Below, piece by piece: positions 1 to 52,648 of a DNA stretch of 52,648 nucleotides; positions within the stretch are counted from its first letter, which is position 1; the number at the start of each line of letters is the position of its first letter. The position numbers and the translations under genes were made by a program. The notes beneath the pieces were generated by a model that worked only from the letters and a program-made list of their open reading frames with translations, did not search any database and was not told where the DNA came from. Origin of the DNA: Aquabacterium sp. (GTDB taxonomy: Bacteria > Pseudomonadota > Gammaproteobacteria > Burkholderiales > Burkholderiaceae_C); the NCBI GenBank assembly GCA_004322345.1, contig SCTQ01000333.1, positions 1 to 52,648 of the forward strand, read 5' to 3'.

Positions 1-912
1 GAGGCCGTCGAAGGTCGCGTCGGCCTTGATCCAGGTGAAGCAGTTGCCGACGCGGTCCTTATGCTCGGACGCTCTCGGCGCGTGCGCGTCGGAGCAGTCG
101 AGCAGCGTAGCTTTGACGTTGGACTCGGAGAGCTTCTTGCGCGCCGCGTGGTATTCCGCAGGGTTCGCGGCTGCGGTGAATACCAAATCGGCTTGGTTGA
201 TGATGTTGCGCTTCTCGGCGATGGACTGGTCGTCCCACTTGAGGTTGGCCCATTCGGTCTTGCCGACGGCGATCAGGAACCTGCCGGCGAAGTAGGGCTT
301 CTCCAGGGCAGCGACGACCTTCTCCAAGCTCACGCAGAGGTTGTTGAAGCCCTCCCGCAAATGGGGCGCGTAGTCCGCCTTTTTCTCAGGCGGCGCTGAG
401 TCGACGATCATTTTCCCAAGCTCAGCCAGGCTTTCTCGGGTGATCACGGCGTTCCACTTGCCCTTCAAGTCGCTTGAGTCCGGAATCAGTTGGTAGCTCG
501 GAGTCAGCGCATTGAGGAACTGCTGTTGGATGACCGCCGGGTCCATGGCGTCGAAGATTACGTGCAGGTTGATGCGGTTCCAGCCTGACTGCGAATAGGT
601 GCCATCCTTCTCCTTCTTGACCACCCCGGCGAACTTGTCCAGACGCAGTTCAATGACGGGCAGCAGGAGATCGATGTTTTTGAGCCGGCCTTGTTCGAGC
701 TTGGCCTTGCGCGCGCGCTCGTAGCCATCGATGAAGATGTAGTCGTTGATGCCTATGGCCTTGAACTCTGGTGGCAAGGCTTCAAGGTCCGTCAGGAAGG
801 CTTCCCAGGCCTCGTCTTGGCTGGCGCCGGGGTAGTTGTGGACCAGCGACGACGGCGTATGGACGTGCAAGTCCCACTTTTTCCACGTCGAGCCGGCAAG
901 ACTATTTGTCAT
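1..912 (-). CDS. PHP-domain N-terminus of a TrlF-type PHP/AAA-like ATPase (partial)
   Basis: The minus-strand frame is open from ATG at 912 to the window edge, giving the first 304 residues; the C-terminal part lies outside the window. Residues 13-20 read WDLHVHTP, the first metal-binding motif of PHP phosphoesterases, and residues 271-277 read LDCSDAH, matching the late Asp-x-His metal-binding motif. Proteins that open with KWDLHVHTPSS and continue into a large ABC/AAA-like ATPase are annotated as TrlF family and are often found in defence-type islands (family knowledge). An AGGGAA ribosome site lies just before the ATG. GC content is visibly lower than in the genes to the right, in keeping with acquisition. 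The ATPase half is inferred, not seen. Confidence 0.72.
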   Translation of the reverse strand, partial: MTNSLAGSTWKKWDLHVHTPSSLVHNYPGASQDEAWEAFLTDLEALPPEFKAIGINDYIFIDGYERARKAKLEQGRLKNIDLLLPVIELRLDKFAGVVKKEKDGTYSQSGWNRINLHVIFDAMDPAVIQQQFLNALTPSYQLIPDSSDLKGKWNAVITRESLAELGKMIVDSAPPEKKADYAPHLREGFNNLCVSLEKVVAALEKPYFAGRFLIAVGKTEWANLKWDDQSIAEKRNIINQADLVFTAAANPAEYHAARKKLSESNVKATLLDCSDAHAPRASEHKDRVGNCFTWIKADATFDGL

Positions 913-979
913 TCGATTCCCTAAATCTTTAGCCGATGCAGGCCAGAGCTACTTCCCGCTGCTAGTGTTTCGTTTAGTT

Positions 980-1303
980 CTAGCCAGCAGTTGGGGCTTT
1001 TAACATCTCCGAGGATGGATCGGTACCGGCGAATGTCGGGTGACGGTCGAAGCGGCCGCTCTGCCCCCGCCTGCGAATGACTCTGACCAGTCTGAAGCGC
1101 TCCTTCGTGCAAAAGACTTGGCCAATTGAATCTGGCAGAAGACGCGCCTCGGCAATCAACCAGTCGCTCCTACTAAGCTTGCTCACTGCGTGGTCATGCT
1201 TGTTTGCACCTGCCCAGAAGCAGATCCAATCAGCATTCACCCAGAACTGATCAGTCTTTTGATCCAGCGAGAGATAGTGAGCCGCGCATACAAACGCGGT
1301 CAC
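980..1303 (-). CDS. Unknown 107-aa protein coupled to the XRE regulator
   Basis: GTG start at 1303 overlaps the stop of the upstream XRE gene in a GTGA arrangement, which argues for translational coupling and a real gene. The protein is rich in Trp and His in its first half (HYLSL, QFWVN, DWICFWAG) and basic near residues 70-80. Codon choice is less GC-biased at third positions than in the core genes of the window. I recognise no family. Position directly after a small HTH gene would fit the toxin slot of a toxin-antitoxin pair, but nothing in the sequence shows toxicity. Confidence 0.5.
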   Translation of the reverse strand: MTAFVCAAHYLSLDQKTDQFWVNADWICFWAGANKHDHAVSKLSRSDWLIAEARLLPDSIGQVFCTKERFRLVRVIRRRGQSGRFDRHPTFAGTDPSSEMLKAPTAG

Positions 1304-1542
1304 TTCCCCAGCCGCGCCCCCGAAACGATCTTCAGCACCCCGACAGGATCCGTGCGGACGGCCTCGCAGACTTCCAGAAACTCCACCACGTCCAAGCGCC
1401 GCTCCCCCGTCTCGTACTTGCTGACGAAGGACTGTGGCCGCGCCAACACTCGGGCGACATCCGCCTGAGTGAGCTTCGCCTCTCGCCGGGCATCGGCCAG
1501 GGCTGCCTGAAGCCGTTCATACGCTGTCTGCACGTAAACCAT
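1300..1542 (-). CDS. XRE-family HTH transcriptional regulator, 80 aa
   Basis: A compact Cro/CI-type helix-turn-helix protein. Residues 14-66 carry the HTH_3 pattern: LTQADVARVL, then QSFVSKYETGERRLDVVEF, then the last helix. Almost the whole protein is DNA-binding domain, so it is a stand-alone repressor or antitoxin-like protein. Start chosen at ATG 1542; the longer open frame above it is low-complexity shadow. Its stop overlaps the start of the unknown 107-aa gene. It lies upstream of the TrlF-type gene on the same strand and may control it. Confidence 0.85.
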   Translation of the reverse strand: MVYVQTAYERLQAALADARREAKLTQADVARVLARPQSFVSKYETGERRLDVVEFLEVCEAVRTDPVGVLKIVSGARLGK

Positions 1543-1715
1543 GCGGCGACTGTAGGGGCCCCAAATACGTAACCCAAAACAGGTTTCCAATTTTTGATCC
1601 ACCCCCGAAGGGGTGCGGCGGTGCCGATCTGCAATCGATCTATGCAATCCCATATTTGGATATCCTGGATACGGATTCATAAGGGCGGGCTGAACACGCC
1701 GTCGCAGAGGTCCAG
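1543..1715. promoter_or_regulatory. Divergent intergenic region, XRE versus 131-aa protein
   Basis: This stretch separates two divergent genes and is locally AT-richer (around 1651-1685) than its surroundings. It includes the near-palindrome GGATATCCTGGATAC around 1660. An AGAGG ribosome site lies before the ATG at 1716. I could not assign a convincing -35/-10 pair. Confidence 0.3.
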
Positions 1716-2111
1716 ATGTCCACTCAAGCCCGCTGCCGCCCGATGCAGGATCTGCTCGCCACCCTGCCCGCGCTTCCGCTGGGCGCTGACGGCAAGCCCG
1801 ACTACGCCGCGGCGGATACCGCCCTGCTGCTTCAGCTCTGCGAGCACGCCGAGGACTGCATGCGCGTCGCGCAGTCCGGACTTCAGGGGATAGGGACGCT
1901 GCTCGTGCATGCGGCCCCCGAGGCGGACATGGGCAGCATCGCGGGAGACGTGATTGAGGCGCTGGGGCACCTGCTGGCCGAGTTGGGGGACTTGGCGGGA
2001 CAGTGCCTGATCCTGGCGGGCGCTTGCCGGGCGCAGTTGGCGTCACGCAAAGCAGCAGAAGCCGAAGGCACGCATGCACGAGGGAGCCCGCTGCTGCCGC
2101 GCAGGGCTTGA
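1716..2111 (+). CDS. Hypothetical protein, 131 aa, helical
   Basis: ATG at 1716 has AGAGG seven bases upstream. The product is mostly helix-forming and Ala/Leu-rich with several Cys residues (CEHAEDC around 44-50, GQCLIL and GACRAQL near 95-105). I recognise no named family. The 3' part of the gene, encoding LAGQCLILAGACRAQLA, recurs in decayed form 132 bp further on, which suggests the present C-terminus arose by duplication or recombination. Last residues (RGSPLLPRRA) look like read-through into non-conserved DNA. Confidence 0.55.
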   Translation: MSTQARCRPMQDLLATLPALPLGADGKPDYAAADTALLLQLCEHAEDCMRVAQSGLQGIGTLLVHAAPEADMGSIAGDVIEALGHLLAELGDLAGQCLILAGACRAQLASRKAAEAEGTHARGSPLLPRRA

Positions 2112-2117
2112 CGAGCC

Positions 2118-2200
2118 AGACGAGCTGGCTGGCACTGCCTCATCCTGGCGGCTGACTGCTGGGCGCAACTGGCGTTGCCTGGAGCAACGGAAGCGCCGGA
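2118..2200 (+). pseudogene. Decayed duplicate of the 3' part of the 131-aa gene
   Basis: About 80 bases here align with 1987-2068 inside the preceding gene: both contain TGCCT-ATCCTGGCGG, then a GGGCGCA/A-CTGGCGT block and an AGCA-CGGAAGC block. With one base restored the second copy would read LAGxCLILAADCWAQLALPGATEAP, matching LAGQCLILAGACRAQLA. A one-base deletion breaks the frame. It is best read as a remnant of a tandem or recombined copy. Confidence 0.5.
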
Positions 2201-2333
2201 CTCAGGCTCCAGGAAGGAGAGGGTTGAGCCAAAACGCGTGAATCGCGTAGGCATCATGCAGGAGCGCCGCTTTCGGCGGCCAAGTCCGGGCCGTCTCCCG
2301 TGTGCCGCTTCAGCGAGGCAATGGCTCCGGTGC

Positions 2334-3443
2334 TCAGTCCGTATGAGCCGCGCTTGTCCGCTGGGCCTGTTCCCTCGCCTGCTCGATCGCTTGATGCAGC
2401 CGCTCGCGCAGCAACGGCAAGGGCGGGAGGTCCGTGAGGTATTCGCTCACGCGGATGGACTTGGCGTCGAGCTGCAGCAGCTCCACCTGCTCCGCGTCGG
2501 CGGATGCACAGAGGATGAGGCCGATGGGGGCCTCTTCGCCGGGCCCGCGCTCATGCCGGTCCAGCCATCGCAGGTACAGCTCCATCTGGCCCACGTGGGC
2601 GGGCTGGAAGGACTCGAGCTTGAGTTCGACGGCGACCAGGCAGCGCAGGCGGCGGTGGAAGAACAGCAGGTCCAGATGGAAGTCGTCCTTGCCCACGCTC
2701 ATGCGCTTCTGCCGGGCGACGAAGCAGAAGCTGGTGCCCAGCTCCAGCAGCACGCCTTCGATCTCACGCAGGATGGCGGCTTCAAGGTCGCGCTCGCTGT
2801 AGGCGCCTTTCAGACCCAGCAGGTCCAGGAAATAGGGGTCGCGGAAGACGGTGTCGGGGCTCAGCTGCCCTGCCCTGAGCTTGCCTATCTCCGCGGAAAT
2901 GACGCTTTCGGGTTTCCTAGAGAGCACGGTGCGCTGGTACAGCATGCCAGCGATCTTTTGCCTCAGCGTGCGAACGTCCCAGCGCTCGATGCGGCTCATC
3001 TCGGCGTAGAAGTCGCGCGCCATGGGGTCCTTGATGGGCAGCAGCGCGTGGAAGTGGGACCAGCTCAATTGTTGTGACAGCGTCACAACAATTGCCTCGT
3101 CGGGGAAAGACTGGGCGAACTGGATCATGCGAGCCAGTTCCGCGTAGCTGAACCCACGGCCGTACTCAGCCGTCAATTCTCGTGACAGCGTCACGAGAAT
3201 CTGTTTTGCGTAGGCAGCCCTGCCGCTCTGCAGATGGTCCTGCACGAGACGCCGGCCGACTCGCCAGCAAAGTAGCGCCTGAGTCGCGCAGGCGGCCGTC
3301 GCGATCCGCTGGCGGGCCGATTGGACGAGGGTCCGCAGGTCCCCTAGCAATGCCGCTTCGTCTACGCGAGCCGGTTGGGTGCTGGCCTCTCCCGGCTGCG
3401 CTCGCAGCCGAGACTTGCCCTTGATGCGTTGCGCTCGCTCCAT
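2334..3443 (-). CDS. DUF1016 / YhcG-type PDDEXK nuclease domain protein
   Basis: A 369-aa protein of the DUF1016 (YhcG) family. The N-terminal half (about 30-190) has the family's conserved blocks YAKQILVTLSRELTAEYG and TLSQQLSWSHFHALLPI. The C-terminal half is a PDDEXK fold with the nuclease motif DDFHLDLLFFHRRLRCLVAVELK in pieces at about 255-277 (Asp, then Glu-x-Lys). Members are found in restriction and other defence islands and are thought to cut or bind DNA (family knowledge). The gene carries two internal DNA palindromes, listed separately. Confidence 0.88.
   Translation of the reverse strand: MERAQRIKGKSRLRAQPGEASTQPARVDEAALLGDLRTLVQSARQRIATAACATQALLCWRVGRRLVQDHLQSGRAAYAKQILVTLSRELTAEYGRGFSYAELARMIQFAQSFPDEAIVVTLSQQLSWSHFHALLPIKDPMARDFYAEMSRIERWDVRTLRQKIAGMLYQRTVLSRKPESVISAEIGKLRAGQLSPDTVFRDPYFLDLLGLKGAYSERDLEAAILREIEGVLLELGTSFCFVARQKRMSVGKDDFHLDLLFFHRRLRCLVAVELKLESFQPAHVGQMELYLRWLDRHERGPGEEAPIGLILCASADAEQVELLQLDAKSIRVSEYLTDLPPLPLLRERLHQAIEQAREQAQRTSAAHTD
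3066..3094. repeat. Perfect 13-bp inverted repeat inside the DUF1016 gene
   Basis: CAATTGTTGTGAC and GTCACAACAATTG are exact reverse complements separated by AGC. It lies within the coding sequence for IVVTLSQQL. The centre GTGACAGCGTCAC is shared with a second palindrome at 3176-3200. Confidence 0.8.
3176..3200. repeat. Perfect 11-bp inverted repeat inside the DUF1016 gene
   Basis: ATTCTCGTGAC and GTCACGAGAAT are exact reverse complements around AGC, within the codons for ILVTLSREL. It shares its 13-base centre with the palindrome at 3066-3094. Confidence 0.8.
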
Positions 3444-3533
3444 TCATGGAGTCTCCAGCGCCCGGGACAGACAAAGATGCCACCCAGAGAGGGAAGCCGA
3501 GCGCGGTTCCCAATGGCAGCGCAGCGTGGCCGA

Positions 3534-4580
3534 TCAGGGAGACAGCTGCCTCACGCCCTCCGTGCTGCCGACAGCCTGCCGCTGCGCCCTCCTCCAAGCC
3601 GCCGGCGGCAACCCCGTCGCCCGCTTGAACGCCCGCGCAAACGCCGCCTCCGATTCGTACCCCACCTCCTGCGCCACCGCCGCCACCGTCGCGTGGCTCT
3701 CGCGCAGCAGGCGTGCGCCGCACTGCATGCGCCAGTTCGCCAGGTACTGCATCGGCGCCATGCCCGTCAGCGCGCTGAAGCGCTCGTGCAGCGCGGAGCG
3801 GGACAGGCCGATCTGGCGGCCCAGTTCTTCCAGTGTCCAGGCCTGGGCGGGATGGCCGTGCATCAGGCCGATGGCGCGGCCCACCTGCCGGTCGCGCAGC
3901 GCGCCCAGCCAGCCTTGTGCTTCCTCCGGCAGCGAATCCAGGTAGCGCCGCGCGCCATCCACGAACACCATCTCGCTCACCCGCTGCAGCAGCGCCTCCG
4001 CGCCGGCGCGGCGCGTGCCGGTCTCGGCCGCGGCGTGCTCCAGCATCGGGGCCACCCAGGCGCCCACGCCCTCGGCGCGCAGGTGCAGCAGCCTGGGCAG
4101 CGCGGCGATCAAGGGGTTGAAGGGCTTGAGGTCGCAGGCGATGAACCCGCACACCAGGACGGTGCTGGCGTCCTCGCGCGGCAGCAGGCCCAGCTCCACC
4201 ATGTCGCCGCGGTAGGTCACGGGGATGGGCGCGGCGGACTCGCGGTGGTCGAAGAGCCACTTGCCGTCCACCTGCGGCTGCAGGCCCGGCGCGCTGGACA
4301 CCACGTGCGCATCGCCGTGCGGCAGCATCACGATGTCGCCCTCCTGCAGGCGCAGCGGCGGCTCGCCGTCCACGGCCACCCAGCCGCCGCCCTTGGTGAA
4401 GATGTGGTACTCGATGACGTGCTCGGCGCCCGGCATGACGGCCGGTGCCAGCTCTTGCGACGCGGGGGCCTGCGCGGCCCACTGGTCGCGGCAGCTGACG
4501 TGGAAGAAGACGGAGCCGCGCAGCTGCACGCTGCGCAGCACGTCCGAAAGGGGGTCCAGCACCTCTTGCACGCTGCTCAT
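3534..4580 (-). CDS. AraC-family regulator with N-terminal cupin (Cupin_6)
   Basis: 348 aa. Residues about 15-190 form a cupin of the AraC_binding/Cupin_6 type (HIFTKGGGWVAVDGE, then GDIVMLPHGDAH). The C-terminal about 100 residues are a double HTH of the AraC/XylS type (WTLEELGRQIGLSRSALHERF, then VAQEVGYESEAAFARAFKR). Start chosen at ATG 4580 because GGGAGGG lies about ten bases upstream and the family begins near there; the frame stays open far upstream only because of GC bias. It is divergent from the TPR gene and sits 20 bp from the 70-base element at 4601, which is the likely site of its own control. Confidence 0.9.
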   Translation of the reverse strand: MSSVQEVLDPLSDVLRSVQLRGSVFFHVSCRDQWAAQAPASQELAPAVMPGAEHVIEYHIFTKGGGWVAVDGEPPLRLQEGDIVMLPHGDAHVVSSAPGLQPQVDGKWLFDHRESAAPIPVTYRGDMVELGLLPREDASTVLVCGFIACDLKPFNPLIAALPRLLHLRAEGVGAWVAPMLEHAAAETGTRRAGAEALLQRVSEMVFVDGARRYLDSLPEEAQGWLGALRDRQVGRAIGLMHGHPAQAWTLEELGRQIGLSRSALHERFSALTGMAPMQYLANWRMQCGARLLRESHATVAAVAQEVGYESEAAFARAFKRATGLPPAAWRRAQRQAVGSTEGVRQLSP

Positions 4581-4600
4581 CGTGCGGCCCTCCCATGCGT

Positions 4601-4670
4601 GCCGGACGCACGAGCATGCCGCGGCGACATGCGGTGAAGCGCGCCCAGGCGCGGGCGGGAACCATGCGCA
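4601..4670. promoter_or_regulatory. 70-base shared element, copy A (araC/TPR intergenic)
   Basis: Identical to 7792-7861 at 50 of 70 positions without gaps. The first 16 bases (GCCGGACGCACGAGCA) and the last 8 (CATGCGCA) are exact matches, and GGTGAAG is shared in the middle. After GGTGAAG both copies can form a short hairpin: GCGC/GCGC here, GTGCC/GGCAC in copy B, with one C-G pair replaced by T-A. It could be an operator for the AraC protein or a structured leader for the TPR gene; sequence alone does not decide. Confidence 0.6.
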
Positions 4671-4859
4671 GCTTGCCGGCCAGCGTGCCGGCGGCCCCCT
4701 GCGTTGACCAAGACATCCACCATGACCTCCGCCATCTCTTCCTCCTCGTCGTCCATCCCGGCGCCGGACCGCGCCCTCAAGCCGCCGCGGATTGTGGATG
4801 GAAGCGCACGCTGCGGCGACCCTCCCGTTCGCCGGCAGCCGCGGATCCAAGGGCGCGGG

Positions 4860-6164
4860 ATGGGCAGCCTGGATGCACGTGGCTGCCCGGTGTCGGGCGC
4901 CAGCCCGGCTGCCGCGCACCACTTCGAGGCCGCGCTGGCCAGCTTCCAGTCCTGGCGCGGCAGCGTGGACGCGCCGCTGCAGCGCGCCCTGCAGGAGGCA
5001 CCCGGCTTCGCGATGGCGCACGTGCTGCGCGCCCACGCGCTGGTGAGCAGCCGGGACCTGCGCCGCGTGCGGCAGGCCCAGTCGCTGCTGGACGATGCGG
5101 CCCACCTCGCGGTCAACCCGCGCGAGCGCCTGCACCTGGCGGCCATCGGCGCGGCTGCTGCCGGCCACTACGACCGCGCGCGGGACGCCTTGGACGCCCT
5201 GCTCGCCGTCTGGCCGCGCGATGCGCTGGCGCTGCAAGTGGCCGGCACCTTCGACTACTACACGGGCGACACGGCACGCATGCTGGCGCGCGTGGAATCG
5301 GTGCTGCCCAGCTGGTCGCCCGAGCTGCCGGGCTACCACGCGCTGCTGGCGCAGCGGGCCTTCGCGCTGGAGGAGACCGGCGACTACGCCCGGGCCGAGG
5401 ACCAGGCGCGCGCCGCGCTGGCACTGGAGCCGCTGGACGTGCGCGCCCATCACGTCATGGCCCACGTCTTCGAGATGACGGACCGGCCGGCCGAGGGCCT
5501 GCGCTGGATGGCCGCGCAGGACGTGCACGATGCACCCGCCGCGGCCGGCAGCTTCTTCACCACCCACTGCCGCTGGCACCTGGCGCTGTTCCACCTGGCG
5601 CTGTCGCAGCCCGATGCGGCGCTGGCGATCCACGACCGCTTCATGCCGGCGCGCCGTGGCGCCGACATCGCCGACCTCATCGACGCGGCCGCGCTGCTGT
5701 GGCGCCTGCAGTTGCAAGGCATAGCCGTGGATACACGCGCCCAGCGCCTGGCCGCCGCCTGGACGCCGCACATCGACGACGCCCTGTGCACCTTCAGCGA
5801 CGTGCACGCGATGCTGGCCTTCGTGGCCGCGCGCGACTGGCGCAGCGCCGAGCGGCTGCTGGCCGTGCTGGCGGCCAGCCAGGCGCGGGCCACGCGCCAC
5901 GGCCGCGCCTCGCGCGAGCTGGGCCTGCCGGCCTGCCGCGCGCTGCTGGCCTTCGGCCGCGGGGATGCCATCCTGGCCACCACGCTGCTGGCCAGCCTGC
6001 CCGCGGTGGCCCACCGCCTGGGCGGCAGCCATGCGCAGCGCGACGTGCTGCACCTGACGCTGCTGCACGCGGTGGAGCGCGTGCGCCGGCCGGCAGCACG
6101 CGCAGGCCACACGCACAACCGCTCCCCAACCACGGCCCCCACCACCGCCCCCACCAAAGGGTGA
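4860..6164 (+). CDS. Tetratricopeptide-repeat protein, TTC38-like
   Basis: About 434 aa of helical repeats. The start of homology (DARGCPVSGASPAAAHHFEAAL) and repeat blocks such as ALEETGDYARAEDQARAALALEPLD at about 175-200 resemble the TPR/TTC38-like family of soluble bacterial proteins. I prefer ATG 4860, which has AAGGG at a good distance and begins two residues before the conserved DARG; ATG 4722 in the same frame would add 46 low-complexity residues. The function of the family is poorly known; a scaffold or a role in secondary metabolism is inference. It is divergent from araC and followed by the FAD oxidoreductase. Confidence 0.78.
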   Translation: MGSLDARGCPVSGASPAAAHHFEAALASFQSWRGSVDAPLQRALQEAPGFAMAHVLRAHALVSSRDLRRVRQAQSLLDDAAHLAVNPRERLHLAAIGAAAAGHYDRARDALDALLAVWPRDALALQVAGTFDYYTGDTARMLARVESVLPSWSPELPGYHALLAQRAFALEETGDYARAEDQARAALALEPLDVRAHHVMAHVFEMTDRPAEGLRWMAAQDVHDAPAAAGSFFTTHCRWHLALFHLALSQPDAALAIHDRFMPARRGADIADLIDAAALLWRLQLQGIAVDTRAQRLAAAWTPHIDDALCTFSDVHAMLAFVAARDWRSAERLLAVLAASQARATRHGRASRELGLPACRALLAFGRGDAILATTLLASLPAVAHRLGGSHAQRDVLHLTLLHAVERVRRPAARAGHTHNRSPTTAPTTAPTKG

Positions 6165-6176
6165 GTTGAGGCGCCC

Positions 6177-6205
6177 GGCGGACGCCGGAGCAAACGCGCA
6201 CGACG
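6177..6205 (+). promoter_or_regulatory. Possible partial third copy of the shared element (5' part)
   Basis: GGCGGACGCCGGAGCAAACG and the following nine bases match the first 29 bases of the copy at 7792 at 23 positions. The remainder of the element is not recognisable. It lies about 70 bp before the oxidoreductase start. In DNA this GC-rich the match is suggestive only. Confidence 0.3.
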
Positions 6206-6227
6206 CCTGAGCAGGCCGCTGCGGGGC

Positions 6228-6270
6228 CCGTCTTTCCAGAATGCCGCCCACACATTCTTTGGAAAGACGG
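6228..6270. promoter_or_regulatory. Inverted repeat covering the oxidoreductase ribosome site
   Basis: CCGTCTTTCC at 6228-6237 is the exact reverse complement of GGAAAGACGG at 6261-6270, with AGAATG/CATTCT extending the inner arms imperfectly. GGAAAG, the probable ribosome site for ATG 6276, is inside the downstream arm. It could act as an operator or as a hairpin that hides the ribosome site. Confidence 0.6.
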
Positions 6271-6275
6271 ACCGC

Positions 6276-7745
6276 ATGGATCACCTCGAAACGGACTACC
6301 TCGTGATCGGCGCCGGCGCCATGGGCATGGGCTTCGCCGATGCCCTGCTGGCGCTGGACCGCAGCGCGCACATCACCCTGGTGGACCGGCACCACCGCCC
6401 CGGCGGGCACTGGAACGACGCCTACTCCTTCGTGCGGCTGCACCAGCCCTCGGTGTTCTATGGCCTCAACTCGCGGCCCTTCGGCAGCGAGGTGCCAGAC
6501 ACCCAGGGCCCCAACCGCGGCCTGGCGGAGATGGGCACCGGGCAGGCCGTGCTCGATCACTTCGAGCAGGCCATGCGCCAGACGCTGCTGCCCTCGGGGC
6601 GCGTGCGCTTCCTGTCGATGACGGAGCACGTGGGCGCCGATGCACAGGGCCGGCAGGTCGTGCACTCGCTGCTCGACGGCCGGGCCACGGCCCTCACCGT
6701 GCGGCGCAAGCTGGTGCACGCCACGCTCACGGGCACCCGGGTGCCCTCCACCCATGCGCCGCGTTATGCGGTGGCGCCGGGCGTGCGCTGCGTGCCGCCC
6801 AATGCGCTGCCGGGCATCGCCGGAGCCCACCCGCGCTACACCGTGGTGGGCGCGGGCAAGACCGCCATGGACGCCTGCCAATGGCTGCTGCACAACGGCA
6901 CCGACCCCGCGCGCATCCGCTGGGTGATTTCCAACGACGCGTGGTTCATCGACCGGGCCAACGTGCAGCCGGGCGTTGAAAACCTGCCGCGCTTCTTCGA
7001 GTCGCTGGCGCTGCAGTACGAATGCGTGGCGCGGTCCACGTCGCTGGCCGATCTGTTCGACCGGCTGGAAGAGACGGGCCAACTGCTGCGCCTGGACGCG
7101 GGCGTGCGCCCGACGCGCTACCGCTGCGCCACGGTGTCGCAGGCCGAACTGGCCGAGCTGCGGCGCATCGCCCACGTGCTGCGCCTGGGCCGCGTGCGCT
7201 CGATCGCCCCCACCGGCATGACGCTGGAGCGCGGCACGGCCGAGGTGCTGCCCGGCGAGCTGTTCATCGATTGCAGCGCGGAGGGCCTGGCCTCGCAGCC
7301 CGGCGTGCCGGTGTTCGAGGGCGACCATGCCATCCACCTGCAGATGGTGCGCCAGTGCGCGCCGTCCTTCAGCGCCGCCTTCACTGCGGCGGTGGAGTGC
7401 CTGGTGGACGGCGACGCCGGCCTGCGCAACGGCCTGTGCGCACCGGTGCAGCTGCCGCAGGAGGACTTCCACTGGGTGACCATGCAGGCGACCACACTGG
7501 CCAACCGGCAGAAGTGGTCGCGCCACGAGCGGCTCATGCAGTGGCTGGCCGAATCGCGGCTGGATTACGGCACGCGCATGCGCCCGCTGGTGCCGGCCGG
7601 GCTGCTGGAACGCTACGTGCGCGCGATCAAGGCCGCGTCGCCTGCTTGGGCTCCGCTGTTGGCCGAGTGCGCGCAGCGCCAGGCCGCGGGCAGCAAGGCC
7701 GCGGTGCGCGCGCATGCGCGTGAGGAGGTGGCCGCCGCCTCCTGA
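6276..7745 (+). CDS. FAD/NAD(P)-binding oxidoreductase, monooxygenase-like
   Basis: 489 aa. Residues 8-17 (LVIGAGAMGMG) form an N-terminal dinucleotide-binding fold, followed by HxRPGGHWND, the pattern seen in flavin monooxygenase-like enzymes. A second nucleotide site appears at about 188-200 (YTVVGAGKTAMDACQWLL), as expected for an enzyme binding both FAD and NADPH. The substrate is unknown. Its place between the TPR and methyltransferase genes, all on the plus strand, suggests a common modification pathway. Start ATG 6276 follows GGAAAGACGG. Confidence 0.82.
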   Translation: MDHLETDYLVIGAGAMGMGFADALLALDRSAHITLVDRHHRPGGHWNDAYSFVRLHQPSVFYGLNSRPFGSEVPDTQGPNRGLAEMGTGQAVLDHFEQAMRQTLLPSGRVRFLSMTEHVGADAQGRQVVHSLLDGRATALTVRRKLVHATLTGTRVPSTHAPRYAVAPGVRCVPPNALPGIAGAHPRYTVVGAGKTAMDACQWLLHNGTDPARIRWVISNDAWFIDRANVQPGVENLPRFFESLALQYECVARSTSLADLFDRLEETGQLLRLDAGVRPTRYRCATVSQAELAELRRIAHVLRLGRVRSIAPTGMTLERGTAEVLPGELFIDCSAEGLASQPGVPVFEGDHAIHLQMVRQCAPSFSAAFTAAVECLVDGDAGLRNGLCAPVQLPQEDFHWVTMQATTLANRQKWSRHERLMQWLAESRLDYGTRMRPLVPAGLLERYVRAIKAASPAWAPLLAECAQRQAAGSKAAVRAHAREEVAAAS

Positions 7746-7791
7746 GCACGCACCACCCCACGCACACCCTGAAGGGGTAAGGCCCCGCCCC

Positions 7792-7861
7792 GCCGGACGC
7801 ACGAGCAAATGCGCGGGACGTGGGGTGAAGTGCCCGAGGGCACACGCCGGAATCATGCGCA
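7792..7861. promoter_or_regulatory. 70-base shared element, copy B (methyltransferase leader)
   Basis: Second full copy of the element at 4601-4670. Its internal hairpin GTGCC-CGAG-GGCAC follows GGTGAA directly. It ends 109 bp before the methyltransferase ATG. No match to a riboswitch consensus I know. Confidence 0.6.
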
Positions 7862-7901
7862 CACCGACGGACGAACCGCCGGCAGCCAAGCGAACGACCC
7901 G

Positions 7902-7951
7902 ACTCAACTCGATTCGCTCGACTCATTCGACTCGTTCGACTCATTCGATTC
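7902..7951 (+). repeat. Short tandem repeat, about 9-bp unit GACTCATTC
   Basis: Units of nine bases (GACTCATTC, GACTCGTTC, GACTCATTC, with degenerate GATTCGCTC before and GATTC after) run up to about 20 bp before the methyltransferase start. The spacing would put them in the leader or the promoter region. Confidence 0.65.
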
Positions 7952-7970
7952 CCATCGACAAGGACCCAAG

Positions 7971-8843
7971 ATGACCTCCCTCACCGATACGCGCTCCGCT
8001 TTCAACGCTTCTTCCCCCGTGCCCGCAGTGCCCGCAACGGCACCGGACTACACCGCCATCAAGCAACGCCAGCAGGCCACCTGGGCCAGCGGCGACTTCG
8101 CCGTCGTCGGCACGACGCTGCAGATCGTCGGCGAGACGCTGGCCGAAGCGGCCGACGTGCGCGCCGGCGAGCGCGTGCTGGACGTGGCCGCCGGCAACGG
8201 CAACGCCACGCTGGCCGCGGCCCGCCGTTTCGCCGACGTCACCTCCACCGACTACGTGCCTCACCTGCTGGACAAGGGCCGGCGCCGCGCCGAGGCCGAG
8301 GGCCTGATCGTGCACTTCCAGGAAGCCGATGCCGAGGCCCTGCCCTTCGAGAACGCCAGCTTCGACGCCGTGCTGTCCACCTACGGCGTGATGTTCGCGC
8401 CCGACCACGCCACCGCCGCGCGCGAGATGCTGCGCGTGGTGCGTCCGGGCGGCCGCATCGCGATGGCCAACTGGACGCCGGACGGGCTCATCGGCCGGCT
8501 GTTCAAGGTCGTCGGCGCCCACGTGCCGCCGCCGGCCGGCGTGAAGTCGCCCGCGCTGTGGGGCACGGAATCGCACCTGGTGGCGCTGTTCGGCCCGCAG
8601 GCGCAGGACATCCAGGTGGAGCGCAAGCACTTCAACTTCCGCTACCGCTCGGCCGCGCACTTCGTGCAGGTCTTCCGCGACCTCTACGGCCCGACCCACA
8701 AGGCCTTCGCCGCGCTGGACGCCGCCGGCCAGGCGAAGCTGGAGCGCGACATCCTGGCGCTGCTCGACGAGTTCGACATCGGCGGGGGCCGCGGGCTGGT
8801 GGCGCCCAGCGAGTACGCGCAGATCGTGGTCACCGTGCGCTGA
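7971..8843 (+). CDS. Class I SAM-dependent methyltransferase
   Basis: 290 aa. Motif I reads VLDVAAGNGNATLAAA at about 70-85, followed by DYVPHLL (acidic residue contacting the ribose) and DAEALPFENASFDAVLSTYG, typical of UbiE/COQ5-like small-molecule methyltransferases. C-terminal residues show no extra domain. ATG 7971 has AAGGACC upstream. The stop is 8 bp from the DUF3455 gene, so they are co-transcribed. The substrate is unknown. Confidence 0.88.
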   Translation: MTSLTDTRSAFNASSPVPAVPATAPDYTAIKQRQQATWASGDFAVVGTTLQIVGETLAEAADVRAGERVLDVAAGNGNATLAAARRFADVTSTDYVPHLLDKGRRRAEAEGLIVHFQEADAEALPFENASFDAVLSTYGVMFAPDHATAAREMLRVVRPGGRIAMANWTPDGLIGRLFKVVGAHVPPPAGVKSPALWGTESHLVALFGPQAQDIQVERKHFNFRYRSAAHFVQVFRDLYGPTHKAFAALDAAGQAKLERDILALLDEFDIGGGRGLVAPSEYAQIVVTVR

Positions 8844-8851
8844 GGGACGAG

Positions 8852-9418
8852 ATGAACGAGAGCTACTCCAACATCTCCCTGCTCTTCGCCACCGTGCTGG
8901 GCGGCGTGCTGGCCGGCTGCGCGACACCCAGGATGGAGCCGCCGCCCGGCGGCGCGCCGCTGATCACGCTGGCGGCCCACGGCGTGCAGACCTACGAGTG
9001 CCGCGCGGCGGCCGGCGCCACGCCGGCCTGGGCCTTCGTCGGGCCCGAGGCCGATCTCTTCGACCCCGGTGGCCTGCGCATCGGCCGCCACGGCGCCGGC
9101 CCCTCCTGGCAGCACGAGGACGGCAGCGGCTTCACCGGCACCGTGCGCTCGCGCATGGAGTCGCCACGGCCGGGCGCCATCCCGTGGCTGCTGCTGGACG
9201 CGCGCGGCAACGGACGCCCCGGCTCCTTCGCCAACGTCAGCGCCGTGCAGCGGATCAACACCGTGGGCGGCGTGGCCCCGCAAGGCGGCTGCAGCGCGCG
9301 CACGCTGGGCTCGAAGGTGCACATGGCCTATCGCGCGGACTACGTGCTGTACGTGCCCGCGCCCGTGGGCAGCGCGCCGGCCCGCGTGGACTTGGCCGGC
9401 GGCGGGAGCTTCCAGTGA
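8852..9418 (+). CDS. DUF3455 lipoprotein
   Basis: 188 aa. A signal peptide with lipobox LAGC at about residues 20-23 predicts an acylated, envelope-anchored protein. The mature part shows DUF3455 features: YECRAAAGATPAWAFVGPEA, then GPSWQHEDGS and INTVGGVAPQGGC. The function of the family is not established. AGGGACGAG serves as ribosome site after the methyltransferase stop. The stop overlaps the GTG of the LysE remnant. Confidence 0.85.
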   Translation: MNESYSNISLLFATVLGGVLAGCATPRMEPPPGGAPLITLAAHGVQTYECRAAAGATPAWAFVGPEADLFDPGGLRIGRHGAGPSWQHEDGSGFTGTVRSRMESPRPGAIPWLLLDARGNGRPGSFANVSAVQRINTVGGVAPQGGCSARTLGSKVHMAYRADYVLYVPAPVGSAPARVDLAGGGSFQ

Positions 9419-9531
9419 GCCTGGCCGACCACGCGCCGCTGGTGGCCTACTCGCTGGCGCTGACGCTGACGCCCGGGCCCTCGGCGCTGCTGATCGCGGC
9501 GTCGGGGGCGCGCTTCGGGCTGGGGCGCTCA
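9415..9531 (+). pseudogene. LysE-family exporter, truncated after 39 codons
   Basis: GTG at 9415 overlaps the lipoprotein stop (GTGA). Codons 1-39 encode the start of a LysE/RhtB exporter: hydrophobic helix 1, then LTPGPSALLIAASGARFGLGRS, the family signature. At about 9531 homology stops and the frame runs on to 9618 through unrelated sequence. The remaining 160 or so residues are missing. The break coincides with the 3' end of a gene on the other strand, so a deletion has joined two convergent genes. Confidence 0.7.
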
Positions 9532-9827
9532 TCCAACCAGGCAAGGTTGAACCGGGCATCGGCGGCGACCATGGGCGTGACGGCTGTGTGGGGCTGGTGC
9601 GCCGCGGCCCGGGCGTGAGCGGCTGAGCGCGGGTGGCGCACGCGAGGGCTGGCGTCCGCCTGCCCGCCCAGCGTGCCGGCGAGGAACAGCAGGCTGAACA
9701 TCACGAGCAGCGCGCCCGCGATCACCTGGGTCACGATCAGGAAGGACTCGATCTCGCCGAGGTGACGGCCTTCGCGCAGCACCCACCAGCCGCTGCGGGC
9801 GCCGCCTCTGAAGGATGCTGGTGCCAT
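9447..9827 (-). CDS. Small membrane protein, C-terminus fused across a deletion junction
   Basis: ATG at 9827 opens a 126-aa frame with one strong membrane helix at about 28-52 (SFLIVTQVIAGALLVMFSLL). Residues to about 99 (ARFNLAWLDE) look like the native protein. The last 28 residues are antisense to the LysE remnant, so the original stop has been lost or moved. No family recognised. It follows the DUF4345 gene on the same strand after 38 bp. Confidence 0.45.
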   Translation of the reverse strand: MAPASFRGGARSGWWVLREGRHLGEIESFLIVTQVIAGALLVMFSLLFLAGTLGGQADASPRVRHPRSAAHARAAAHQPHTAVTPMVAADARFNLAWLDERPSPKRAPDAAISSAEGPGVSVSASE

Positions 9828-9865
9828 GGAGATCTCCGGATGAGAGTCGGCGCCGTGCACCGTGC

Positions 9866-10273
9866 TCAGTCTGCAGCCCGCCCCACGCCGGCCCGGGCCA
9901 GCCACCACGTCAGCAGCGGCGGCGGGAGCAACTCGCTGGCCAGCAGCAGCCAGACCAAGGGCGGAGGCGAGCCGTGGACCGCGATGGAGACGACGCGCGC
10001 CAGGCCCGCGGCGAAGAAGACCCACAACACGCAGCGCAGGACCGGCGCGTATCGCGGCAGGTCCGTGGCACTCAGGTGGAGCAGGACGCCGTACAGCGCG
10101 AAAGAGACGCCGAAGAAGCGGTTCTGGCTGTCCAGCCCGGCATTGGACAGGGCATCGGGCGGGACCGCGATGCCCAGCAGCGCGTCTGCCCCCAGGCCCA
10201 GGGCCAGGTGCAAGGCGCCGATGACCAGGAAGACCGGTGCCACCAGCTTGAGGAAGAGAGCCAGGTTCTTCAT
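9866..10273 (-). CDS. DUF4345-like integral membrane protein
   Basis: 135 aa with four predicted membrane helices (about 8-30, 48-66, 76-95 and 103-125) and the family-like stretch NRFFGVSFALYGVLLHL with polar residues between helices. Inner-membrane location expected; function unknown. ATG at 10273. Confidence 0.75.
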   Translation of the reverse strand: MKNLALFLKLVAPVFLVIGALHLALGLGADALLGIAVPPDALSNAGLDSQNRFFGVSFALYGVLLHLSATDLPRYAPVLRCVLWVFFAAGLARVVSIAVHGSPPPLVWLLLASELLPPPLLTWWLARAGVGRAAD

Positions 10274-10746
10274 GCATGCCCCGGGTATGTCGGACCCCCG
10301 CGCGTGGCTCGGTCGTCAGGCGGCACGTCGCCCGCTGGCGAGGACCCGCCACCGGGAGAAAAGCAGAACCCGGCCATGCCGAATGCCGCCGCAAGATGCC
10401 CACTGCGCTGGTCGAACGGTCGCAGCGACACTGCAGCCGGCGGGTGGCCGCAGCGTGTCGCGGAAGCATCGCGGATGCAGGCCATCGGTGGTCCTCGGCG
10501 GTGGAAGTTCGGATTCCCACATCTTTTCACGGGATACGCAGGATACGCTCGGGTACACTATGCGTCTTCGCTTGAGCGGCACTGCATCCCTGCAGGTCCC
10601 GCCTGACCGAGATCCCACGCTGATCTCCCTCCTCTGCCAGATGTTCTGATTGCTTCGGCGGTCCCCACGTTCTGGTTGCCCCTGGCCCGCAGCGAATACC
10701 CCTGCGAGCCAGCCGCCGGACAGAGTTCAACCGCCGCCGGCGCGCC
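10274..10746. other. Intergenic stretch without a supported gene
   Basis: About 470 bases separate the DUF4345 gene and the infA cluster. Open frames here are short, arginine-rich shadows. The segment 10528-10560 is slightly AT-richer, repeats GGATACGC, and ends in TACACT, which may be a -10 box for the plus-strand genes, but I see no matching -35 box. Confidence 0.4.
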
Positions 10747-11082
10747 TTGCGCGCCACCAGACAGTCAGACCGGCTGCCCCGCCGCGCCATTGCGCATGGC
10801 GGGCCGGCCACCAAGGATTCCTACATCGATACCGCTCTCCAGGTCGGGAAGTACCTCGTCTCTTCCCATGCCCGCCGCAACGACGACGGGCACTACACCG
10901 CATCCGTCTCGATCCGCAGCGGCCACGGCAGCATGGCCCACGACCGCGTGCTGCGCTTCGTGCCCGTCTTCGACACCCAGGACCGGGCCAACCGCTTCGC
11001 CATCTCACAGGCCCTGACCTGGATCGGTGCGCGCGCGAGCGCGACGGCTTCATCCCACCTCTCCACCATCACAAGGAACTGA
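10747..11082 (+). CDS. Unknown small protein upstream of infA
   Basis: The convincing part starts at about residue 20: [18 protein letters not shown] followed by [12 protein letters not shown], a probable two-strand plus helix protein of 80-90 residues. TTG at 10747 is the nearest start in frame; the true start is uncertain and may use a rarer codon further down. It ends 4 bp before infA, implying co-transcription. I recognise no named family. Confidence 0.55.
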
Positions 11083-11086
11083 CGGC

Positions 11087-11353
11087 ATGGCCAAGGAAGA
11101 ACTCATCGAAATGCATGGCGTCGTCGACGAGATCCTGCCGGACTCGCGTTTCCGCGTGACGCTGGACAACGGGCACAAGCTCATCGCCTATACCGGCGGC
11201 AAGATGCGCAAGCATCGCATCCGCATCCTGGCCGGCGACAACGTGTCGCTGGAGCTGTCGCCCTACGACCTGAGCAAGGGCCGCATCACCTTCCGCCACC
11301 TCGAACGGCGTGCGGACGGCGGCGCTCCCAGGCCGCGTGCCGTGCGTCGATGA
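11087..11353 (+). CDS. infA: Translation initiation factor IF-1
   Basis: 88 aa. Sequence [39 protein letters not shown] and [21 protein letters not shown] is diagnostic of IF-1, the S1-type OB-fold protein that occupies the ribosomal A site during initiation. The usual length is about 72; here about 16 residues rich in Arg and Pro are added, as in the second IF-1 of many betaproteobacteria. AAGGAACTGACGGC precedes the ATG. The neighbouring cold-shock gene fits a role in growth or temperature adaptation. Confidence 0.95.
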
Positions 11354-11419
11354 ACGAAGCGCACATCACCCACCACCCTTTTCAAGCATTCGGCTTCCAC
11401 GTCAGGGAGCTGATGACCC

Positions 11420-11446
11420 GCACCAGTAAGAGCTGGGGCATTTTTT
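11420..11446 (+). terminator. Terminator-like hairpin plus T6 in the cspA leader
   Basis: GCACCAG (11420-11426) pairs with CTGGGGC (11433-11439) with one mismatch, and TTTTTT follows at 11441-11446. It is 26 bp before the cspA ATG, too close for a separate promoter. It may end infA transcription or act as an attenuator. Confidence 0.4.
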
Positions 11447-11472
11447 CAACGCATCCAGCAAGGATAGACATC

Positions 11473-11682
11473 ATGACGATCGAAACCGGTACCGTGAAAT
11501 GGTTCAACGAGGGCAAGGGCTTCGGCTTCATCGCCCCTGACAACGGCGGCAAGGACCTCTTCGCCCACTTCAAGGAAATCCAGGGCACGGGCTTCAAGGT
11601 CCTGTCGGAGAACCAGCGCGTGGAGTTCGAGGTGACCCAGGGCCAGAAGGGCCCGCAGGCCTCGCGCATCCGCGTGCTCTGA
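11473..11682 (+). CDS. Cold-shock protein CspA family
   Basis: 69 aa, a complete single cold-shock domain. RNP1 (GKGFGFI, residues 15-21) and RNP2-like (DLFAHF, residues 29-34) nucleic-acid-binding motifs are intact. It binds single-stranded RNA and melts secondary structure; family members also act as transcription antiterminators. The ribosome site AAGGAT sits before ATG 11473. The leader contains a hairpin with a T-run. Confidence 0.95.
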
Positions 11683-11709
11683 CCAATCGGCCCGGCGGGT
11701 GTTAAGGTG

Positions 11710-11728
11710 GGGCTCCACACCGGAGCCC
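11710..11728 (+). promoter_or_regulatory. Hairpin enclosing the ribosome site of the 74-aa gene
   Basis: GGGCTCC and GGAGCCC pair around ACACC. GGAG in the 3' arm is the probable ribosome site for ATG 11733. Folding would block translation. It may also be the end of the cspA transcript. Confidence 0.4.
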
Positions 11729-11732
11729 GATC

Positions 11733-11957
11733 ATGACCACCCGCCGACCGTTGCTGACCCTGTTGCGCCGTGAGGCGCTGACGCAGACCCTGCTGTCCAC
11801 GGTCGACCTGCTTCGCAGGCGCCAGGCGGCGGAGGTGCCCGAGAAGGACATCGACGACTACGTCTCGCTGGACTGGCTCGAGTGGCACGGTGGCAGCCTC
11901 AGGCTCACCGTCACCGGCGGCAACATCTGCAAGCAGCTCAGCGCGGGCCTGGCCTGA
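11733..11957 (+). CDS. Unknown 74-aa protein, paralogue 1
   Basis: A small acidic-to-neutral protein with the core DWLEWHGGSLRLTVTGGNIC at residues 47-66. A second copy of the family is encoded at 13209, on the far side of the protease gene, with the same core and the same DALxETLxSTxDLLRxR-type N-terminal helix. It is not a recognised domain. The pattern suggests helix, then a short beta-hairpin. It converges on the protease gene. Confidence 0.75.
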   Translation: MTTRRPLLTLLRREALTQTLLSTVDLLRRRQAAEVPEKDIDDYVSLDWLEWHGGSLRLTVTGGNICKQLSAGLA

Positions 11958-11969
11958 GCCGGAGCCCGT

Positions 11970-12977
11970 TCAACACGGCGGGGGTGCCGTGAGCCTGCCC
12001 AGCACGTCGGCGTACCACGCCGAATTCAACCCCAAGGTCTCGTCCTCGCCCACGGTTCTGGAACTCATGTCCAGCCGCGCCGCGTGGATGCCCAGAAGCT
12101 TCCATTCCCCATGCATGTTCCGCAATACCGGCGCCCCGCTGGTGCCGCGGTGCGTTCGCGCGTCCGTCAGGAAATAACCCTGACCCTGGAAGCGCAGGCC
12201 GAAGGAGGAGGCGACGTGGCCCTGGCGTGCCACCGGCAGGTGGTGCAGGGTGTCGTGGAACCCCAGCGGGAAGCCGACGACGACCAGCGGCGCCCCGACC
12301 TGCACGTCCGACGGCGAGGCGTCCACCTGGGACGCGGTGAAGGCGTGCAGCACGCAATCGGACGGGATCGCCAGGCGGTCCATCTCCAGCACGGCGACGT
12401 CCACGGTGCCCGCGGAGTCGCGCACCTCGCGCCAGGTCGCCGTCCCCTTGCTGTACAGCGGCACCGAGTGCTGGACGGTCCGCGTCAGGTTGTCGCGGTC
12501 GGTGTGCAGCTCGATCTCCAGGCGGTCGGGGTGATGGCCGCAAGCCGGGTCGAGGAAGACGTGCCGGCATGACACGAGGAAGAGGCGCTCCTCGACCTCG
12601 AAGAAGAAGCCGGTGGCCGAGGTCAGCGGCTTGCCGGCCAGGAAGGTATGCACGCGCGCCACGCTCAGCAGCATGGGGTCGTACCCGGCCTCGGAGTCGG
12701 CCGCCTGCGCATCGGCCGGGGCGGCATCCGGGCAGCTGTCGATCAGGCGTGCGGCCCGCAGCACGTCTTTTTCGAAGGCGTTGATCGAGTACTCGGAGAT
12801 CGATGCATGCAGCAGCACCGTGCGGGCCACCTCGGCGTGCTGCGCGAAGACCTGCCCGAGCCGGGCCCTCGCCTGTGGCTGCATCACCCGCAGCATGGCG
12901 GTGACCAGCGCCTCCAGCGCGACGACGTTGCCCTTGAGCTCGCAGATCTTCTCGGTCGCTTCTTGCATGCTCTTCAT
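11970..12977 (-). CDS. Trypsin-like serine protease with N-terminal helical domain
   Basis: 335 aa without a signal peptide. A chymotrypsin-type catalytic triad is visible: His139 (LVSCRHVF), Asp193 (TVDVAVLEMD) and Ser280 (HRGTSGAPV). Residues 1-80 form a helical region (ATEKICELKGNVVALEAL) that could mediate oligomerisation or partner binding. The lack of a signal peptide suggests a cytoplasmic protease, unlike DegP. Start chosen at ATG 12977, directly after a hairpin and T-run. It is bracketed by two paralogous 74-aa genes on the opposite strand. Confidence 0.85.
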   Translation of the reverse strand: MKSMQEATEKICELKGNVVALEALVTAMLRVMQPQARARLGQVFAQHAEVARTVLLHASISEYSINAFEKDVLRAARLIDSCPDAAPADAQAADSEAGYDPMLLSVARVHTFLAGKPLTSATGFFFEVEERLFLVSCRHVFLDPACGHHPDRLEIELHTDRDNLTRTVQHSVPLYSKGTATWREVRDSAGTVDVAVLEMDRLAIPSDCVLHAFTASQVDASPSDVQVGAPLVVVGFPLGFHDTLHHLPVARQGHVASSFGLRFQGQGYFLTDARTHRGTSGAPVLRNMHGEWKLLGIHAARLDMSSRTVGEDETLGLNSAWYADVLGRLTAPPPC

Positions 12978-12985
12978 GGGAATCT

Positions 12986-13015
12986 CAAAAAGAAAACCGC
13001 GGCATAGGCCGCGGT
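12986..13015 (-). terminator. Intrinsic-terminator-like hairpin in the protease leader
   Basis: On the minus strand ACCGCGGC pairs with GCCGCGGT (8 bp, loop of four) and is followed by TTTTCTTTTT. It lies 9-38 bp upstream of the protease start codon, so it is either an attenuator of that gene or the end of an unseen transcript. Confidence 0.55.
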
Positions 13016-13208
13016 CGTGTCGCCTGGGACCGGCGGCGCCGGTTCCTTGTGGTCTGCCGGGCCATCGTACACGTGCGCCCCCCTGATGGATACGCGAAAG
13101 ATGCGTCCGTGTCCTGCGCCACGGTCGGCTGCCGGCGCGGCTCGCGTAAGCCTGCATCCCGGCGCCCGGCGGGAGTGCTAGCGTGGAGGCTTCACCAAGG
13201 AGTAGCCC

Positions 13209-13433
13209 ATGATCTCTCGCCAAACGCAGCTCACGACGTCGCGCCGCGACGCCCTGGCGGAGACGCTACGCTCCACGGCCGACCTGCTGCGCCAGCGCCG
13301 CGCGGCCGACGTGCCCGAGCAGGACATCGAGGACTACGTCGCCCTCGACTGGCTGGAGTGGCACGGTGGCAGCCTGAGGTTGACCATCACGGGCGACAAC
13401 ATCTGCAAGCAGCTGGGTGTCAGGACCGCCTGA
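13209..13433 (+). CDS. Unknown 74-aa protein, paralogue 2
   Basis: Paralogue of the protein at 11733. The block DYVALDWLEWHGGSLRLTIT is nearly identical to that of the other copy, and the end ICKQLG matches ICKQLS. AAGGAG at a good distance precedes ATG 13209. The pair flanks the trypsin-like protease gene, which suggests a working link, such as substrate, inhibitor or adaptor, but this is inference. Confidence 0.75.
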   Translation: MISRQTQLTTSRRDALAETLRSTADLLRQRRAADVPEQDIEDYVALDWLEWHGGSLRLTITGDNICKQLGVRTA

Positions 13434-13463
13434 CCGGCCCCTACCCCGGCTTGCGGCCAGGCC

Positions 13464-13483
13464 GCCAGGTCCCGTCACCTGGC
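13464..13483. terminator. Hairpin between convergent genes
   Basis: GCCAGGT and ACCTGGC form a 7-bp stem around CCCGTC between the ends of the 74-aa gene and the helicase gene. There is no T-run on either side, so termination is uncertain. Confidence 0.35.
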
Positions 13484-13522
13484 CGGCACGCGCGGCGCCC
13501 AGAGGCTGGCATGGTGCGCCGC

Positions 13523-15580
13523 TCAGAAGCTGCGCCGCACGCGTGCCATGAGGTCGATGGCCGGCAGTTGCGGCGCCGGCGTGGCCTCGCGCGCGACCTG
13601 CATCGCCGGGCGGTTGAACAGCCGCACGATGCTGCCGGGGATGAAGCGCGTGAGCGAGCCGTAGAGGTGCCGGTCGCCGCCCTTGCCCTGCTGGGTGACG
13701 TAGAAGCGCTGCGGCACCACCAGCGACAGGTGGCGCTTGGCGCGTGTCATCGCCACGTAGAGCAGGCGGCGCTCCTCCTCCACGTCCTCCGTGCGGCCGG
13801 TGGCCATGTCCGAGGGGATGCAGCCGTCCACCACGTTGAGCACGTAGACCGCCGTCCATTCCTGGCCCTTGGCCGAGTGCATGGTGGACAGGATCAGGTA
13901 GTCCTCGTCCAGGTGCGGTGCGCCGGACTCGTCGCTGGTGGCCTGGGGCGGGTCCAGCGTCAGCTCGGCCAGGAAGCGCTCGCGCCCTGCGTAACCCGAG
14001 GCGATGCGCGCCAGCTGCTGCAGGTCGGCCAGGCGCACGACGGCGTCGTCGTGCAATCGCTCCAGCTGCGGCTGGTACCAGCGCGTGGCGATCTCCACGT
14101 CGCCGGGCCACCCGCTGCTGCAAAGCGCATCGTGCGCCTGCATCCAGGCCTGCCAGTCCGGTGCGGCCTGGGCCGGCGGGCGGAAGGCGCGCATCGCCTG
14201 CCGCGGGTCATCGGCCGCCTCCATCGCGTCGAGCAGCCTGCGCGCGCTCGCCGGGCCGATGCCGGGGATGAGCTGGGCCACGCGGAAGCCGGCCAGGCGG
14301 CTGCGCGGGTTCTGCACCCAGCGCAGCACCGACAGCAGGTCCTTCACGTGCGCGGCCTCCAGGAACTTGAGGCCGCCGAACTTGACGAAGGGGATGTTGC
14401 GCCGGGTCAGCTCCAGTTCCAGCGCGGCGCTGTGGTGGCCGGCGCGGAAGAGCACCGCCTGCCGGGTCAGCCGCAGGCCGGCCTCGCGCTGGGCCAGCAC
14501 GGCATCGGCTACCCAGGCGGCCTGTCGCATCTCGTCTTCCACCGTGATGAGCTGCGGGCGCTCGCCGGCCTGGTCGGTCCAAAGCTCCTTGGCGTGGCGC
14601 TCGGCGGCCAGGCCGATCACTGCGTTGGATGCGTCGAGGATGGGCTGGGTGGAACGGTAGTTGCGCGTCAGCGTGATCACGCGCGCCGGCGGCGTGAACA
14701 GCGCGGGGAAGTCGAGGATGTTGCGCACCTCGGCCGCGCGGAAGGCATAGATGGACTGCGCGTCGTCGCCCACCACCGTCAGGCCGCGGCCGTCGGGCTT
14801 GAGGCCCAGCAGGATGCCGGCCTGCAGGCGGTTGGTGTCCTGGTATTCGTCGACCAGCACGTGGTCGAAGCGCGCGCCGACGGCCTGCGCGATGGCCGGC
14901 TCCTCCATCATGCGGTGCCAGTAGAGCAGCAGGTCGTCGTAGTCCAGCACCTGCTGCTGCTGCTTTTCGTCGACGTAGGCGCGGAACAGGCGCTTGAGCT
15001 CTTCCTCCCAGCCCAGGCACCAGGGGTGCTGCTCGCGCACCACCTGCTCCACCGGCAGGCAGGCGTTCACCACGCGCGAATAGACCGTGAGGCAGGTGCC
15101 CTTGAGCGGGAAGCGCTTCTCGGTGGCGGCAAAGCCCTGCTCCTGACGCACCATGCCCATCAGGTCCTCGGCGTCGCCGCGGTCGTGGATGGTGAACTGC
15201 GGCGACAGCCCCACCGACGGCGCGTATTCGCGCAGCAGCCGCGCGCCCACGCTGTGGAAGGTGCCGGCCCAGGGCAGGGAGGGCGCCTGCTGCGTGGCGC
15301 CGAAGCCCAGCGCCGCATGCAGCACGCGGCCCACGCGCCGCTCCATCTCGTGCGCCGCGCGGCGCGAAAAGGTCAGCATCAGGATGCGGTTGGGATCGGC
15401 GCCGTCCTGCACCAGGCGCGCCACGCGCGAGGCCAGGGTCATGGTCTTGCCGGTTCCCGCGCCGGCGATCACGAGCAGCGGGCCGGGTGTGGCCTCGCCG
15501 CGGCCGTGCTCGACCGCCGCGCGCTGCTCGGCGTTGAGGCTGGCGTAGGGGTCCGGGCGGGGGGCAGGAGCGATGGTCAT
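13523..15580 (-). CDS. UvrD/Rep-type ATP-dependent DNA helicase (SF1)
   Basis: 685 aa. Walker A is IAGAGTGKT at 38-46; motif Ia VLTFSRRAAHEM-like at 68-80; Walker B/II is VLVDEYQDTN at 241-250; motif III GDDAQSIYAFRAA follows; motif V/VI residues LSTMHSAKGQEW and YVAMTRAKRHL are present near 590-630. The length suits UvrD/Rep/PcrA helicases that unwind DNA 3' to 5' in repair or replication restart. It lacks the C-terminal extension of RecB or AddA. Which of the several UvrD-like paralogues this is cannot be told. Confidence 0.92.
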   Translation of the reverse strand: MTIAPAPRPDPYASLNAEQRAAVEHGRGEATPGPLLVIAGAGTGKTMTLASRVARLVQDGADPNRILMLTFSRRAAHEMERRVGRVLHAALGFGATQQAPSLPWAGTFHSVGARLLREYAPSVGLSPQFTIHDRGDAEDLMGMVRQEQGFAATEKRFPLKGTCLTVYSRVVNACLPVEQVVREQHPWCLGWEEELKRLFRAYVDEKQQQQVLDYDDLLLYWHRMMEEPAIAQAVGARFDHVLVDEYQDTNRLQAGILLGLKPDGRGLTVVGDDAQSIYAFRAAEVRNILDFPALFTPPARVITLTRNYRSTQPILDASNAVIGLAAERHAKELWTDQAGERPQLITVEDEMRQAAWVADAVLAQREAGLRLTRQAVLFRAGHHSAALELELTRRNIPFVKFGGLKFLEAAHVKDLLSVLRWVQNPRSRLAGFRVAQLIPGIGPASARRLLDAMEAADDPRQAMRAFRPPAQAAPDWQAWMQAHDALCSSGWPGDVEIATRWYQPQLERLHDDAVVRLADLQQLARIASGYAGRERFLAELTLDPPQATSDESGAPHLDEDYLILSTMHSAKGQEWTAVYVLNVVDGCIPSDMATGRTEDVEEERRLLYVAMTRAKRHLSLVVPQRFYVTQQGKGGDRHLYGSLTRFIPGSIVRLFNRPAMQVAREATPAPQLPAIDLMARVRRSF

Positions 15581-15612
15581 GCGGGTACGGCGGTAAGGCT
15601 ACGATACTGTAC

Positions 15613-16539
15613 ATGCATACAGACACCGGCCTGGCCGACGCCTCCCCGCGCGTGCTGATGGGCACCGCCTCCTGGACCGACCCGACGCTGATCGCCTGCG
15701 GCCGCTTCTATCCGCGCATGCAGATGAGTGCCGAGGAACGCCTGCGCTTCTATGCCGGCGTCTTCCCCCTCGTCGAGGTCGACTCCAGCTGGTACCGGCT
15801 GCCGTCGGCGCGCCTTGCGCGGCTGTGGGCCGAGCGCACGCCCGAGGGCTTCACGATGAACGTGAAGGCCTTCCGCCTTTTCACCGGGCACCGCACCGCG
15901 GCCGAGGCGCTGGACACCGACATCCGCGCCGCACTGGGCCTGCAGGACGGCGATTCCTTCCACTACGCGGACCTGCCGCAGGAGGTCAACGACGAACTGT
16001 GGCGTCGCTTGCGCGAAGCCGTCGTCCCGCTGGCGGCTGCGCGCCGGCTGGGGCTGGTGCACCTGCAGTTCGCCTCCACCCTGCGGCCCGACGTCCGCGG
16101 CATCGCGCACGTCGAGCACTGCGTCGAGCGCCTGGCCGGCTTCACGCCCAGCGTCGAGTTCCGCCACCGCAGCTGGTTCGATGGCGCCCAGCGCGAACGC
16201 ACGCTGGAGCTGCTGCGCACGCTGGGCGCCGTGCACACCGTCGTCGACGCGCCGCAAGGCCCCGACAACACCGTGCCCGCTGTCTGGGCGGTCACGCACC
16301 CGCGCTACGCGCTGCTGCGCCTGCACGGCCGCAACGCCGCCACCTGGAACCTGCGCGGAGCGGCCGCCTCGTCCAGCCGCTTCGACTACAGCTACACCGC
16401 GGCCGAGCTGGCCGAACTGGCTGCGGCCATCCGGCGCCTGCAGCGCCACCGCGAGACGCATGTGGTGTTCAACACCAACATGGAAGACAAGGGCCAGCGC
16501 AGCGCACTAGGGCTGCGCGAGGCGCTGCAGGCCGCCTGA
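15613..16539 (+). CDS. DUF72 domain protein
   Basis: 308 aa. Starts with LMGTASWTDPTLI and has FYAGVFPLVEVDSSWYRLPS, then FTMNVKAFRLFTGH, the hallmarks of the DUF72/YecE family, a TIM-barrel fold with unknown function. The end of the family (HVVFNTNMEDKGQRSA) resembles the NN-x-G-AP-type ending. It is divergent from the helicase gene with 32 bp between the starts, so the two share a promoter region. Confidence 0.9.
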   Translation: MHTDTGLADASPRVLMGTASWTDPTLIACGRFYPRMQMSAEERLRFYAGVFPLVEVDSSWYRLPSARLARLWAERTPEGFTMNVKAFRLFTGHRTAAEALDTDIRAALGLQDGDSFHYADLPQEVNDELWRRLREAVVPLAAARRLGLVHLQFASTLRPDVRGIAHVEHCVERLAGFTPSVEFRHRSWFDGAQRERTLELLRTLGAVHTVVDAPQGPDNTVPAVWAVTHPRYALLRLHGRNAATWNLRGAAASSSRFDYSYTAAELAELAAAIRRLQRHRETHVVFNTNMEDKGQRSALGLREALQAA

Positions 16540-16547
16540 GAACAGCG

Positions 16548-16577
16548 CCGGCGGCGGTACTAGTCGCCTGCCGCCGG
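16548..16577. terminator. GC hairpin after the DUF72 gene
   Basis: CCGGCGGC pairs with GCCGCCGG around a 14-base loop just after the DUF72 stop. No T-run follows. A weak terminator at best. Confidence 0.3.
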
Positions 16578-16736
16578 GCTACAGCCGCGCGGCCGGAAGC
16601 CGAATATCCGGCGCCGGTGCGCCCATAAGGGCCCACCGCGCCCGATCGAGGCCGTCGCCCGGCGCCGGCCTTCCTTCCAGTCCCACCAGGGGCAGTGGCT
16701 CGGCCCCGTCCGACGACACGCTGCCCAGCCAGGCAG

Positions 16737-17420
16737 ATGTCCAAGATCGTCGTCCCCGCCCTGCTGCTCGGCCTCGCGTCGCTGACGCACGCGGCCCGCC
16801 CCCTGACCACCGAAGATGCCGGCGTGCTCGCCGCGCACGCCTGCGAATGGGATTCGTCGGTGGCGCAGCTGCGCACCCGGGGCTCGGCGACCCAGAACGC
16901 CTGGAGCACGCAGATCGGCTGCGGCATCGGTTTCGACACCCAGGTGGCGCTGGCCTACAGCGGCGCGGAATCCGACGGCGAGCACGCCTATGGCCTGACC
17001 CTGGGCGGCAAGACCGGCCTGGCCGATGGCGGAGACGCCACCGCCTCCTGGGCCGTCGCCTGGGGCGCCACCTTCGTGCGGCAGGGCGACCTGCCGCTGT
17101 ATTGGGACGCGGCCTACCTGAACCTCGTGTTCTCCAAGCCGCTGTCCGAAAGTCTGACGCTGCATGCCAACTTCGGCTGGCTGCACAGCCATGTCGAGCA
17201 CCACGACCGGGCGACCTGGAACCTGGCCGGGGAATATGCCCTCACCCCGCAGCTGGACGCCACGGCGGAGATCTACGGCTACGGCAGCCAGCGGCCCTGG
17301 CTGGCCGCCGGCCTGCGGCTGGCCGCCAGCCAGAGCATCAGCCTGAACGCCTCCTATGCCTTGCAGCGGGGGCGTGAACGGACCGGTCTTCTGACGCTCG
17401 GCCTGGTGTTCGCCTTCTGA
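16737..17420 (+). CDS. Outer-membrane beta-barrel-like exported protein
   Basis: 227 aa. Signal peptide at 1-20 ([20 protein letters not shown]). The mature part alternates polar and aromatic/hydrophobic residues in strand-like blocks and ends in LGLVFAF, with the terminal Phe typical of outer-membrane proteins recognised by BamA. Cys32 and Cys61-type residues could form one disulfide. The start at 16737 is chosen to give a normal signal peptide. It ends 35 bp before the chemoreceptor gene. Confidence 0.7.
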
Positions 17421-17455
17421 CACCCGCCTCCCTACCCACCTCCAAGAACATCACC

Positions 17456-19018
17456 ATGCCTTCCCTGAGCAACCTGAAAAACCTGAGCTTCGGCAAGCGC
17501 ATCGGCGCCGCCTTCCTGCTGATCGCCGCGCTTCTGGCCTTGCTGGTCGGGCTGGGCCTGCGGGAGCTGCAGGCCGTGCATGTGGGCGTGATCGACCTGA
17601 GCCAGGACGACATGGTGAAGATCGAATACGTGACGCAGATGGAAGACGCCGTGCAGGACATCGGCATCGCCTTGCGCAATGCGGCCTACGGGACCGAGCC
17701 GGCCGCAGTCGAGGCCGAGTACAAGACCGTCGCGGCCAATACCCAGCAATACGACGAAGCCGCGCGGCGCATGAGCCAGGCTGCCGAAGAGCCGGCGATG
17801 AAGAGCGCGCTGGGCCAGGTCGCGACGGCGCGCAGCGGCCATGCGGCAGCGGTGTCCGACATCCTGGCCTTGCGCCGCGAGGGCCGAACTGCCGAAGCGC
17901 AGGCCCTGGTCTACAGCCGCCTCAACTCGATCGAGGATGCGCTGCTGGAGGCCACCAGCCGGGTGACCGACCTGCAGACGGCCTACGCGAAGGACAGCGT
18001 CGCCGAGGCGAATCGCGTCAGCGACCGGGCCGCAGCCGAGCTGCTGGGCCTTGGAGCAGGCGTCCTGGTGCTGCTGGGCGGCATCGGCGTGTGGCTGACG
18101 CGCGCGATCACACACCCCATCCACGAGGCCGTACGCATCGCGCGCACCGTGGCCGCCGGCGACCTGACTTCACGCATCGACACCACGCGCCAGGACGAGG
18201 CCGGGCAGTTGCTGCTGGCCCTGCAGTCGATGAGCGACAGCCTGACGCAGGTGGTCAGCGCGGTGCGCGACAGCAGCGAGGGCATCGCCACCGGATCCAG
18301 CGAGATCGTTATCGGCAACCACGACCTGAGCCAGCGCACCGAGGAACAGGCCAGCAACCTGCAGCAGACCGCCGCCTCGATGGAGGAACTCACCGGCACG
18401 GTGCGCACCAATGCCGACGCCGCACGCCAGGCCACCGAGCTGGCCAGCAGCGCCAGCGGCGTCGCCGCCCAGGGGGGGCAGAAGATGGGTGAGGTGGTGC
18501 AGACCATGGGTGCCATCTCGGCTGCCAGCAAGAAGGTGGTCGACATCATCGGCGTCATCGACGGCATAGCCTTCCAGACCAACATCCTGGCCTTGAACGC
18601 AGCGGTGGAAGCCGCGCGGGCCGGGGAGCAGGGCCGGGGGTTCGCGGTGGTGGCCAGCGAGGTGCGCAACCTGGCCCAGCGCAGCGGCCAGGCGGCGCGC
18701 GAGATCAAGACGCTGATCAACGACAGCGTCGAGAAGGTCGAGGCCGGCAGCCGGTTGGTGGACGACGCCGGCCGGACCATGGACGACGTCGTACGCCAGG
18801 TCGCGCGCGTCAGCGATCTGATTCAGGGCATCGGCCGAGCCACCCAGCACCAGACCTCGGGCATCACGCAAGTCAACGAAGCCGTGACCCAGCTCGACCG
18901 GGTGACGCAGCAGAACGCGGCCCTGGTTGAAGAATCGGCGGCTGCGGCGGAAAGCCTGAAGCAGCAGGCCAGCCAATTGGTCGAGTCGGTTGCCGTCTTC
19001 AAGCTGAAGACGGCCTGA
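17456..19018 (+). CDS. Methyl-accepting chemotaxis protein
   Basis: 520 aa. First membrane helix at about 18-38, a four-helix-bundle sensor domain to about 190 in the periplasm, second helix at about 192-214, a HAMP domain and a long coiled-coil. The hairpin tip [20 protein letters not shown] and [20 protein letters not shown] mark a class of 36-heptad-like receptors that bind CheW/CheA. There is no NWETF-type C-terminal pentapeptide for CheR/CheB. The ligand is unknown. Confidence 0.93.
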
Positions 19019-19356
19019 GCCTGGCCGGCGGACGGGCCTGGACGGCTGCAACGCCCCTGCGGGGGCGCGCACCAATAGCCGGAACGACAATTCGTTTCCG
19101 TCGTCCCCGAGAAGGCGGCGGAATAATTTCTGCTGCCCGACTTGGCGGTATCCGGTAATTTCTACCGGTGTAGTTCGGGCGCAAAAAAATGCTCACGGAA
19201 GTTGCGCGGCTAATTAGCCATGGTAACTTCGCCCCCCAACTGCAATTGCACAATTCCAATTCTGCAGTCATGAACGGCGCGGAGCAGATCGGCCAGCAAG
19301 AACCCGAAAAGAGAGGCCGCGCCGGCTTCGTCGCCACCCACAGGAGAACCTCTCTG
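19019..19356 (+). promoter_or_regulatory. AT-rich leader and promoter region of the H-NS gene
   Basis: This is one of the AT-richest segments of the window. It holds the hairpin CCGGTA-ATTTC-TACCGG (19152-19168), a run of seven A at 19183, and the possible promoter TTGCGC (19202-19207) with TAACTT (19224-19229) at 16-bp spacing. The spacer contains the 12-bp palindrome GGCTAATTAGCC at 19208-19219. H-NS genes are usually self-repressed through AT-rich DNA (family knowledge). No other gene is supported here. Confidence 0.5.
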
Positions 19357-19695
19357 ATGAGCAAGAGCTACCAAGATATTCAAAAGCAGATCGAAGCCCT
19401 GAAGCGCGAAGCCGAGAAGCTCAAGCGCAAGGAAATCGAAGGCGTGATCGATCGCATCAAGGAAGCCATCGTCACCTATGAGCTGACTGCTGCCGACCTC
19501 GGCCTGACCGGGGTACGCGGCAAGCGAGGCCCGGGCGGCAAGGCGCGTGGCGCCAAGGCGGCGCGCGCGAAGGCCGGCGGTGCGGTGAAGTTCCGCGATG
19601 CCGAGGGCAATACCTGGGGCGGCCGTGGTCCGCGCCCGCTGTGGCTGCGCGAGGCGCTGGCCGGCGGCAAGCAATTGCAGGACTTCGCCGTCTGA
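19357..19695 (+). CDS. H-NS-type nucleoid protein
   Basis: 112 aa. N-terminal coiled coil (residues 5-50, QIEALKREAEKLKRKEIEGV) for oligomerisation, an Ala/Lys-rich linker at about 58-75, and the DNA-binding end FRDAEGNTWGGRGPRPLWLR, the betaproteobacterial form of the H-NS motif (W-x-G-x-G-x-x-P). It silences AT-rich, often acquired DNA. CAGGAGAACC serves as ribosome site. Confidence 0.93.
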   Translation: MSKSYQDIQKQIEALKREAEKLKRKEIEGVIDRIKEAIVTYELTAADLGLTGVRGKRGPGGKARGAKAARAKAGGAVKFRDAEGNTWGGRGPRPLWLREALAGGKQLQDFAV

Positions 19696-19726
19696 CGCGG
19701 CGCGGAGCGCAGCCGGGTTCCCTGGC

Positions 19727-21001
19727 TCAGGGATAGAGCCCGCGCTCCTGCCGCGCCATCAGGATGCGTTCGCAGGCCACCGCGAAGGTGGCCGTGCGCA
19801 AGGTGATGCGATGCTGGTCTGCGGTATCCCAGATCTTGCGCAACGCATCCACCATGATCTTGTCCAGGCGCAGGTTGATCTCGTCCTCGCTCCAGAAGAA
19901 GCTGGAGAAGTCCTGGACCCATTCGAAATAGCTCACCGTCACGCCGCCTGCATTGCAGATGACGTCAGGCACGACGAGCACGCCGCGTTCTCGCAGCACG
20001 TCGTCGGCCGCCGGTGAAGTCGGGCCGTTGGCGCCCTCCAATACCAACTTCGCGCGGATGCGCTCGGCGCGCTGCGCAGTGATCTGGCCTTCCAGCGCGG
20101 CCGGAATCAGGATGTCGCAATCGACGTCCCAGAAAGACTCGTTGTCCAGCGACTCGCATGCGCGGAAATTGCCGATGCCGCCTTCACGGTGCGCCTGCGG
20201 CACCAGCTCGGACATGTCCAGCCCGCCGGGGTTGGCGATGCTGCCGGTGTGGTCCTGCACCGCGACGATCTTCGCGCCCGCGCCGGTGAACAGTTCCGCC
20301 GCCGCCGAGCCCACGTTGCCGAAGCCCTGCACCGCCACGCGCGCACCGTCCAGGTTCAGACCCAGCCGGCGCGCGGCCTCGCGCCCGGTGACGAAGACGC
20401 CGCGGCCGGTGGCCTTGACGCGGCCCAGCGAGCCGCCCAGGTGCACCGGCTTGCCGGTGACCACGCCGGTGGCCGTGTGGCCGATGTTCTCGGAATAGGT
20501 GTCCATCATCCAGGCCATCACCTGGGCATTGGTGTTGACGTCGGGCGCGGGAATGTCGCGCTGCGGGCCGATGATCAGGCCGATCTCGCTGGTATAGCGG
20601 CGCGTCAGGCGCTCCAGCTCCTTGATCGACAGCTTCTTCGGGTCGACGCGCACGCCGCCTTTGGCGCCGCCATAGGGCAGGTTGACCGCGGCGTTCTTCA
20701 CCGTCATCCAGGCCGACAGCGCCATCACCTCCTCCAGCGTGACGTCCGGGTGGTAGCGCACGCCGCCCTTGCCCGGGCCGCGCGCCAGGTTGTGCTGCAC
20801 GCGGTAGCCCTCGAAATGGGCCAGGGTGCCGTTGTCCAGCTCGATGGGGACGTCGACCACCAGCGCACGCTTGGGGCGCCTGAGCGTCTCGGCCAGGTGG
20901 GCCAGGCGGCCCAGGTAGGGCAGCACACGGTCCACCTGCGCCAGGTAGGTGGACCAGGGGTTGTCGGGGCGGTGCTGGACGTAGGAAAGCGGCTGGGTCA
21001 T
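19727..21001 (-). CDS. Glu/Leu/Phe/Val dehydrogenase family protein (glutamate dehydrogenase)
   Basis: 424 aa. GGVRYHPDV and [18 protein letters not shown] contain the substrate-binding and catalytic lysines. The Rossmann motif [16 protein letters not shown] at about 220-235 binds NAD(P). It converts glutamate and 2-oxoglutarate by oxidative deamination or reductive amination. The length fits the GluDH of the GdhA/RocG type. Start at ATG 21001, preceded by AGAGAGAG; an ATG 24 bases upstream in frame is possible. Confidence 0.93.
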
Positions 21002-21117
21002 CGCGGCGTCTCTCTCTGGCTGCATCGATGCAGCCCAGTATCGGCCGCTGCAGGGTGCGTTGCTCGGGTGGGCTACTAGCTGCGACCGCAGCACGCAGCG
21101 CACTGCATCACGGCCGT

Positions 21118-21903
21118 TCAGTATTTGAGCTCGTAGCGCTGCCCGCGCCCGGCCAGGATCACCGACTTCAGGCCGATGCGCTCGATGGTCACGCCGGCCG
21201 CCGGCTGGTCGCCCTCGCGGAAGACCTGGCCGTTGATGAAGACGATGCGGCTGGCCGGGTTGTCCGAGTAGCGCGAACCGCTGACCGCCAGGCTGCGGCG
21301 CAGGTCATCTGGCAGTTCCTGCGTCGCAGCGGCGGATGCTGTGGGTGCGGGTGCGGGAGCCGTGGGAGCCGAGGGGGGGGCTGCCACCGCAGGCGCCGGC
21401 GCCGGACGCGGCGCGGCCGACGGCAAGGGCGCGGCTGCCAGCGGCGCCGGAGCGGGCGCCGGGACGGGGGCAGGCGCAAGGGCCGGTCGAGCCGGCTGCG
21501 GCATGCCCTGCTGCACGGGCGGCGGCATGCCGCCGTCGCCCTGCCCCGTCATGGGCGGGCGCATGCCCGCATGGCCCTCGCCGGGCAGGCCCTGTGGTGG
21601 ACGATCGCCCGGCCCCGGCCGGCCGGGGCGGGCTTCGCGCGACGCGTCGGCCTCGCTGCTGCTGCTGCTGGCGCTGCCACCCAGAAACTGCCAGCCCAGC
21701 GACAGCAGCAGGGCCGCCGACAGGCCGATCACCACCCAGCGCATCGGCTGGCCCTGGGCCGCAGCGGCGGAGGCGCCGCGCGGCGCCTCGTCGTCCTCGT
21801 CTTCATCCGCGAGTTGCGGCGGCGGCGCCATGTGGATGCTGGGTGCGGCGCCACGGTCTCTTTCGGCCTTGGCCCGCTTCAGTGCGTCGAGGATGTAGGA
21901 CAT
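21118..21903 (-). CDS. GspB/ExeB-type general secretion protein
   Basis: 261 aa. It opens [18 protein letters not shown], the signature of GspB/ExeB-like proteins. A membrane helix runs at about 55-74 ([16 protein letters not shown]). A long Pro/Ala-rich periplasmic linker spans about 90-195. The C-terminal T2SSB domain covers about 200-261 ([19 protein letters not shown], then [19 protein letters not shown]). With its partner ExeA it helps place the type II secretin through the peptidoglycan (known from Aeromonas). It starts 7 bp after the ExeA-like gene. Confidence 0.88.
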
Positions 21904-21910
21904 CGAGGCC

Positions 21911-23626
21911 TCACTTCTCGGCGATGAGCCGCGGCTCGTCGGTGCCGGTGGCGCGGTTGATCTGCATGAAGGTCATCGGCCCGGCCATGCCGTCGGCCTT
22001 CAGGCCCTGGGCCTGCTGGAAGGCCGCCACCTTGGCCGACAGCGAATGATCGAAACGGCGCCCGCCGGCCGGCGGCGCCTCGTTGTGCAGCACGGCCAGG
22101 CGCTGGCCCAGCCAGTCCACGACCGGTCCGGACTCACCGCCGACGAGCTTGTCCGAGTAACCCGGCGGCGAACGCCAGAAGGTGGCGAACTCACCGCGCC
22201 AGTTGCGCGCCAGCGCGACCAGCGACACCGTCTGGGTGCGGCCACCCGCGCGCAAGGTCGCGTTCTGCCCGGCCAGCCGCGTCAGCAGGGCATAGGCGAC
22301 CTGGCCGTTGCCGTCGTGCAGGGTCAGCATGGCCGGGCGGTCGAGCTGGCGCAACTGGGCCAGCCCGCCGTTGTTGCGGAAGCATTGCACCTGCTGCTCC
22401 CGGGCGACGAGGCAGGGATCGCCGGCGTCCAGCGCCAGCTTCCACAGCGATCCCAGTTCGCGCCAGGCATCGGCCTCGTTGCGCAGGTAGGTGTCCAGGA
22501 CCTGGCTGGCAGCCGCGGCCGGCGTGGCGGCCGCGATGGCGGAAGAAGCCGCGCTGGCCGACGCCGATGCGGCCCCGGCCACGCGCGGCGCGGCGGGCGA
22601 GGCCGCCCGGGGGGCGACGGCGGGGGGCGCTTCCGCCTGCGTACCGTGGCCGCGGTCCATCGCGACCGTCGCGACGCCGAAGAGCACGGCGCCGGCCACC
22701 AGGCCCAGGCCACCGCCCAGCGCCAGGCCGCGCCAGCGCGACGTGCCGGGTGCGCCCTCGGCGCGGCCGCGCCTGCCTGCCGACGGTTCGGCCGGCGGCG
22801 GCAGCGCGCCGCCGAAGACCTCGCCGGCGGCCTTGTCCACCACCGCCGCGGTCACCCGCGCGCGGCCCTCGGCGTAGGCGCCCAGCAGCGAGCGGTCGCA
22901 CAGCAGGTTGATGCGCCGGGGCACGCCGCGCGTGAGCTGGTGGATGCGCGCCAGCGCGTGGCGATCGAAGAGCTTGTTGTTGTCCAGGCCCGCGACGCCC
23001 AGCCGGTGGCGGATGTACTGCGCAGTCTCGGCCTCGGACAGCGCCTCCAGGTGGAAGCGCGCGATCACGCGCTGGGCCAGCTGCTCCAGCTCGGGGCGGG
23101 CCAGCATGTCGCGCAGCTCGGGCTGTCCGATCAGGATGATCTGCAGCAGCTTGCGCTCGTTGGTCTCCAGATTGGTCAGCAGGCGCAGCTGCTCCAGCAC
23201 CTCGGCCGACAGCATCTGGGCCTCGTCGATGATCAGCACGTTGTTCTGCCCGACGGCGTGCGTCTTCAGCAGGAACTCGTTGATCGGGTCCAGGTAGTCC
23301 TTCACCGTCTCCACGCCCGGGCCCTGGTGTCCGTGCGGGATGCGGAACTCCTCGCACACCGTCTTCAACAGCTCGTGCACGGTGAGCTTGGGGTTGAAGA
23401 TGTAGGCGACGTTGCAGCGCTTGGGGATCTGCTCGAGGAAGCAGCGGCACACCGTCGTCTTGCCCGCGCCGATCTCGCCGGACAGCAGCACGAAGCCGCC
23501 GCCGCTGCGCACGCCGTAGAGCAGGTGCGCCAGCGCCTCGCGATGGCGCTCGCTCATGAACAGATAGCGCGGGTCGGGCGCGATCGAGAAGGGCTCTTGC
23601 TTCAGGCCGAAGAAAGATGCGTACAT
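21911..23626 (-). CDS. ExeA/GspA-type AAA ATPase with peptidoglycan-binding end
   Basis: 571 aa. It begins MYASFFGLKQEPFSIAPDPR, characteristic of ExeA. Walker A GEIGAGKTT at 50-58, Walker B VLIIDEAQ at about 128-135. A membrane helix at about 285-307 is followed by an Ala-rich stretch and a periplasmic part that ends in a peptidoglycan-binding domain (KVAAFQQAQGLKADGMAGP). It is the ATPase partner of the adjacent GspB protein for secretin assembly. Start at ATG 23626 matches the family start. Confidence 0.92.
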   Translation of the reverse strand: MYASFFGLKQEPFSIAPDPRYLFMSERHREALAHLLYGVRSGGGFVLLSGEIGAGKTTVCRCFLEQIPKRCNVAYIFNPKLTVHELLKTVCEEFRIPHGHQGPGVETVKDYLDPINEFLLKTHAVGQNNVLIIDEAQMLSAEVLEQLRLLTNLETNERKLLQIILIGQPELRDMLARPELEQLAQRVIARFHLEALSEAETAQYIRHRLGVAGLDNNKLFDRHALARIHQLTRGVPRRINLLCDRSLLGAYAEGRARVTAAVVDKAAGEVFGGALPPPAEPSAGRRGRAEGAPGTSRWRGLALGGGLGLVAGAVLFGVATVAMDRGHGTQAEAPPAVAPRAASPAAPRVAGAASASASAASSAIAAATPAAAASQVLDTYLRNEADAWRELGSLWKLALDAGDPCLVAREQQVQCFRNNGGLAQLRQLDRPAMLTLHDGNGQVAYALLTRLAGQNATLRAGGRTQTVSLVALARNWRGEFATFWRSPPGYSDKLVGGESGPVVDWLGQRLAVLHNEAPPAGGRRFDHSLSAKVAAFQQAQGLKADGMAGPMTFMQINRATGTDEPRLIAEK

Positions 23627-24039
23627 GGGCCTCTTTTGGGCGGTGGGCAACGGCGGGCCACGCAGTCTATCCCCGGGCCGCCCGCGCTCGGTGCGACGCC
23701 TGCGCAGCGCGCGCTCGCATGAGCCGGATGGACCGCAGGAGGCGGCACCTCGCGCAGGCATGTCGTGCCGTTGCAGGTGCATTCACAGCCACGCCGAGGC
23801 TGGCTCACAACATGCGTCGAACGTAACAAGACGGGAGGCGATGACAAAGCTCACGCCACACGCGTCGCACCAGGGCAATCGCCCCCTGATGTCGGTGTCG
23901 CCCCTTGGCAGGAGGGATGACCGCAGGTGTATGCATTCGTATCATCCCGTTACACATTGACCGACCCCCTTCAACCAACGGGATTCCTGCGGCCCACCGA
24001 GCAGTACAGCGGCCGCCAAACGCGATACGGGCACCAGTC
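23627..24039. other. Divergent region between exeA and the ThDP operon
   Basis: About 410 bases. Apart from the 39-codon frame at 23841 described separately, I see no supported gene. The stretch 23925-23965 is AT-richer (GTGTATGCATTCGTATCATC) and is the likeliest place for the ThDP operon promoter, but boxes cannot be set with confidence. Confidence 0.35.
23841..23960 (+). CDS. Possible 39-aa leader peptide
   Basis: ATG 23841 follows a strong ribosome site, GGGAGGCG. The peptide (MTKLTPHASHQGNRPLM to HSYHPVTH) has six His and five Arg residues. It ends 79 bp before the ThDP gene start. It could be a translated leader for attenuation or chance. No homologue is known to me. Confidence 0.28.
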   Translation: MTKLTPHASHQGNRPLMSVSPLGRRDDRRCMHSYHPVTH

Positions 24040-25893
24040 GTGAAACCATCTGCCGCCTTCCTCCCCTCATCGCCGGACCAGCCCCAGTCCGTCGATGCCG
24101 CCACCCTCATCGTCGCCCACCTCGAAGCGCTGGGCGTCGAATACGTCTTCGGCGTGCCCGGCGGCGCCATCGAGCCGCTGTACAACGCGCTGGCCGTCAG
24201 CGCACGCCGGGGGGGCGTGCGCCCCGTGCTGGCGCGGCACGAAGCCGGCGCCGCCTTCATGGCCGATGGCTATGCGCGCGAGACCGGCAAGCTCGGCGTG
24301 TGCTGCGCCACCTCCGGCCCCGGCGCCACCAACCTGCTGACCGGCGTGGCCTGCGCCTACGACAACAGCGTGCCGCTGCTGGCCATCACCGGCCAGCCCT
24401 CGCTGCCGCTGTTCGGCCGCCGCGCACTGCAGGAATCGGCCTGCACCGGCGTCAACACCGTGGGCATGTTCCAGCACTGCACGCGCTACAACACCCTGGT
24501 CTCCCACGCCGACCAGCTGGAAACCAAGCTGGTGACCGCGCTGATGCGCGCATCACAACCGCCCGTGGGCCCCGTCCACCTGTCGATCCCGGTGGACCTG
24601 CTGCGCAGCCAGGTGCAGCCGCGCATGCTGGCCCACGGCCTGCGCGACCTGCTGCGCAAGCCTTCCATCGTCGACGAGGACGCGGTGCGCAGCCTCTTCG
24701 CCGCCATCCGGCGCAGCCGCAAGCTGATGCTCATCGTCGGCGGCGGCTGCGGCGAGGCCATCGACGCGCTGATGCACTTCGCCGAGCTGACGAACTCCGA
24801 CTTCGTCACCACGCCCGACGCCAAGGGCCTGATCAACCCGCACCATCCGTTGTACCGCGGCGTCTTCGGCTTTGCGGGGCATGCCTCGGCGCAGCTGGCG
24901 CTCAACGACGGCGTGGACCTGACCCTGGCCGTCGGCACCACGCTGGGCGAATGGACCAGCGCCGCCTGGAGCGAGAGCGTGCTCAACCGCCGCCTCGTGC
25001 ACATCGACGACACCGACGAGCACCTGCTGCGCTCGCCCATGGCCCAGCAGCACGTGCGCGGGCGCATCCGCACCGTCTTCGAGTGCCTGCTGGACCTGAT
25101 GCACATCGAGCAGGCCGCACTCGGCCTGCCCTGGCAATCGGCCGAACGCACCGGCGTGGTCCATCCACGCGTGATGCTGCGCGAGCCCGAGAAGCTGATG
25201 GCCCCCGAGACCCCCATCAAGCCGCAGCGCCTGATGGCCGAGCTGTCGCGCCGCTTCCCGCCGACCACGCGCTTCGTTGCCGACGCCGGCAACAGCACCG
25301 CCTGGGCCATCCACTACCTGGAGATGCGCAACCGCCGCAGCGGCGCGGCCAGCGTGCGCCCGGGCGAGCGCCGCCACGATCACGCCGGCTGGCTGCGCGT
25401 GCTGATGGACTTCGCGCCCATGGGCTGGGCCATCGGCGCGGCCGTGGGCATCGCGCGCGGCAAGCCGGAATGCCCCGTCGTCTGCATCACCGGCGACGGC
25501 AGCTACCTGATGAACGGGCAGGAGATCACCGTGGCCGCGCAGGAGCATCTGCCGGTGATCTTCGTGATCCTCAACGACGCGGCCCTGGGCATGGTCAAGC
25601 ACGGCCAGCGTCTGGCCGGCGCCGAACGCGTGGCCTTCGAGCTGCCGTACGTGGACTACTCGCTGATGGCCCAGGCCATGGGCATCCCCGGCTACGTGAT
25701 CGAGTCGCCCGAGGACTTCGACGAGCTGGACATGGAGGCCCTGCTCTCGCGTCCGGGGCCGACGCTGCTGGACGTGCGCATCGACCCCGAGGAAGTGCCG
25801 CCGATGAACCTGCGCATGCAGACCCTGGACACCTCGCGCGGCGACGACGAGCCGGACACCGACCGCCGGCCCGAGCTGGAGAACGTGCGATGA
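24040..25893 (+). CDS. ThDP-dependent enzyme, acetolactate synthase-like
   Basis: 617 aa from GTG 24040; an upstream ATG at 23905 would add 45 poorly conserved residues. The N-terminal Pyr domain shows GVEYVFGVPGGAIEPLYNAL and LARHEAGAAFMADGYAR with the catalytic Glu. The middle domain follows, and the PP domain has GDGSYLMNGQEITVAAQEHL, then NDAALGMVKHGQ, the diphosphate/Mg site. It belongs with acetolactate synthase, oxalyl-CoA decarboxylase and similar 2-keto-acid enzymes. It overlaps the next gene by ATGA. It is unlikely to be the housekeeping IlvB, since no small subunit follows and it is paired with two citrate-synthase-like genes. Confidence 0.88.
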   Translation: MKPSAAFLPSSPDQPQSVDAATLIVAHLEALGVEYVFGVPGGAIEPLYNALAVSARRGGVRPVLARHEAGAAFMADGYARETGKLGVCCATSGPGATNLLTGVACAYDNSVPLLAITGQPSLPLFGRRALQESACTGVNTVGMFQHCTRYNTLVSHADQLETKLVTALMRASQPPVGPVHLSIPVDLLRSQVQPRMLAHGLRDLLRKPSIVDEDAVRSLFAAIRRSRKLMLIVGGGCGEAIDALMHFAELTNSDFVTTPDAKGLINPHHPLYRGVFGFAGHASAQLALNDGVDLTLAVGTTLGEWTSAAWSESVLNRRLVHIDDTDEHLLRSPMAQQHVRGRIRTVFECLLDLMHIEQAALGLPWQSAERTGVVHPRVMLREPEKLMAPETPIKPQRLMAELSRRFPPTTRFVADAGNSTAWAIHYLEMRNRRSGAASVRPGERRHDHAGWLRVLMDFAPMGWAIGAAVGIARGKPECPVVCITGDGSYLMNGQEITVAAQEHLPVIFVILNDAALGMVKHGQRLAGAERVAFELPYVDYSLMAQAMGIPGYVIESPEDFDELDMEALLSRPGPTLLDVRIDPEEVPPMNLRMQTLDTSRGDDEPDTDRRPELENVR

Positions 25894-26720
25894 GCGTGTC
25901 CCCCATCCACACGCGGATCTGGCAGGAGGAGGCCGAGGCCGACAACCCCTTCGCCACGCGCAGCGCGCACTGCCACGGCTACGACGTCTACGGCCGCATG
26001 CTGGGCCGCGCCGGCTGGGCCGACATGGTCTACCTCCTGTTCCGCGGCGAAGCGCCCACGAGGGAGCAATCGCGCCTGCTGGAGACGCTGGCCGTCGCGC
26101 TGGCCAACCCGGGCCCGCGCGAGCCTTCGGTCTACGCCGCGATGTGCGGCGGCATCGGCGGCTCCCCCGCCGCCGCCAACCTGATGGCCGCGCTGGCCGT
26201 CGGGGCCGGCGCCAGCGGCGGCGCGCAGGAGGTCTTCCGCGCGATGACGCATTGGACCGAATGCGGCGACGACCCCGCGCAATGGATGGCCGTGTGGCTG
26301 CGCCGTGTCACCAAGCTGGAGCCCCTTGCCGACGACACCTGGCCGCAGCCCGAGCACGCCGCCGGCTTCGACCCCAACGGTGCCACGACGCCGACCATCG
26401 TGCTGCAGGCGCTGGAAGCGTTGTCGGACGCCGCCGGCAGCGGCGCGCGCCTGCACTGGCTGCAGGACCACCGCACGACGCTGGAGTCCGCCTGCGGCCT
26501 GCCGCTGTCCATGACCGGCGTGGCCGCGGCCGCCTACGCAGACCTGGGCCTGCGCCCCGAGCAAGGCGAGATGCTCCACCTGCTGCTGCGCCTGCCCGGC
26601 GCGGCGGTGCATGCGCTTGAGCAATGGGAGGTCGGCTTCAAGCGCTTCCCCTTCCCGCCTGTCGAGCTGCTGGACGATCCGGCCACGAAGGCTGCCCCGC
26701 ACGAGCAGGAGGCCGCATGA
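25890..26720 (+). CDS. Citrate synthase-like protein 1
   Basis: 276 aa. The N-terminal half resembles the large domain of citrate synthases or citryl-CoA lyases: GYDVYGRMLGRAGWADMVYL, then LFRGEAPTREQSRLLETL and MAALAVGAGASGGAQEVF. The end, EMLHLLLRLPGAAVHALEQW, matches the last helix with the AHxLEQ pattern. The usual GFGHP block with the catalytic histidine is not seen; GFDPNGATTP stands near its place. ATGA overlap with both neighbours shows tight coupling. Possible roles are a non-catalytic partner or an altered lyase. Confidence 0.7.
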   Translation: MSVSPIHTRIWQEEAEADNPFATRSAHCHGYDVYGRMLGRAGWADMVYLLFRGEAPTREQSRLLETLAVALANPGPREPSVYAAMCGGIGGSPAAANLMAALAVGAGASGGAQEVFRAMTHWTECGDDPAQWMAVWLRRVTKLEPLADDTWPQPEHAAGFDPNGATTPTIVLQALEALSDAAGSGARLHWLQDHRTTLESACGLPLSMTGVAAAAYADLGLRPEQGEMLHLLLRLPGAAVHALEQWEVGFKRFPFPPVELLDDPATKAAPHEQEAA

Positions 26721-27544
26721 ACGGCTCCGACACCATTGCCCCCCGCCCCGCGAAGCTGCTGCCTCATGTCGACAAGCTGGTCACCTCCGTCGGCGCGGCC
26801 TGGCCCGGCACGCGCGCGGTCTTCCGCGGCCACGACCTGCACAAGGACCTGCCCGGCATCGCCTGGTTCGACCTCTGCGCCCTGGGCGCCACCGGTCACC
26901 GCCTGAGCCCGCAGCAGCGCCAGCTGATGGAGGCGATCTGGGTCTGGACCAGCTATCCCGACGCCCGCATCTGGAACAACCGCGTCGCCGCGCTAGGTGG
27001 CACGGCGCGCACGACGCCCACGCTCGCGTTGGCCGCGGCCAACGCGGTGTCGGAGGCCACGATCTACGGCCGCCGCAACGAGTTCAAGGCGCTGGCCTTC
27101 TTCAAGCGCGTGCACGCCCGCATGCAGGAGGGCGCGACGCTGGCCCAGGCGCTGGACGAGCACCTGAGGACGCAGGGCAAGCTGCCCGGCTACGGCCGCC
27201 CCATCGCCGCCCACGACGAGCGCATCCCGCCGACGATGAAGCTGGCGCGCGAGCTCGGCGTGGCCGACGGCCCGCACGTCACGCTGGCCTTCGAGATCGA
27301 GCGCCACCTCAAGGAGCTGGGCAAGCCGCTGCAGATGAACCTGGGCGCGCTGGTGTCGGCCTTCGGCGCCGACTTCGGCTTCACGCCGCGCGAGTTCAAC
27401 CTGTATTGCTTCGCCGGCTTCACCGGCGGCATGCAGCCGGTGTATCTGGAAGCGGCCGACAAGCCGCCGGGCAGCGTCTTCCCGACGCCCGTGGGCAGCG
27501 TGGCCTACAGCGGCGTGGGCCGGCGGGAGTGGCCCGGGGCCTGA
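26717..27544 (+). CDS. Citrate synthase-like protein 2
   Basis: 275 aa. A second member of the citrate synthase superfamily. The first half has GIAWFDLCALGATGHRLSPQ and LEA-type helices. At about 152-166 it reads LPGYGRPIAAHDERIPP, aligning with GFGHPxYxxxDPRA, but the catalytic His after GxG is Arg. AFEIERHLKELGKPLQMNLG and CFAGFTGGMQPVYLEA follow the family's later helices. It overlaps the upstream gene by ATGA and converges on the response regulator gene, with one base between the stops. Confidence 0.68.
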   Translation: MNGSDTIAPRPAKLLPHVDKLVTSVGAAWPGTRAVFRGHDLHKDLPGIAWFDLCALGATGHRLSPQQRQLMEAIWVWTSYPDARIWNNRVAALGGTARTTPTLALAAANAVSEATIYGRRNEFKALAFFKRVHARMQEGATLAQALDEHLRTQGKLPGYGRPIAAHDERIPPTMKLARELGVADGPHVTLAFEIERHLKELGKPLQMNLGALVSAFGADFGFTPREFNLYCFAGFTGGMQPVYLEAADKPPGSVFPTPVGSVAYSGVGRREWPGA

Positions 27545-27545
27545 G

Positions 27546-28369
27546 TCAGACCGGGCGGGCGGCCCGCGCCCGGCCGTCTTCCAGACAGCCGCGGATCTCG
27601 GCCAGCAGCTGATGCGGCTCGATGGGCCGGTAGAGGAAGCGGTCGGCGCCCAGCGCCAGGCCTTCCTGCCGCACCACCGGATCCCAGTGCGTGGCGGTGA
27701 TGAACATGAAGGGCACCGTGCGCAGCTCCTCGCGGGCACGCACCATGCGCAGGAAGTCGAAGCCGTGCGCGGTGGTCAGGCCGACGTCGGACAGGATGAG
27801 GTCCGGGCGGCGCGCCAGCGCCAGCTCGAAGGCCTCCTGTATCTCACTGGTGGTGATGGTCTTGTAGCCCAGCGGCCTGAGCAGGTCACGCTTGAGCTCG
27901 AGGTTCAGGTCCTGGTCGTCCAGCACCAGGATGGTCGCTCCGCGCAGCGTCGCGCTGGGGGGGGGTTCGTCCGGCCGGGACAAGGCCTCAGGCTCCTCAG
28001 GTGCAAGCGCCATCCAGGTCGCCACGGTGTCGGCCAACGCGGCCGGATCGATAGGCTTGGTGAGGTAGCCGTCGAAGCCGGCGGCCATCACCTTCTCGCG
28101 GTCGCCCACCATCGCATAGGCGGTCACGGCGACCAGCGGCACACAGGCAAGTTCCGGATCGGACTTGAACTGCCGCGCCAGGTCGTAGCCGTCCATGCCC
28201 GGCATCTGGATGTCGCACAGCACCAGGGCCGGGCGCTGCATGCGGGCCTGGGCCAGGCCGTCCTCGCCCCGCATGGCCGCCACCGGCTCCCAGCCGAAGG
28301 CGCGCAGCGCGTAGTCCATCAGGTCCAGGTTCACCTGGTTGTCCTCGATGACGAGGATGCGCTTGTTTG

Positions 28370-28373
<4 letters not shown>
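27546..28373 (-). CDS. Double-receiver response regulator without output domain
   Basis: 275 aa. REC1 covers about 5-122 ([10 protein letters not shown], phospho-Asp in [13 protein letters not shown], then Lys in TKPID). REC2 covers about 148-265 ([10 protein letters not shown], then [13 protein letters not shown] and YRPIEP, with Arg before Pro instead of the usual Lys). No DNA-binding or enzyme domain is present, so it probably passes phosphate or binds partners. It overlaps the kinase gene (ATGA). Confidence 0.9.
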
Positions 28374-30196
<1,823 letters not shown>

Positions 30197-30331
30197 CGCC
30201 CACCCGCTTTTTGCAGCCGTGACCGCCGCCTGGGGGCGGACGCGGCACGTATTTGTCGTGTCGGGAAACCAGGCGGAAGGACTGTAGGCCGCGACCGACC
30301 GACGGGCAAGCCGTGTTTTTCCGGCGCGCGC

Positions 30332-31258
30332 TCAGGCCGTGGACGAATGCCGCAGCGCCTGCTGCAGCCACTGCGCCACACGCTGCACCTGCGGGCGAGC
30401 CCGCGCGGGCCCGGACCACACGAGGTAGCAGCCCGCTCCCTGCGCCTCGAACCGGCCCAGCACCGGCTGCAGCCGGCCTTCCTCCAGCCAGGCGTCGACC
30501 TGCGGCGCACGCCCGATGGCCACGCCCGCACCTTCGGCTGCGGCCTTCAACGCGTGCTCGTACTGCGAGAAGCGGAAGCGCGGCTGCGCCGCGGGGGCGG
30601 TCCAGCCCAGCAGTTGCTGCCAATGCTCCCAGCTCAAGCCGCCTTCGCGCGAGATCGCGTGGTCGAAGACCAGCAGCGGCACGCCCGCCAGGTCCGCCGG
30701 CTCGCGGATGCGCGCGGCCAGCCCGGGCACGGCGACCAGGAACAGGCGTTCGCGGCACAGCAGCGTCCAGCCCCCCGCGGCGCGTTCGGGTGGCGACAGG
30801 CGCACGGCCAGGTCGAAGCCGTCGCGCTCCAGCGCGAGGTGGTCCTCCGATGCATCGAGCCGGATGTCCACCTGTGGATCCAGCGCGCGCAGCGCGGCCA
30901 GGCGCGGCGCGAGCCACAGCGACGAGAAGGACGGGGGCGCGGTCAGCGAGACCACGGCACGTTCGGGTTGCGTGACGAGCCGGACAGCCTGCTCCAGGCG
31001 CAGCAGCACCTCGCGCGCGGCTTCGTGCAGCTGCCGGCCTTCGTCGGTGAGCACCAGCGCGCGCGCGCCGCGCACGAACAGCGCCCGGCCCAGCGTGTCC
31101 TCCAGCAGCCTGACCTGCTTGCTGACGGCCGACTGGGTGAGGCTCAGTTCCTGCGCGGCCGCGGTGAAGCTGCCCAGGCGAGCGGTGGATTCGAAGCCGC
31201 GCAGGCTGTCCAGCGTGAGCGACTGCAGCAGTCGTCGGGGGTCGTTGCTCATCGGCAT
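30332..31258 (-). CDS. LysR-family transcriptional regulator
   Basis: 308 aa. N-terminal winged HTH at about 10-70: LDSLRGFESTARLGSFTAAA then LSLTQSAVSKQVRLLED. The substrate-binding part covers about 95-300 (VVSLTAPPSFSSLWLAPRL, then DIRLDASEDHLALERDGFDL), of the GcvA/AmpR type. It is divergent from the enoyl-CoA hydratase gene and probably controls it. Start is ATG 31258 or 31252. Confidence 0.92.
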   Translation of the reverse strand: MPMSNDPRRLLQSLTLDSLRGFESTARLGSFTAAAQELSLTQSAVSKQVRLLEDTLGRALFVRGARALVLTDEGRQLHEAAREVLLRLEQAVRLVTQPERAVVSLTAPPSFSSLWLAPRLAALRALDPQVDIRLDASEDHLALERDGFDLAVRLSPPERAAGGWTLLCRERLFLVAVPGLAARIREPADLAGVPLLVFDHAISREGGLSWEHWQQLLGWTAPAAQPRFRFSQYEHALKAAAEGAGVAIGRAPQVDAWLEEGRLQPVLGRFEAQGAGCYLVWSGPARARPQVQRVAQWLQQALRHSSTA

Positions 31259-31355
31259 GCCCGCGCGGCATGGCCGGCAGGAAAAAGTTTCGCGCCGCAC
31301 GGATGCGCGGCGCGCCACGATTCTGCGGTCAACCCGACCAGACCTGGAGACCCGC

Positions 31356-32144
31356 ATGCCCGACCTCGTCCTCTTCGACCGCGAACGCGACCAAGCCGTC
31401 CTGACCTTGAACCGACCCGACAAGCTCAACGCCCTGAACTACGCACTGATCGATGAGCTGATGCTGCACCTGGACGCCATCGAGGACGACGACTCGCTGC
31501 GCGGCGTGATCCTCACCGGCCGCGGAAACAAGGCCTTCAGCGCCGGCGCCGACATCGCCGGCTTCGCGCCGGACGTCATGGCCTCGAGCGACCTGGCCTG
31601 GCGGCATTTCGCGCGGCGCGGGCAGGCGATGACGCAGCGTCTGGAGAACTACGCCAAGCCGGTGATCGCCGCCGTCAACGGCCTGGCCTTCGGTGGCGGC
31701 TGCGAGACCATGGAGGCCTGCACTCTGGCCGTGGCCGCCGATCACGCGAGCTTCGCCAAGCCGGAGATCCGCCTTGGCTTCCCGCCCTGCTTCGGCGGCA
31801 CCCAGCGCCTGCCGCGGCACGTGGGTCGCAAGCGTGCGCTGGAGATGCTGCTGACGGGCGACGCGATCGATGCGCGGCGTGCCCATGAGATGGGCCTGGT
31901 CAACCGGGTGGTCGATGCAGGACGCCTGATCGACGAATGCCTGGCCCTGGCCCGGCGCATCAGCCGCCACGGCCGCACCGCGGTGGCCACCACGCTGCGC
32001 GCAGCCACGCGCGGCATCAACCTGAGCATGGACGAGGCGCTGGCGGTGGAGGCCGCGCAGTTCATGCTGGCGGCAGGCACGCCGGATGCTGCCGAAGGCG
32101 TGCGAGCCTTCCTGGAGAAGCGGGAGCCGGTGTTCGGCGGCTGA
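31356..32144 (+). CDS. Enoyl-CoA hydratase/isomerase family protein
   Basis: 262 aa. Crotonase fold: LNRPDKLNALNYALIDEL, the oxyanion-hole block AFSAGADIAGF at about 60-70, and GLAFGGGCETMEACTLAVAA around 108-127. Glu is present in the EI(R)LGFPPCFGGTQRLPR block (KPEIRLGF), and the second catalytic position follows in GG-TQRL. It hydrates enoyl-CoA in fatty-acid or aromatic breakdown. GGAGACCCGC precedes the ATG. Confidence 0.93.
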   Translation: MPDLVLFDRERDQAVLTLNRPDKLNALNYALIDELMLHLDAIEDDDSLRGVILTGRGNKAFSAGADIAGFAPDVMASSDLAWRHFARRGQAMTQRLENYAKPVIAAVNGLAFGGGCETMEACTLAVAADHASFAKPEIRLGFPPCFGGTQRLPRHVGRKRALEMLLTGDAIDARRAHEMGLVNRVVDAGRLIDECLALARRISRHGRTAVATTLRAATRGINLSMDEALAVEAAQFMLAAGTPDAAEGVRAFLEKREPVFGG

Positions 32145-32181
32145 ACCGGGCGGGCCGCCCCGACCGACAAGGAGACCGGCC

Positions 32182-32673
32182 ATGCATCTCGACGGTTCAT
32201 GCCATTGCGGCAGCGTGCGCTTCAGCGTGCAGTCCGCCCAGCCCGTGCCCTTCATGCGCTGCTACTGCTCGATCTGCCGCAAGACGGCGGGCACCGGCGG
32301 CTATGCGATCAACCTTGCCGCGGACCACCGCACGATGAAGATCAAGGGCCGGCGCTGGCTGCGGGTCTACCGCGCGCAGCTCGTGAAGGAAGACGGCAGC
32401 ACGCACACCAGCAGCGGCCACCGCCACTTCTGCGCGCGCTGCGGCACCGCGCTGTGGCTGTGGGATCCCGGCTGGCCGGGCCTCGTCCACCCGCACGCCG
32501 GGGCCATCGACACGCCCTTGCCGACCCCGCCGCAGAACGTGCACGCGATGCTGGGCTCACGCGCCGGCTGGGTGCATGTCGAGGGCCGCCCGGGCGACGA
32601 GCAATACGACCTCTTCCCGGACTTCTCCCTGGCCGAATGGCATGAGCGGCATCGGCTGACGGACCCGGGCTGA
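32182..32673 (+). CDS. GFA-family zinc protein (glutathione-dependent formaldehyde-activating enzyme-like)
   Basis: 163 aa. The zinc ligands are in SCHCGSV (residues 6-12), CYCSICRKTAG (about 27-37) and CARCGTALWLWD (about 88-99). GFA-fold proteins bind zinc and sometimes glutathione; most have unknown substrates. Between the zinc sites lies the usual beta barrel. AAGGAGACCGGCC is the ribosome site. A second GFA protein is encoded at 38867. Confidence 0.92.
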   Translation: MHLDGSCHCGSVRFSVQSAQPVPFMRCYCSICRKTAGTGGYAINLAADHRTMKIKGRRWLRVYRAQLVKEDGSTHTSSGHRHFCARCGTALWLWDPGWPGLVHPHAGAIDTPLPTPPQNVHAMLGSRAGWVHVEGRPGDEQYDLFPDFSLAEWHERHRLTDPG

Positions 32674-32730
32674 GCGCACCGCAGGCGGGGGGCGCATACT
32701 CCGCGCCCCGACTCTCCCGCCCCATCGACG

Positions 32731-33444
32731 ATGCCCGGCTACCTGGTCAAGCAAGAGCGCATCGCCATCGCCGGTGCGGACGATCTCATCATCCGCTCGC
32801 TGCTCGACCGGCAGCAGTTCAGCGATCCGCTGGGCGAGGCCGCCCGCATGGGCATCTCCTCGGCCGCCTGGCCGCTGTTCGGCCTGCTGTGGCCCTCCGG
32901 CGCGCTGATGGCCGAGCGCATGGCCAGCCGGCCGATGCGCGGCGGCGAACGCATCCTCGAGCTGGGCTGCGGGCTGGCGCTGGCCAGCCTGGTCGGCCAC
33001 CGGCGCGGCGCCGACGTCACCGCCAGCGACTGCCACCCGCGGACCGCCGGATTCCTGCGCGCGAACCTGCGCCTGAACGCCCTGCCGCCGATGAAATACC
33101 TGCACGGCCACTGGAACCCGCCGCAACCTGCGCCGCAGCGCTGCGACGGCTTCGCGCGCCGCGTGGTCGAAGGCGAGTACGACCTGATCATCGGCAGCGA
33201 CCTGCTCTACGAGCGAGACGCCGGCGGCATGCTGGCGGCCTACATCAGCCGTCATGCCGCCCCCGCAGGCGAGGTGTGGATCGTCGACCCGGACCGCGGC
33301 AACCGCCCGGCCTTCAACCGCCAGATGGCGGCGCAGGGCTTCGGCCTGGCCGAGGAGCGGCTGCACCGCGCCGCCACGGCGGATGCGGTGGCCTACAAGG
33401 GGCGGCTGCTGGTGTACCGGCGGGCGGGCGTCGAGCCTGCTTGA
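32731..33444 (+). CDS. Class I methyltransferase, protein-lysine methyltransferase-like
   Basis: 237 aa. Motif I ILELGCGLALASLVGHRRG at about 75-93, then ADVTASDCHP. The post-I region EYDLIIGSDLLYERDAG with DLLYE matches Methyltransf_16-type enzymes that act on proteins, such as METTL20/21-like. SAM binding is clear; the target is not. It is spaced 57 bp from the GFA gene and 44 bp from the deaminase gene. Confidence 0.85.
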   Translation: MPGYLVKQERIAIAGADDLIIRSLLDRQQFSDPLGEAARMGISSAAWPLFGLLWPSGALMAERMASRPMRGGERILELGCGLALASLVGHRRGADVTASDCHPRTAGFLRANLRLNALPPMKYLHGHWNPPQPAPQRCDGFARRVVEGEYDLIIGSDLLYERDAGGMLAAYISRHAAPAGEVWIVDPDRGNRPAFNRQMAAQGFGLAEERLHRAATADAVAYKGRLLVYRRAGVEPA

Positions 33445-33488
33445 GCGCTCCCGGGCACGCAGGCACGGAAGGTGCACCGTGCGGGTCC

Positions 33489-33983
33489 ATGGACACCCGC
33501 ACCGCCCCCACTGCGCAGCAGATCGCCGCCCACCTGCGCGCGGCCAACGCCATCGCCGCGGAGGCGCAGCGCCAGGGCCATCACCCCTTCGGCGCCGTGC
33601 TGGTCGCGCCCGACCACAAGACCGTCCTGCTGGCGCAGGGCAACGTCGACGCGATCAACCACGCCGAGGCCGTGCTGGCGCGCGAGGCGGCCCGGCGCTA
33701 CACGCCGCAGCAGCTGTGGGACTGCACGCTCTACACCACGGTGGAGCCCTGCGCGATGTGCGCCGGCACGCAGTACTGGGCCCACATCGGCCGCGTCGTC
33801 TACGGCATGAGCGAGGCCGCGCTGCTGGCCATCACCGGGAACCACGCCGACAACCCCACGCTGGACCTGCCCTGCCGCGAGCTCTTCGCGCGCGGGCAGA
33901 AGGCGGTGCAGGTGATCGGCCCGGTGGCGGAGCTGGAAGAAGAGATCGCCCAGGTGCACCGGCTGTTCTGGCGGCGCGGCTGA
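33489..33983 (+). CDS. Nucleoside/nucleobase deaminase (CDA superfamily)
   Basis: 164 aa. Zinc site motif HAEAVLARE (catalytic Glu after His-Ala) and TTVEPCAMCAGTQYW with the two Cys ligands. HHPFGAVLV precedes them. The C-terminal part (DLPCRELFARGQKAVQVIGP) resembles guanine deaminase and related nucleoside deaminases. It does not look like the tRNA-specific TadA, which carries a different end. Free nucleobase is the likely substrate. Confidence 0.9.
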   Translation: MDTRTAPTAQQIAAHLRAANAIAAEAQRQGHHPFGAVLVAPDHKTVLLAQGNVDAINHAEAVLAREAARRYTPQQLWDCTLYTTVEPCAMCAGTQYWAHIGRVVYGMSEAALLAITGNHADNPTLDLPCRELFARGQKAVQVIGPVAELEEEIAQVHRLFWRRG

Positions 33984-33991
33984 GGGCCGGT

Positions 33992-35185
33992 TCAGCGCCC
34001 CTGCGCCGCCTTCAGCGCGGCGTCGGCCTGGGCCACGTCGCGGCCCAGCTCGGTGAGGTAGCGCGTGCGCTGCTCGCTGCTCCACTGGGCATCGGCGAAG
34101 GCATCCAGCACGTAACGCGCGCTGGTGTGGGCGATGCCCGCGCGGCGCGGCATCAGCGCGCGGTCGGGGAAGCGGTCCTCGATCAGGCGATAGCCGTCCA
34201 CGTCGCGCAAGGTCAGCGGGAACACCGGCCCGGCGTCGCGCACCAGCTTGCCGAAAAGGGTGAGCTTCACCTGCGCCGGCCCCGCGGGCAGCTCGTCGTT
34301 GAACTGCAGCAGGGCGAAGGGCCGGCCCGTCGCGTCGTAGACACGTGCGCTGACGACATAGCGGCCGGGCTCGCGCACCTGCGCACCGAGGAAGAAGGCG
34401 AGCGAGCCCAGCTCCATCGACTCGCGCACGTCACCGGTCCAGGTGGCCGGCACCTCGGGCGTGTAGACGATGTCGAAGAAGGCGTGGCCGGGTGCACCGC
34501 CGTCGCCTGCGGCCTGCAGGTCCAGCTCGACGCGTATCGTGCCGCGCACGGCGGCGAAGCCTTGCGCCGCGGGCTGCAGCCGGGCGCTGAGCGTGCCGTC
34601 GCCCGCGATGGCATCGCCGCCGGTGCCGCGGTCGTCGAACTGCAGGGCCGCAGGCTGCGAGACGGCCGCCGCGCCGCCGGAGGGTGCCTCGCGCGCGACA
34701 GCACGCAGCACGCGCAGCGGCAGCGGCTGGCGCTGGTCGTCCACCATCGAGACCGCGAACACCACGCTGTCCTGGCCGCCGACGAAGACCCGGTCCTGGC
34801 GCGTGACGAGGTGGCGGCCGCGCAGGGGCTCGCCCTGGGCGGTCAGCAGCGGGCGGCTCTCGATCACCGGGTCGAAGGGGCGCAGCTGGTCGCGCTGTTC
34901 GGCGGCAGGGCGCGAGTCGAAGGGATAGACGGTGGCGGCCTGGTAGCTGGCCAGGCGCTGGCGCGCATCGTGCAGCGCGGCCTGCAGCTCGCGCAGGCGC
35001 TGGGCCCGCGCCGCGTCGGATTGCGGTGCCGTGGCGGCCAAGCCGGCACCGGCCAGGGCACCGGGCGGCGGGGCAGCGGGCGGTGCCGGCGCATGCATCG
35101 CGCTGGCGCCGTCGTCCCAGGCCAGCCAGCCCAGGGCGGCCGCGGCCGCCAGCAGCGCGCCGGCTGCCCAGCTGCGGGGCGTCAC
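33992..35185 (-). CDS. Membrane-anchored periplasmic protein, partner of the HSAGN-motif protein
   Basis: 397 aa. Begins with a membrane anchor (about 5-23) and a Pro/Ala-rich linker, then a helix (AARAQRLRELQAALHDARQR) and a beta-rich body with AIAGDGTLSARLQPAAQGFA and GRYVVSARVYDATGRPFALL, resembling repeats of the choice-of-anchor X kind. The GTG start overlaps the stop of the exported-protein gene (GTGA). The layout, an exported protein followed by an N-terminally anchored helper, recalls lipase-foldase pairs, but the Lif motif RxxFDY is absent. Function unknown. Confidence 0.65.
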   Translation of the reverse strand: MTPRSWAAGALLAAAAALGWLAWDDGASAMHAPAPPAAPPPGALAGAGLAATAPQSDAARAQRLRELQAALHDARQRLASYQAATVYPFDSRPAAEQRDQLRPFDPVIESRPLLTAQGEPLRGRHLVTRQDRVFVGGQDSVVFAVSMVDDQRQPLPLRVLRAVAREAPSGGAAAVSQPAALQFDDRGTGGDAIAGDGTLSARLQPAAQGFAAVRGTIRVELDLQAAGDGGAPGHAFFDIVYTPEVPATWTGDVRESMELGSLAFFLGAQVREPGRYVVSARVYDATGRPFALLQFNDELPAGPAQVKLTLFGKLVRDAGPVFPLTLRDVDGYRLIEDRFPDRALMPRRAGIAHTSARYVLDAFADAQWSSEQRTRYLTELGRDVAQADAALKAAQGR

Positions 35186-36075
35186 TTGGCGTTGGCGGCG
35201 ATGTGGGCGCGGACCAGCGAGACCACGCCGGCCCAGCTGCCGTTGGCGTAGTGGTCGTAGGCCTCGGCGTCGTCACGGAAGACCACGGAATGGAAGCTCC
35301 ACTTGGTGGAGCCGCCCTCGTTGGCGCCGCTGCCCAGGGTCAGGTCGTTGGCGCAGGTCCACTGGCCGGGGTTGCACAGGCGCGTGCCGCTGCTGCCCGA
35401 GGTGCCGCCGGCCGAGTGGTAGGCCACCACCGAGTCGTTCTGGCCCTTGAGCACGGCCGAGGTGACCGCGCCCTTGGCGCCGGCGTACAGGTAGAGGTTG
35501 ATGCCGGCCGTCGCGTTGTGGTTGTAGAGGGCGCGTGCGGTGGCGGTCTTCAGGTCGTCGACCAGCTCCTCGTTCATCGCCCAGGCGCCGGCGTCGGCCA
35601 GCTCGGAGCCGCCGGCGGCGCCCGCGGCGACGTCCACGTACTTGATGTTCCAGCCCACCTGCTGCGCGCCGCCGGTGGCGCCCGTGCACACGCCGTCGGT
35701 GGGCACGCCGGAGGCATTGCGGGTGGAGCTGCCGTACTGCGACAGCGCATAGCCGATCTGCAGGTTGCCCGCGCTGTGCACCGCCACGTAGCACCAGTTG
35801 CTGCCGGTGCAGTAGCAGTCCAGCGCCTTGCGCACCCCGGCGTTGGTGGTGGCGATGTGGCTCTTGCCGTCCCAGTTGACGCTGATGGGCTGCACGCCGG
35901 CCGCGACGTTCAGCGTGGGCGATCCGCCCCAGTAGCTGAAGTCGGCCGGGCTGCCGAGGCTGGCGTTCGGGTTGGAACGGCCGTTGATCCACAAGGTGTA
36001 GTTGCCCGCCTGGGCCGCGCCCGCGGCGGCCAGCAGGAACACGACGATGGATGCGACGCTCGGCTTCAGCTTCAT
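35182..36075 (-). CDS. Exported protein with HSAGN motif, possible secreted hydrolase
   Basis: 297 aa. Signal peptide at 1-23, ending AAGAAQAG. The mature chain is rich in Gly, Asn, Trp and Tyr, contains several Cys (CYCTGSNWCY, CTGATG, CNPGQWTC), and shows YVAVHSAGNLQIGYALSQYG at about 95-114, similar to the nucleophile elbow of alpha/beta hydrolases (x-H-S-x-G). A later AYHSAGGTSG repeats HSAG. I recognise no named family. It precedes and is coupled to the anchored partner. Confidence 0.68.
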   Translation of the reverse strand: MKLKPSVASIVVFLLAAAGAAQAGNYTLWINGRSNPNASLGSPADFSYWGGSPTLNVAAGVQPISVNWDGKSHIATTNAGVRKALDCYCTGSNWCYVAVHSAGNLQIGYALSQYGSSTRNASGVPTDGVCTGATGGAQQVGWNIKYVDVAAGAAGGSELADAGAWAMNEELVDDLKTATARALYNHNATAGINLYLYAGAKGAVTSAVLKGQNDSVVAYHSAGGTSGSSGTRLCNPGQWTCANDLTLGSGANEGGSTKWSFHSVVFRDDAEAYDHYANGSWAGVVSLVRAHIAANAK

Positions 36076-36183
36076 GGGGTGGCCTCTTCGGGTTGGGGCG
36101 TTGTTTGAAACGGCGCGATTGTTCTGGCGCCGCCGCCTGGCAACCACCCCTGGGTCGCGCACTACCCGGCCGGGTTATGCGGC

Positions 36184-38004
36184 CTACCCCGCCGCGGCAG
36201 GTGTGCCGTGCGGCATGCCCTCGTGCGTACGCGGGAACGCATCGCGCAGGGCCTGCAGCAGCTGCAGCCGGTCCAGCGGCTTGTGCATCACCGCGATTCC
36301 TTCGACCCGCGCCTCGTCGGCAACGCGCGGGTCGAGGTCGCCGGTCACCAGGATGGCGGGCAACTCGTCGCCGAACTCGTAGCGCAGCGCGGCGATGGCC
36401 TGCAGTCCCGTCTGGCCACCCAGGCGCCAGTCGCTGATCACCGCCTGCGGCCAGGCATCCTGCCGCGCGGCCTCTTCCACCGCCTGCCGCGCGCTGTCGG
36501 CGCCGATGGCGAGCCAGCCGTCGGCCTGCAGCACGGCGATCACGGCCTCGCGCACCGCGGGTTCGTCCTCCAGCACCAGCACGCAGGCGCCCTGTCCCGA
36601 CAGGCCCGACTCGTCAGGCGCAGGCGCACGCGCCTGCGGCACCGCCGCTGCCAGCGGGAAGCCAAGGCCGAAGCAGGACCCGCGCCCCGTCCGCGAGCGC
36701 AGCGTGATGCAGGCGCCCGTCAGCGCCGCCAGCCGGCGCACCACGCCCAGCCCGAGGCCCAGGCCGTCCTGCGCGCGGCGCGCCTCGTTGTGGACCTGGA
36801 AGTAGTCGTCGAAGACACGCAGCCGATCCGTGCGGGCGATCCCGCTGCCGCTGTCCCACACCTGGAGCACGACCTGCGCGCCGCGCTGCCGCGCGCGCAG
36901 GTGCACGCCGCCCTGGGTGGTGTAGCGCACGGCGTTCTCCAGCAGATTGCGCAGCATGCGCAGGGCCAGCACCGGATCGGCCTGCACCCAGGCATCGCCG
37001 GCCTCGAAGGACCAGGACAGCCCGCGCCGTGCGCAGGCATGGGCGAACTCGTGATCCAGCGCGGCGAAGAGCTCGGCCACCGGCACGGGGCGCGGCTCGT
37101 GCGCCACCTTCTGGGCCTCGAGGCGGGCGACGTCGAACATGCGCTCGAAGAGCTGGCGCATGGAGTTCAGCGCGGCGCGCAGCTTGTCGGCGATTTCCAC
37201 ATGCGATGCAGCCTGCAGCTGGCGGCGCAGGTGATCGGCCAGCAGTTGCAGGCTGTACAGCGGCTGGCGCAGGTCGTGGCTGGCAGCGGCGAAGAACTCG
37301 CTCTTCTCGCGGTTGGCGTGCTCGGCCTCGGCCTTGGCGCGGGTGACCTGCTCCACCTTCCACGCCAGCTCGTCGACCAGCACCGCGTTGCGCCGGCGCG
37401 TGCGGGCGGCCTCGAACAGGCGCACGGAGATCGAACGCCCTGCCAGCCAGCCGTTGAGGCAGGCGGCCACCAGCAGCAGCGCGATGAAGCGGTCCGGCCC
37501 CCCGCCACGCGCCAGCAGCGCGCCGAGCACGCAGGTGACGACGGGCAGGCCGCCCACCATCGCCAGGCCCCAATCCTCGACGGCGTAGAAGGCCAGGCCG
37601 TACGTGAAGACCACCACCATGATGAGCAGCGGCAGCCGCCACTCCAGGCTCAGGTTGCCGTACAGCAGTGCGAAGAGGATGCCGCCGGCCACCGCGTGCA
37701 GTGCGCGCCAGCCCAGCAGGAGCACGCGCCAAAGCGTGTAGTTGCCGGCGTGCAGCTGCACGCGGCGAAAGTGCAGCGCCAGCGGGATCACGGCGGCCCA
37801 CACCAGCAGCAGGCAGGTCCAGGGCGGCATCCACAGCCGGTCCGGCAGGCTGGACTGCGCGATCAGCGCACCCATCATCGCCAGGCCGACGATCTGCAGC
37901 GGCAGCGCCTTCGGATGCAGGCGCCAGCCGTTGCCGACGATGTCGATCCAGATGGCGGCGTCTTCCTCGGACAGGCCGCGCAGGCTCAGGCAAAGAAGAC
38001 GCAT
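36184..38004 (-). CDS. Hybrid sensor histidine kinase with C-terminal receiver
   Basis: 606 aa. Five or six membrane helices at about 35-210 form the sensor. HisKA carries AAASHDLRQPLYSLQLLADH at about 245-265, the HDLRQP subtype. HATPase motifs are LLENAVRY, VWDSGSGI and DGLGLGLGVV. A receiver at about 480-600 has its phospho-Asp in AVISDWRLGGQTG and Lys in MHKPLD. Start at ATG 38004 is the first that does not overlap the regulator gene, 29 bp after it. Confidence 0.9.
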   Translation of the reverse strand: MRLLCLSLRGLSEEDAAIWIDIVGNGWRLHPKALPLQIVGLAMMGALIAQSSLPDRLWMPPWTCLLLVWAAVIPLALHFRRVQLHAGNYTLWRVLLLGWRALHAVAGGILFALLYGNLSLEWRLPLLIMVVVFTYGLAFYAVEDWGLAMVGGLPVVTCVLGALLARGGGPDRFIALLLVAACLNGWLAGRSISVRLFEAARTRRRNAVLVDELAWKVEQVTRAKAEAEHANREKSEFFAAASHDLRQPLYSLQLLADHLRRQLQAASHVEIADKLRAALNSMRQLFERMFDVARLEAQKVAHEPRPVPVAELFAALDHEFAHACARRGLSWSFEAGDAWVQADPVLALRMLRNLLENAVRYTTQGGVHLRARQRGAQVVLQVWDSGSGIARTDRLRVFDDYFQVHNEARRAQDGLGLGLGVVRRLAALTGACITLRSRTGRGSCFGLGFPLAAAVPQARAPAPDESGLSGQGACVLVLEDEPAVREAVIAVLQADGWLAIGADSARQAVEEAARQDAWPQAVISDWRLGGQTGLQAIAALRYEFGDELPAILVTGDLDPRVADEARVEGIAVMHKPLDRLQLLQALRDAFPRTHEGMPHGTPAAAG

Positions 38005-38033
38005 GCAGGGAGGCTGTGAATGATCGCGCCTTC

Positions 38034-38699
38034 TCAGGGCCGGTTCGCGCAGGCCAGGATCAGGTGCACCCGGCTGTTGACGCCGAAGGCACGCAGCAGC
38101 GCACTGACGTGCAGCTTGACGGTCTCCGGGCTGATGCCCAACTCGGTGGAGATCACGTGGTTGGAATAGCCGCGCAGCAGCAGACGCAGCACGTCGTTCT
38201 GGCGCCGCGTGACTTTCACTTCCCCCGAAGACCCGCAGGCCTGGTCCGGCTTGATGCGGCTGGCAGCCTGCCACAGCAGGTCGCGCGGGAAGTAGACGCC
38301 GCCGCCGGCCAGCGCCGAGATGCCTTGCACGAACTGGTCGATCTCGCCGTGCTTGGGCACGAAGGCGGCCGCGCCGTGTTGCAGGCATTGCATCGCCAGC
38401 TCGTGGTCGTCGGTTCCCGAGACCACGCCGACGACGACGTCGGGTGCCATCGCGCGCACCCGCTGCAAGGTGGCGATGCCGCGGCTGTCGGGCAGGTGCA
38501 GGTCCAGCAGCACGGTGTCGATGGATGGCCCCTGCGGGCCGATCAGGATCGAGATGGCCTGGGCCAGGTCGCCGGCCTCGAACAGCTGGGCGTCGGGGCG
38601 CGTGCCGCTGAACACGCGCACGACGCCTTCGCGGATCAGCGCGTGGTCGTCGACGATGAGATAGCCGTTGCCCCGGCCTGTGTGTTCCCCGATGGCCAT
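38034..38699 (-). CDS. LuxR-type response regulator
   Basis: 221 aa. Receiver at about 12-130 (LIVDDHALIREGVVRVF, Asp in TVLLDLHLPDSRG, Lys in FVPKHG). LuxR HTH at about 155-215: VTRRQNDVLRLLLRGYSNHV then LGISPETVKLHVSALLRAFG. It is the likely partner of the hybrid kinase downstream. Start at ATG 38699. Confidence 0.93.
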   Translation of the reverse strand: MAIGEHTGRGNGYLIVDDHALIREGVVRVFSGTRPDAQLFEAGDLAQAISILIGPQGPSIDTVLLDLHLPDSRGIATLQRVRAMAPDVVVGVVSGTDDHELAMQCLQHGAAAFVPKHGEIDQFVQGISALAGGGVYFPRDLLWQAASRIKPDQACGSSGEVKVTRRQNDVLRLLLRGYSNHVISTELGISPETVKLHVSALLRAFGVNSRVHLILACANRP

Positions 38700-38866
38700 G
38701 GCGTGCCTGCTCGCGGCCCGGCGGCCGCTCCTGTGTGTTTGTTGTTGCGTTTGCGAAAAGAAGAAGTCTGCCGCCATTCGATGGCACGAATGACCTCGCG
38801 CCCGCGCCGGTACTCATCCGGGGGGATCACGCGGTACCCGTGTGTTCCTGGGGATGGACCGGCCTC

Positions 38867-39238
38867 TCACCACAGATGCCTGCCATCGATGACCTCGACC
38901 TTCGCCCGCTCCGCATCCCAGCCGTCGAAGAGCCGCGCATTGACGCCGATGCGCCGCGTATGACCGTCCCAGCTGCCGTCGCGCCCGAAGTCCGGGCTGT
39001 CGGACCAGGTGGCGACACCGCAGTCGCGGCAGAAGTGGTGGGCCACGAGCTTCGTGTGCCAGCGGTAGACGGCGTCGCCCGCGTCCTGCGTCACCGAGAA
39101 CTGCTGCGGCGGGTAGTAGGCGAGCAACGCCCCGCGCTTGGCGCAGAAGGTGCAGGTGCAGCGTGTGAGCGCGGCAGGGATCTCGCCTTCGATGCGAAAG
39201 GCGAGCCGGCCGCAGTGGCAGCTTCCGGTGATGGGCAT
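38867..39238 (-). CDS. GFA-family zinc protein, second copy
   Basis: 123 aa. Zinc ligands in SCHCGRLAF (6-14), CTCTFCAKRG (about 26-35) and CRDCGVATWSD (about 80-90). Shorter than the GFA protein at 32182 and from a different subgroup. Start at ATG 39238 is set just ahead of PITGSCHCG; the extra residues upstream in frame are not conserved. Function beyond zinc binding unknown. Confidence 0.9.
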   Translation of the reverse strand: MPITGSCHCGRLAFRIEGEIPAALTRCTCTFCAKRGALLAYYPPQQFSVTQDAGDAVYRWHTKLVAHHFCRDCGVATWSDSPDFGRDGSWDGHTRRIGVNARLFDGWDAERAKVEVIDGRHLW

Positions 39239-39478
39239 GAGGGCTCCTGAGGCTGTTGAGTGTCCGGCATCGGACAGCAAGCCCGGTGCCGCTCACGCTC
39301 GTTTGCCAGGTCAGGCCCCCCTCGCCACGCCGCGGGCGCGTGGCTTGCCGGATTGACCGTGTACAGACAGGGCGAGGGGACGAACGGCGACGTGCGCCCT
39401 CAAGCAGTCTGCTGGCGCGGCCGATAGTCCAGGATCGGGCAGCCTCGTGGCCGCCCTACGAACAGAAGGCTTCGCACC

Positions 39479-39691
39479 ATGTCCTCCGTCACCAGCGCGA
39501 CCACCGTGAACAATGCCTCGTCGGCCACGCCCGGCTCGGCCGGCTCCGCCGCCGCTCTGCTGGTGCTGAAGAAGTCGATGAACCTGGACGCGGCCAATGC
39601 CGCCGCGCTGATCCAGGCCCTGCCCCAGCCGGCCCAGCCTGCGCTGGCGACTTCGGGCAACCTGGGCACCAAGCTCAACACCTACGCATGA
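39479..39691 (+). CDS. Small YjfB-like putative motility protein
   Basis: 70 aa, rich in Ala, Ser and Asn. It ends AL-PQPAQP-ALATSGNLGTKLNTYA and has the helix ALLVLKKSMNLDAANAAALI. This resembles the YjfB family of small putative motility proteins, in which the end reads LGxxIDxxA. It lies alone between two minus-strand genes. No flagellar genes are in the window. Confidence 0.65.
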   Translation: MSSVTSATTVNNASSATPGSAGSAAALLVLKKSMNLDAANAAALIQALPQPAQPALATSGNLGTKLNTYA

Positions 39692-39700
39692 AGCAGCGGA

Positions 39701-40795
39701 TCAGCGGCCGAACAGGCCCTTGATCACGTTGCCCACGCCCTCGACCACGCCGCCCAGGCTCACGCCCAGGGTCTCGGCCAGCCCGGCCGCGGTGCGCATC
39801 GCGAAGGCCTCGTTGAGCGAGAACTTCGGATCGTCCAGCCGGCCGTCCAGCGTGAACTGGAGCTCGATGCGCCCCTTGCGGCTCATCGCCGCGATCACCG
39901 CCTGGCGCGGCACGCCGGCAAACGTTCCCAGCACGCCGCCGCCGCTGCCCAGCTCCAGCCCGACCAGGGCGATGCTGCCCGGCGCATGCAGGTGGTTCTT
40001 CTGCACCGTGGCCTCGAAGTTCAGGTCCAGCGTGCCGCGCTTGACGCCGCCTTCGTTCAGGCGCAGCAGATAGGGCTGCAACGCGATCAGGTCCACGCCG
40101 CCCAGCTGTCCCTTGATGTGCGCATCGCGCGTGGCCGGCGTGAGGTCGCCGGAGATCGCCAGCTCGCCGTCGTGCTGCGGTCCCTTGACCACGCCGCGCA
40201 CCTCCACGGCGATCGCTTCGTCCAGCGCCGGCAGCTTGAGCCTGCGCACGGTGGCGTCGATCTGCTCGAGCCGGATGCGGTGCGGCTGGCGCCGCACGCT
40301 GGCGTCGTAGAACTCGGCGACCGCGCCGACCAGCTCGACCTCGCCGACGTGGATCACCGGCACGCTGCTGCCGGATCTTTCCTCCGCGCTGGCCGCCTGC
40401 TGCGGCGGCACGGCGGCCGTGCGCTCGAACAACGCGGGCAGCAGCTTGACCTTGCCGTCGCGGCTGCGCAGCACGGAGACGTAGGCGCCCTCGATGCGCA
40501 CGCTGCCCACGCGCCAATCGCCGCCCAGCAGACTGCGCAGCTGGGGCACGACCATCACGCGGGCGGCGCGCAACTCGTCCTCGGCTGGCCAGCGCCCGGG
40601 CTCGGCGCGCACGCGCAGGTCAGACAGCTCGACGCCCGACCAGCCCACCTTCAGCGCACCGACGCTGGCGCGCGGGCCCAGGGACTGCTCGATGCCGGCC
40701 TGTACGCGGCGCACCGCCACTTGGAACAACAGCGCGCCGCCGACGCCCAGCCCCACCAGGACCGCCGCGGCCACCAACCAGGTTCGCTTCTTCAT
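39701..40795 (-). CDS. DUF748/AsmA-like envelope protein
   Basis: 364 aa. One N-terminal membrane helix at about 6-28, then a beta-rich periplasmic body: ASVGALKVGWSGVELSDLRV and RSRDGKVKLLPALF are typical of DUF748, an AsmA-related group thought to work in outer-membrane or lipid homeostasis. The C-terminal part with LGVSLGGVVEGVGNVIKGLF has an amphipathic end. A terminator lies 33 bp before the start, separating it from the 53-codon gene. Confidence 0.8.
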   Translation of the reverse strand: MKKRTWLVAAAVLVGLGVGGALLFQVAVRRVQAGIEQSLGPRASVGALKVGWSGVELSDLRVRAEPGRWPAEDELRAARVMVVPQLRSLLGGDWRVGSVRIEGAYVSVLRSRDGKVKLLPALFERTAAVPPQQAASAEERSGSSVPVIHVGEVELVGAVAEFYDASVRRQPHRIRLEQIDATVRRLKLPALDEAIAVEVRGVVKGPQHDGELAISGDLTPATRDAHIKGQLGGVDLIALQPYLLRLNEGGVKRGTLDLNFEATVQKNHLHAPGSIALVGLELGSGGGVLGTFAGVPRQAVIAAMSRKGRIELQFTLDGRLDDPKFSLNEAFAMRTAAGLAETLGVSLGGVVEGVGNVIKGLFGR

Positions 40796-40827
40796 GTTGG
40801 CGGAGATTCTCGCCCGCACGCCGGCCG

Positions 40828-40865
40828 AAAAGACAAACGCCCCGCGGGCCGCAAGCCCGCGAGGC
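40828..40865 (-). terminator. Rho-independent terminator after the 53-codon gene
   Basis: On the minus strand an 11-bp GC stem with a single mismatch and the loop TTGCG is followed by GTTTGTCTTTT. It stands 50 bp downstream of the small ORF stop at 40915. Confidence 0.75.
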
Positions 40866-40914
40866 GGTGTGCTCGGTGATGACAGCGGGGTGACTCGGCC
40901 GCGGCCTGGGCCGC

Positions 40915-41076
40915 TCAGCGGCGCAGGCCCAGCACCCAGGTCAGCCGGTCCAGCGGGCTGCCGCCGAGCCGGATCACCGACATCGTGGGCAGGCTGCGGC
41001 GGGGTCTCAGCGCCTGCTTCAACTCGAAGCCGGAACGCTGCAGGGCTTGGCGGACGAGGTGGGCGGGGTACTTCAC
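40915..41076 (-). CDS. Small 53-aa protein
   Basis: GTG at 41076 opens a 53-codon frame to TGA at 40915. GGAG about ten bases ahead serves as ribosome site. The peptide is basic: VKYPAHLVRQALQRSGFELK, then RPRRSLPTMSVIRLGG, ending LGLRR. It is followed by a clear terminator, which supports a separate transcription unit. No family recognised. Confidence 0.5.
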   Translation of the reverse strand: MKYPAHLVRQALQRSGFELKQALRPRRSLPTMSVIRLGGSPLDRLTWVLGLRR

Positions 41077-41248
41077 GGCAGGACTCCGGTGGGGCTGGTT
41101 TGAGCGGGATCTGGGTGTGTGTTGACAGTCCCGACAGCATGCCGATGCGGCGTGCTTTCCACCATCCCCCGGGACGGTGAGAAGTACCTAAACAAAGGGG
41201 CGAGTCTTCCCCAGTCAGCCGGGGCCTACGCGCCGGCCTCCGTTGCGC

Positions 41249-41704
41249 CTACGCGCTGCGCCGCGGCACGACCAGCTTGCCCGTGAAGCGCTGCACGACC
41301 TCGCCGTCCTGGTTCTTCGTCTCGCTGCGCACGGTGACCATGCCGCGGTCCGGGCGCGAGCGCGAAGGGACGATCTCCAGCACCTCGCTGACCACGTGCA
41401 GCACGTCGCCCGGGCGCGTGGCGCGCGGCCAGGCGATCTCGCCCCCGGCACCCACCAGCCCGCCGGCGATGGGTACGCCGCCGTCCACCATCAGCCGCAT
41501 CGTCAGAGCCGCGGTGTGCCAGCCGCTGGCGGCCAGGCCACCGAAGAAGGTGGACCGGGCCGCCTCCTCGTCGGTGTGGAAGGGCTGCGGGTCGAACTCG
41601 CCGGCGAAGCGCTTGATGTCGGCCGCGTCCAGCGACTGGCTGCGGCTGGTGAAGACCTGGCCGACGCTCAGGTCGTCCAGGTAGAGCAGTTCGCCTGCAC
41701 TCAT
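41249..41704 (-). CDS. MaoC-family dehydratase
   Basis: 151 aa hotdog-fold protein. DPQPFHTDEEAARSTFFGGL contains the hydratase-2 motif with Asp and His, followed by ASGWHTAALTMRL and RPGDVLHV. It hydrates enoyl-CoA with R specificity. The ATG overlaps the thiolase stop (ATGA), so the two are translationally coupled and probably work on the same acyl-CoA chain. Confidence 0.92.
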   Translation of the reverse strand: MSAGELLYLDDLSVGQVFTSRSQSLDAADIKRFAGEFDPQPFHTDEEAARSTFFGGLAASGWHTAALTMRLMVDGGVPIAGGLVGAGGEIAWPRATRPGDVLHVVSEVLEIVPSRSRPDRGMVTVRSETKNQDGEVVQRFTGKLVVPRRSA

Positions 41705-42834
41705 GCGCGCTCCAGCACGGTGGCGATGCCCTGCCCGCCGCCGATGCACTGCGTGGACAGCGCATAACGCGCGCCCTCGCGCACCAGCAGCGCCGCCGCC
41801 TTGCCGGTGATGCGCGCGCCGGTGGCGCCCAGCGGATGGCCGATGGCCAGCCCGCCGCCGTCCAGGTTCACCGTCTTCGGATCCAGGCCGAGCTGGCGTG
41901 CGCAGTACAGCGCCTGGGAGGAGAAGGCCTCGTTGATCTCGACCACGCCCAGGTCCGACACCTGCAGCCCGGCGCGCGCCAGCGCCTTGCGCGTGGCAGG
42001 GATGGGGCCGACGCCCATCTCGGACGGGTCGCAGCCGATGGTGGCGAAGGAGCGCACCCGCGCCAGCGGCTTGAGGTTGTAGCGCTGGGCGAAGGCGTCG
42101 CTGGTAACCAGCACGGCCGCTGCGCCGTCGGTCAGCGGCGACGAGGTGCCGGCGGTGACCACGCCGTCCGGGCGGAAGGCGGGCTTGAGCTTGGCCAGGG
42201 CCTCGGCGTTGGTGCCGGGGCGGATGCAGCCGTCCTCGGCGATGACCTCGCCGGAGTCGGTGCGGATGGCGATGATCTCGTCGCGCAGCCGGCCCTGCTC
42301 GCGCGCCTCGGCGGCCTTGCGGTGGGACTCCACCGCCAGCGCCTCCTGGTCCTCGCGGCTGACGCCATAGCGGCTGGCCACGTTCTCGGCCGTCTCGCCC
42401 ATGCTGATGTAGGCGTCGGTGTGCTCCAGCAGCCAGGGGTTGGGCGAGAAGTTGAAGCCGCCCTGCGGGACCATGGTCATCGACTCGACGCCCACGCAGA
42501 GGAAGGCCTCGCCCATGCCGGCCTCGATCTGCGCGGCGGCCGAATGGATGGCCTGCATGGACGAGCCGCAGAAGCGGTTCATCGTCATGCCGCCCACTTC
42601 ATGCGGCAGCCCGGCCAGCAGGCCGACGATGCGTGCCAGGTTGTTGCCCTGGCTGGACTCCGGATAGGCGCAGCCCAGCACGATGTCCTCGATCAGCGCC
42701 GGGTCCAGGTCGGTGCGCGCCAGCAGGCCCTTGACCACCTGGGCGGCCAGGTCGTCGGGGCGCACCGCGGCCAGCGCGCCCTTGCGGGCGAAGTGGAAGG
42801 GCGAACGGGCATAGGCGGACAGGACGGCTTTCAT
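41701..42834 (-). CDS. Acetyl-CoA C-acyltransferase (thiolase)
   Basis: 377 aa. The nucleophilic Cys is in MTMNRFCGSSMQAIHSAA at about 88; GHPLGATGAR holds the His, and STQCIGGGQGIATVLE the second Cys near the end. It cleaves 3-ketoacyl-CoA with CoA, the last step of beta-oxidation. It sits between the MFS and MaoC genes, all on the minus strand. Confidence 0.95.
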   Translation of the reverse strand: MKAVLSAYARSPFHFARKGALAAVRPDDLAAQVVKGLLARTDLDPALIEDIVLGCAYPESSQGNNLARIVGLLAGLPHEVGGMTMNRFCGSSMQAIHSAAAQIEAGMGEAFLCVGVESMTMVPQGGFNFSPNPWLLEHTDAYISMGETAENVASRYGVSREDQEALAVESHRKAAEAREQGRLRDEIIAIRTDSGEVIAEDGCIRPGTNAEALAKLKPAFRPDGVVTAGTSSPLTDGAAAVLVTSDAFAQRYNLKPLARVRSFATIGCDPSEMGVGPIPATRKALARAGLQVSDLGVVEINEAFSSQALYCARQLGLDPKTVNLDGGGLAIGHPLGATGARITGKAAALLVREGARYALSTQCIGGGQGIATVLERA

Positions 42835-42866
42835 GGCGGGCTCCTTGTGCAATGGAGGGGACGGGA

Positions 42867-44096
42867 TCAGGCCGCGACCGGGCGGCGCGCGGGGACGGGG
42901 TCTTCTTCGATGGGCAGGTTGGCGAGGGCGGCGGCCACTGCAAGGACGATGTCCGCGTACCACATCCAGTGGTAATCGCCGCTGGTGGCACGGGCGATGC
43001 CGCCCAGCCAGGCGCCGAAGAAGCCGCCGATCTGGTGCGACAGCAAGGTCATGCCGAACAGCGTCGCCAGGTAGCGCGTGCCGAAGAGCTTGCCCACCAG
43101 TCCCACGGTGGGCGGCACGGTGGACAGCCAGGTGAAGCCCAGGGCTGCACCGAAGACATAGAAGGTCGCCGGCGTCTTGGGCGCGACGAGGTAGACGGCG
43201 ACGATGATCCCGCGCAGCAGGTAGTTCCAGAACAGGATCACCTTCATCTGCATGCGGCTGGACAGGGCGCCCGCGGTCAGGCTGCCGGCGATGTTGGCCA
43301 GGCCGATGACCGACAGCGCGGTGGCCGCGACGGACGCCGGCAGGCCGCACAGCCCGACCTCGCCCGGCAGGTGGGTGACCAGGAAGGCGATGTGGAAGCC
43401 GCAGACGAAGAAGCCGGCGTGCAGGCACCAGTAGCTCTTGTTGCGGAAGGCCACGCGGAGCTGCTCGCGCATGCCGCCATCGGCTGCGGCGGCGTGGCCC
43501 GCGTGCGCCGGCTGCCGCAGCGCACGCGCCAGCGGCAGCGTGAACAGCGCGCTGGCGCCCAGCGCGACCATCGCCACCACCCAGCCGTAGGCGGAGATCA
43601 TGGCCTGGTTGATGATGGCGAAGATGCCCTGGCCGAAGCTGCCGCCGGCGTTGATGAAGCCCGAGGCGAAGGCCCGGCGCTCCGCCGGCAGGCGCTGCGC
43701 CGTGGCGCCGATCAGGATGGAGAAGCTGCCGGCCGCCGCACCCGCCGGTGCCATCAGCCCGGCGGTGACGATGAGCATCCCCTGGCTGTGCACGAAGGGG
43801 GTGAGAGCCGTGCCCGCCGCCAGCAGCACGCCTCCGAGCACGACGACCCGCGCCGGTCCCCAGCGGTCTGCCATCGCGCCGAACACCGGCTGGAAGGCGC
43901 CCCAGGCCAGCTGCGCGATCGCGAAGGCGAAGCTGATGCTGACCAGCCCCAGGCCGGTGGCCGTGTTCAGCGGCGAGATGAACAGCCCCATGGACTGCCG
44001 CGCGCCCATCGTCAGCACGAAGATGGCCGAGGCGGCGAGCACCAGCGGCCAGAACGCAGGGGTTGGCGCGGGGGCGCCGGCTGAAGGGGTGGACAT
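42867..44096 (-). CDS. MFS transporter
   Basis: 409 aa with 12 predicted membrane helices. ADRWGPARVVVLGG after helix 2 is the MFS loop motif. The helix 4-5 region has LIVTAGLMAPAGAAAGSFS. It resembles the NarK/OxlT-like MFS group that carries carboxylic acids. Location near thiolase and thioesterase genes suggests uptake of an acid or aromatic substrate. Confidence 0.9.
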   Translation of the reverse strand: MSTPSAGAPAPTPAFWPLVLAASAIFVLTMGARQSMGLFISPLNTATGLGLVSISFAFAIAQLAWGAFQPVFGAMADRWGPARVVVLGGVLLAAGTALTPFVHSQGMLIVTAGLMAPAGAAAGSFSILIGATAQRLPAERRAFASGFINAGGSFGQGIFAIINQAMISAYGWVVAMVALGASALFTLPLARALRQPAHAGHAAAADGGMREQLRVAFRNKSYWCLHAGFFVCGFHIAFLVTHLPGEVGLCGLPASVAATALSVIGLANIAGSLTAGALSSRMQMKVILFWNYLLRGIIVAVYLVAPKTPATFYVFGAALGFTWLSTVPPTVGLVGKLFGTRYLATLFGMTLLSHQIGGFFGAWLGGIARATSGDYHWMWYADIVLAVAAALANLPIEEDPVPARRPVAA

Positions 44097-44128
44097 GGCG
44101 GCCTCGACGGGGAACGGGGGAGGCGACC

Positions 44129-44647
44129 TTAGCGCGAAGCCGGTTTTCCTGCAGGCGCGGCCTCCAGCGGGAACACCAGGCAGCTCGACGAGCCGTGGGC
44201 GATCAGGCGGCCGGCCTCGTCCTCCATGCGCGCCTCGGCCAGCGCCGTGCGGCGGCCGAAGTTGACGATGGTCCCGATGGCCCGCACGCGGCCCGAGCCG
44301 GCCATCAGCGGGCGCAGGAAATTGACCTTCAGATCCAGCGAGGTATAGCCCTGGCCGGGCTCAAGCATGGTGTGCACGGCGCACCCCATGCAGGAATCCA
44401 TCAGGGTGCTGATGTAGCCGCCGTGCACCGTGCCCATCGGGTTGAGGTGCGGCGCTGCCGGACGGCCGATGAAGACGACGCGGCCGGGGGCCACTTCCTC
44501 GATGTCGAAGTCCAGGGTCTGGGCAATGGGCGGGGCCGGCAGGCGGCCGGTGGCGATGCCGCGGATGAACTCCAGCCCGGGGTGGGAGGCCAGGGTCTGC
44601 AGGTCGACCACGCCGTAGCCGGCGGGGCCCTTGTTCAGGTCACTCAT
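44129..44647 (-). CDS. PaaI-family thioesterase
   Basis: 172 aa hotdog thioesterase. HLNPMGTVHGGYISTLMDSC has the catalytic HGG-x4-D pattern at about 85-104. SLDLKVNFLRPLMAGSGRVR follows. It hydrolyses acyl-CoA or phenylacetyl-CoA-type thioesters. It is divergent from the TetR gene across two near-palindromes, so it is probably controlled by that repressor. Confidence 0.92.
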   Translation of the reverse strand: MSDLNKGPAGYGVVDLQTLASHPGLEFIRGIATGRLPAPPIAQTLDFDIEEVAPGRVVFIGRPAAPHLNPMGTVHGGYISTLMDSCMGCAVHTMLEPGQGYTSLDLKVNFLRPLMAGSGRVRAIGTIVNFGRRTALAEARMEDEAGRLIAHGSSSCLVFPLEAAPAGKPASR

Positions 44648-44676
44648 CGCGGTGCTCCATGCCCGTTCGCGGCATT

Positions 44677-44716
44677 CATGATGATCGTCATGCTTTGAAT
44701 CATGATGGCCGTCATG
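44677..44716. promoter_or_regulatory. Two near-palindromic operator-like boxes
   Basis: CATGATGATCGTCATG at 44677-44692 and CATGATGGCCGTCATG at 44701-44716 differ at two bases and are spaced by 24 bp. Both have ATGA/TCAT half-sites. They lie between the divergent thioesterase and TetR genes, the natural place for the repressor to bind. Confidence 0.65.
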
Positions 44717-44764
44717 TATGCTGTCAAGCAGCTGCCCCGTCATTTTTGGAAGGGCCCGATCGCC

Positions 44765-45352
44765 ATGCGTTACCCACCGGAAGAGACCGCCGCCAAGCAC
44801 GAACGCATCCTGGAGGAAGCCGCCCGGCTGTTCCGGGAGCGCGGCTTCGACGGGGTGGGCGTGGCCGAGGTGATGAAGGCCGCGGGGCTGACCCACGGCG
44901 CCTTCTATGCGCACTTCGCGTCGAAGGAAGCGCTGGCCGCGGAGGTGGCGGCCAATTCGGTCGCCCGCGGCCGCGGGCTGATCGCCGAGGCAGGCAAGGC
45001 CGGCTCGCCGCAAGTGCAATACGTACGCAGCTACCTGTCCCGCAGCCACCGGGGCGACCCGGGCGCGGGCTGCGCGATGGCGTCCTTCGGGTCGGACATC
45101 GCACGCCAGCCGGAATCGGTGCGCAGCGCCTATTCCGCCGAGCTGAGCCGTCTCTTCGACGAGATGGCACCGGTGCTGTCCGAAGCCGTGACCGGCGCGG
45201 CTGCGCAGCGGGCCGAGGCGATCCGCCTGATGTCGTCCATGGTGGGCGCGCTGGTGCTGGCGCGCTGCGTCAACGACCCCAAGCTGTCCGACGAGATCCT
45301 GCTGGCCGTGCGGCGCGCCGAGCTCAAGCGGCTGGAGGAAGCCGCCGGCTGA
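44765..45352 (+). CDS. TetR/AcrR-family regulator
   Basis: 195 aa. HTH at about 12-55: HERILEEAARLFRERGFDGV then LTHGAFYAHFASKEALAAEV. The C-terminal ligand part has GAGCAMASFGSDIARQP, typical of the group with TetR_C_16-like ends. ATG 44765 fits the family start MRYPPEE; an in-frame ATG at 44702 lies inside the operator boxes. It probably represses the divergent thioesterase and itself. Confidence 0.92.
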   Translation: MRYPPEETAAKHERILEEAARLFRERGFDGVGVAEVMKAAGLTHGAFYAHFASKEALAAEVAANSVARGRGLIAEAGKAGSPQVQYVRSYLSRSHRGDPGAGCAMASFGSDIARQPESVRSAYSAELSRLFDEMAPVLSEAVTGAAAQRAEAIRLMSSMVGALVLARCVNDPKLSDEILLAVRRAELKRLEEAAG

Positions 45353-45392
45353 GCATGGCCCGGCGGCGACCCCTCGTCTTGTTGTCGTTTCC

Positions 45393-46094
45393 TCAGCGGG
45401 GAGCCAGGTAGGCGGCCTGGTCGGAGCCCAGGGAGCGCTTGACCTGCCGGGTCTGGTCATCGATCAGGATCTCATCGAGACCCGCCTCGATGCCCTCCAG
45501 CGTCAGCCGCGCGACATCCGCGGCGTTCAGCTTGGGCACGTCCAGGCCCTTGGTCAGGTCGGTGTCGATGAAGGACACGTGGACGCCGGCCACCTGGGTG
45601 CCCTGGCCGCGCAGGTGTTGCCTCAGCGCGTTGGTCAATGACCAGGCCGCCGCCTTGGATGCGGCGTACGGCCCCAGGAGTTCCGAGCTGATCCAGCTCG
45701 CGATGGACAGCACGTTGACCAGCGCCCCGCCGCCGTTGGCCTTGAGCACGGGAGCGAAGGCGCGGCTGACATTGAGCGTGCCGAAGTAGTTGGTCTCCAG
45801 CTGGTCGCGTGCGGCCTGCACGCCCTGCTCCGAGAAGAAGGAGTCGATGCGGGCGATGCCGGCGTTGTTGACCAGCAGGTTGACATCGGGGGCGGAGCGC
45901 GCCGCCTCGGCCACCTGCGCGGGATCGGTGACGTCCAGCTTCAGCGGCACGACGCCGGGCAGGTCGATCGAGGACGGGTCACGCGCCGCGGCATAGACCT
46001 TGGCGGCGCCGGCCGCGATCAAGGCCTGGGCGTAGGCGCGTCCCAGGCCACGGTTGGCGCCGGTGACCAGCGCGACGGCTCCGCGGGCCTTCAT
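45393..46094 (-). CDS. Short-chain dehydrogenase/reductase (SDR)
   Basis: 233 aa. NAD(P) site TGANRGLGRAYAQAL at 11-25, NNAG at about 76-79, Ser in LSIASW, and active site YAASK at about 143-147. LDVTDPAQVAEAA fits cofactor preference. It is of the classical type; substrate unknown. It converges on the TetR gene. Confidence 0.93.
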   Translation of the reverse strand: MKARGAVALVTGANRGLGRAYAQALIAAGAAKVYAAARDPSSIDLPGVVPLKLDVTDPAQVAEAARSAPDVNLLVNNAGIARIDSFFSEQGVQAARDQLETNYFGTLNVSRAFAPVLKANGGGALVNVLSIASWISSELLGPYAASKAAAWSLTNALRQHLRGQGTQVAGVHVSFIDTDLTKGLDVPKLNAADVARLTLEGIEAGLDEILIDDQTRQVKRSLGSDQAAYLAPR

Positions 46095-46095
46095 C

Positions 46096-46395
46096 TCAGT
46101 TCACCTTGCGGGCTTCGGCCTTGGAAGCCTGGCGGCCGGCGGCCGTCGGGTTGGCTTCCAGCTGGCTGGCCTTGCGGGCGACGACGGTGGCCGCCACCTG
46201 CTCGGGCGACTCCAGGCGGAACAGCGGGTCGTTGGCCGTGAAGGCCGTGATCTCGGCTTCCTGCTTCAGGTCGGCACGGGTCTGTTCGGCGACCTGTTCG
46301 CGCGTCAGGTCGGCAGCCTGGGCGGACAGCACGGAGACGGACAGCCCGGCGACGAGGGCGAGGGCGCGGGCGGCAGAGGAGGAAAGCTTGGTCAT
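46096..46395 (-). CDS. Small exported protein, DUF4148-like
   Basis: 99 aa. Signal peptide at 1-27 (ALALVAGLSVSVLSAQA), then ADLTREQVAEQTRADLKQEA, resembling the small periplasmic proteins of DUF4148 in Burkholderiales. Mature part is helical and rich in Ala, Glu and Lys. Function unknown. It begins just 1 bp after the SDR gene start on the same strand, with a gap of one base between the genes. Confidence 0.65.
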   Translation of the reverse strand: MTKLSSSAARALALVAGLSVSVLSAQAADLTREQVAEQTRADLKQEAEITAFTANDPLFRLESPEQVAATVVARKASQLEANPTAAGRQASKAEARKVN

Positions 46396-46627
46396 GATGT
46401 GACTCCTGTGGAGGGCGTTGACGTGTCGCGTCGTTCCCACCGCTTCCGCGAGGCCGGGGTGACATACTGTCGTCTGCCGCCGCCCTTGCGGGAACAATTA
46501 AGAATGCGCGTTCTCATATTAGTCAGGTGTTTCCCTTGCGTGAACGTACGCAAAGTAAGCCCCCGGCGCCGAGTGGTTTTGAACTGATCGTTCTTGAATT
46601 GACGCCGCACAGGCGTATATGTGAAGC

Positions 46628-47212
46628 ATGGCAAGACCCCGCTCCTTCGACGAAGGCGAAGCGCTGCAGCAGGCGATGGCGCTGTTCTGGACCCAGGGCT
46701 ACGAGAAGACGTCGATGGACGATCTCGTGCGCGTGACCGGCGTGCACCGGGGCACGCTCTACAGCCTCTACAAGGACAAGCGCGGCATCCTGATCGCCGC
46801 GCTCGACCGCTACATCGAGGACGTCATCCGCCCGATGACGCAGACCCTGCGCTCGGAGCCCGATGGCTGGCAGGCGCTGCAGCGCTTCTTCGAGCACTAC
46901 GTGCAGAAGACCGGCGCCGTCGCGGCGCCGCGCAGCTGCCTGACCGTGCACCTGGCGATGGAGGCCGGCAACGCCGACCCGGACATCGCCGCGCGCCTGC
47001 AGACCACTGCCCGCCTGCTCGAGGACTCCTTCGAGGCCGCCCTGCGCCGCGCCCAGCTCAACGGCGACGTGCCCAAGGACAAGGATGCGCGGCTGCTGGC
47101 CAGCCTGCTGCGCTGCTCGCTGCACGGGCTGCAGGTCTTCGCGCGCGCGACCCCCAGGCACGAGGACTTCAAGGCCATCCCCGGCATGCTGCTGTCGATG
47201 ATCAAGGCCTAG
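46628..47212 (+). CDS. TetR/AcrR-family regulator
   Basis: 194 aa. MARPRSFDEGEALQQAMALF and TQGYEKTSMDDLVRVTGVHR then GTLYSLYKDKRGILIAAL form the HTH region. The C-terminal half carries PRSCLTVHLAMEAGNADPDI, matching the TetR_C_16/AefR-like subgroup. It precedes the lipase gene by 128 bp and may control it, or the DUF4148-like gene divergent from it. AATTAAGAATG-rich DNA before it is AT-richer than average. Confidence 0.92.
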   Translation: MARPRSFDEGEALQQAMALFWTQGYEKTSMDDLVRVTGVHRGTLYSLYKDKRGILIAALDRYIEDVIRPMTQTLRSEPDGWQALQRFFEHYVQKTGAVAAPRSCLTVHLAMEAGNADPDIAARLQTTARLLEDSFEAALRRAQLNGDVPKDKDARLLASLLRCSLHGLQVFARATPRHEDFKAIPGMLLSMIKA

Positions 47213-47277
47213 GCAAGACGAGCCGCCCCCGCGTTCACGGGCGGGTGAAACCTGGGTTCCCGCCGGAGCCGCAAAAC

Positions 47278-47310
47278 CGGATATTTGTTCTGCTACTGAA
47301 CAAATATCCG
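47278..47310. promoter_or_regulatory. Perfect 13-bp inverted repeat before the lipase gene
   Basis: CGGATATTTGTTC and GAACAAATATCCG are exact reverse complements around TGCTACT. It lies 30 bp upstream of the lipase ATG. It could be a terminator stem for the TetR gene, though no T-run follows, or an operator. The half-site GAAC/GTTC also occurs in the region before the TetR gene. Confidence 0.7.
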
Positions 47311-47340
47311 CCCATTGCGACCCACCTCCGGAGACTGCCC

Positions 47341-48249
47341 ATGAACCGCTTCCTCAAGCTGCTGGCCGCGGCCACCCTCGCCTGCAGCGCCCTCGCCGCC
47401 CCGGCCCAGGCTGCATCCGACTATGCGAAGACCAGGTACCCGCTGGTGCTGGTGCACGGCATGGCCGGCTTCGACTCCATCCTGGGCATCGACTACTTCT
47501 ACCAGGTGCCCGCGGACCTGCGCAGGAACGGCGCCACGGTGCTCGTGGCCTCGCTCTCGTCCTTCAACGACAACGACGTGCGTGGCGAGCAACTGCTCAA
47601 GCAGCTGAAGGAATGGGCCGCCGCCCAGGGCTACAGGAAGTTCAACCTGGTCGCCCACAGCCAGGGCGGCCCGACGGCTCGCTACGTGGCCGGCGTGGCG
47701 CCCGAACTGGTGGCCAGCGTGACCACCGTGGGCTCGCCGCACGACCTGCCGGCATCGGCCTCGGGTGACGCGATGGGGGCCATCCTGACCGGCTATCCGC
47801 AGCTCGTCACGCTGCTGGGCCGGACCCTGGGCTGGGCCTCGGGCAGAGCCGGCCTGCCGCAGGATCCCGCTGCACTGCAGGCCTGGGCAGCCGACACCTC
47901 GGCCTTCAATGCGCGCTTCCCGTTGGGCAGGCCCACAGCGGCCTGCGGCCAGGGACCGGAGCAGGCAGGCGGCATCTACTTCTACTCGGTCACCGGCAGC
48001 AAGCCCGCCACCAACATCCTCGACGTATCGGACCTGGTGCTGGGCGCGATCGGCAAGTCGGTCGAGGCCGCCAGCGACGGGCTGGTGCCGGTTTGCTCCA
48101 CGCATTGGGGCAAGGTGCTGCGCGACGACTACCCGTGGAACCACCTCGACGAGATCAACCAGGTCTTCGGGCTGATCGGCCCGGGCGCGCCGGATCCGCT
48201 GGCCTTCTATCGGCAGCAGGCCAACCGGTTGAAGCTCAAAGGCCTCTGA
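47341..48249 (+). CDS. Secreted triacylglycerol lipase, family I
   Basis: 302 aa. Signal peptide 1-24 (ACSALAAPAQA). The catalytic triad is visible: Ser107 in LVAHSQGG, Asp246 in SDGLVPVC and His268 in WNHLDEIN. Oxyanion block YPLVLVHGMAGFDS at 33-46. Cys202 and Cys252 correspond to the conserved disulfide of Pseudomonas/Burkholderia lipases, and the Asp residues at 248 and 270 region suit the Ca2+ site. It is exported, probably via type II secretion. Such lipases usually need a foldase; none is adjacent. Confidence 0.93.
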   Translation: MNRFLKLLAAATLACSALAAPAQAASDYAKTRYPLVLVHGMAGFDSILGIDYFYQVPADLRRNGATVLVASLSSFNDNDVRGEQLLKQLKEWAAAQGYRKFNLVAHSQGGPTARYVAGVAPELVASVTTVGSPHDLPASASGDAMGAILTGYPQLVTLLGRTLGWASGRAGLPQDPAALQAWAADTSAFNARFPLGRPTAACGQGPEQAGGIYFYSVTGSKPATNILDVSDLVLGAIGKSVEAASDGLVPVCSTHWGKVLRDDYPWNHLDEINQVFGLIGPGAPDPLAFYRQQANRLKLKGL

Positions 48250-48319
48250 CCGGGACGGGCCGGGCCGCGCGGGCGGCCTTACATTCGCAGCTGTACCAAG
48301 CAGACTGCCCCGAGACCAC

Positions 48320-48808
48320 ATGCCCAGGAAGAAATCCGAGCCCGTCCCGCCCGCCCACTTCAACCCCCACGTACCGGGCATCGACTACGGCGTACTCGAC
48401 AAGCTGGTCGGCTACGGGATCCGCCGCGCGCAGATCGCCCTCAACGAGATCTTCATCGAGGCGCTGGCCCCCTGGAACATCACGCCGCCGCGCTTCTCGG
48501 CGATGACCATCATCTCGCTGAACCGCGGGCTCAAGCTCACCCAGCTGGCCCAGGTGCTGGGCATCGCGCGGTCCGGCGCGGTGATGCTGGTCGACGCGCT
48601 GGAGGACATGGGTTATGTCGAACGCCTGGACCAGCCCGGTGACGGCCGCGCCTGGGGCCTGGCGTTGACGCGCAAGGGCCAGAAGGACCTGGTGCAGATC
48701 ACCCAGGCCGTGATGGACCAGGACAGGTTGGCCGCACAGCACCTGAGCGCCGAGGAACAGGCCTGGCTATTGAAGATCCTGCTGAAGGTCGCCCACGACG
48801 AGGGCTGA
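48320..48808 (+). CDS. MarR-family regulator
   Basis: 162 aa. Winged helix core: LNEIFIEALAPWNITPPRFS, LTQLAQVLGIARSGAVMLVD, then LEDMGYVERLDQPGDGRAWG and LTRKGQKDL. It is probably a repressor that responds to a phenolic or other small molecule. It follows the lipase gene by 70 bp. Confidence 0.92.
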   Translation: MPRKKSEPVPPAHFNPHVPGIDYGVLDKLVGYGIRRAQIALNEIFIEALAPWNITPPRFSAMTIISLNRGLKLTQLAQVLGIARSGAVMLVDALEDMGYVERLDQPGDGRAWGLALTRKGQKDLVQITQAVMDQDRLAAQHLSAEEQAWLLKILLKVAHDEG

Positions 48809-48814
48809 GCGGCC

Positions 48815-48844
48815 AAAAGAAAACGTCCGCACGGTGGCGGACGT
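48815..48844 (-). terminator. Rho-independent terminator of the methyltransferase gene
   Basis: On the minus strand ACGTCCGC pairs with GCGGACGT around a six-base loop and is followed by TTTTCTTTT. It lies about 90 bp beyond the stop of the methyltransferase gene. Confidence 0.75.
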
Positions 48845-48936
48845 CCGCATGGGCGCAATGATGTGGAGACAACGCCGCGATTTTGTTCATCAGCGCAACA
48901 AAAGAACAGCGGGGTTGTCCGGGCACCGGGCGGGAA

Positions 48937-50112
48937 TCACGTCTTGGACGACAGGCGCCACAACGAGGTGACCTCGGCCGCGCGCGCGGCGTGCAGCGGA
49001 TCCGCGCGGTCCGCCGCCTTGCCGTGGCGCGGGCGGATGTCCAGCCGGCCGGCCACCTGCAGGCCGGCAGCGGCGATCAGGCCCTCCAGCTCGTCGCGCG
49101 GGCGCAGGCCCAGGTGCTCGGCCAGGTCGGACAGGATCAACCAGCCTTCGCCGCCCGGCGCCAGGTGCGCCGCCAGGCCCGCGAGGAAGCCGCGCAGCAT
49201 GCGGCTGTCCGGGTCGTAGACCGCATGCTCGATCGGTGCGTTCGGCTTGGCCGGCACCCACGGCGGGTTGCAGACCACCAGCGGCGCGCGGCCCGGCGGG
49301 AAGAGATCGGCCTGCAGCAGTTCCACTTGGGGCGCCAGCTTCAGCCGGCCGAGGTTCTCCGCGGCGCAGGCCAGCGCTCGCGGGTCCTGGTCGGTGGCGA
49401 CCACGCGCTTGACGCCGCGCCTGGCCAGCAGCGCGGCGATGACGCCGGTGCCGGTGCCGATGTCGAATGCCAGGCTGTCGGCCGAGAGCGTCGCAGGCAG
49501 CGGGGCGCGGGCAATGAGGTCCAGGTACTCGCCGCGCACCGGCGAGAACACGCCGTAGTGCGGATGGATGCACGCGCCCAGCGCAGGGATCTCGACACCC
49601 TTCTTGCGCCACTCGTGCGCGCCGATGAGCCCCAGCAGCTCGCGCAGCGAGGCCGCGTAGTGCTCCTGCGCCGGGCCGTAGGCCTCCAGGCAGGCTGCGC
49701 GCGCGTCGGGTGCGCGGCGCAAGGGGATCGAGTGGTCGGCGTCGAAGGGCAGCAGCAGCATGCCGAGGATGCGGGCGCGTTCGCCCTGGGCCTTGCGATG
49801 GAGGTGGAAGGCCTCGGTGATCGTCGGCTGCTTCGCCGGCGCGCCGGCCTTGGGACGAGCCGGCCGATGCGCCCGGGCCTCGACGCGCCGCGTCAGCGCC
49901 TGCAGCAGGTGGCGAGCGTTCTGGTAGTCGCCGCACCACAGCAGGGCCGTGCCTTCGCAGGCCAGGCGATAGGCCTGGTCTGCGCTGGTACGGTCGTCGG
50001 CCAGCACCACGCGCCTGGGCGGCGGCACGCCGGCCTCGCTGCGCCAACGTGCATGGTGTTCCTCGTCGCCGTCACGCCAGGTGATGCGGGGCAGGTCTCG
50101 TGCTTCAGTCAT
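48937..50112 (-). CDS. Class I methyltransferase, NPPW type
   Basis: 391 aa. The first 180 residues are a helical N-terminal region. The methyltransferase part starts at about 195 with LAFDIGTGTGVIAALLARRG, followed by ATDQDPRALACAAENLGR and the motif LVVCNPPWVPAKPN, which marks N-methylation of amide or amino groups, as in PrmC and RsmC/RlmG. It could act on rRNA or a translation protein. The length exceeds PrmC (about 280), so the N-terminal part may choose the substrate. ATG at 50112. Confidence 0.88.
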   Translation of the reverse strand: MTEARDLPRITWRDGDEEHHARWRSEAGVPPPRRVVLADDRTSADQAYRLACEGTALLWCGDYQNARHLLQALTRRVEARAHRPARPKAGAPAKQPTITEAFHLHRKAQGERARILGMLLLPFDADHSIPLRRAPDARAACLEAYGPAQEHYAASLRELLGLIGAHEWRKKGVEIPALGACIHPHYGVFSPVRGEYLDLIARAPLPATLSADSLAFDIGTGTGVIAALLARRGVKRVVATDQDPRALACAAENLGRLKLAPQVELLQADLFPPGRAPLVVCNPPWVPAKPNAPIEHAVYDPDSRMLRGFLAGLAAHLAPGGEGWLILSDLAEHLGLRPRDELEGLIAAAGLQVAGRLDIRPRHGKAADRADPLHAARAAEVTSLWRLSSKT

Positions 50113-50264
50113 GGGCGGGATTGTCCGGGCAGCGGCATCCCGCTGGCTGGCGGCCTCGCGACAGTCAGGCGCAGGGGCTTGCCGAAGGCGCCACCGCGCC
50201 AGCATGATGCGCACCAGTTGCCGCAGCGCGCCGGGCGGCCCTTCCACACACCGAGGACTCGACC

Positions 50265-50726
50265 ATGACTGCGACGAGCACGCCTGCCCTGCCCTTCTTC
50301 GACCCCTCCGTCTTCAAGTTTCCCGAGCTGCCCGCGCTGTCCTTCGGCAAGCTCGAACTGGCCACGCCGAGCACGCCGCTGGACTTCCCGTTCTTCGTGC
50401 TGAGCCTGATGCAGGGCACCTTCGAAGCCATCGTCAACACCGCGATCGCGCAGATGGAGGCCTACAGCGAGCTGATGCTGCAGGCGACGATGTCCGTCGA
50501 GCACTTCGTGCAGTCCACCGCCGGCGACCTGCCGGCCATCCAGCAGGCCGCCGCGCTGGTGGAAGCCGAGCCGACCCCGGCCGGCCTCGCCAAGGGCATC
50601 AACCGCATCGTCGTCACCGACGGCAAGCCGAAAGCCAAGCCCCCCGCACGCCCCCGCAAGCCGCGCGCGTCCACCGCCGGCAAGACCGTGCGCAGGACGA
50701 CGACCAAGGCAGCCGCAAAGGCCTGA
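50265..50726 (+). CDS. Phasin-like protein with histone-like tail
   Basis: 153 aa. Residues 1-110 are helical and hydrophobic-patterned (FPFFVLSLMQGTFEAIVNTA, then MEAYSELMLQATMSVEHFV), recalling phasins that coat polyhydroxyalkanoate granules. Residues 118-153 are a Lys/Arg/Ala/Pro-rich tail (KPPARPRKPRAS, KTVRRTTTKAAAKA), like H1-type AlgP/PhaF tails. PhaF joins granules to the nucleoid in Pseudomonas by such a tail (family knowledge). No pha genes are in the window. Confidence 0.62.
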   Translation: MTATSTPALPFFDPSVFKFPELPALSFGKLELATPSTPLDFPFFVLSLMQGTFEAIVNTAIAQMEAYSELMLQATMSVEHFVQSTAGDLPAIQQAAALVEAEPTPAGLAKGINRIVVTDGKPKAKPPARPRKPRASTAGKTVRRTTTKAAAKA

Positions 50727-50761
50727 ACCGGCCAAGCGCGGGGCCGCCCCGAGAACACCGG

Positions 50762-50905
50762 CTCAACCCTCCCACCGGCATCACCAGCTGGCAGAGCGGC
50801 AGCGGCCGAGCGCCGGGCCGCTCCCGCAGCGCCTGCTCACCGCTCCCGCCGGCATCACCGACTGGCGGAGGCGGCAGGGGCCGAGCGCCGGGCCGCTCCC
50901 AAGCC
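50762..50905 (+). repeat. Tandem duplication, 74-bp unit, two copies
   Basis: Unit 1 (50762-50835) and unit 2 (50836-50905) share CCGGCATCACC, then GGCCGAGCGCCGGGCCGCTC exactly. They lie between the phasin-like and flavoprotein genes. A long stem, GTCCCCC/GGGGGAC, follows near 50912-50926. Confidence 0.75.
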
Positions 50906-50960
50906 GGCCCCCGTCCCCCCGGGGGACCGGGCCACGTACTCGTGGACCGAGGGGCCCACA

Positions 50961-52307
50961 TCAAATCCGCCCCTGCCGGCGCCACCAGTCGATGACGCCA
51001 TGGGCCGCCGTGCGGCCCGTCGCCATGCATGCGGTCAGCAGGTAGCCGCCGGTGGGCGCCTCCCAGTCCAGCATCTCGCCCGCGCAGAACACGCCGGGTG
51101 CATGGCGCAGCATCAGGTGCTCGTCGAGTGACTCGAAGCACAGGCCGCCGGCCGTGCTGATCGCCTCGTCCAGCGGACGCGGTGCGGCCAGCACCAGGGG
51201 CAGCGACTTCAGCGCCTGCGCCAGCTGCGCCGGATCGTTCATGCGCCCGGCGCCCAGCAGCTCGTGCAGCAACGCCAGCTTCAGGCCCTGGATGCCGAGG
51301 CGGCTCTTCAGGTGGGTGGCCAGGCTGCGCGGGCCGCGGGCGCGCGTGGTCTCGGCCAGCACCTGCTCGGCCGTGTGCGCAGGCAGCAGGTCCAGGTGCA
51401 GGGTGGCGCGGCCGTCGCGCGCGATGGCATCGCGCAACGGTGCGGAGAAGGCGTAGATCAGGCTGCCTTCGACGCCGCCGTCGGTCAGCACGAATTCCCC
51501 TTGCTGGCGGCGCACGGCGCCCTGCGCATCGGTAAAGCTCGCAGCCACCGGCTTGACGGGCTGGCCGGCGTGGCGGGTGCGCAGGTAGTCGCTCCAGCCG
51601 GTGCGGCCCTCGCCGGTGGGTGCGACATCGAAGCCGCAGTTGGCCGGCTGCAGCGCGGCGACCTGCGCGCCCAGCGCCTGCAGCGGCGCCACCCAGTCGC
51701 CGTTGCCGCCCAGGCGCGGCCAGCTGGCGCCGCCCAGGGCCAGCACGGTGGCACCGGCGCGCCGCAGCACCTCGCCTTGCGGCGTGGCGAAGCGCAGTTG
51801 GCCGTCCGCCGTCCAGCCCTGCCAGCGATGGCGGGCGTGCAGCTTGACCCCGGCCGCGTCCAGCCGGCGCAGCCAGGCGCGCAGCAGCGGCGAGGCTTTC
51901 ATCTCGCGCGGGAAGACGCGCCCCGAGCTGCCGACGAAGGTCTCCACGCCCAGGCCTTCGGCCCAGCTACGCAGGGCCTGGGCATCGAAGGCGCGCACGC
52001 TGCGCTCCAGATCGGCGCGACGCGCGCCGTAGCGGTCGAGGAAAGGCTCGATGGATTCGGAGTGGGTGAGATTCAGGCCGCCGCGGCCGGCCAGGAGGAA
52101 CTTGCGCGCCACCGAGGGCATGGCGTCGTACAGCTCGACCCGGGCGCCGGCCTGGGCCAGCACCTCGGCGGCCATCAGGCCCGCGGGCCCGCCGCCGATC
52201 ACGACGGCCTGCGACGGGCTGCCGTCGGCCTCCGGCTGGAGCTGGGCCCGGGCCAGCTCGGTGGATTCGGCCTGCAGCAGCGGGGCCAGTTGATCGGGAG
52301 CGTTCAT
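50961..52307 (-). CDS. FAD-dependent oxidoreductase, TIGR03862/HI0933-like flavoprotein
   Basis: 448 aa. Nucleotide site AVVIGGGPAGLMAAEVLAQA at about 33-52 and KFLLAGRGGLNLTHSE at about 70-85, a block shared by HI0933-like flavoproteins. GGASWPRLGGNGDWVAPL and TDGGVEGSLIYAFSAPLRD are characteristic of the TIGR03862 branch. The C-terminal GVFCAGEMLDWEAPTGGYLL binds FAD again. The reaction is not known. Confidence 0.92.
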   Translation of the reverse strand: MNAPDQLAPLLQAESTELARAQLQPEADGSPSQAVVIGGGPAGLMAAEVLAQAGARVELYDAMPSVARKFLLAGRGGLNLTHSESIEPFLDRYGARRADLERSVRAFDAQALRSWAEGLGVETFVGSSGRVFPREMKASPLLRAWLRRLDAAGVKLHARHRWQGWTADGQLRFATPQGEVLRRAGATVLALGGASWPRLGGNGDWVAPLQALGAQVAALQPANCGFDVAPTGEGRTGWSDYLRTRHAGQPVKPVAASFTDAQGAVRRQQGEFVLTDGGVEGSLIYAFSAPLRDAIARDGRATLHLDLLPAHTAEQVLAETTRARGPRSLATHLKSRLGIQGLKLALLHELLGAGRMNDPAQLAQALKSLPLVLAAPRPLDEAISTAGGLCFESLDEHLMLRHAPGVFCAGEMLDWEAPTGGYLLTACMATGRTAAHGVIDWWRRQGRI

Positions 52308-52371
52308 GGGAGGGGCGTGCGCGTGAGGGCGCTTTGTACCCCAGCTGCCCGCCCGCGGGGCAGCCCCGCGG

Positions 52372-52648
52372 TCAATCCTCGGGCAGGCAGTCGTCGGGCA
52401 ACGCCTCGGGCCGGGGGCTGCTGGGCAACCACAGACCGGACGCGACGGTGACGTCGCGCGTGATCGTGGCCGCCGCCCGGCGCAGCAGCGCGGCCTCGTG
52501 CGCGGTCCACAGGCGGGGCTCGTGCAGTTGTTCCAGGCACAACACACCATGGGCGCGGCCGTTGACCATGAAGGCCGCGTCCAGCAGCGCCCGCACGCCG
52601 AAGCCGGCCAGGTAGTCGGCCGCCAGCTCGTCGAGCTTGGGGTCCTGG
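52372..52648 (-). CDS. GAF-domain protein, C-terminal end (partial)
   Basis: Only the last 91 residues are in the window; the start lies beyond the right edge. RALLDAAFMVNGRAHGVLCL, then HEPRLWTAHEAALLRRAAAT is the end of a GAF ligand-binding domain. It ends with an unstructured tail (PSSPRPEALPDDCLPED). The full protein could be a sensor kinase or a diguanylate cyclase, but the gene ends with the GAF domain, so any output domain must be N-terminal. Confidence 0.75.
   Translation of the reverse strand, partial: QDPKLDELAADYLAGFGVRALLDAAFMVNGRAHGVLCLEQLHEPRLWTAHEAALLRRAAATITRDVTVASGLWLPSSPRPEALPDDCLPED

Follow-up and report, generated by a model that had tools for sequence, protein, structure and literature searches.

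The araI1-I2 site of araBAD, an AraC/XylS-type activator promoter, has the geometry of a tandem of direct half-sites. At cphA2A1 of Rhodococcus, CphR, an activator of the AraC/XylS type, occupies a pair of direct repeats at −35 to −69 (PMC6205950). RclR is a reactive-chlorine AraC regulator, covered in a review that also describes the rclABC gene set (PMC7464077). Here we describe a locus in a 52,648-nucleotide stretch of Aquabacterium sp. DNA (the window) in which the putative operators likewise consist of two direct repeats ending near −35 and, as in the CphR and araI1-I2 systems, the regulator gene lies beside its presumed target and the DNA-binding domain belongs to the same family. The half-site is GCGGACGnnCGATCAAG in the window versus TGCA-N6-GGNTA in those promoters, and the window differs further in its target genes and in having three operator copies within its one cluster.

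RclR is the best NCBIfam match of the window regulator (residues 135-334), but the score of 91.2 bits falls far short of the curated cut-off of 400 bits (NF040475), and the adjacent genes in the window are not the rclABC set of the review (PMC7464077). Cys144 of the window regulator is kept in 27/27 near and 20/21 other homologues and lies, judged by aligned ranges only, near the Cys-89 region of the RclR model (redox pair Cys-21/Cys-89); Cys30 is present in 10 of the 27 near homologues. AraC-BBE oxidase-TPR loci of Variovorax and other Burkholderiales, together with AraC-methyltransferase loci, share with the window a related regulator, the same 21-bp tandem operator and a homologous TPR or methyltransferase target. 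Unlike in those loci, it is the TPR gene that holds the divergent position in the window, and the methyltransferase gene lies downstream with an operator of its own, another oxidoreductase gene standing between.

Three tandem repeats and the genes behind them

A first-pass annotation of this DNA had pointed out two similar 70-base segments, A (4601-4670) and B (7792-7861), and a weaker 29-base match at 6177-6205. It was reconfirmed that A and B share 50 of their 70 bases and are identical over 16 bases at one end and 8 at the other, and the weaker match proved real and widens into a full tandem, C, at 6178-6215. Copies A and B sit 3.2 kb apart; the next-best 70-mer match to copy A within the window, on either strand, was 38/70, and 30 dinucleotide-preserving shuffles (+ strand) reached no more than 40/70. 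In both, two direct half-sites that follow the consensus gCGGACGctCGATCAAG stand in a 21-bp register, and 20 nt past the proximal one comes a −10-like hexamer (Table 1). In all three copies the direct half-sites lie on the same strand at the 21-bp register, about two helical turns, as in AraC-type tandems. The proximal half-site is next to the predicted −35 region, with the −10 at a fixed distance, in A, in B and across 27 aligned regions; at C no hexamer was found in the exact register of the promoter alignment, CAGAAT being 1 nt off. Mismatches between A and B are spread across the three phases (6, 8 and 6) with no coding signal, and a coding origin of the repeat was rejected. The loose half-site pattern was not enriched across the whole window (107 matches versus 125 expected).

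The regulator has a C-terminal double helix-turn-helix and an N-terminal Cupin_6 domain, both above Pfam gathering cut-offs, which places it among AraC/XylS proteins with Cupin_6. Earlier gene calls held for this protein and for the TPR, oxidoreductase, methyltransferase and DUF3455 genes, but the supposed LysE gene is a 67-aa ORF in which no intact LysE domain was detected in Pfam even at E≤10. It is probably a remnant, and the export role that had been proposed is unsupported because the stretch is a fragment without a Pfam match. The DUF3455 gene starts 8 nt past the methyltransferase stop. Invariant His/Asp residues were seen in an alignment of 16 sequences of the TPR protein, whose family may be linked to TTC38/StaR.

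Table 1. Predicted operator elements and genes of the locus (window positions)
Feature	Positions	Strand	Remarks
AraC-family regulator, N-terminal Cupin_6	3534..4580	-	Pfam Cupin_6 1.9e-44, HTH_18 1.2e-21, HTH_AraC 3.2e-16
Operator A, distal half-site	4602..4618	+	17.1 bits, rank 2 of window positions, both strands
Operator A, promoter-proximal half-site	4623..4639	+	5.7 bits alone (rank 43); tandem 22.8 bits, second in window
Operator A, −10-like hexamer AACCAT	4660..4665	+	columns 21-26 of promoter alignment
TPR protein gene	4704..6164	+	weak TPR matches; ATG at 4722 the likelier start; first gene 3' of operator A
Operator C, distal half-site	6178..6194	+	14.7 bits, rank 4 in window
Operator C, proximal half-site	6199..6215	+	5.6 bits alone (rank 47); tandem 20.3 bits, third in window
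NAD(P)/FAD-binding oxidoreductase	6276..7745	+	NAD_binding_8 7.6e-06; first gene 3' of operator C
Operator B, distal half-site	7793..7809	+	19.7 bits, rank 1 in window
Operator B, proximal half-site	7814..7830	+	7.8 bits alone (rank 18); tandem 27.5 bits, top in window
Operator B, −10-like hexamer AATCAT	7851..7856	+	columns 21-26 of promoter alignment
SAM-dependent methyltransferase	7971..8843	+	Methyltransf_11 3.4e-23; divergent from araC in many relatives
DUF3455 protein	8852..9418	+	DUF3455 3.6e-29; lipobox-like N terminus, judged by eye
Short ORF, 67 aa	9415..9618	+	LysE-like start judged by eye; no Pfam match at E≤10

Half-site matrix and 21-bp register

A half-site matrix was trained solely on DNA from outside the window, namely 27 regions that precede araC homologues. 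With both strands scored, its three best tandem sites of 21-bp spacing in the window were, in this order, B, A and C (scores in Table 1), and the next site reached 10.7 bits; other half-site spacings (18-20 and 22-24, + strand) gave at most 7.3 bits in the window, and the best tandem score in 60 shuffled windows was 18.8 bits. At least one half-site was present in 25/27 training regions, where 63 half-sites faced away from araC and a single one faced it, and 22 of 38 neighbouring pairs were spaced by exactly 21. A matrix-free lag test on 24 regions (L009, L035 and L043 being left out) detected a self-match of at least 12/17 at lag 21 in 13/24, as against at most 1/24 at each of 21 other lags; in regions of distant regulators, the lag-21 self-match was seen in 3/18. 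Promoter regions could be aligned in 27 of 34 cases, with conservation past the proximal half-site peaking at columns 22, 25 and 26, and 7/34 yielded no tandem.

Distribution of the operator among related genomes

The tandem pattern, derived from A, B and C themselves, matched with zero mismatches only at these three sites in the 4.9-Mb assembly to which the window belongs, and at 2-3 mismatches it was at background (7 matches versus 7 in the reversed control). The strict pattern with up to 2 mismatches gave 12 matches in 9 of 15 araC-bearing genomes (reversed control, 0) and no match in the other 6; three of these matches were in the window, eight beside araC and one before a BBE oxidase-TPR pair. 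No match was obtained in 41 other genomes of the genus, where the reversed control gave 1. The site lies in most close relatives between araC and a divergent methyltransferase gene, BBE-oxidase+TPR pair or GFA-like gene, and in other families homologous sites stand next to araC at the corresponding position; the methyltransferase homologues adjoining araC are 60-81% identical. One relative has the site before its araC-linked methyltransferase gene and also before an oxidase-TPR pair on another contig. By the criterion applied to TPR loci, three (L012, L021 and L022) of the 14 that have a near araC showed no tandem. Searching 61 genomes (own and 60 relatives) by blastn with copy B and 50-base flanks returned nothing outside the own genome, and the homology of the element in relatives emerged only through protein-based searching. 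A third own-genome blastn match (C374), by eye in coding-like sequence, was treated as chance.

These pattern and matrix searches bear out the expectation that matches of the element largely track relatives of the AraC/cupin regulator. The tandem site is not fully clade-specific, because tandems also adjoin the more distant AraC paralogues L045, L051, L052 and L080. With hand-set labels on 22 of 48 rows of the regulator tree, a set that omitted the matches beside these four paralogues, 7 changes were counted versus 16.1 in shuffles, and 0/500 shuffles were as low; the fairer figure, from 26 rows including all four, is 10 changes, with 1/500 shuffles as low. At L047 a tandem match lies ~620 bp upstream of the araC gene; it was left out of the tree count.

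The proposal that these genes form one regulon survives as a prediction for the three transcription units, which share a predicted operator, but was too broad with respect to the oxidoreductase. The fetched flanks (~1.5 kb) of its homologues in 9 other genomes contained neither a tandem site nor a partner gene (0/9), and the oxidoreductase was for this reason rejected as a general member; its membership looks local to the window.

A site on another contig of the own genome (C256) is only a candidate for a fourth target, because the pattern is at background at 2-3 mismatches. It scores 18.8 bits, a level also reached by the best of the 60 shuffled windows, and has a −10-like GATCAT in register. 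The gene behind it matches the Pfam SCO4226-like family (6.7e-22), and SCO4226 is a nickel-binding protein (PMC4186839); the C256 gene scores 28 bits against an NCBIfam cut-off of 125, and nickel binding by its product is putative.

Discussion

The repeat is very probably a transcription-factor operator joined to a core promoter and recognized by the AraC/Cupin_6 regulator of the locus; the copies look like operators of this adjacent protein. We infer that the regulator would bind as a dimer to both direct half-sites, which stand at 21-bp spacing on the same helix face, with the proximal half-site abutting or overlapping the −35 region and the −10-like hexamer 20 nt on. Because the proximal half-site is at −35 and the hexamer 20 nt further, the regulator would, in the presence of its signal, bring RNA polymerase to the promoter in the manner of class II activators. 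Transcription would be expected to begin some 6-8 nt past 4665, 6242 and 7856. The three promoters would constitute one regulon, with A serving the TPR gene, C the oxidoreductase gene and B the methyltransferase-DUF3455 genes, and the three units are probably switched on together; the case for such a regulon is well supported by comparison with related loci. Operator A may also mediate autoregulation, because just 21 bp separate it from the araC start.

Location upstream of coding regions and on the same strand would also suit a structured RNA, such as a riboswitch or leader, preceding the three units. However, the window as a whole yielded no Rfam match at gathering thresholds. Only two matches, with E values of 1.7 and 5.4, came from a permissive scan of 4400-8050, and none of five strands showed better folding than its shuffles (z −0.14 to 1.91). 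With neither a known-family match nor folding beyond chance, a cis-regulatory RNA was rejected; the half-sites, moreover, lie upstream of the predicted −10 and hence would be untranscribed from that promoter, and we consider this reading extremely improbable. Two copies so close together and alike across 70 bases might instead be a dispersed genomic repeat, or the remnant of a mobile element, that landed in gaps by chance, an outcome that the first-pass annotation had itself named as fatal to its proposal. The restriction of zero-mismatch matches to A, B and C, the lack of any match in the 41 genomes of the genus, and the homologous placement beside araC in other families leave that account next to no probability.

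The sites could bind another regulator, for example the distant AraC paralogue C202 of the same genome (38-44% identity), which has a half-site of 18.0 bits near its own start, with the neighbouring AraC protein being incidental or sharing the sites. This account is partly compatible with the one we prefer, and the related tandems of some distant regulators (the 3/18 of the lag test) agree with it. In most near-clade loci examined, on the other hand, the sites belong to the divergent promoter of the regulator gene itself, and HTH1 residue 265 is His in 24/27 near homologues but Ala in 17/21 others, which makes another regulator quite improbable. It is also conceivable, operators serving either sign and A lying near the araC start, that the neighbouring regulator binds A, B and C as a repressor and shuts off all the units at once. 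AraC-type activation, though, goes with a proximal half-site that abuts −35, and CphR activates from its direct repeats at −35 to −69 (PMC6205950); we consider repression improbable.

As to the pathway, the likeliest function, at low confidence, is that a small and perhaps phenolic compound is oxidized and methylated on induction, which we offer as a tentative guess. A wider reading, which we regard as unlikely, is that relatives of the regulator make up a hitherto undescribed response to stress or xenobiotics in Burkholderiales. A single AraC/Cupin_6 sensor would then use one portable promoter cassette to switch modules that can replace one another (methyltransferase, BBE oxidase+TPR, GFA-like enzyme and perhaps the SCO4226-like metal protein). 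On this view the TPR protein would be a His/Asp-metal enzyme, with H244, H248, H282, H286, D318, D321, H350 and D353 as candidate residues, and not a scaffold, and the spread of the cassette to the oxidoreductase gene would represent a regulon capturing a new gene.

The mechanism is classic; no description of the operator or of the gene set turned up in the open-licence papers searched, consistent with the earlier claim that no such system had been described. For a group of regulators without any described target that we could find, the locus supplies an operator and promoter model that can be tested. It joins uncharacterised proteins (the TPR protein with its invariant histidines, DUF3455 and possibly the SCO4226-like protein) in one probable pathway, and the related genome offers a clear case of a promoter cassette linking genes on separate contigs.

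Tandem half-sites beside related araC genes

When the TPR protein was used as query, 25 loci in named genomes were recovered. In 14 of them a regulator resembling the window's AraC (53–79% identity) lies nearby on the opposite strand; the regulator at L009 is more distant (41%) and that at L030 partial. Pieces of the element are present in the gap beside araC at some of these loci, and tandem direct half-sites were visible on reading the gaps. A half-site weight matrix was built from 27 regions beside araC, all outside the window: 15 belong to TPR loci, and 12 were obtained by searching 300 genomes of the order for araC. Its consensus is gCGGACGctCGATCAAG. Matrix sites in these regions numbered 63 on the strand directed away from araC versus one on the opposite strand, and 22 of 38 neighbouring half-site pairs were spaced 21 bp; two regions, L035 and L043, were without sites. 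In a matrix-free test, which omitted L035 and L043 and placed L009 in the distant-regulator set, a 12/17 self-match occurred at lag 21 in 13 of 24 regions and in at most one at each of 21 other lags, which agrees with the matrix result. The 18 regions beside more distant regulators gave three matches at lag 21 and at most one at other lags.

Three tandem sites in the window

The first-pass annotation had described a 70-base repeat, and its two copies (A and B) indeed share 50 of 70 bases, with exact ends of 16 and 8 bases; both the second-best 70-base match in the window, at 38, and the best over 30 shuffled windows, at 40, are far lower. When both strands were scanned for half-site pairs 21 bp apart (tandem-21 sites), the top three were those in the table below and the fourth scored 10.7 bits, while the best score in 60 shuffled windows averaged 6.6 and reached 18.8. 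The loose half-site pattern alone was not enriched in the window (107 matches against 125 expected), and the signal therefore resides in the tandem. The weaker 29-base match noted earlier is real and thus belongs to a third complete tandem, C, at 6178. The genes called at this locus are all present with the exception of "LysE", an ORF of 67 aa that matches no Pfam family.

Predicted operators and neighbouring features
Feature	Position	Tandem-21 site (bits)	Setting
A	4601–4670	4602 (22.8)	before TPR gene, same strand as TPR unit; 21 bp from araC start
C	6178–6215	6178 (20.3)	before oxidoreductase, same strand as its unit
B	7792–7861	7793 (27.5)	before methyltransferase-DUF3455 pair, same strand as that unit
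L090, candidate	own contig C256, 9950–9985		before SCO4226-like gene; -10-like GATCAT in register
Short tandem array	7900–7948		between B and methyltransferase start; 9-bp unit TCGACTCAT, 3.4 copies at 7918–7948
LysE-like N-terminal fragment (by eye)	9415–9618		overlaps DUF3455 gene end; probably a decayed gene
Near-identical palindromes	3065–3092, 3173–3200		in DUF1016/YhcG nuclease gene 2334–3443 (-); 108 bp apart, core GTGACAGCGTCAC

Specificity across genomes

A tandem pattern drawn from the sites themselves matched the own genome without mismatch only at A, B and C, and at two to three mismatches was at background (7 matches, 7 in the control). A second pattern, at up to two mismatches, gave 12 matches in 9 of 15 genomes with an AraC homologue, none in the other six, and 0 in the reversed control. 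Three lie in the window, eight adjoin araC and one lies elsewhere, in G066. The G066 match precedes a BBE oxidase gene that is followed by a TPR gene, with 43% identity to the one in the window, and the AraC-linked methyltransferase of that genome, on another contig, is also preceded by the site. The strongest evidence for placing methyltransferase and TPR in one predicted regulon comes from G066. Sequence kinship places the window's genome in a genus represented by 42 genomes; a pattern scan of these matched only the own genome, and the control gave one match. Two genomes of the genus, G338 and G015, have a 79–80% identical AraC adjoining a methyltransferase; the tandem there escaped the pattern but was found by the matrix (20.8 and 19.0 bits).

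L090 is a candidate fourth operator of the own genome. Its score is within the background of a whole genome, and by eye another half-site-like stretch lies 18 bp upstream, outside the 21-bp register.

The regulator and its relatives

The closest named relative of the window regulator is RclR; the regulator is not RclR itself, since it scores 91 bits where the cut-off is 400. In HTH1, 24 of 27 near-clade proteins have His at residue 265, where 17 of 21 others have Ala; HTH2 is much alike in both sets. Three distant AraC relatives (L050, L058, L060) have an upstream tandem of their own, which keeps the 21-bp register and reads roughly GGGGTnTCGGnCAAG; a GFA-like gene is close by at the latter two. 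Near-clade and distant sites have the CAAG half in common and differ in the GGACG half. This would fit a reading of the first half of the site by HTH1, in the orientation of MarA. Some distant regulators are also adjoined by tandem matches; with these counted, the tandem label is clustered on the tree, yet does not form a single clade. A strong half-site (18.0 bits) lies near 8620 of own contig C202 (L080), near the start of a second AraC paralogue, so that cross-talk between the two regulators is possible.

Predicted promoter geometry

Of 34 regions, 27, among them the three window sites, could be aligned with the proximal half-site as anchor; the other seven lacked a tandem under the rule. 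Downstream conservation peaked at columns 22, 25 and 26, inside a hexamer at columns 21–26, 20 nt past the proximal half-site; the signal is diluted by some rows for which the rule selected a distal pair. A 17-bp spacer makes the -35 position overlap with the last part of the proximal half-site. This predicted geometry is that of AraC-type class II activation; CphR acts through a pair of direct repeats spanning -35 to -69 (PMC6205950). The 70-base repeat is thus a predicted operator plus core promoter, which would explain why conservation is strongest at its two ends, where the first half-site and -10 region lie.

Content and possible function of the predicted regulon

Outside the window, 27 near-clade araC genes were compared (L043 excluded). 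The divergent unit is a BBE oxidase with TPR in 11 (L006, L007, L008, L011, L012, L015, L018, L020, L023, L025, L028), a methyltransferase in 12 (L021, L022, L024, L032, L033, L034, L036, L037, L039, L040, L078, L079; at L021, L022 and L024 it is followed by a TPR gene) and a GFA-like gene in two (L038, with a weak NCBIfam match, and L041); L035 and L042 have none of the three. A near araC accompanies 14 TPR loci, and the tandem was matched at 11 of these (all but L012, L021 and L022); among the remaining 11 TPR loci, several cut by contig ends, it was matched only at L017. Homologues of the window oxidoreductase, present in 9 of 299 other genomes searched, had neither the site nor partner genes within the flanks retrieved.

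The L006 BBE oxidase scored 264 bits against a FAD oxygenase model of bagremycin/ferroverdin synthesis, below the cut-off of 850, which hints at phenolic substrates. Many residues of the TPR family (4722–6164 in the window) are invariant in 16 homologues, including H244, H248, H282, H286, D318, D321, H350, D353, H362 and H431. So many invariant His and Asp residues are unusual for a scaffold, and suggest that the family may be an enzyme or carry a metal site. That the pathway oxidizes and methylates a phenolic or electrophilic compound is a guess, and a doubtful one.

No description of the operator or gene set was found among the open-licence papers searched. The window units form a well-supported, predicted AraC regulon whose operator is defined, a new member of a regulon type that is already known.
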